A stretch of DNA of 45,000 bases from positions 1,205,001 to 1,250,000 of the forward strand of contig OZ026556.1 of NCBI GenBank assembly GCA_964020155.1, in the 5' to 3' direction. The notes below the pieces were generated by a model that saw nothing but the letters and a program-made list of their open reading frames with translations, made no database searches and was not told the DNA's origin. A program made the position numbers and the translations under genes. The stretch comes from Chondrilla cf. caribensis (taxonomy: Eukaryota > Porifera > Demospongiae > Chondrillida > Chondrillidae). Below, in pieces: positions 1 through 45,000 of the stretch. The number at the start of each line of letters is the position of its first letter. Within the stretch, counting starts at the first letter, position 1.

Positions 1-3
1 CAG

Positions 4-2731
<2,728 letters not shown>

Positions 2732-3331
2732 ACCAGCGGAACAAGAACAACTGGTGATGTTGTATAATATTATGGTTTGTTAGCTATTATTACATGCATA
2801 CTGGTATTCTACTATGTATATTAATTTATATTATATTTTGTATGAATGCGAAAGACAGACTATAGCTAGCTAATGTGTTATTATAATACATGTAGTTATT
2901 TTATATTTATTAATGACAAGATGTGTGTGTAATCTTGAGTACCACAGCCCCCCCAAAAGGACACCTATGAATATCAACACAAACACACATGTATGTATAC
3001 CGTACTGATGCATGTATTAATGCATGCATGCATAGCCGTCTGCGTGATGCGCATGTGGTGTACATACAAAGCGATTGCTGAAAAATATTATACGTCGAAC
3101 TTATTTAATGTAGCTATAATTGCGCATATGTTTGGCTTCTTTCACCTATAAAAAATAATATTATTATTCGCATTGTCACCTTCAAGACTGTAGAAGCAAA
3201 CGCTCTTATTATATTTTACTATCCGGAACAACCTACGAACAAGAAGATACTTATACGTAGGCTATAATATAGGTTTCTCCGTTCTGAGTATCCATATTGT
3301 TTCAGCGACGCGTTAACGTTTTGAGAAGAAA
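2732..3331. other. RTK-1/RTK-2 spacer
   Basis: AT-rich, no gene seen. 'gtttggcttc' followed by 'tcacct' near 3130 recurs upstream of RTK-3 near 11750, so part of the 5' flank was duplicated with the genes. A weak TATA-like 'ctataatata' at 3262-3271 could serve RTK-2. Confidence 0.6.
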
Positions 3332-10994
<7,663 letters not shown>

Positions 10995-11885
10995 ACCAGC
11001 AGAACAAGAACAGCTGGTGATGTTTTGCAAGTATACTGTCAACATTTTTCACTGAAATTGTTTTTTTCATTGGATTGACTCTAATGGTTCACCTTAGTGA
11101 GTTTTTGTACATTATTATTTGTGTGCCTTACTGATTGATACCGATAAGGCTTTCCTGTTAGACACGATTGTCTTGTCCGAAAGGTGAGGCCACCTCATAG
11201 ATCATCACATCATTGGAGATATGAAGTCAGTCAGGTTTGACCTTGAATGCAAGGTTCATGCATTCAGACCATCCTCCCACCTGCTGAACTCGTTATAAGT
11301 AAAGTAATGCATTCTGGGCACCTTAATAGTAGAACATTGGGCTAGCGGTCTCTCCAGTATAATAATGATACCATACCATACCATGTAGTATTGAATTAAA
11401 CTGTGTACCTATACATTATATACTAATAAGTACAGAAGGTATAGTACTATTCTAACAACTTTAGTTTGGCTTGCTAGACCGTCCCAATACTCGCCCAGGG
11501 CTTAGATTATTAGTCCGTGCCCGCGGTTAGTCTAGCAAGCCATATACATGTGCGCAAACCCTAATATGGCTGCCCCATAAAAAACTGTTATAATACATTA
11601 TTATGAGATATACTGGCAGGTACGATCCACGCATGGTTACAGTTCTAGTTCAAGTTCACTTCCATCGGGACCAGTCGGATTTCCTCCCCGTGTCTTTGCA
11701 TGGTTTGACTTGCTGTAATTACGGTGTTACAGTGTAAATTGATACGGTATGTTTGGCTTCGCTCATTCACCTGATACGGTCGATGTGTGTGAAGAAACAG
11801 ATTTTAACACAGTAACAATTTGCGAAGGAGTTACCTAGTCCATTTTAGTATCCGTATATTTTCATTGTACCGTTTTGAGAAGAAA
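10995..11885. other. RTK-2/RTK-3 spacer
   Basis: No gene seen. Holds the inverted repeat at 11468-11541 and, near 11750, the flank shared with RTK-2. The first bases after the stop stay similar to those after RTK-1 and RTK-3. Confidence 0.6.
11468..11541. repeat. Inverted repeat in RTK-2/RTK-3 spacer
   Basis: The arms GGCTTGCTAGAC and GTCTAGCAAGCC are perfect inverses separated by about 50 GC-richer bases. It could be a small foldback element or a hairpin. Confidence 0.7.
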
Positions 11886-14800
11886 ATGAGGGTTTTCCAT
11901 CGTAGCTGTCTCCGAGCGCTAGTTCTACTCCTGGTGGGTCTATCGCCAGCCATCACAGCAGAGGACGGCCAAAGGTTAGCTGGAGGTTACACGAGCGACA
12001 CGCCTATCTAACACGCATCGTCTTCAACCATATGTGTATATGGACCTATATCCTCGCAGTGCAACCAACCTCTTTGCAACATTACCTTTGGTCCTCGTTG
12101 TAACCACCGTGGTTACTGTTACTATTGTAACCAGTTGGAGAGGAGGGGGGAGGGTTGGAGGGGATAATAAGGGAGAACTGATTACCAGTCTTGAATTACT
12201 GGCCACTGATTCAATTTCATGACAGCAATATCCCCATGAGTAGTGATTGACCTGTAGTTGACACTTAACCATAGCTCAACGTCATCAATGTTCATAGGCA
12301 CCTGTTCCAAATTACTCCTCAGATTCCTCATCCTGTGTGCACACTCCTTCAAATATAACCTTGTACAGAACTCTATTCAAGTACACACTGCTAGGATTAC
12401 ATTGCTTGTGTTCGTGCTGTTTCAATTGCTTCAATTGTGTGATTTGCTGTTTGTTGTCTCTTCATCTCACCCATGATGCTACCTGCGTGCTGTATTTTCT
12501 ACTGTTTAGTTGTGAGACTTGTTACCGTAAAGTGGCATCATCCAGATCCATCATGACTTCAACCACAGTGTATCGCTCCACCACTGTATACTACACTCAG
12601 GAAACTTGTACATGGCGCTGGTTGATAAGATATTGCTCCTACCAAAAGAAGTAAGTGTTAATCATTACGTGAATAATAGTACACAGCATGTAAGTAGACA
12701 ATCATTAATCACTGTAGATATAATCTTTGACTGAATCATGTATTTTTGTTCCTAGTCCCTGTATTTTTTATTATTTTTATTTGTAATACTACAATACAGC
12801 AAACCTAAGAAACACATTTGCAATAATTGTCAAAATGAACAGATTAGACTTATCTACTATCTATGTATGTATATAGGGTGTGTTTAGATTTTTGGTCTCC
12901 ACAAACTTTCCATTTTATTATGAATATGTGTGTACATATCTTTTGGTAAGCACAGGAGCAGTAGAATACTGTGTTGAGATATTATGCAGTGTCTATGGAT
13001 ATGTACACATATATACGTAGTAGTATACATATTTCTGTGTGTTTGCTTCTTTGTGTAGATCCTCAACTGCAATGAGGGCCTCCATAAGGTATGTGACATC
13101 TTTTGAGACAGTGTACTCCACAGAAGGTTATGACTGCAGCTGTGTGACAATACAGCCATCTTCCAGTGAGTGTACTGTTCATGTGTACTTGAGTTCAATG
13201 TTCCATCAATGTACATACATATGTACATACGCATGGTTTGTGTTCTCTGTGTGTGAGAGCAGATTTGCGTAGCAAAACTTTGTTTAATTGTGTTCCTATG
13301 CTTGTGATGTAGTTGGTGCAGCTGTCCAACAGCTGGAACACCTAGTGCTACACTACACACTGTTGGTGCAGTGTACAGTGTATGTGAAGTACAGTATGTA
13401 TGATATCACATAACATAAGACCAAAGTACTCACTTGGAGTATACATGCATCAGCTGAAAGCAGATACATGCTCCTTATGTCCTCATATAATATTATGTAC
13501 ATGGAGTATTTATGTACATATATGAATATAACTTCCTTAGTAAGTACCCTGATTAGTACACACTCCTGGTTAGTACACACTCCTGGTTAGTACATGCTCT
13601 CGGTTAATACACATTCCTGGCTAGTACACACTCCTGATTAATACACACTCTTGGTTAGTACACACTCCTAGTTAGTACACACTCCTGGCGAGTATACACT
13701 CCTGGTTAGTACACACTCCTGGTTAGTACACACTCCTGATTAGTACACACTTCTGGTTAGTACGCACTCCTGGTTAGTGTATACCCCCAGTTAACTCATA
13801 ATCCTGTTCAACATGCATGTTTTACTCGGTCCCGACCTCATTTACACTCTGTCAACCAGTACCGAATATTTCTAGCACCTCTGACAATTACTGGTTGGTT
13901 GTGCCCTTTCATGTATTTGCTAAATTGGATTGCTGAACTGTTTTGTCATGCACCCAAAAAGGGTCATAGTCAAGTGTAACCTGAGATAGCACGCACATGA
14001 GTTTGAGAAAGAAGGTCCAACTTGGGTTAAACCTTCGTTTTGACGTACCCCGATCATATCCTGTTTTGTAGTCCAGTGTATGGTGTGTAGTGTACGTATT
14101 CTAAAATTCACTTTCACCATTCATTTCTATAACCCATTTTTGGTACCTTTTAGCCACACAGTCTGTAGGAAGCACTTCTCTGAAGAAAGGTAGTCAGTCA
14201 ATGGATGATGTTACCAGCACAACATTCCAGAGATTGAGATCACTACCAAGCCGGGGATGTGAGTGTGTACTCTACATGATCTCACGTTCAGTCGTATAGT
14301 ATGGGGGCATAACGTCCACACAGATGCACTGTGTCCTGACGTACGTACACTGTAGCCTGTATTTCAGACCACCTCTACACAAAGACCACCTGTCCTAGGT
14401 GACCCCTCCTGAACTGTCCAATACATAATGTCAAGTACCCTGGAATCTCTCTATTAAGGACACTTTGGGACCTTAATTTTAGTCCTTAATACAGAGGTTT
14501 CCTCAATTCAGAGGTCATTTTATACACTGCAGTACTACAATGGGACACAGAAAGGTGTCCTTATTATAGAGGTTTCCACATTTCAGAGGTTTGTAATAGA
14601 GAGGTTCCACTGTATACTGATACACCTTGATATGAAGACCACCTGTATACAGAGAATATATTTTCTCCGTCTCCTGGGTGGTCCTTATAGACAGGTTCCA
14701 CTGTACATATGTACTTATACGTAGATACATATAATGTGTTAAATAGTACTGTACTGTATCAGTGGAACTTGTACTGTTACTGTAGTGCATCTATGTTAGA

Positions 14801-16330
14801 ACCTGGTGTATGTATGCATTAACTTTTGGTGCTCTTTTCGCATTCTCTTCAGCATATCCTTCCCCCAGTGCAACGGCAAACAGATTTGCTGAAGTCGAAA
14901 ATGTGAGGATCACGTGTTGTGTTGTTGTCAACCAATTCACGCTGTGCTGGTGTTTATTCACTGCCACTTATATCTACAGTGTACGTGTATCACACTATGT
15001 TGTGTAAGTACATACTCACGGTATGTGTCACGGAAAACTTGACATATTATAACATAACATAATCGTAATTACATCGTAACGTCATGCATATGTGTGTATA
15101 CAGCATGGGCAAATGTACATACTGTATACACATAATATGGTATGTAATCTTCTGTACTGCACATATCTTTGTATGTGTCTTGTGTACGTACGCCTTCATA
15201 ACCAACTTTGTATGTCCTCTCTGTAGCTTCTGTGTGTGGGTCAGATTACAGTATTTCTACTCTAGCTTTGTTCATGATAGAGTGACTGAATAGGTAATTA
15301 TAGTACACGTAGACAGGCATCCTGCTGTGTGGGAGCATCAAAGAGACCAGCTGGGGATCCATATTATCCTAAGGTCCCCAAATTTGACAATTTATTAATC
15401 AATTATGTAACTACCAAGAGGTCAACAAGTGGCTGATCAGGATACATGCTATTCATAGCACCTTTGAGAAGGAAACACAGGAAAGGATCCTTTCTATGGA
15501 ACACCTCAGGCTTTCCTCCAGTATCCATTCTCTGTGTATCCTTCCTAAAGGTGATAAGATGTATAACATGTGTTGTAGTCCTGGATTTGGGATTGATGGG
15601 TCCATATGTAAGGGACCAGGGTGTTGCTATCAGCTCAGGATGTAGTATGGAGGTTTCATGTCTCATGTTGACAATGACCACACTGTATGTAATAGTTATA
15701 TCCTGCCTAGGTGTGCTGCACCAGATACGTATAAAGTGCTAATTGATTACCGAGGGCGAAGCCCAGGGTAATCTATTAGCACTTTATCTGCTCCAGCACA
15801 CCTAGGCAGGATATAACTATCTTGTATCCTGGCATGGTGATTGATAGAAAATTTATACTGAAATATGCGCATAGTCCAATGCAACATATTATATGCAATA
15901 GAAATGTGTTTACTAATTTCCTGCCTTGTTCTCACACAATTAATCCTAACAATGAAACCTGTCTGGTGACCTGTACTGTATCACTGACCTGTGCTACATG
16001 GCTTATGTACGCACAGTTTTTCCTTTGATCCACCCCTCAACCAGGATACAAGTACTGTAACCTTATGCTAATTTTCCATTAAAACATACATGTCACATCT
16101 GCATGTACAGTATAATATTGTATTTTTTAGTATTTTTTAGTATTTTATTGTGTTTTCTCTTTGTTTTCTCAGATTTCTGATAGTAGTGATGGGAATGGCT
16201 CGATGGCTGCTGCTGTGATTCTTCCACTGTTAGTTGTTTTACTAACTGTCATCATAGGAATTGTCGTAATTTCGTTAGTGTGTCTTCGGAAGAGAAAGAA
16301 ATCAATTGGTGAAAATGGTGTGTTTGGGGG

Positions 16331-16386
<56 letters not shown>

Positions 16387-16399
16387 GTGTGTGTGTGTG

Positions 16400-16467
<68 letters not shown>

Positions 16468-16890
16468 ATGTGTGTGCCTGCTATATGCTGGGCACTCCCA
16501 TACGTACGTATGTGTTTGTACAGGTGCAGCCATAATGTACTCTCGTAGCCCAGAGGACCATGGAGTGGATCTATCCGGCTATGAAACCGTGAGCAACAAC
16601 GTCACAGAAAATGACTACGATAACCACATGCTGTCCAGTGTAGGAGCGAGGTATGAGGTTCCAATGGAAGATTCCACTTATGCGCAACTCAATGACAGTG
16701 ATGACCTGGTGGACAACGCCAACCAGCCTTATGAAGAAATAGGTGATGAACAGCCTCAGACGCACGAAGAGATGCATTGTCAGTCTCAGGTTTATGAAGA
16801 GGTCACCTTGAAGGTTCGCCCGGCTCAAGTTGAGAATGTCAACGACAAAGTTGCTGCTACTTCTGCTATTTATGGCAATGTGCCATCAAT

Positions 16891-16954
<64 letters not shown>

Positions 16955-17934
16955 TGTGTGTGTACGTGTGTGTGTGTGGCAGTAAACATACTTTATTGGA
17001 TTTGTTGTTATGTATTCACTTGTCATTACTTTCATGTGGTTAGGAAGCCAGAGAAGAGGGAAATCTGTATTCTAACTCCTCTGTGCAGAGTGAATGTTTT
17101 GAGACTTTGAACAAGGTTAGTACATACAGTGTACATGTACTGTACGTATGTATGTATGTACAAATGTACGTATGTGCTATGGTAGTATATAGTGCCCTGT
17201 GTGTGTATGTGTGTGTTTACATGGTGTGTTTGTGTGTGTATGTACGTGTGGGTGCGTGTGGGTGCGTGTACATGTGTGTATATGTGTGTATGCATGGGTG
17301 TGTGCATGTACGTACATGTGTACATGTGTGTGCGTGTTTTTTGTCACTTAATCCTTATTTTCATATGTACATCCAGGAAATGCGGAAGAGACATGCATAT
17401 GAGAATGTCCAGTTCCAACCTCCTCCCGACAACCTTGGTGACCTCTACAATCACCTGTCACAGATGAAGTGTGTGGAGATACCACGACAAGTACTTGTGT
17501 GAGTGCTGCATGTACATGCTATCTACAGTAGCTGAAAGCAGGACAGTAGCCGCCATACTAATGTGTACTGCTGTACCGCCAGCTAAGGATGAGTGTAGCT
17601 GTTGTACTTTTGAAGCTCAGCTTACTCATCCTCACTATCACTGTGTTTTATGTCACTGTTTCCTCTCAAAAACATGTAGATTTGGTCCCACTCTTGGTGC
17701 TGGTGAGTTTGGAGTTGTCTGTAAAGGAGAGTGGATGACTCCTCTTGGTCCTCGGGAGGTGGCCCTCAAGGTGAGTCGTGAAGATGTTCCGGAGGAAGAA
17801 AAGGTGAAGCTCCTTCAAGAAGCAGCTATAATGAAGCAGTTTTGTCATCCGAATGTAGTGAGGCTGTTGGGAACTGTCACCATCAGTGACCCTGTGAGCT
17901 CAGCATGTACACCACACATACACACCCACACCCA

Positions 17935-17975
<41 letters not shown>

Positions 17976-17978
17976 GTA

Positions 17979-18017
<39 letters not shown>

Positions 18018-21000
18018 CTGAGTTGACATATGTTTTTTCACAATAGCTTGTTCTTGTTGTGGAATTCTTGACAAATGACTCTCTCATTTCGCTATTGTTA
18101 CAAATTCCTAAAACGTGAGAGATTGTGTGTATCGGTAATGGCCTGTTGCAGTGTAATTTATTCATAACTTATCTATTGTTACTGTATGTACTGTGTACCT
18201 GTACTGCCATGTACATATATCTCTTATTCATTGATTCAAAATTGGATTATCTGTTTGTATTAGGATGAATGAGTCGAAGAAGAAGCTGTTTATAAAGTTC
18301 TCTCAACAGATAGCAGAAGGAATGAAGTACCTCTCTGTTAAAGGATTCGTACATCGAGACCTAGCAGCAAGGAATGTCCTGTTGGACCATGAGTACACAT
18401 GTAAAGTGAGTTGTTAACATACAACCACCCTTCCTACCCGGCTGTGTATACAGTACATGTGTGTATTTGTACACATATCCACAATGCATAAGTACAGTAC
18501 CTACATACGTATGTGCTTACTGGTATTCACTTCTCAAGTTGCATATGTTTTAATGTGCGTATATATCTTTACATGTGTTTTCGTATACACACGTACGTAG
18601 TTGCAGTATACATATTATGTACATATGCATATATGTACTGTACAGTACGTACGTATGTATGTACAACTAATGACATTCTGTCTTGTATTTCCTGTATGTT
18701 CGTGTGTGTGGTGTATATATTACGTACATGTCTACATAGACTGCAATGTGTTTATGTACAGATCTACCACTGTATGTACTGCATATAAGATTGTGTATTA
18801 TCCCATACCTCCTCCATTGCATTGTGCAGTTTTATTACTTTGCAGAATTCTTTTCTCGATTATTCAGATCTCTGATTTCGGATTATCCCGTAATCTCGAT
18901 GAGAACACCTACTATGTGGTAAAGGGTGGGAAAATACCACTGAGATGGACAGCTCCCGAGGTGAACCACTGGTTATAGGTGTAATCAGTGTGTTGTGTTG
19001 CTTGTTGTATGTATTGTACATATGTATAATACTGGGTGCCTTGTTCCTGGGTGCCTTGTTCCTGGGTGCCTTGTTCCTGAGTGCCTTGTTCCTGAGTGCC
19101 TTGTTCCTGAGTGCCTTGTTCCTGAGTGCCTTGTTCCTGAGTGCCTTGTTCCTGAGTGCATGTTCCTGGGTGCCTTGTTCCTGGGTGCCTTGTTCCTGGG
19201 TGCCTTGTTCCTGAGTGCCTTGTGAAGTAGCCTCCGACTAAAGCCCTTCCTAGTTTAATGCGTTTCCTCAACCGTAATCCTTATGTACATACGTATGCAT
19301 GTGTAATCTAACTATACATTTTGTACGGAGTATGAGTACATACAACCTACGTACATGGAATATACTATACATTGTCACCAATACATGTGGTGATTTTCCC
19401 AGTACATACATACCCTTCACAAATTGACAACTGGGTTTCAATTTGCATGTCACTATTTTGGAGATCCCTTCTGTTGGTTCTTTTGGAGAAATTACGATTC
19501 ATGACTTGGATGTTAATGAATCTGAGTACAGTGGAACCTCTCTATTATGGACACTTAGGGACCCTGATTTTAGTCCTTATTACAGAGGTTTCCTCAATTC
19601 AGAGGTCACTTAATACACTACAGTACTACACTGGGACACAAAATGGTGTCCTTATTATAGAGGTTTCTGCTATTCAGAGGTTTGTAATAGAGAGGTTCCA
19701 CTGTATTTCACAAAATCCACAAGAATAAAATTGTTTGAAAATAGCTCTCATATGGTCCATTATTTGTGAGTATTTGTACACCAGTACATGCATGACTGTC
19801 GATTTTCATGTCGAATCTGATTATCATACTGGTGTTGCAAGCAAATTTGTCTATTATTATTGAAATTAATTGAGTGTAGCAGGAGGCGACTCCCACCTCG
19901 TTATCCACACCTTTCTCTTGACGGGTCTAACTTGGTGCTTTGGGAGTATCCAAATTGTGGGAGCCAGTCTCAAGACATTGGTTGTTCGGTATCACTGCTT
20001 GGCCCAAAAAAGTGGGATTGCTTCCAGTTAGCCCCATATGTACACTCATTTAACTATTCCAGTGATTCATCGTTTAATCAATCGATTACTGTGCACCAAT
20101 TCAGTTTGAAAATTGCACCTGATTCAATTCCCACCACCGTGCACTAAAATCAACAGTTTCCTACTCATAATGTACTACAAGTCAAATATGGTTGAAAGTC
20201 TCACTTACTTTGATAATTTTGTGCTGTTTTGTGCATACGTACATACCGAAACTCTTTTCCAGTGTACATATGTACATAGGTGCATGTTGTGCGGTGTAGC
20301 TGTGTATGCCTGGGGATTGTGATGCCATTCCGGACAAACAACCATTGATGAGTTGTGGGCGTTCGTCAGAGTCAATGTGTCTGGCAATGCGTATGCATAT
20401 TTCTATGTGTTCAATCAAGGTGTGCACACGTTGCATGTCTGGGCTTGCTCCATTACCTCAACTAGTAACCTGTCCCTGAAGACCACCACAAGAGGCCAGG
20501 AGGGGTTTCTTTTCAGACCAGTGGCCTCTCAGACCTAGGTACAGATGTATTATATAATGTGATGTAGTTGAGATAACACACTGGATGGTTCAGTAGTGGT
20601 CACTGTGGACTGGTGTTTGCACTGTTTCAAATATACATGTTCCTCTTGTTATCTGATTATTCTCTACTGCAGGCTTTATTCTATAAGAAATACAGTAGTT
20701 GTAGCGATGTATGGAGTTATGGGATGACATTGTTTGAAATATGGTCCTTTGGAAAGAAACCCTTTGATGACTTTACAGTGCAAGAGGTATTGTGTACACA
20801 CACGCACGCACGCACACACACACACACGCGCGCGCGCACACACAGACATGCACACGTACACACACACACTATACTGAAACTGTGCAAATACACATTATAT
20901 TAATCATGAAAGCACTTTAATTTGGTCTTTTCTTCAGATAATAGACCTATTTGGTTCAAGGCTCAATGGAAACAGTCATGGAGAGCTTCTTCCTTGTCCC

Positions 21001-21886
21001 AGAGATTGTCCACGTAATGTATTTAACCTGATGTTGAGATGTTGGTGAGTTGTATGTGCTTGCACATAATATGTGTACATGCATTCAATGCATGTTATTA
21101 CATCTGTGAGTGTACGTATGTACATATAAGCTACCACTTCAATTTTGATACAGTGTACACCGGATATAATTGCTGGGTTAATTTATAGGTAGTGGGTGTG
21201 GCAAGGTGTATGTGTAGTGGGTGTGGCAGTGTATGGGTAATGGGTGTGGCAAGGTATGTGTAGTGGGTGTGGCAGTGTATGTGTAGTGGGTGTGGCAGTG
21301 TATGTGTAATGGGTGTGGCAAGGTGTATGTGTAGTGGGTGTGGCAAGGTGTATGTGTAGTGGGTGTGGCAAGGTGTATGTGTAGTGGATGTGGCAAGGTG
21401 TGTGTGTAGTGGGTGTGGCAAGGTATATTTTGGTGAATGTACTGAAGTGTACAGGGCAGTAGGAATAGGGTTCGACCACAGAGACCCAAGCTACCTAGTC
21501 TGGCGTGCTAGACCTCAACCTCTCATTACCGCCCCCGTGCGATAATGAGAAATTGGGTCCAGCGAACCAGACTACAACCTACCCCACCTTTCCCCAAACC
21601 ATCATTCAGTACAGACTTAGTTGATGATAGCTACCTAATCTCTATTGAAACTAAGCTTTTACTTCAAATTAGTAACCTTGAACACGCCCAACAAGTACAT
21701 TATCCATTGCTGCATTGTGACCTCCCCACTTCTGCAATCTTCCTTCTGTCCTGTCACTGTATGTGATAGCATCGTAAAGGCAAACCTTCAGCTCTTCCCT
21801 TCACTCTTTGATGCATGCACAGGAACTTTGACCAACACAGCCGTCCCTCCTTTGGTGAGATTCTTGCTGCACTCAGTGTACAGTGA
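11886..21886 (+). CDS. RTK-3: complete sponge-type receptor tyrosine kinase
   Basis: Exons: 11886-11974, 12510-12650, 13059-13165, 14154-14258, 14853-14902, 16173-16317, 16524-16891, 17044-17115, 17377-17498, 17680-17893, 18047-18114, 18264-18405, 18868-18960, 20673-20786, 20938-21044, 21823-21886. Total 2001 nt (666 aa plus stop). Signal peptide aa 1-24 is almost identical to RTK-2. The ectodomain of about 140 aa differs strongly but keeps Cys/Tyr pairs (ETCTWRW, DCSC). Membrane helix is about 175-200, followed by RKRKK. The cytoplasmic exon 16524-16891 is longer than in RTK-2 and carries many tyrosine motifs (GYETV, DYDNH, STYAQL, PYEEI, VYEEV, AIYGNV). Kinase about 401-663 has [31 protein letters not shown] and RWTAPE. 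All catalytic residues are present, so it should be active. A polyadenylation signal follows at 22027. Confidence 0.88.
13541..13798. repeat. 17-bp minisatellite in RTK-3 intron 3
   Basis: About 15 head-to-tail copies of a unit close to TTAGTACACACTCCTGG, with scattered substitutions. There are no spacers, so this is not a CRISPR array. Confidence 0.85.
14438..14612. mobile_element. MITE, family A, copy 2
   Basis: Lies in RTK-3 intron 4 with flanking TA dinucleotides and the family-A interior. The flanks ('agaccacctgt' on both sides, and a second CCACTGTA end near 14699-14704) suggest it inserted into an older, related element. Confidence 0.75.
15692..15820. repeat. Long near-perfect inverted repeat (hairpin or foldback MITE)
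   Basis: Two arms of about 60 bp face each other around a short centre near GAAGCCC in RTK-3 intron 5. Outer bases ATAGTTATATCCTGCC pair with GGCAGGATATAACTAT, and inner bases AAAGTGCTAAT pair with TTAGCACTTT. There are only a few mismatches. Confidence 0.85.
16334..16470. repeat. (GT)n microsatellite, RTK-3 intron after the membrane exon
   Basis: GT run beginning 17 bp after the 16317 donor, with two TGTTGTG interruptions. Confidence 0.95.
16892..16978. repeat. (GT)n microsatellite forming a splice donor, RTK-3
   Basis: The intron starts inside the run: the donor GTGTGT is the first repeat unit after the ATG codon at 16889-16891. Confidence 0.93.
17925..18015. repeat. (CA)n microsatellite, RTK-3
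   Basis: Two CA runs split by AAGTACATT, in the same intron as the CA blocks at 768 (RTK-1) and 7023 (RTK-2). Confidence 0.93.
19034..19223. repeat. 15-bp minisatellite in RTK-3 intron 13
   Basis: About 12 copies of GGGTGCCTTGTTCCT or GAGTGCCTTGTTCCT. G- and A-variants are grouped, GGG copies flanking a central GAG block, and one copy has lost a base. The block starts about 70 bp after the exon ending at 18960. Confidence 0.9.
19529..19703. mobile_element. MITE, family A, copy 3 (best-preserved ends)
   Basis: Lies in RTK-3 intron 13. The ends CAGTGGAACCTCTCTATTA and its inverse TAATAGAGAGGTTCCACTG form a near-perfect 19-bp terminal inverted repeat flanked by TA. It has no coding capacity and would need a transposase supplied from elsewhere. 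Confidence 0.82.
20796..20870. repeat. CA/CG microsatellite, RTK-3
   Basis: CA repeats with a CGCGCGCGCG stretch near 20827-20837, a potentially Z-forming segment. Confidence 0.9.
21186..21430. repeat. 24-25-bp minisatellite in the last RTK-3 intron
   Basis: About ten copies of a GTAGTGGGTGTGGCAAGGTGTAT-type unit, some shortened. Single or double versions sit in the same intron of RTK-1 (about 2569-2598) and RTK-2 (about 10826-10868), so the array grew only in RTK-3. Confidence 0.85.
21497..21573. repeat. Nested inverted repeat in RTK-3 intron 15
   Basis: Outer arms AGTCTGGCGTGCTAGACC and GGTCCAGCGAACCAGACT pair imperfectly. Inner arms CTCATTA and TAATGAG pair perfectly around a GC-rich centre. 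It resembles the inverted repeat at 11468 (shared GCTAGAC) and may be the same element type. Confidence 0.65.
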
Positions 21887-22316
21887 ACCAGCAGAGCAAG
21901 AACAGCTGTTGATGTTTTATGTAGGGGTGGTTTGATAACAATCAAATATTATTACTAACGAATGATTTTATCCTTGCAACAAATTACCGGAATCATTTGC
22001 ATTTCGATACATTTTGTAATATCTCTAATAAATTATGTTGCATCATGTATGTATGAAGGGAGAATTATTAACATTAGATTTTTGTAATAGAGTGTGTATT
22101 ATATTATTATGTACATGCACGGTTGTCCACATTAATTTTTTATAGAAATTGTCATACCCCGGTCAAAATATGGAGGTCAATGGCAATTTGCTGATCCCGC
22201 CCGTGGGCTGTCAGCAACGGCACCATTATTTTGTGCACGAAGCGTACCGCAACTGTTGGCGTACGTACACGGTAGGTATGCGGGAGAAGTAGCTGAATCG
22301 TCCGCTATCGACTGTG
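21887..22316. other. RTK-3/DRC-4 spacer, boundary of the two arrays
   Basis: RTK-3 3' end with AATAAA at 22027, then a GC-richer stretch from about 22190 that is probably the DRC-4 promoter. No TATA box seen. Confidence 0.55.
22027..22032 (+). promoter_or_regulatory. Polyadenylation signal of RTK-3
   Basis: AATAAA 141 bp after the RTK-3 stop and 285 bp before the DRC-4 start. Confidence 0.45.
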
Positions 22317-23111
22317 ATGGCTGGCAGTGCAGGTCCTTCGCTGTTGCCTATAATCGACGGCCTCAAGGAAAAGAACATCATACTTCTGTCCACGTCACCC
22401 GGCCGGAGATGGCTACATGTTGTCAGGGAGGGCTTTATAACGAGCTTTCAGAGCTTGGGACTACAGGTAAAGGATGGGACAAGCATTGGCGTCTCCAATG
22501 TACACACCCTCTTGGAACCTAGAGAAAGGGACCACTTCATTCTCCTACACGGTGTCGAACGAGGAAAGTCGATTCAAGTGGCAAGCGAAATCGCCTCACT
22601 ACCTCCAAACCGTCTGGCCATTATCGTAAAGAGTAGGCGAGTAGTCCAAATGAAGGGTCTGAACGATAAAGAACATCTCAGAGTGATGGTGGTGAATGGT
22701 AACCTCGAAGATATTGCGGAGATCGCCAGGAGGATAGCAGTTATTTTTGGAGGTGAGTCAAGGTTGATGCGTATCAAATGTCCTCGCTTCACTACCTCCA
22801 AACCGACAAATAATTATTAGAACGTGCTTGGTTGAGGATCTTATCGTCACATAAGTACTGACTATGCAACTGCCCAAAATACTTGGGTTTCCAATTTGAG
22901 ATCTGGCGGAGATTTGGATCTTTGAAATATGCAGGCATCTCCAACGTTGCAATGTCTCTTGTCCTCTCTGTCCACAGCTCCCTGCATCAAGGCTGCCGAA
23001 AAGGACAATGTGAAGTGGTCCAAGGATCCTCTGATGATCACTGTTAGCAGGGGAAAAGATGAAGTTTCCAATCTTGGACTATCTATTGTAACCAGAGAGG
23101 TGAATTATTAC

Positions 23112-23150
<39 letters not shown>

Positions 23151-23199
23151 GTGTGTGTGTGTAGGTGTGTGTGTGTGTGTGTAGGTGTGTGTGTGTGTG

Positions 23200-23262
<63 letters not shown>

Positions 23263-23276
23263 GTGTGTGTGTGTGT

Positions 23277-23346
<70 letters not shown>

Positions 23347-26300
23347 GTGTGTGTGTGTGTGTAGGTGTGTGTGTGTGTGTGTGTGTATGTGTGTGTGTGT
23401 ATGTGTGTGTGTGTGTGTGTGTGTAGGTGTGTGTGTGATTGTGTCAGTATAACTAGGCTGTCTCGGATGTGTGCCTAAGTGGGCACTACTGGAGGTGGTG
23501 TAGTTTATTATAGCAGTTAGTCCACACATCAGGGAGACAACTTTCAACCAACCAGTATTTAACCGAAGTGTGTGATTTGATGAGCTTATTAATCACAAAC
23601 ATGCAATGTAGATTGCACAATCTACAATTGAAATTGACCAATCTATAGAGTAGTTATAATCACACTTAAGCTGTAACAGTTATAGATCACTCAAGAGAGT
23701 ATGACAATTTCTTTCAATGGAAGAACAGAACATAATTAGATTAAGTTATTAGTCTGGAAAGTCCCAGGAGCAGCCGCCTAGTGGAAACCTTTGTCAAATG
23801 TTCTGTCAGCAAAGCCCCAAATGATTGGAAGTCACATACTGTGGACTCTAGGCTGTTGGAGGTAAACACTTGCAAGCCTTCTGGAGTAAGCTGATAAAAG
23901 AGAGCAGACCTCCCATTTGTACATAATGCATTCATTTCGTGCATATCCTACCAATTTGAAATATACAGCTCTCTGTGAAATTGATCACAAATACACAACA
24001 ATAATCGGGTATGCAAATTGAAAATTCTAACACCTCCTTAATGTACAGGTGTGAACTAACCACTGTATTGGTGCTCTCACCCCATATCTGTGAATTCAAG
24101 TGATGTGCATTGCCTAGCTATAGCCAGCTTGTCTAGTATGCACACATGTTTTTGACATTGTTGACCTTGTGCCTAGTAACACTGCCATCACTTAGACTGA
24201 GTGCTAGTGCATGTTGCAGTGTGGTCAATGTGTACCTACCCTTTGTGAAGTGGCATGTACAACTCTGGATCGTTGAGCATTTTTGGTTTGCTGAAGTTAT
24301 GCACAGTACAAGGCATGGGACTTCTCTGCTGTTCCCTATGCACGTACACATATACCAGTGTAACTTGGTGTGAATGTAGATACTTTGTACGTATACGTAT
24401 AGTACACAGGTATGTTCTGTTTTCTCAATACAGGTCCATCCCACTAGCCCGTACGAGTGTATCACACTTATCAAGAGTATCAATACCTCTGACAGTACAG
24501 CCAGTGTCAAGTTGGAGACGTTCATGCATATTCAAAGTGTGAATGGGCTACTTCTGGATGGTCTCTCCACCGATATAGCATCAGAGACAATTTGCCACAT
24601 TGAACAAGGCCCAGTTTTTCTCATGGTGCGGCCTGCCAGAAAAGATCGAAGCAAGCTTACTAGTCCGGCTACTCCCCTGACAGACACACCATCTGGTTTG
24701 CCATCCTCACTCCCTCCCCAACCACCCCCACCCCCAGTGTACAAGGGAGTGTGCTGGTTAAAAGAAGGTGTGTTTCAGCTAAAATGGACAGAAAAGCCAA
24801 TTGAAGTACAGTTGAGGACTGAAACTCTACATCTCATCCCAGCACTGATCACTGTGAGTTCCTCAAGTATGCTCAGAATTGTGGTGTGTGGTACTTGGTC
24901 ATGTAATGTACATACCAACCAGCAGAAACATTTTCAATTGGTCTGGTCGATTAAACGAAAATATTTATACTATGTGATGCATGCATGTAGGCGATTGTGA
25001 AGGATTGTCATCAATTTTTCTTTTACCACAATGATATTGAACACTTGTACATGTCCAAACATTGCAACAAATGCAACACTAATACAGATACCATTCTCCG
25101 TGTGCGGGGGAATGGTAGTCACAGAAACTAAACGGGGGGTTGTTTTCAAGACATCACTATTGAATTTTTTCCGTGTAGGAGCCAAAGGCCAGACAGCAGA
25201 AGGCAACCATCATTGGATACGTTGACAGCCTTCCAGTTTGGTCTGATTCTAGAGGTCATCTCATTGTAGCCGTCAATGGTGTTGAGGTACTGGAGAAGAG
25301 CCCACAAGATGTGAAAAAACTGATCAGTGAGACTCCAGACGAAAGTCTAGTGTCTCTTGTCGTGTATCTCTGTGAAGAAGGACCCAAACCACTGGCTGAG
25401 AATGTCTACAGTGACATCATCAAGTCCTACAAGCTCAGATATGACCAGTACATAGAAGCCAGCAGTAGACTCGACGTTGGCATTGGATTTGAAGAGCTGC
25501 CCTCAATCAACAAACACCCTTCCAATCCCCCTGTCTACTTTGCAGGCAGCAGCAACGAATGCAGTACGAAAGTGTACGAAGTGATGACCAGAGGAGAAAC
25601 CACCTCAAACATGCAAGATGAAAGTAGCATCCACTCTCGGCAGCTATCAATGGGAGAAACTACCTCAAATGTACAAGCCAAAGTGGTCGAACGTCACAGC
25701 TTCCCTCGCAAGACATCTGAAGATACCTCACCACCAGCTACCCACCCACAGTTCGCTAACTGTATTACTTTGAAAAGTTCGGGCAGTATCAGCAGCCTTC
25801 ATTCTCCTGTGGAGAAGCCATCCCTCCTGACGACAAAGTGTGTCAATGATGATTGGAACCCTCTTCCTTCCTTCACACACACTCCAGAATCCCTGGATAA
25901 CTGCGGGAAGTTTGTCCTTCAAAACATCAACTTTAGACAACTGCAAGAAGAGAACATCACTCTGTGTCCTCTCCAGGAGCAGCTCTACCTCAAACCGAAC
26001 ACCATCTGCGTCTATAGCATAGATTTGGAGGAACTCACCCTATCCCCTCACACGTCATTCACTCGACTGTACGAGTTTCTCTGCTTTTTCCATTTGCGTC
26101 ACAAACCCAAAGGCATGAAGGTGATCCTGGTGGGAGCCTACGACTCTTCCACAGAGTACGGGTCAAAGCTGGATGATGCTCGCCTGGAGTGGTTCTGTAG
26201 TAGGATCCCCGAGTTACTGCAGGACAAGCACGTCAATGAATTGCTCTTTGAAGACAGGACCAAGAGCAGAATCCATTTGATTCCCTTCGATCTGGCTAAT

Positions 26301-28338
26301 CCCGAGAAAGGCATTGCATCCCTCCAAGATGTGATCAAAAAGTGCATTAAGATTTATCACTTGAGGATAGAGGCAACAACCGACGACAACCAGAAAATGC
26401 CTCAGAGTCTGAAGCAATGGCCACTCTTCTTGGGGAAGGTGATGGAGTTATCATCTTCACAGCCTCTCATATCTAAAGACGATTTGAAGAGGCTGGCAAG
26501 TAGAGTTCTTTGGATCGAAGGAGGACAGCTTTTTGACCAATGTTTGGAATGTTTGTACCAGTCCTCTTTGCTCCAAACAAACGGTGAGTACAGTACACCT
26601 AAATGCATGAGCTGTGACTGTGTGTTCATTATTACATTGGTCCTCACCCACAGGTCCCGTTGCAGACAGTGGTCTCTTGACAAGTCCCGACCTCATCGTA
26701 AGAGTGATAGCGCAACTTGGTGATCCGAATTTCCTCGGTAGGGTTCTGGAACAAGCCAGTAAAATAGAGTCCCGTCAGCTGAAGGACTACGCCTGTGTTA
26801 CCACAAAGCTTCTACAGAGGACCATCCGAGATCTCTCTGGTCTATCACCAGACGAATGTAGCTGTCTTGTTGAGTGGATGAAGTACTTGAAGATAGCTCT
26901 TCCTGTCAGCTCTGGTGCATCTCAGGATTCATACCTCTTCATTCCAGCAATCACTACGTCTTCTCACTGGAGAGTCGGAGAAAATGCCTACAATTTCAAG
27001 GAAGCTGCAGAGCTCTATGTCGACCTTCCTGAGTCCACAACACTCATGTTCTTCCACGATCTGGCGAACAGCCTCTTTTCCCAGATAGACCTCACCGAAC
27101 CTAGGGAAGTCATCACTTTGGACCGTGCTTGTACGAAAGTGAGAATTCCCAAACTAGGAGTCTACCCGGGATGCCCCATGACCTTCGATGTGGTACTCCA
27201 GTACAGTGTGATCCAATCTCAGATCAAGATATCAATCAAGTGAGTGTTCCCTCACTTGTTGAAACCTGTACTGTGTGTTCCACCACATTATCATACACAG
27301 ACATATACTCTACGTTATATCCTCACCCATAAATACCCACACAGAGTAGTTCTATGTGAACTGTGGTTAAACGTATGTACATATGTGCGCATGTATGAGT
27401 GGTTGTATAGAAATGTATATTATGAGTAACAATGTCGTGTTGACGTGGTTGTTTGTGAGCAGTTAACAATCATGTGGACTATTGACAGTGATAGCTTCCT
27501 CCTTCAATCCTCCCTCTACAGACCCTGGCAGGCAGATCTTGTCACAACAGCAGAAAAGTACTTCAAAGGTCTCATCTTAAAGCTGGACCCCTCGATGGAA
27601 TCTCAATTGGTTATTGGACCATCCTTCATTCATCCTTTAGCTACAGCTCGTGCTCGTTCCATGAGCACTTTCCACTTTCTGGAAGAAGTTCAGCGATCTC
27701 TTCCTTCTCCTTCAGTTGAGACCAAGCCAACCTATGTTGTGAATGCAGCTGTAGTTAGACGCCAAATCGCCAGTGGTATGGATACGGTACCCATTGAAAC
27801 CACAATGGGATATGTATATTTCCCCATTTCTGAAGTACCCAATCTGAATCAGTGGGTCTATGACCCAAAAAAGGTGCATGCAGTCAAAGAGAAGAAGGTG
27901 TGTACACATGCATACACCAAGTGTACTTGGAGTGAAGATTGGTCTTGTGAAACTAGACACCAACATGTTAATGATTTATGATATGGCTGACTATGCTGAT
28001 CATTTCTAAGTAATCTTTGATGATGTAATATGATGTCACAACTTGTTCTCTGCTGTAGGACATGTCATTAATGAGAGCTCTCAATAAAGTTGCTGAATGG
28101 CTGGCTCCTCATCCTGAGTCATGTTCAGTGATTGCCTGTGAAAATGGTATTGTCAGTGATGCAGGCCCCGAAGCCCTCTCCCTGGCCAGTAATGTTGGCG
28201 AGCCTGCTGCGTACAAGCTGATACGTATGTGGCAAGCCAGGCAACTGTCCATATCTCGTCTTCGAGAAGCTCTTCTCCGACACCACCACAATGCAGCAGC
28301 TGCAGAATTGGAGCCATTTTGCCATATTGCAAGTATGT

Positions 28339-28402
<64 letters not shown>

Positions 28403-28490
28403 GTGTGTGTGCATGCTTGCATGAGCATGTGTGTGTAGTGTACATCCATCCACACATGTTGTGTGTGTATGTGTGTGTGAGAGAAAGTCC

Positions 28491-28521
<31 letters not shown>

Positions 28522-28981
28522 TCACATTTATATATCTTCCCATACAACATGTCCATGTGGCCGCTGAGTACTACCCGTACTTTGTGTATACCATCTTTAC
28601 ATGGTCTGTGTTTACTGTAATTATGCTAAAATGGTTGAATGTTGACTTTAATTATGTCTGTTTATTCCAGAAACTCCTGCTCTTCGTCAGTTCCTCCAAA
28701 ACTCGCATGAAGACTTTGTGAGCTCCGTAGATGCTAGAGCCATAGTAATGTACCTCAAAGGTGAACGTTTGATACCTGAACCAGTGTCAACCAAAATAGA
28801 GGGTGCTTTGACCGTGCGTGATGCCAATGGTTTCCTCTTCGAGCACCTCTTGAACCAAGGAGTCCCAAGGAACCTAGCAAAAGTGTTTGAGATCATGAAG
28901 AACGAGCCGGGCTATGACAGAATGAACAAATTCGGTGAAGAAATGGGAAACAATTTATCTCTCTACCTTTCATGTAAATGA
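22317..28981 (+). CDS. DRC-4: alpha/beta domain - PDZ - PDZ - Roc-like - COR-like - DEATH - CARD protein
   Basis: Exons: 22317-22752, 22978-23099, 24434-24853, 25179-26583, 26654-27239, 27522-27897, 28059-28332, 28671-28981. They sum to 3930 nt (1309 aa) with matching phases. Aa 1-145: alternating strands and helices ([29 protein letters not shown]), family not recognised. Aa 163-254: PDZ-like (LGLSIV loop, HIQSVNG, FLMVRPA). Aa 255-295: polyproline linker. Aa 300-396: second PDZ-like (HLIVAVNG). Aa 420-680: Roc-like, with strand [10 protein letters not shown] but no GxxxxGK[ST], so probably not nucleotide-binding. Aa 680-990: COR-like ([21 protein letters not shown]). Aa 1116-1206: DEATH-like ([10 protein letters not shown]). 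Aa 1207-1309: CARD-like six-helix region. No signal peptide or membrane helix, so cytosolic. Likely a death-fold scaffold in immune or apoptotic signalling (inference). Exon structure is strong; individual domain names are moderate. Confidence 0.82.
23115..23438. repeat. Long (GT)n microsatellite, DRC-4 intron 2
   Basis: Over 300 bp of GT repeats with regular TAGG and TATG interruptions, starting 16 bp after the 23099 donor. Confidence 0.95.
28344..28400. repeat. GT then GA microsatellite, DRC-4 intron 7
   Basis: GT run turning into GA repeats just after the 28332 donor; a second GT run lies at 28493-28519. The same block recurs at 35551-35608 in DRC-5 with slightly different run lengths. 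Confidence 0.93.
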
Positions 28982-29208
28982 CAAATGATGTACATGTTAA
29001 AAAAATCACCTCCAATTTAATCCTACATGTACACCCACCCACCCATGTTACTTCATTTACATTGAAACAGTCAACACTGTTTATGTAACTATCCTTTGTA
29101 TGTCAGATGTATTTTTGTATAGCTACTTACTACATTGTAGTGACCACATGGTGGTTGTGCCTTCCACCTAGAAACTGTTCTGATCTTTAATTCACACTAT
29201 ATGTAGGT

Positions 29209-29210
<2 letters not shown>

Positions 29211-29274
<64 letters not shown>

Positions 29275-29288
29275 CGTGTGTGTGTGCA

Positions 29289-29320
<32 letters not shown>

Positions 29321-29334
29321 TGTGTGTGTGTGTG
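29211..29334. repeat. GT microsatellite upstream of DRC-5
   Basis: GT run with a CGTGCGTG segment in the DRC-4/DRC-5 spacer. Its counterpart near 36420-36553 is about 10 bp longer, which accounts for the offset shift between the two 7.2-kb copies. Confidence 0.93.
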
Positions 29335-29532
29335 TCATAGCAGAAAGATCTGTTCAGCAGTATGTGGGAGTGACATAATCAATCGGAAGTCACGAGAAAG
29401 GGGAATCACAGAGCTGTACTGGCCAGCATTCCATGCTATGCTGTCAAGAAGAGCGTTATCGAAGGGTAGCCATTTTCCCGACAGCAAAGTCGTACATTAC
29501 GCTTAGCACCGCCCAGCTCGGCGTGTTCGTTT

Positions 29533-29538
29533 TATAAA
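29533..29538 (+). promoter_or_regulatory. TATA-like box of DRC-5
   Basis: TATAAA lies 50 bp before the ATG at 29588. A start of transcription about 25-30 bp downstream would leave a very short 5' leader. Confidence 0.5.
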
Positions 29539-29587
29539 ACCTGAAGTTCTTCGAGGATCATTCACTTCCCCAGCTGTGGTCGACAGA

Positions 29588-30282
29588 ATGATGGATAGCG
29601 CAGGTAATTCGCTCTATCCACTTATCGCCGAGCTCAAAGGGAGGAATATTATCCTACTCTCCACCTCATCCGACAAGATATGGGCGAGTTCTGTGAAGAA
29701 GAGCGTTATCGAAGGCTTCTCGGACATGGGGCTACAAGTAATCGATAAGACCAGTTCGAATATTTCCTATTGGGAACCTAGAGAAAGGGACCACTTCATC
29801 CTCCTACACGGTGCCGAAGGAGGAAAGTCCATTCATGTGGCAAGCGAAATCACTTCACTACCTCCAAACCGTCTGGCCATTATCGTAAAGAGTAGGCGAG
29901 TAGCATCAATCGATGGTCTAAGTTCAAAAGAACATCTGAGAGTGAAGGTAGAGAGGGGTAGCGCTGACAAGCTCAAGGAGATCTGCCACAGAATCTCAGT
30001 CGTATTTGGAGGTACGTAACATAACTACGATAGTTACTAGATTGGGGTAACACTCCACATGCTTTGTGTGGTTTATACTCCGAAGTACTGACGTAAGGTT
30101 AATATAAGATCAACATCTGATCATCACGGCACGTATCCAATCTATTTAAGGATTTTCCACATCCACAGCTCCCCGCATCAAGGCTGCTGAAGCCGACAAT
30201 GTCATGTGGTCCAAGGATCCTCTGATGGTCACTGTAAATAAGAAAAAAGATGTATCCCTCGGCCTGTCCATCATATCAAGAC

Positions 30283-30326
<44 letters not shown>

Positions 30327-33300
30327 TTGTGTGTTTGTGTGTGTGTGTGAGTGTGTGCGTGAGAGCATACATGAGCGTGTGTACCTGTGTGCTTGCATGT
30401 GTTTAATATAGCTATAGTATACTAATAAAATTATATTATGTAATATCACATTGTTATTGAAGCAATCATGCAGTAGACCATTCTGGGGGTCCCACAAAAG
30501 ACAATCACATTACATCAACAGCACTCAAACATAAGACTTCGATTGTTATCTTTATATAATAGCATCTTTATTCTTATTATTGTTATTATTATGCTGGAGT
30601 TTAAGTACTTGTACGGCTGTTTTCTTCAATTATCTATGGTATAATTATGTGGAAAAAAATTATTATTGTTTACATATTATTAATGTCCTAGGGGCTTTCT
30701 ATTCATGGGTAAGTAGCCAAGACTGCCGATACCTATCTTCTGTAGACCCCATATGAACATCATCCTCCCTGAACTTTCCTACCAAAAGAAACCTTTACTA
30801 CCTAAACAGAGCATACCCTATACGTATAGGGAATCTCTTTGGTGTAAGGGGAGTGGGCTATCCCCCAATCTGCTAGGGCATAATTAACATACCCCATCCC
30901 CAACATCGCCAGACCAGAAGTGATCACACTTCTCACTCCACGTTTCCAGCCTTTGTGAGTTTTGAGAAACTCTAACCTGGGGAAAATAGCCCACTATCCT
31001 TTCACGTCAATTTAAGATTGATAGAGATCCTAAAAAATCGGGAGTTGAAGATAGTGCTATTTTCTTTGCGTGGCACGAGGAAAACAACTGCACATGCGCC
31101 GTGGTACAATATGAGGCACATGACCCATTGACTGCGTAATCATGATGATGCTAGGCGTGGCGATTTCAAGCCCTTTGCCATTATACTACATTCAACTACA
31201 TATAATGGTTACTAACTTAGTGTATGTCCAAGTTTGCATTAGCATATTTATTGTATACTTGGATATACAATAATTAGCCTCGTCCCCAGACCACCTTCAT
31301 ACGTTGGTCTAGTGCCTTTACTTGGTATTTTGTTCAAATGGAAACTTACGGTATTACACAGACATTACATTCACTATCTTCCTCCAACTGTACAACAAAT
31401 CATCCTATTTTATGGTGATGCAAGGAAACTTTTGGATACACTTTGTAATGTTAAGTGTCATTGTATGTATTGTGCATGTATCCTGCATAGTTATTGTAAT
31501 CATGATATTGTGGTCTAATGTCTTCTCAATACAGGTCCATCCCACTAGCCCGTACAAGTGTATCACACTTATCAAGAGTATCGATACCTATGACAGTACA
31601 GCCAGTGTACGGTTGAAGAAGTTCATGCACATTCAAAGTGTGAATGGGCTACTTCTGGATGGTCTCTCCTCCCATATAGCATCAGAGACAATTCGCCACA
31701 TTGAACAAGGCCCTGTTTTCCTCATGGTGCGGCCTGCCAGCAAGGATCGAAGCAAGCTTACTAGTCCGGCCACTCCCCTGATAGACACACCACTGGGCAC
31801 TCCTGGACGTACACCACCTGGTTTGCCATCCTCACTCCCTCCCCAACCACCCCCACCCCCAGTGTACAAAGGAGTGTGCCGGTTAATAAAGCGTCCATTT
31901 GAGCTGAAGTGGACGGAAAGGCCAATTGAAGTACAGTTGAGGACTGAGACTCTACATCTCATCCCAGCACTGATCACTGTGAGTTCCTCAAGTATGCTCA
32001 GAACTGTGGTGTGTAGTACTCGGTCATGTAATGTACATACATGTACTTACTACCCTCTACGTGGTATACGGTATGTACCATGTACATGTACGTTTTCTCT
32101 ATACAGCAGTTTATGTAGTGTACACAGGTGTGTATATTCTGATGTTTATATGTCATTTTCCTGTTATTTTTTCTGTGTAGGAGCCAAAGGCCAAACAGCA
32201 GAAGGCAACCATCATTGGATACGGTGACAGCCTTCCAGTTTGGTCTGATTCTAGAGGTCATCTCATTGTAGCCGTCAATGGTGTTGAGGTACTGGAGAAG
32301 GGTCCACAAGATGTGAAGAAGATGATCAGTGAGACTCCAGACAAAAGTCTAGTGTCTTTTGTCGTGTATTTCTGTGAAGAGGGACCCAAACCACTGGCTG
32401 AGAATGTCTACAGCGACATCATCAAGTCCTACAAGCCCAGACAGGACCAGGACACAGAAGCCAGCAGTAGACTCGATGACGATGATGGATTTGAAGAATC
32501 GTTGGACCCTTCTTTGGAGCCTGTGGCCATTTCATCAAAGCGTGCCATCCCTGTCTACTTTGCAGGCAGCAGAAGAGAATGCAGTACGAAAGTGTACGAA
32601 GTGATGACCAGAGGAGAAACCACCTCAAATATGCAAGATGAAAGTAGCATCCACTCTCGGCAGCTATCAATGGGAGAAGACAGTACATTTCTCAGGCCGA
32701 CTGCGACAACACCATCTTCCGATCCTCCATCACTCGTCATCACAACTGCGGAATTCTCAGTTAATTCAATGTCAGGTCAACAATTGCCCAGAACATTAGC
32801 AGAATGGCAGTTAACCCGAAATGTGTACAGAGTGATGACTAAAGAAGAAACTACCTCAATTGAGGACGACAGTTTTTGTTGTAAAAATGGTAATTATGCA
32901 GACATCTCACCATTAACCATTGACAGTGGAGTCATTAGCAGCATAAGTTCTGAAGTAGGATCGCTTGAGTCATTGATTAGCCTAAGTAGTGACAGTACCA
33001 ATAGCCTTGATTTCAGTGCTGAGAAGCCATCCCTCCTGACAACAAAGTGTGTCAATGATGATTGGAACCCTCTTCCTTCCTTCACACACACTCCAGAATC
33101 CCTGGACAACTGCGGGAAGTTTGTCCTTCAAAACATCAACTTTAGACAACTGCAAGAAGAGAACATCACTCTGTGTCCTCTCCAGGAGCAGCTCTACCTC
33201 AAACCGAACACCATCTGCGTCTATAGCATAGATTTGGAGGAACTCACCCTATCCCCTCACACGTCATTCACTCGACTATACGAATTTCTCTGCTTCTTCC

Positions 33301-35547
33301 ATTTGCATCACCATCCCAAAGGCATGAAGGTGATCCTGGTGGGAGCCTACGACTCTTCCACAGAGTACGGGTCAACACTGGATGATGCTCGCTTGGAGTG
33401 GTTCTGTAGTAGGATCCCCGAGTTACTGCAGGACAAGCACGTCAATGAATTGCTCTTTGAAGACAGGACCAAGAGCAGAATCCATTTGATTCCCTTCGAT
33501 CTGGCTAATCCCGAGAAAGGCATTGCATCCCTCCAAGATGTGATCAAAGAGTGCATTAAGAAGTATCACTTGAGGGTAGAGGCAACAACCGACGACAACC
33601 AGAAAATGCCTCAGAGTCTGAAGCAATGGCCACTCTTCTTGGGGAAGGTGATGGAGTTATCATCTTCACAGCCTCTCATATCTAAAGACGATTTGAAGAG
33701 GCTGGCAAGTAGAGTTCTTTGGATCGAAGGAGGACAGCTTTTTGACCAATGTTTGGAATGTTTGTACCAGTCCTCTTTGCTTCAAACAAACGGTGAGTAC
33801 AGTACACCTAAATGCATGAGCTGTGACTGTGTGTTCATCATTACTTTGGTCCTCACCCACAGGTCCCGTTGCAGACAGTGGTCTCTTGACAAGTCCCGAC
33901 CTCATTGTGAGGGTGATAGCGCAACTTGGTGATCCGAATTTCCTCGGTAGGGTTCTGGAACAAGCCAGTAAAATAGACTCCCGTCAGCTGAAGGACTACG
34001 CCTGTGTTACCACAAAGCTTCTACAGAGGACCATCCGAGATCTCTCTGGTCTATCACCAGACGAATGTAGCTGTCTTGTTGAGTGGATGAAGTACTTGAA
34101 GATAGCTCTTCCTGTCAGCTCTGGTGCATCTCAGGATTCATACCTCTTCATTCCAGCAATCACTACGTCTTCTCGCTGGAGAATCAGAGACGATGCCTAC
34201 AATTCCAAGGAAGCTGTAGAGCTCTATGTCGACCTTCCTGAGTCCACAACACTCATGTTCTTCCACGATCTGGCGAACAGCCTCTTTTCCCAGATAGACC
34301 TCACCGAACCTAGGGAAGTCATCACTTTGGACCGTGCTTGCATGAATGTTAGAATTCCCAAACTTGGAATCTACCCAGGATGCCCCATGACCTTTGATGT
34401 GGTACTCCAGTACAGTGTGATCCAATCTCAGATCAAGATATCAATCAAGTGAGTGTTCCCTCACTTGTTGGAACCTGTACTGTGTGTTCCACCACATTAT
34501 CATACACAGACATATACTCTACGTTATATCCTCACCCATACATTCCCACACAGAGTAGTTCTATGTGAACTGTGGTTAAACGTATGTACATATGTGCGCA
34601 TGTATGAGTGGTTGTATAGAAATGTATATTATGAGTAACAATGTCATGTTGACGTGGTTGTTTGTGAACAGTTAACAATCATGTGGACTATTGACAGTGA
34701 TAGCTTCCTCCTTCAATCCTCCCTCTACAGACCCTGGCAGGCAGATCTTGTCACAACAGCAGAAAAGTACTTCAAAGGTCTCATCTTAAAGCTGGACCCC
34801 TCGATGGAATCTCAATTGGTTATTGGACCATCCTTCATTCATCCTTTAGCTACAGCTCGTGCTCGTTCCATGAGCACTTTCCACTTTCTGGAAGAAGTTC
34901 AGCGATCTCTTCCTTCTCCTTCAGTTGAGACCAAGCCAACCTATGTTGTGAATGCAGCTGTAGTTAGACGCCAAATCGCCAGTGGTATGGATACGGTACC
35001 CATTGAAACCACAATGGGATATGTATATTTCCCCATTTCTGAAGTACCCAATCTGAATCAGTGGGTCTATGACCCAAAAAAGGTGCATGCAGTCAAAGAG
35101 AAGAAGGTGTGTACACATGCATACACCAAGTGTACTTGGAGTGAAGATTGGTCTTGTGAAACTAGACACCAACATGTTAATGATTTATGATATGGCTGAC
35201 TATGCTGATCATTTCTAAGTAATCTTTGATGATGTAATATGATGTCACAACTTGTTCTCTGCTGTAGGACATGTCATTAATGAGAGCTCTCAATAAAGTT
35301 GCTGAATGGCTGGCTCCTCATCCTGAGTCATGTTCAGTGATTGCCTGTGAAAATGGTATTGTCAGTGATGCAGGCCCCGAAGCCCTCTCCCTGGCCAGTA
35401 ATGTTGGCGAGCCTGCTGCGTACAAGCTGATACGTATGTGGCAAGCCAGGCAACTGTCCATATCTCGTCTTCGAGAAGCTCTTCTCCGACACCACCACAA
35501 TGCAGCAGCTGCAGAATTGGAGCCATTTTGCCATATTGCAAGTATGT

Positions 35548-35606
<59 letters not shown>

Positions 35607-35699
35607 TACATGTGTGTGTGCATGCTTGCATGAGCATGTGTGTGTAGTGTACATCCATCCACACATGTTGTGTGTGTATGTGTGTGTGAGAGAAAGTCC

Positions 35700-35730
<31 letters not shown>

Positions 35731-36190
35731 TCACATTTATATATCTTCCCATATAACATGTCCATGTGGCCGCTGAGTACTACCCGTACTTTGTGTATAC
35801 CATCTTTACATGGTCTGTGTTTACTGTAATTATGCTAAAATGGTTGAATGTTGACTTTAATTATGTCTGTTTATTCCAGAAACTCCTGCTCTTCGTCAGT
35901 TCCTCCAAAACTCGCATGAAGACTTTGTGAGCTCCGTAGATGCTAGAGCCATAGTAATGTACCTCAAAGGTGAACGTTTGATACCTGAACCAGTGTCAAC
36001 CAAAATAGAGGGTGCTTTGACCGTGCGTGATGCCAATGGTTTCCTCTTCGAGCACCTCTTGAACCAAGGAGTCCCAAGGAACCTAGCAAAAGTGTTTGAG
36101 ATCATGAAGAACGAGCCGGGCTATGACAGAATGAACAAATTCGGTGAAGAAATGGGAAACAATTTATCTCTCTACCTTTCATGTAAATGA
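29588..36190 (+). CDS. DRC-5: second CARD-ending paralogue; hybrid of DRC-6 (5') and DRC-4 (3')
   Basis: Exons: 29588-30011, 30169-30284, 31535-31978, 32181-33792, 33863-34448, 34731-35106, 35268-35541, 35880-36190. They sum to 4143 nt (1380 aa). Domain order is as in DRC-4: unknown alpha/beta domain aa 1-141, PDZ-like pair, polyproline linker, Roc-like and COR-like region, DEATH-like aa 1187-1277, CARD-like aa 1278-1380. Exon 4 is 207 nt longer than in DRC-4 because the region before the Roc-like segment holds a second VYRVMTKEETTS-type repeat of [12 protein letters not shown]. Exons 1-5 are nearly identical to DRC-6, whereas exons 6-8 match DRC-4, so the gene changes parentage inside intron 5. 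A TATA-like box lies 50 bp before the start. The reading frame is intact throughout, so the hybrid should be functional, unless the copy is an assembly artefact. Confidence 0.82.
30285..30362. repeat. (GT)n microsatellite forming the donor of DRC-5 intron 2
   Basis: The intron begins inside the GT run directly after codon CAG. The same arrangement is at 37504-37581 in DRC-6. Confidence 0.93.
30285..31534. other. DRC-5 intron 2 (1250 bp); duplicated at 37504-38753
   Basis: No gene seen. After the GT run it is AT-rich. It includes a perfect 16-bp palindrome CCCTATACGTATAGGG at 30816-30831 and a small inverted pair AGTGGGCTAT / ATAGCCCACT (about 30850-30994). The corresponding DRC-4 intron (23100-24433) shares no obvious sequence beyond GT repeats. 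Confidence 0.55.
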
Positions 36191-36417
36191 CAAATGATGT
36201 ACATGTTAAAAAAATCACCTCCAATTTAATCCTACATGTACACCCACCCACCCATGTTACTTCATTTACATTGAAACAGTCAACACTGTTTATGTAACTA
36301 TCCTTTGTATGTCAGATGTATTTTTGTATAGCTACTTACTACATTGTAGTGACCACATGGTGGTTGTGCCTTCCACCTAGAAACTGTTCTGATCTTTAAT
36401 TCACACTATATGTAGGT

Positions 36418-36493
<76 letters not shown>

Positions 36494-36507
36494 CGTGTGT
36501 GTGTGCA

Positions 36508-36539
<32 letters not shown>

Positions 36540-36806
36540 TGTGTGTGTGTGTGTCATAGCAGAAAGATCTGTTCAGCAGTATGTGGGAGTGACATAATCA
36601 ATCGGAAGTCACGAGAAAGGGGAATCACAGAGCTGTACTGGCCAGCATTCCATGCTATGCTGTCAAGAAGAGCGTTATCGAAGGGTAGCCATTTTCCCGA
36701 CAGCAAAGTCGTACATTACGCTTAGCACCGCCCAGCTCGGCGTGTTCGTTTTATAAAACCTGAAGTTCTTCGAGGATCATTCACTTCCCCAGCTGTGGTC
36801 GACAGA
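36191..36806. other. DRC-5/DRC-6 spacer
   Basis: Nearly identical duplicate of the DRC-4/DRC-5 spacer, with a longer GT tract. No gene seen. Confidence 0.65.
36752..36757 (+). promoter_or_regulatory. TATA-like box of DRC-6
   Basis: Identical to the DRC-5 site and 50 bp before the ATG at 36807. DRC-4 has no comparable box in its diverged upstream region, so it may be regulated differently. Confidence 0.5.
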
Positions 36807-37501
36807 ATGATGGATAGCGCAGGTAATTCGCTCTATCCACTTATCGCCGAGCTCAAAGGGAGGAATATTATCCTACTCTCCACCTCATCCGACAAGATAT
36901 GGGCGAGTTCTGTGAAGAAGAGCGTTATCGAAGGCTTCTCGGACATGGGGCTACAAGTAATCGATAAGACCAGTTCGAATATTTCCTATTGGGAACCTAG
37001 AGAAAGGGACCACTTCATCCTCCTACACGGTGCCGAAGGAGGAAAGTCCATTCATGTGGCAAGCGAAATCACTTCACTACCTCCAAACCGTCTGGCCATT
37101 ATCGTAAAGAGTAGGCGAGTAGCATCAATCGATGGTCTAAGTTCAAAAGAACATCTGAGAGTGAAGGTAGAGAGGGGTAGCGCTGACAAGCTCAAGGAGA
37201 TCTGCCACAGAATCTCAGTCGTATTTGGAGGTACGTAACATAACTACGATAGTTACTAGATTGGGGTAACACTCCACATGCTTTGTGTGGTTTATACTCC
37301 GAAGTACTGACGTAAGGTTAATATAAGATCAACATCTGATCATCACGGCACGTATCCAATCTATTTAAGGATTTTCCACATCCACAGCTCCCCGCATCAA
37401 GGCTGCTGAAGCCGACAATGTCATGTGGTCCAAGGATCCTCTGATGGTCACTGTAAATAAGAAAAAAGATGTATCCCTCGGCCTGTCCATCATATCAAGA
37501 C

Positions 37502-37545
<44 letters not shown>

Positions 37546-40500
37546 TTGTGTGTTTGTGTGTGTGTGTGAGTGTGTGCGTGAGAGCATACATGAGCGTGTG
37601 TACCTGTGTGCTTGCATGTGTTTAATATAGCTATAGTATACTAATAAAATTATATTATGTAATATCACATTGTTATTGAAGCAATCATGCAGTAGACCAT
37701 TCTGGGGGTCCCACAAAAGACAATCACATTACATCAACAGCACTCAAACATAAGACTTCGATTGTTATCTTTATATAATAGCATCTTTATTCTTATTATT
37801 GTTATTATTATGCTGGAGTTTAAGTACTTGTACGGCTGTTTTCTTCAATTATCTATGGTATAATTATGTGGAAAAAAATTATTATTGTTTACATATTATT
37901 AATGTCCTAGGGGCTTTCTATTCATGGGTAAGTAGCCAAGACTGCCGATACCTATCTTCTGTAGACCCCATATGAACATCATCCTCCCTGAACTTTCCTA
38001 CCAAAAGAAACCTTTACTACCTAAACAGAGCATACCCTATACGTATAGGGAATCTCTTTGGTGTAAGGGGAGTGGGCTATCCCCCAATCTGCTAGGGCAT
38101 AATTAACATACCCCATCCCCAACATCGCCAGACCAGAAGTGATCACACTTCTCACTCCACGTTTCCAGCCTTTGTGAGTTTTGAGAAACTCTAACCTGGG
38201 GAAAATAGCCCACTATCCTTTCACGTCAATTTAAGATTGATAGAGATCCTAAAAAATCGGGAGTTGAAGATAGTGCTATTTTCTTTGCGTGGCACGAGGA
38301 AAACAACTGCACATGCGCCGTGGTACAATATGAGGCACATGACCCATTGACTGCGTAATCATGATGATGCTAGGCGTGGCGATTTCAAGCCCTTTGCCAT
38401 TATACTACATTCAACTACATATAATGGTTACTAACTTAGTGTATGTCCAAGTTTGCATTAGCATATTTATTGTATACTTGGATATACAATAATTAGCCTC
38501 GTCCCCAGACCACCTTCATACGTTGGTCTAGTGCCTTTACTTGGTATTTTGTTCAAATGGAAACTTACGGTATTACACAGACATTACATTCACTATCTTC
38601 CTCCAACTGTACAACAAATCATCCTATTTTATGGTGATGCAAGGAAACTTTTGGATACACTTTGTAATGTTAAGTGTCATTGTATGTATTGTGCATGTAT
38701 CCTGCATAGTTATTGTAATCATGATATTGTGGTCTAATGTCTTCTCAATACAGGTCCATCCCACTAGCCCGTACAAGTGTATCACACTTATCAAGAGTAT
38801 CGATACCTATGACAGTACAGCCAGTGTACGGTTGAAGAAGTTCATGCACATTCAAAGTGTGAATGGGCTACTTCTGGATGGTCTCTCCTCCCATATAGCA
38901 TCAGAGACAATTCGCCACATTGAACAAGGCCCTGTTTTCCTCATGGTGCGGCCTGCCAGCAAGGATCGAAGCAAGCTTACTAGTCCGGCCACTCCCCTGA
39001 TAGACACACCACTGGGCACTCCTGGACGTACACCACCTGGTTTGCCATCCTCACTCCCTCCCCAACCACCCCCACCCCCAGTGTACAAAGGAGTGTGCCG
39101 GTTAATAAAGCGTCCATTTGAGCTGAAGTGGACGGAAAGGCCAATTGAAGTACAGTTGAGGACTGAGACTCTACATCTCATCCCAGCACTGATCACTGTG
39201 AGTTCCTCAAGTATGCTCAGAACTGTGGTGTGTAGTACTCGGTCATGTAATGTACATACATGTACTTACTACCCTCTACGTGGTATACGGTATGTACCAT
39301 GTACATGTACGTTTTCTCTATACAGCAGTTTATGTAGTGTACACAGGTGTGTATATTCTGATGTTTATATGTCATTTTCCTGTTATTTTTTCTGTGTAGG
39401 AGCCAAAGGCCAAACAGCAGAAGGCAACCATCATTGGATACGGTGACAGCCTTCCAGTTTGGTCTGATTCTAGAGGTCATCTCATTGTAGCCGTCAATGG
39501 TGTTGAGGTACTGGAGAAGGGTCCACAAGATGTGAAGAAGATGATCAGTGAGACTCCAGACAAAAGTCTAGTGTCTTTTGTCGTGTATTTCTGTGAAGAG
39601 GGACCCAAACCACTGGCTGAGAATGTCTACAGCGACATCATCAAGTCCTACAAGCCCAGACAGGACCAGGACACAGAAGCCAGCAGTAGACTCGATGACG
39701 ATGATGGATTTGAAGAATCGTTGGACCCTTCTTTGGAGCCTGTGGCCATTTCATCAAAGCGTGCCATCCCTGTCTACTTTGCAGGCAGCAGAAGAGAATG
39801 CAGTACGAAAGTGTACGAAGTGATGACCAGAGGAGAAACCACCTCAAATATGCAAGATGAAAGTAGCATCCACTCTCGGCAGCTATCAATGGGAGAAGAC
39901 AGTACATTTCTCAGGCCGACTGCGACAACACCATCTTCCGATCCTCCATCACTCGTCATCACAACTGCGGAATTCTCAGTTAATTCAATGTCAGGTCAAC
40001 AATTGCCCAGAACATTAGCAGAATGGCAGTTAACCCGAAATGTGTACAGAGTGATGACTAAAGAAGAAACTACCTCAATTGAGGACGACAGTTTTTGTTG
40101 TAAAAATGGTAATTATGCAGACATCTCACCATTAACCATTGACAGTGGAGTCATTAGCAGCATAAGTTCTGAAGTAGGATCGCTTGAGTCATTGATTAGC
40201 CTAAGTAGTGACAGTACCAATAGCCTTGATTTCAGTGCTGAGAAGCCATCCCTCCTGACAACAAAGTGTGTCAATGATGATTGGAACCCTCTTCCTTCCT
40301 TCACACACACTCCAGAATCCCTGGACAACTGCGGGAAGTTTGTCCTTCAAAACATCAACTTTAGACAACTGCAAGAAGAGAACATCACTCTGTGTCCTCT
40401 CCAGGAGCAGCTCTACCTCAAACCGAACACCATCTGCGTCTATAGCATAGATTTGGAGGAACTCACCCTATCCCCTCACACGTCATTCACTCGACTATAC

Positions 40501-43500
40501 GAATTTCTCTGCTTCTTCCATTTGCGTCACCATCCCAAAGGCATGCAGGTGATCCTGGTGGGAGCCTACGACTCTTCCACAGAGTACGGGTCAACACTGG
40601 ATGATGCTCGCTTGGAGTGGTTCTGTAGTAGGATCCCCGAGTTACTGCAGGACAAGCACGTCAATGAATTGCTCTTTGAAGACAGGACCAAGAGCAGAAT
40701 CCATTTGATTCCCTTCGATCTGGCTAATCCCGAGAAAGGCATTGCATCCCTCCAAGATGTGATCAAAGAGTGCATTAAGAAGTATCACTTGAGGGTAGAG
40801 GCAACAACCGACGACAACCAGAAAATGCCTCAGAGTCTGAAGCAATGGCCACTCTTCTTGGGGAAGGTGATGGAGTTATCATCTTCACAGCCTCTCATAT
40901 CTAAAGACGATTTGAAGAGGCTGGCAAGTAGAGTTCTTTGGATCGAAGGAGGACAGCTTTTTGACCAATGTTTGGAATGTTTGTACCAGTCCTCTTTGCT
41001 CCAAACAAACGGTGAGTACAGTACACCTAAATGCATGAGCTGTGACTGTGTGTTCATCATTACTTTGGTCCTCACCCACAGGTCCCGTTGCAGACAGTGG
41101 TCTCTTGACAAGTCCCGACCTCATTGTGAGGGTGATAGCGCAACTTGGTGATCCGAATTTCCTCGGTAGGGTTCTGGAACAAGCCAGTAAAATAGACTCC
41201 CGTCAGCTGAAGGACTACGCCTGTGTTACCACAAAGCTTCTACAGAGGACCATCCGAGATCTCTCTGGTCTATCACCAGACGAATGTAGCTGTCTTGTTG
41301 AGTGGATGAAGTACTTGAAGATAGCTCTTCCTGTCAGCTCTGGTGCATCTCAGGATTCATACCTCTTCATTCCAGCAATCACTACGTCTTCTCGCTGGAG
41401 AATCAGAGACGATGCCTACAATTCCAAGGAAGCTGTAGAGCTCTATGTCGACCTTCCTGAGTCCACAACACTCATGTTCTTCCACGATCTGGCGAACAGC
41501 CTCTTTTCCCAGATAGACCTCACCGAACCTAGGGAAGTCATCACTTTGGACCGTGCTTGCATGAATGTTAGAATTCCCAAACTTGGAATCTACCCAGGAT
41601 GCCCCATGACCTTTGATGTGGTACTCCAGTACAGTGTGATCCAATCTCAGATCAAGATATCAATCAAGTGAGTGTTCCCTCACTTGTTGGAACCTGTACT
41701 GTGTGTTCCACCACATTATCATACACAGACATATACTCTACGTTATATCCTCACCCATACATTCCCACACAGAGTAGTTCTATGTGAACTGTGGTCAAAC
41801 ATATGTACATATGTGCGCATGTATGAGTGGTTGTATAGAAATGTATATTATGAGTAACAATGTCGTGTTGACGTGGTTGTTTGTGAGCAGTTAACAATCA
41901 TGTGGACTATTGATAGTGATAGCTTCCTCCTTCAATCCTCCCTCTACAGCCCCTGGCAGGCAGATCTTGTCACAACAGCAGAAAAGTACTTCAAAGGTCT
42001 CATCTTAAAGCTGGACCCCTCGATGGAATCTCAATTGGTTATTGGACCATCCTTCATTCATCCTTTAGCTACAGCTCGTGCTCGTTCCATGAGCACTTTC
42101 CACTTTCTGGAAGAAGTTCAGCGATCTCTTCCTTCTCCTTCAGTTGAGACCAAGCCAACCTATGTTGTGAATGCAGCTGTAGTTAGACGCCAAATCGCCA
42201 ATGGAATAGAGCCACAAGTACCCATTGAAACCACAAAGGGAAGCTATGAATATTTCCTGGTCTCCAAAATACCCGGTCTGAGTCAGTGGGTCTATGATCC
42301 GATATATTTACATACAGAGAACAATGGACAAGAGAAGAAGGTACGTATATACACATGCATACACTGTGTACATTTAGAGTAAAGATTTGTCTTGTGTAAC
42401 CAGATACCCACATGTTGGTAAATATACATTAATACTGAGCAATTCTTATTTTCCGTGATGTAATATGATGTCACAACTTGTTCTCTGCTGTAGGACATGT
42501 TACTGATGAGAGCTCTCAGTAAAGTTGCTGAATGGCTGTTACCTGAACCCAAGACATGTTCTGTGATTGCCTGTGAGAATGGTATTGTCAGTGATGCAGG
42601 CCCCGAAGCCCTCTCCCTGGCCAGTAATGTTGGCGAGCCTGCTGCGTACAAGCTGATACGTATGTGGCAAGCCAGACAACTGTCCATATCTCGTCTTCGA
42701 GAAGCTCTTCTCCGGCACCACCACAATGCAGCAGCTGCAGAACTGGAGCCATTTTGTCATGATGCACGTATGTACCTGTGTGTGTGAGCATATACCCTTA
42801 GTACTGGGACTGGCAACTGCTGTAATTGGTATGCGTAAAGCGTGTTGTTAGTTAATGATATTCATTAGAAATGATGTCCTCTTGTAAGGCAAATTTTGTA
42901 CCTGCCCGTGTTCCTTGGGGAAGTTGTTATCTGGTGGAAGATTGGTTTGCATAGTAGTGCGGCAAAGTAGATAAAGCTTGTGCTTGAGCATTCAGCCTCT
43001 GTTTTGAGGAGAGAATGTGTACACAAATCACCTGAGTGAGAGCAGTAAATTGCCAAGAATCATCTGAATGAAGCGCTGTGAAGTACTAAACTGCAGACTA
43101 TATTGTCCAGACTACAGACAAGTACAGGACTAGATATTGGAAAGATACTAAAATGTTGGTTCGCTGAGAAAATGTGTGCACAATGCTTTGCAGCCAGTAT
43201 TTTGATTCTAAGTACTGTTGTATACGTATTATCAGGTGCACTAAGGCAAATGTGGTATCAACCTGTAGAGAATGCTAATCCTAACAATATATGTAAGCGC
43301 CGGCAGAATGTTGCCGAGCAGGGCTATGATACAAGGAATATTTTAAAATTGTTCTGCCCACACATTGGCAACACGGTTGAAACATTGTGGTTGATCATTT
43401 GTGGCATACAAACGTTAACTGTAATATGTGTTAATAATGAATTACGTCTGTTAAGTTACATGTGCTTGTACCCACACATTTATATTAAGTGTTAGTCATA

Positions 43501-43565
43501 ATTATGTGTATAAATTCTCGAATTGCCAGTCCTGGTATTTAGGGTCTATGGTGTGAGAGAGAGTG

Positions 43566-43633
<68 letters not shown>

Positions 43634-45000
43634 TGCACGCGCGCGTGTGTGTAGTGTACATCCATCCACACATTTATATATTTACAATATAATTCATTTT
43701 TGCAATATCCATGTTTATGTATGTATATGTGCTCACTCATGTTTGTGTGTTCTGATTCTTATTTTATCAGCTTCTTTGGTATGGTCAGAGAAAAGCACTG
43801 ACAGTGTGCCAGTGAAACATTCTCACTCCTTGGCCTCCACAGTGAAGAAAAGTAACTCTGAAGTGACCTCTAATTCAGTGGCTGTTATTGGGAGAACAGA
43901 GGATTTATCCATAAGACATGCTTTAACAAGCCCACTTGATGCACCACAGCCTCCAAATTCACCAAGTGTGTCTGAGTGGTCCAGGTCATCAGAGAGGAAC
44001 AGTGCAAATCCCTCCATCAAGCAGAGCCAAGAAAGTCTAAACACTGATTCTCAGGATGACGGTATTGTAATCGATCCTGAGGATACCACCAAACCGACTA
44101 CACAGGATCCTACTCTCGCTCTCATTGAGCAAAATCATCTGCAGACTCGCAGTGAAAAAGGTACATATCAAACATGACTTTTATCAGTAGTTTACATACA
44201 TACAAGATTACTACTACTTCCATTTACAGTTCTGACCCAAATGTGCTGGATCCCCTTTGGGATACACACTTTCAAAGTCCTTCCTCAAGGTGGTTCGTTC
44301 CATTTGGGGAAGTCTGGTACCACATCATATGGATGGGGATCAGCTGGTTTCATTCAAGTCCCAGAAGATGCCTTCACAACTACAAGCTTAGATGTTCACT
44401 GTGCCTTGATAGTGCACGGTCCTTTCTCCCTTCCTGACGGCTATCAGTTTGCCAGTCCTGTGGTCTACCTCACATTCGACACAACTAACACGACAAAGCC
44501 CATCACCTTGCACCTCCCTCACTGGTGTAAGAACGACCAGGAAGATCAGACTGATGACAACCTCATGTTTGTCATGGCACCGCACAGCCTTGGAGAAGGA
44601 GAGAAATCCTATCAGTTTCAGCCATTTGAAGGTGGACGATTCCTCATTCATGATGGAATTCTGTCCATCACTGGCCACAATAGCCTGTTTGCCGTAGCAT
44701 TCAAAAACACCGGGAAGTCCCATTATCATGCAACGTATTTGAGCAAGCATGATGAAGAAAAGGGTCATATTTGGAATGACGTTGTCTTCACGTATGCTCA
44801 TCCAATTTGGCAACAGGTTAGAAATTCCCATGCAATATGTGAACAAATGTCATTACATCTTAAAAACAGAGTACTGCAGTAGCCAATACATTTATACAGT
44901 GTGTGTACATTCCATACTCACAACACTACAATACTTCGAAGATGCTCTTTATAAAATAAGTGCTTTTGTGCAGAGGTCCGACTGTAGTCATGATTTTCAA
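36807..45000 (+). CDS. DRC-6: paralogue with ZU5-like C-terminus (3' end outside window)
   Basis: Exons: 36807-37230, 37388-37503, 38754-39197, 39400-41011, 41082-41667, 41950-42340, 42494-42767, 43771-44160, 44230-44816, and probably 44974 onward (acceptor at 44971-44973, open to the edge). Aa 1-1282 follow DRC-5: alpha/beta domain, PDZ-like pair, Roc-like and COR-like region, DEATH-like. The CARD exon is absent. Instead exon 8 adds a Ser/Thr/Pro-rich, probably disordered linker of 130 aa, and exon 9 (aa 1413-1608) holds a ZU5-like domain (GGSFHLGKSG, GFIQVPEDAF, SPVVYLTF, ITLHLPHW). ZU5 next to DEATH recalls PIDD1, UNC5 and ankyrins (family knowledge), although there ZU5 precedes DEATH. Exon 6 diverges abruptly from DRC-4 and DRC-5 after the shared RRQIA. 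Intron 7 carries a 750-bp inverted-repeat insertion. Confidence 0.8.
42795..43544. mobile_element. Terminal-inverted-repeat insertion in DRC-6 intron 7
   Basis: Intron 7 is 338 bp in DRC-4 and DRC-5 but about 1 kb here. The extra block begins CCCTTAGTACTGGGACTGG and ends CCAGTCCTGGTATTTAGGG, imperfect inverses of each other. Sequence homologous to the paralogues' intron (a 'gtagtgtacatccatccacaca' stretch) resumes at 43651. An open frame at 43103-43495 lies inside; I do not recognise its product. The CCCT start recalls piggyBac-type ends, but no TTAA target is seen. Confidence 0.6.
43567..43633. repeat. (GT)n microsatellite, DRC-6 intron 7
   Basis: GT run between the inverted-repeat insertion and the intron part shared with the paralogues. 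Confidence 0.93.

Follow-up and report, generated by a model that had tools for sequence, protein, structure and literature searches.

Three consecutive plus-strand genes in the 45,000-nucleotide stretch of DNA analyzed here (the window), from an animal that is probably a sponge, encode large multidomain proteins of one shared plan, in which a pair of PDZ-like domains precedes a death-fold or ZU5-like tail: g1 at 22317-28981, g2 at 29588-36190, and g3 from 36807. The joining of the PDZ pair to a CARD tail is best read as an arrangement of domains that is new with respect to the known death-fold adaptors. We consider it moderately likely that these proteins are PDZ-docked scaffolds that would nucleate CARD assembly, with an immune or cell-death output that we infer from their domains. 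In the open-access literature covered, which is incomplete, we found no description of this domain order; sponges and other marine invertebrates are known for lineage-specific death-fold architectures (PMC8195603).

The gene models were built from the genomic sequence. g1 has 8 exons (22317-22752, 22978-23099, 24434-24853, 25179-26583, 26654-27239, 27522-27897, 28059-28332, and 28671-28981) encoding 1309 residues with a CARD tail. g2 also has 8 exons (29588-30011, 30169-30284, 31535-31978, 32181-33792, 33863-34448, 34731-35106, 35268-35541, and 35880-36190), encoding 1380 residues with a CARD tail. g3, of which 9 exons are seen up to 44816 (36807-37230, 37388-37503, 38754-39197, 39400-41011, 41082-41667, 41950-42340, 42494-42767, 43771-44160, and 44230-44816), encodes at least 1608 residues with a ZU5-like tail; its 3' end lies outside the window and is unseen because the gene enters a stretch read as N. 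In the final models all internal exon borders are GT/AG and in phase, and internal stops are absent, which bears out the original prediction of three consecutive genes with one plan; the start given there, 22317, is the ATG of g1. Furthermore, a 1256-residue protein of a relative, 58% identical, spans six of the junctions. None of the 19-residue stretches in g1, g2, g3, P0001, and P0004 was sufficiently hydrophobic for a membrane helix, and the array proteins are predicted to be cytosolic.

The first gene models included a micro-exon of 28 nt (27345-27372, together with its copies), which was discarded because the relative P0001 reads LIK|PWQAD at that place. The Pfam scans of g2 and g3 were done on first-draft models that still contained it. 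The identities quoted here were recomputed on the final models; exon identities were kept from the draft, those exons being unchanged. We judged Pfam matches to Cas6, Rad10, and further unrelated families, all with E values of 0.02 or above, to be due to chance, and NCBIfam returned no family for P0001 or P0004.

We then analyzed the domains in order along g2, whose features all lie on the plus strand. Exon 1 (29588-30011) encodes the N-terminal alpha/beta domain, which the original prediction had rightly placed there as a domain of unknown family. In the P0002 model this domain has a flavodoxin/TIR-like fold, with TIR-like and flavodoxin-like tied and with mean pLDDT values of 52 to 73 in blocks over residues 11-60 and of 40 to 58 over residues 61-140. 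Both structure models of the family are weak, and a flavodoxin/TIR-like head of the array proteins is a more weakly supported, putative assignment. A short GxxxGKS motif is present in the N-terminal domain of g1, g2, g3, P0001, and P0002.

The first PDZ-like domain of g2 (30169-31738, end approximate) is encoded by exon 2 together with the beginning of exon 3, and the motifs SLGLSI and VNGLLLDGLS could be read in it by eye. The second (approximately 31871-32390) is encoded by the end of exon 3 and the start of exon 4. Both were assigned by profile match. When family profile A1 was searched against the PDB, all 17 sequences matched at E values up to 5 were PDZ proteins, most of which we take to be such from their names, and the best E value was only 0.0046; 13 matches fell on the first PDZ copy and 4 on the second, headed by PAR-3, InaD-like, and afadin. 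PDZ_6 matched P0001 and P0002 at 3e-5, below the curated cut-off, and draft g2 at 0.013. The two predicted PDZ-like domains were thus confirmed. The predicted polyproline linker also exists, but it sits between the two PDZ domains (approximately 31815-31870) rather than after the second; what follows there is a long Ser-rich linker (approximately 32391-33020) that varies between copies and has low confidence in the P0002 model.

The best supported tail is the CARD encoded by exon 8 of g1 (28671-28981) and g2 (35880-36190), each ending with the stop codon, and the two exons are identical at 311 of 311 bases. In hhalign, the CARD of g1 and g2 scored 83% with an E value of 8.8e-6 against eight Pfam CARD matches from its own genome, while the other 35 pairs gave 2.3% or less. 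The real sequence scored above all 300 shuffles in both of two tests, and reversed controls were flat. The predicted CARD at the C terminus of g1 and g2 was therefore upheld by hhalign, shuffles, and reversed controls. Pfam CARD itself gave no match on the array proteins or their relatives in scans and a whole-genome search. No usable match came from PDB searches that used the DEATH and CARD sequence or the profiles A3 and A2; the best row of one of these searches was 4irl, a zebrafish CARD fusion, at an E value of 0.17, and it recurs in the fold rows.

It could be argued that the body stops after the DEATH-like exon and that CARD and ZU5 belong to other transcripts. Apparently such is the case in P0001, which lacks CARD and has a short tail at its end, and in a fourth, inverted copy 60 kb downstream of the array (C11:1323937-1310127), for which no ZU5 or CARD match was found in the readable sequence between the copy and the window. 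In g1 and g2, however, exon 7 and the CARD exon lie 338 nt apart with matching phase-1 splice sites, the CARD exon closes with a stop, and the relative P0004 holds counterparts of both the CARD and the g3 ZU5 exon in one chain (among the 95 of 294 matches listed). We consider separate genes quite improbable.

The tail of g3 is ZU5-like. Exon 9 (44230-44816, plus strand) matched PF00791 at an E value of 0.036, and P0007 matched at 0.21, both below the cut-off; shuffles gave p values of 0.003 to 0.010, hhalign ZU5 gave 2.3%, and the fold rows include the ZO1 ZU5 structure 2kxs. The predicted ZU5 tail thus stands as ZU5-like by several weak tests that agree, but not as a Pfam match above the cut-off. 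The original prediction had also called the tails CARD or ZU5. Both tails do occur, but they look more like two pieces of a single ancestral tail than like alternatives, because P0004 holds both in one chain. In addition, ZU5-like and CARD sequences follow each other as neighboring exons at C8:5620601-5623000. Among 74 listed places of the ZU5 module, a PF00531 DEATH match lies within 6 kb downstream at 14 and upstream at 5, and a P0004-like CARD within 6 kb downstream at 4 and upstream at none; these counts have no random-shift baseline, and 9 of the 14 downstream DEATH places are on one C14 stretch.

Since ZO-1 has PDZ domains and a C-terminal ZU5, and g3 likewise has PDZ domains and a ZU5-like tail, the array proteins might be junction or cytoskeleton scaffolds without a death role, the CARD being a mere protein-binding bundle. 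The 2kxs row and the PAR-3, InaD-like, and afadin matches speak for this. Set against it are the strength of the CARD evidence and the higher downstream than upstream counts of DEATH and CARD near the ZU5 module; unlike ZO-1, moreover, the array proteins gave no SH3 or GUK, and the sister copies of g3 end in CARD. A purely junctional role seems rather unlikely to us.

The order of a ZU5-like domain and then a CARD in P0004 and at the C8 locus resembles the FIIND-CARD of CARD8 and NLRP1, although UPA was not recognized, and NACHT and LRR were not found. Cleavage of CARD8 and NLRP1 takes place at SF/S, with the Phe buried (PMC3210808). Self-cleavage is doubtful in g3, P0004, and P0007 because GHNS stands where the site would fall, an equivalence drawn by eye.

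The middle of the proteins was more difficult to assign. In g2, a Roc-like segment without a P-loop (33021-33620) is followed by a COR-like segment (33611-34448, the last part of exon 4 plus exon 5); both are patterns read by eye, and neither establishes the family. Exon 7 is borderline DEATH-like in g1 (28059-28332), g2 (35268-35541), and g3 (42494-42767), all on the plus strand. The original prediction had named Roc, COR, and DEATH domains, and as families they were not confirmed: hmmscan listed none of the three in draft g2, seven relatives, or four DEATH-exon sequences (0 of 4 for DEATH). Across the whole genome, the places listed by searches with PF00531 (of whose 185 candidates 150 were scored), PF00619, PF00791, and PF16095 included none inside the window. 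The COR profile scored no better than shuffles (p of 0.116 to 0.213), and hhalign COR gave 0.24%. For DEATH, hhalign gave 0.3% over 72 to 73 columns and HMM shuffles gave p values of 0.010 to 0.070, and PDZ2 of g1 outscored it on the same HMM. The candidate DEATH domain of exon 7 is borderline.

These features bear on the proposal of a ROCO-type sensor, in which a Roc-COR core as in DAPK1 or LRRK2 would be switched by GTP and signal through the DEATH-like domain, with PDZ and CARD as accessories. The helices that follow the Roc-like segment, whose pattern looks COR-like by eye on the model secondary structure, and a weak LRRK2 row in Foldseek (rank 15 of 733, 451 columns, E value 0.077, prob 0.18) are consistent with it; a possible Roc-COR-like middle before a DEATH-like exon also resembles DAPK1 and LRRK2. 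However, the P-loop motif GxxxxGK[ST] is absent from g1, g2, P0001, P0002, and the Roc-like part of g3, whose sole match, at residue 1434, falls inside the ZU5-like exon. GTP sensing is unlikely because the Roc-like part has no P-loop; the GTP-switch reading was rejected, and the predicted Roc/COR sensing is not supported. The COR scores at shuffle level also stand against it, and, unlike in DAPK1 and LRRK2, no kinase was found in the Pfam scans. We regard such a sensor as very unlikely.

The PDZ domains, the CARD, the ZU5-like domain, and the lack of a membrane helix support the predicted multidomain scaffold with death-fold output. One plan is carried by three genes and the inverted fourth copy, with PDZ and CARD recognized by profile and ZU5 more weakly. 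We suggest that the array proteins likely dock on membrane or junction proteins by means of their PDZ domains, which together with the polyproline stretch would bind partners and so concentrate the protein, as in CARMA scaffolds. Self-association may be aided by the flavodoxin/TIR-like head and by the Roc/COR-like middle, without GTP switching since the P-loop is absent. Crowded CARD tails could then start a CARD filament that takes in a caspase or adaptor with a CARD, and the ZU5-like domain in g3 and the ZU5-CARD relative might hold the tail in an inactive state, as happens in UNC5b or CARD8.

The array proteins share death-fold and ZU5 or CARD parts with PIDD1, RAIDD, and UNC5b, but have no LRR or membrane part; none of those three is known to have a PDZ pair or an alpha/beta head. 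CARMA proteins run from CARD through a coiled coil to one PDZ, SH3, and GUK, whereas the array proteins, which likewise join CARD and PDZ, have two PDZ domains first and the CARD last, and the Pfam scans showed neither SH3 nor GUK in them. The CARMA/CARD-CC-MAGUK proteins CARD10, CARD11, and CARD14 carry CARD and PDZ in one chain, and CARD scaffolds seed BCL10-MALT1 filaments (PMC11165066; PMC5978004). As one paper dates the CARD fusion with MAGUK to early jawed vertebrates (PMC5978004), the array combination would have arisen independently. An early-branching animal with a PDZ-CARD protein would thus have solved the scaffold problem of CARMA in its own way. Tentatively, and with some doubt, we propose that a non-bilaterian animal independently evolved a PDZ-plus-CARD signaling scaffold, whose head is TIR-like and whose tail goes back to an ancestral ZU5-CARD unit, and that new versions continue to arise as tails recombine on one body in a tandem array.

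Finally, g2 is a hybrid. It matches g3 almost exactly as far as intron 5 and g1 from there on, introns included, and the switch lies at 34545-34576 (plus strand) within intron 5. Unequal crossing-over would give this pattern, and so would a false assembly join in which a g3 haplotype path was connected to a g1 path, leaving two genes rather than three. But g2 differs from both neighbors at 33,307, 33,782, 34,646, and 34,668, and relative to g1 it also shows a 10-nt difference within a TG repeat; the order and orientation of the copies are those predicted by unequal crossing-over between tandem copies. A false duplication is in our judgment fairly unlikely. The occurrence of one body with different tails, together with the switch in g2, fits recombination between tandem copies as a possible cause, and such animals likely build new immune or cell-death adaptors when different tails are recombined onto a common body. 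The array seems to have captured one such exchange of tails under way. With the switch confined to 32 bases, reads from further individuals allow a direct test of how new death-fold adaptors are made.

The second half of the window (C11:1205001-1250000; the source assembly comprises 137.0 Mb in 37 contigs) contains three scaffold genes, all on the plus strand: g1 (window 22317-28981), g2 (29588-36190) and g3 (36807 onward). Splicing at GT/AG borders gave proteins of 1309, 1380 and at least 1608 amino acids, respectively, with no internal stops. The end of g3 lies outside the window, in a stretch read as N. Past that stretch, an open frame with a terminal stop (113 amino acids; positions 7426-7767 of L009) could represent the 3' end of g3 or could belong to another gene.

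Using the first-draft g2 as a query against public protein predictions (E<=0.01), we found two relatives. P0001 (1256 amino acids from a 4426-nt contig) is 58% identical over 93% and reads in a single frame through six of the exon junctions modeled in the window genes, as expected of cDNA. P0002 (1082 amino acids from a 4744-nt contig) ends where exon 5 does, consistent with retention of intron 5. We infer that both contigs are cDNA. A micro-exon of the draft models was dropped as wrong because P0001 contradicts it; the broken donor (at, not gt) of its g3 copy (window 41773-41800) is a further sign against it. Two further protein searches yielded P0003, P0004, P0005, P0006 and P0007.

When P0001 was compared with the genome, all 29 matching places were on C11; they correspond to g1, g2 and g3 plus an additional copy in inverse orientation at C11:1323937-1310127 (L042 and L043). 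Exons 1 to 7 have counterparts in this fourth copy, and its exons 6 and 7 encode protein about 99% identical to that of g3. Its end differs from that of g3 and is apparently short. The readable sequence between the fourth copy and the window, which is interrupted by N stretches at 1250001-1255000, 1292501-1297500 and 1317501-1320000, contained no ZU5 or CARD match following the copy at E<=1e-4.

In the interval 29,300-34,576, g2 and g3 disagree at 3 positions; from 34,577 to 36,421, g2 and g1 disagree at 4 positions and by a further 10 nt within a TG repeat. The changeover from g3-like to g1-like sequence falls inside 34,545-34,576, in intron 5. The resulting order, A (g1), B/A (g2) and B (g3), is what unequal crossing-over between tandem copies would be expected to produce. 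A wrong assembly join could also have created g2, but g2 departs from both neighbors at four positions, which is mildly against such a join. In the first three exons, g1 and g2 share 234 of 320 residues (dN 0.18, dS 0.38), while identity in exons 6 to 8 is near-complete or complete. In P0006, from a different assembly (ENA contig of 1.91 Mb), the DEATH-like exon precedes pieces of exon 4, of exon 3 and, once more, of exon 4; the family has therefore been rearranged elsewhere too.

P0004 (446 amino acids) contains a ZU5-like domain and a CARD in one chain. Among the matches listed (95 of 294 candidates scored), the best genome place for its ZU5 part was g3 (62%; others at most 43%), and the best places for its CARD part were g1 and g2 (54%; others at most 42%). 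These matches make it most likely that P0004 represents, in a relative, the tail encoded by this gene family. Both the g1/g2 CARD and the g3 ZU5 would appear to derive from a single ancestral tail. If so, ZU5 would have been lost from g1 and g2, and CARD may or may not be retained in the unseen part of g3. At C8:5620601-5623000 (L069), a ZU5 exon likewise has a CARD exon as its neighbor, within 1.9 kb downstream. L069 has GHCS where g3 has GHNS.

With P0007 as the query (E<=1), the ZU5 module was found at 74 places among the matches listed. Counted around these places without a random control, PF00531 DEATH matches within 6 kb were downstream in 14 cases and upstream in 5, and nearby P0004-like CARD matches were downstream in 4 and upstream in 0. 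Nine of the 14 places with downstream DEATH sit on one stretch, C14:830908-1123476, with the match 2.7-4.4 kb downstream. The same module is tandemly expanded on this stretch and at C8:3780810-4007422. Genome-wide, the matches listed include at least 101 DEATH and at least 33 CARD places. Together with the ZU5-module places, such abundance in a compact animal genome would be in keeping with a sponge.

The original prediction had also assigned Roc, COR and DEATH domains to the array, and none of the three is as yet established. The Roc-like part is missing the P-loop. COR was without profile support, with a single LRRK2 row (rank 15 of 733, E 0.077) in the fold comparison of the model. For DEATH, Pfam matched 0 of 4 sequences and hhalign gave 0.3%, yet the alignment covers 72-73 columns; the shuffle test gave p values of 0.010 to 0.070, and the same HMM scores PDZ2 of g1 higher. 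DEATH-like and COR-like are used here as labels for patterns seen by eye. P0003 (200 amino acids) contains the DEATH-like part (47%). A GxxxGKS motif, one residue short of a P-loop, occurs in the N-terminal domain of g1, g2, g3, P0001 and P0002 (in g2, residues 75-81, window 29810-29830).

A search of five proteins for a membrane helix found no sufficiently hydrophobic stretch. The PDZ domains could serve as docking parts, the scaffold would then cluster, the CARD might nucleate assembly, and the ZU5 might restrain it. Death-fold genes of sponges and cnidarians commonly show new combinations of domains. The nearest counterpart is the CARMA group, in which PDZ and CARD are both present but in the reverse order to g1 and g2. 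PMC5978004 dates the CARMA fusion with MAGUK to early jawed vertebrates. ZU5-UPA and the SF/S site are treated in PMC3210808, and ZU5, FIIND and marine lineage-specific architectures in PMC8195603. For the sponge Dysidea avara, PMC12909245 reports 128 genes with DEATH and 39 with CARD; it also describes NACHT-Zu5 in early animals. The domain order of the array was not found described in the titles, abstract openings and passages of the open-access literature that were covered.

Tyrosine-kinase exons lie in tandem on the plus strand at window 512-20840, adjoining the array. PK_Tyr_Ser-Thr was found in all eight ORF pieces scanned there; therefore, kinase genes adjoin the array, and by eye they appear receptor-like.
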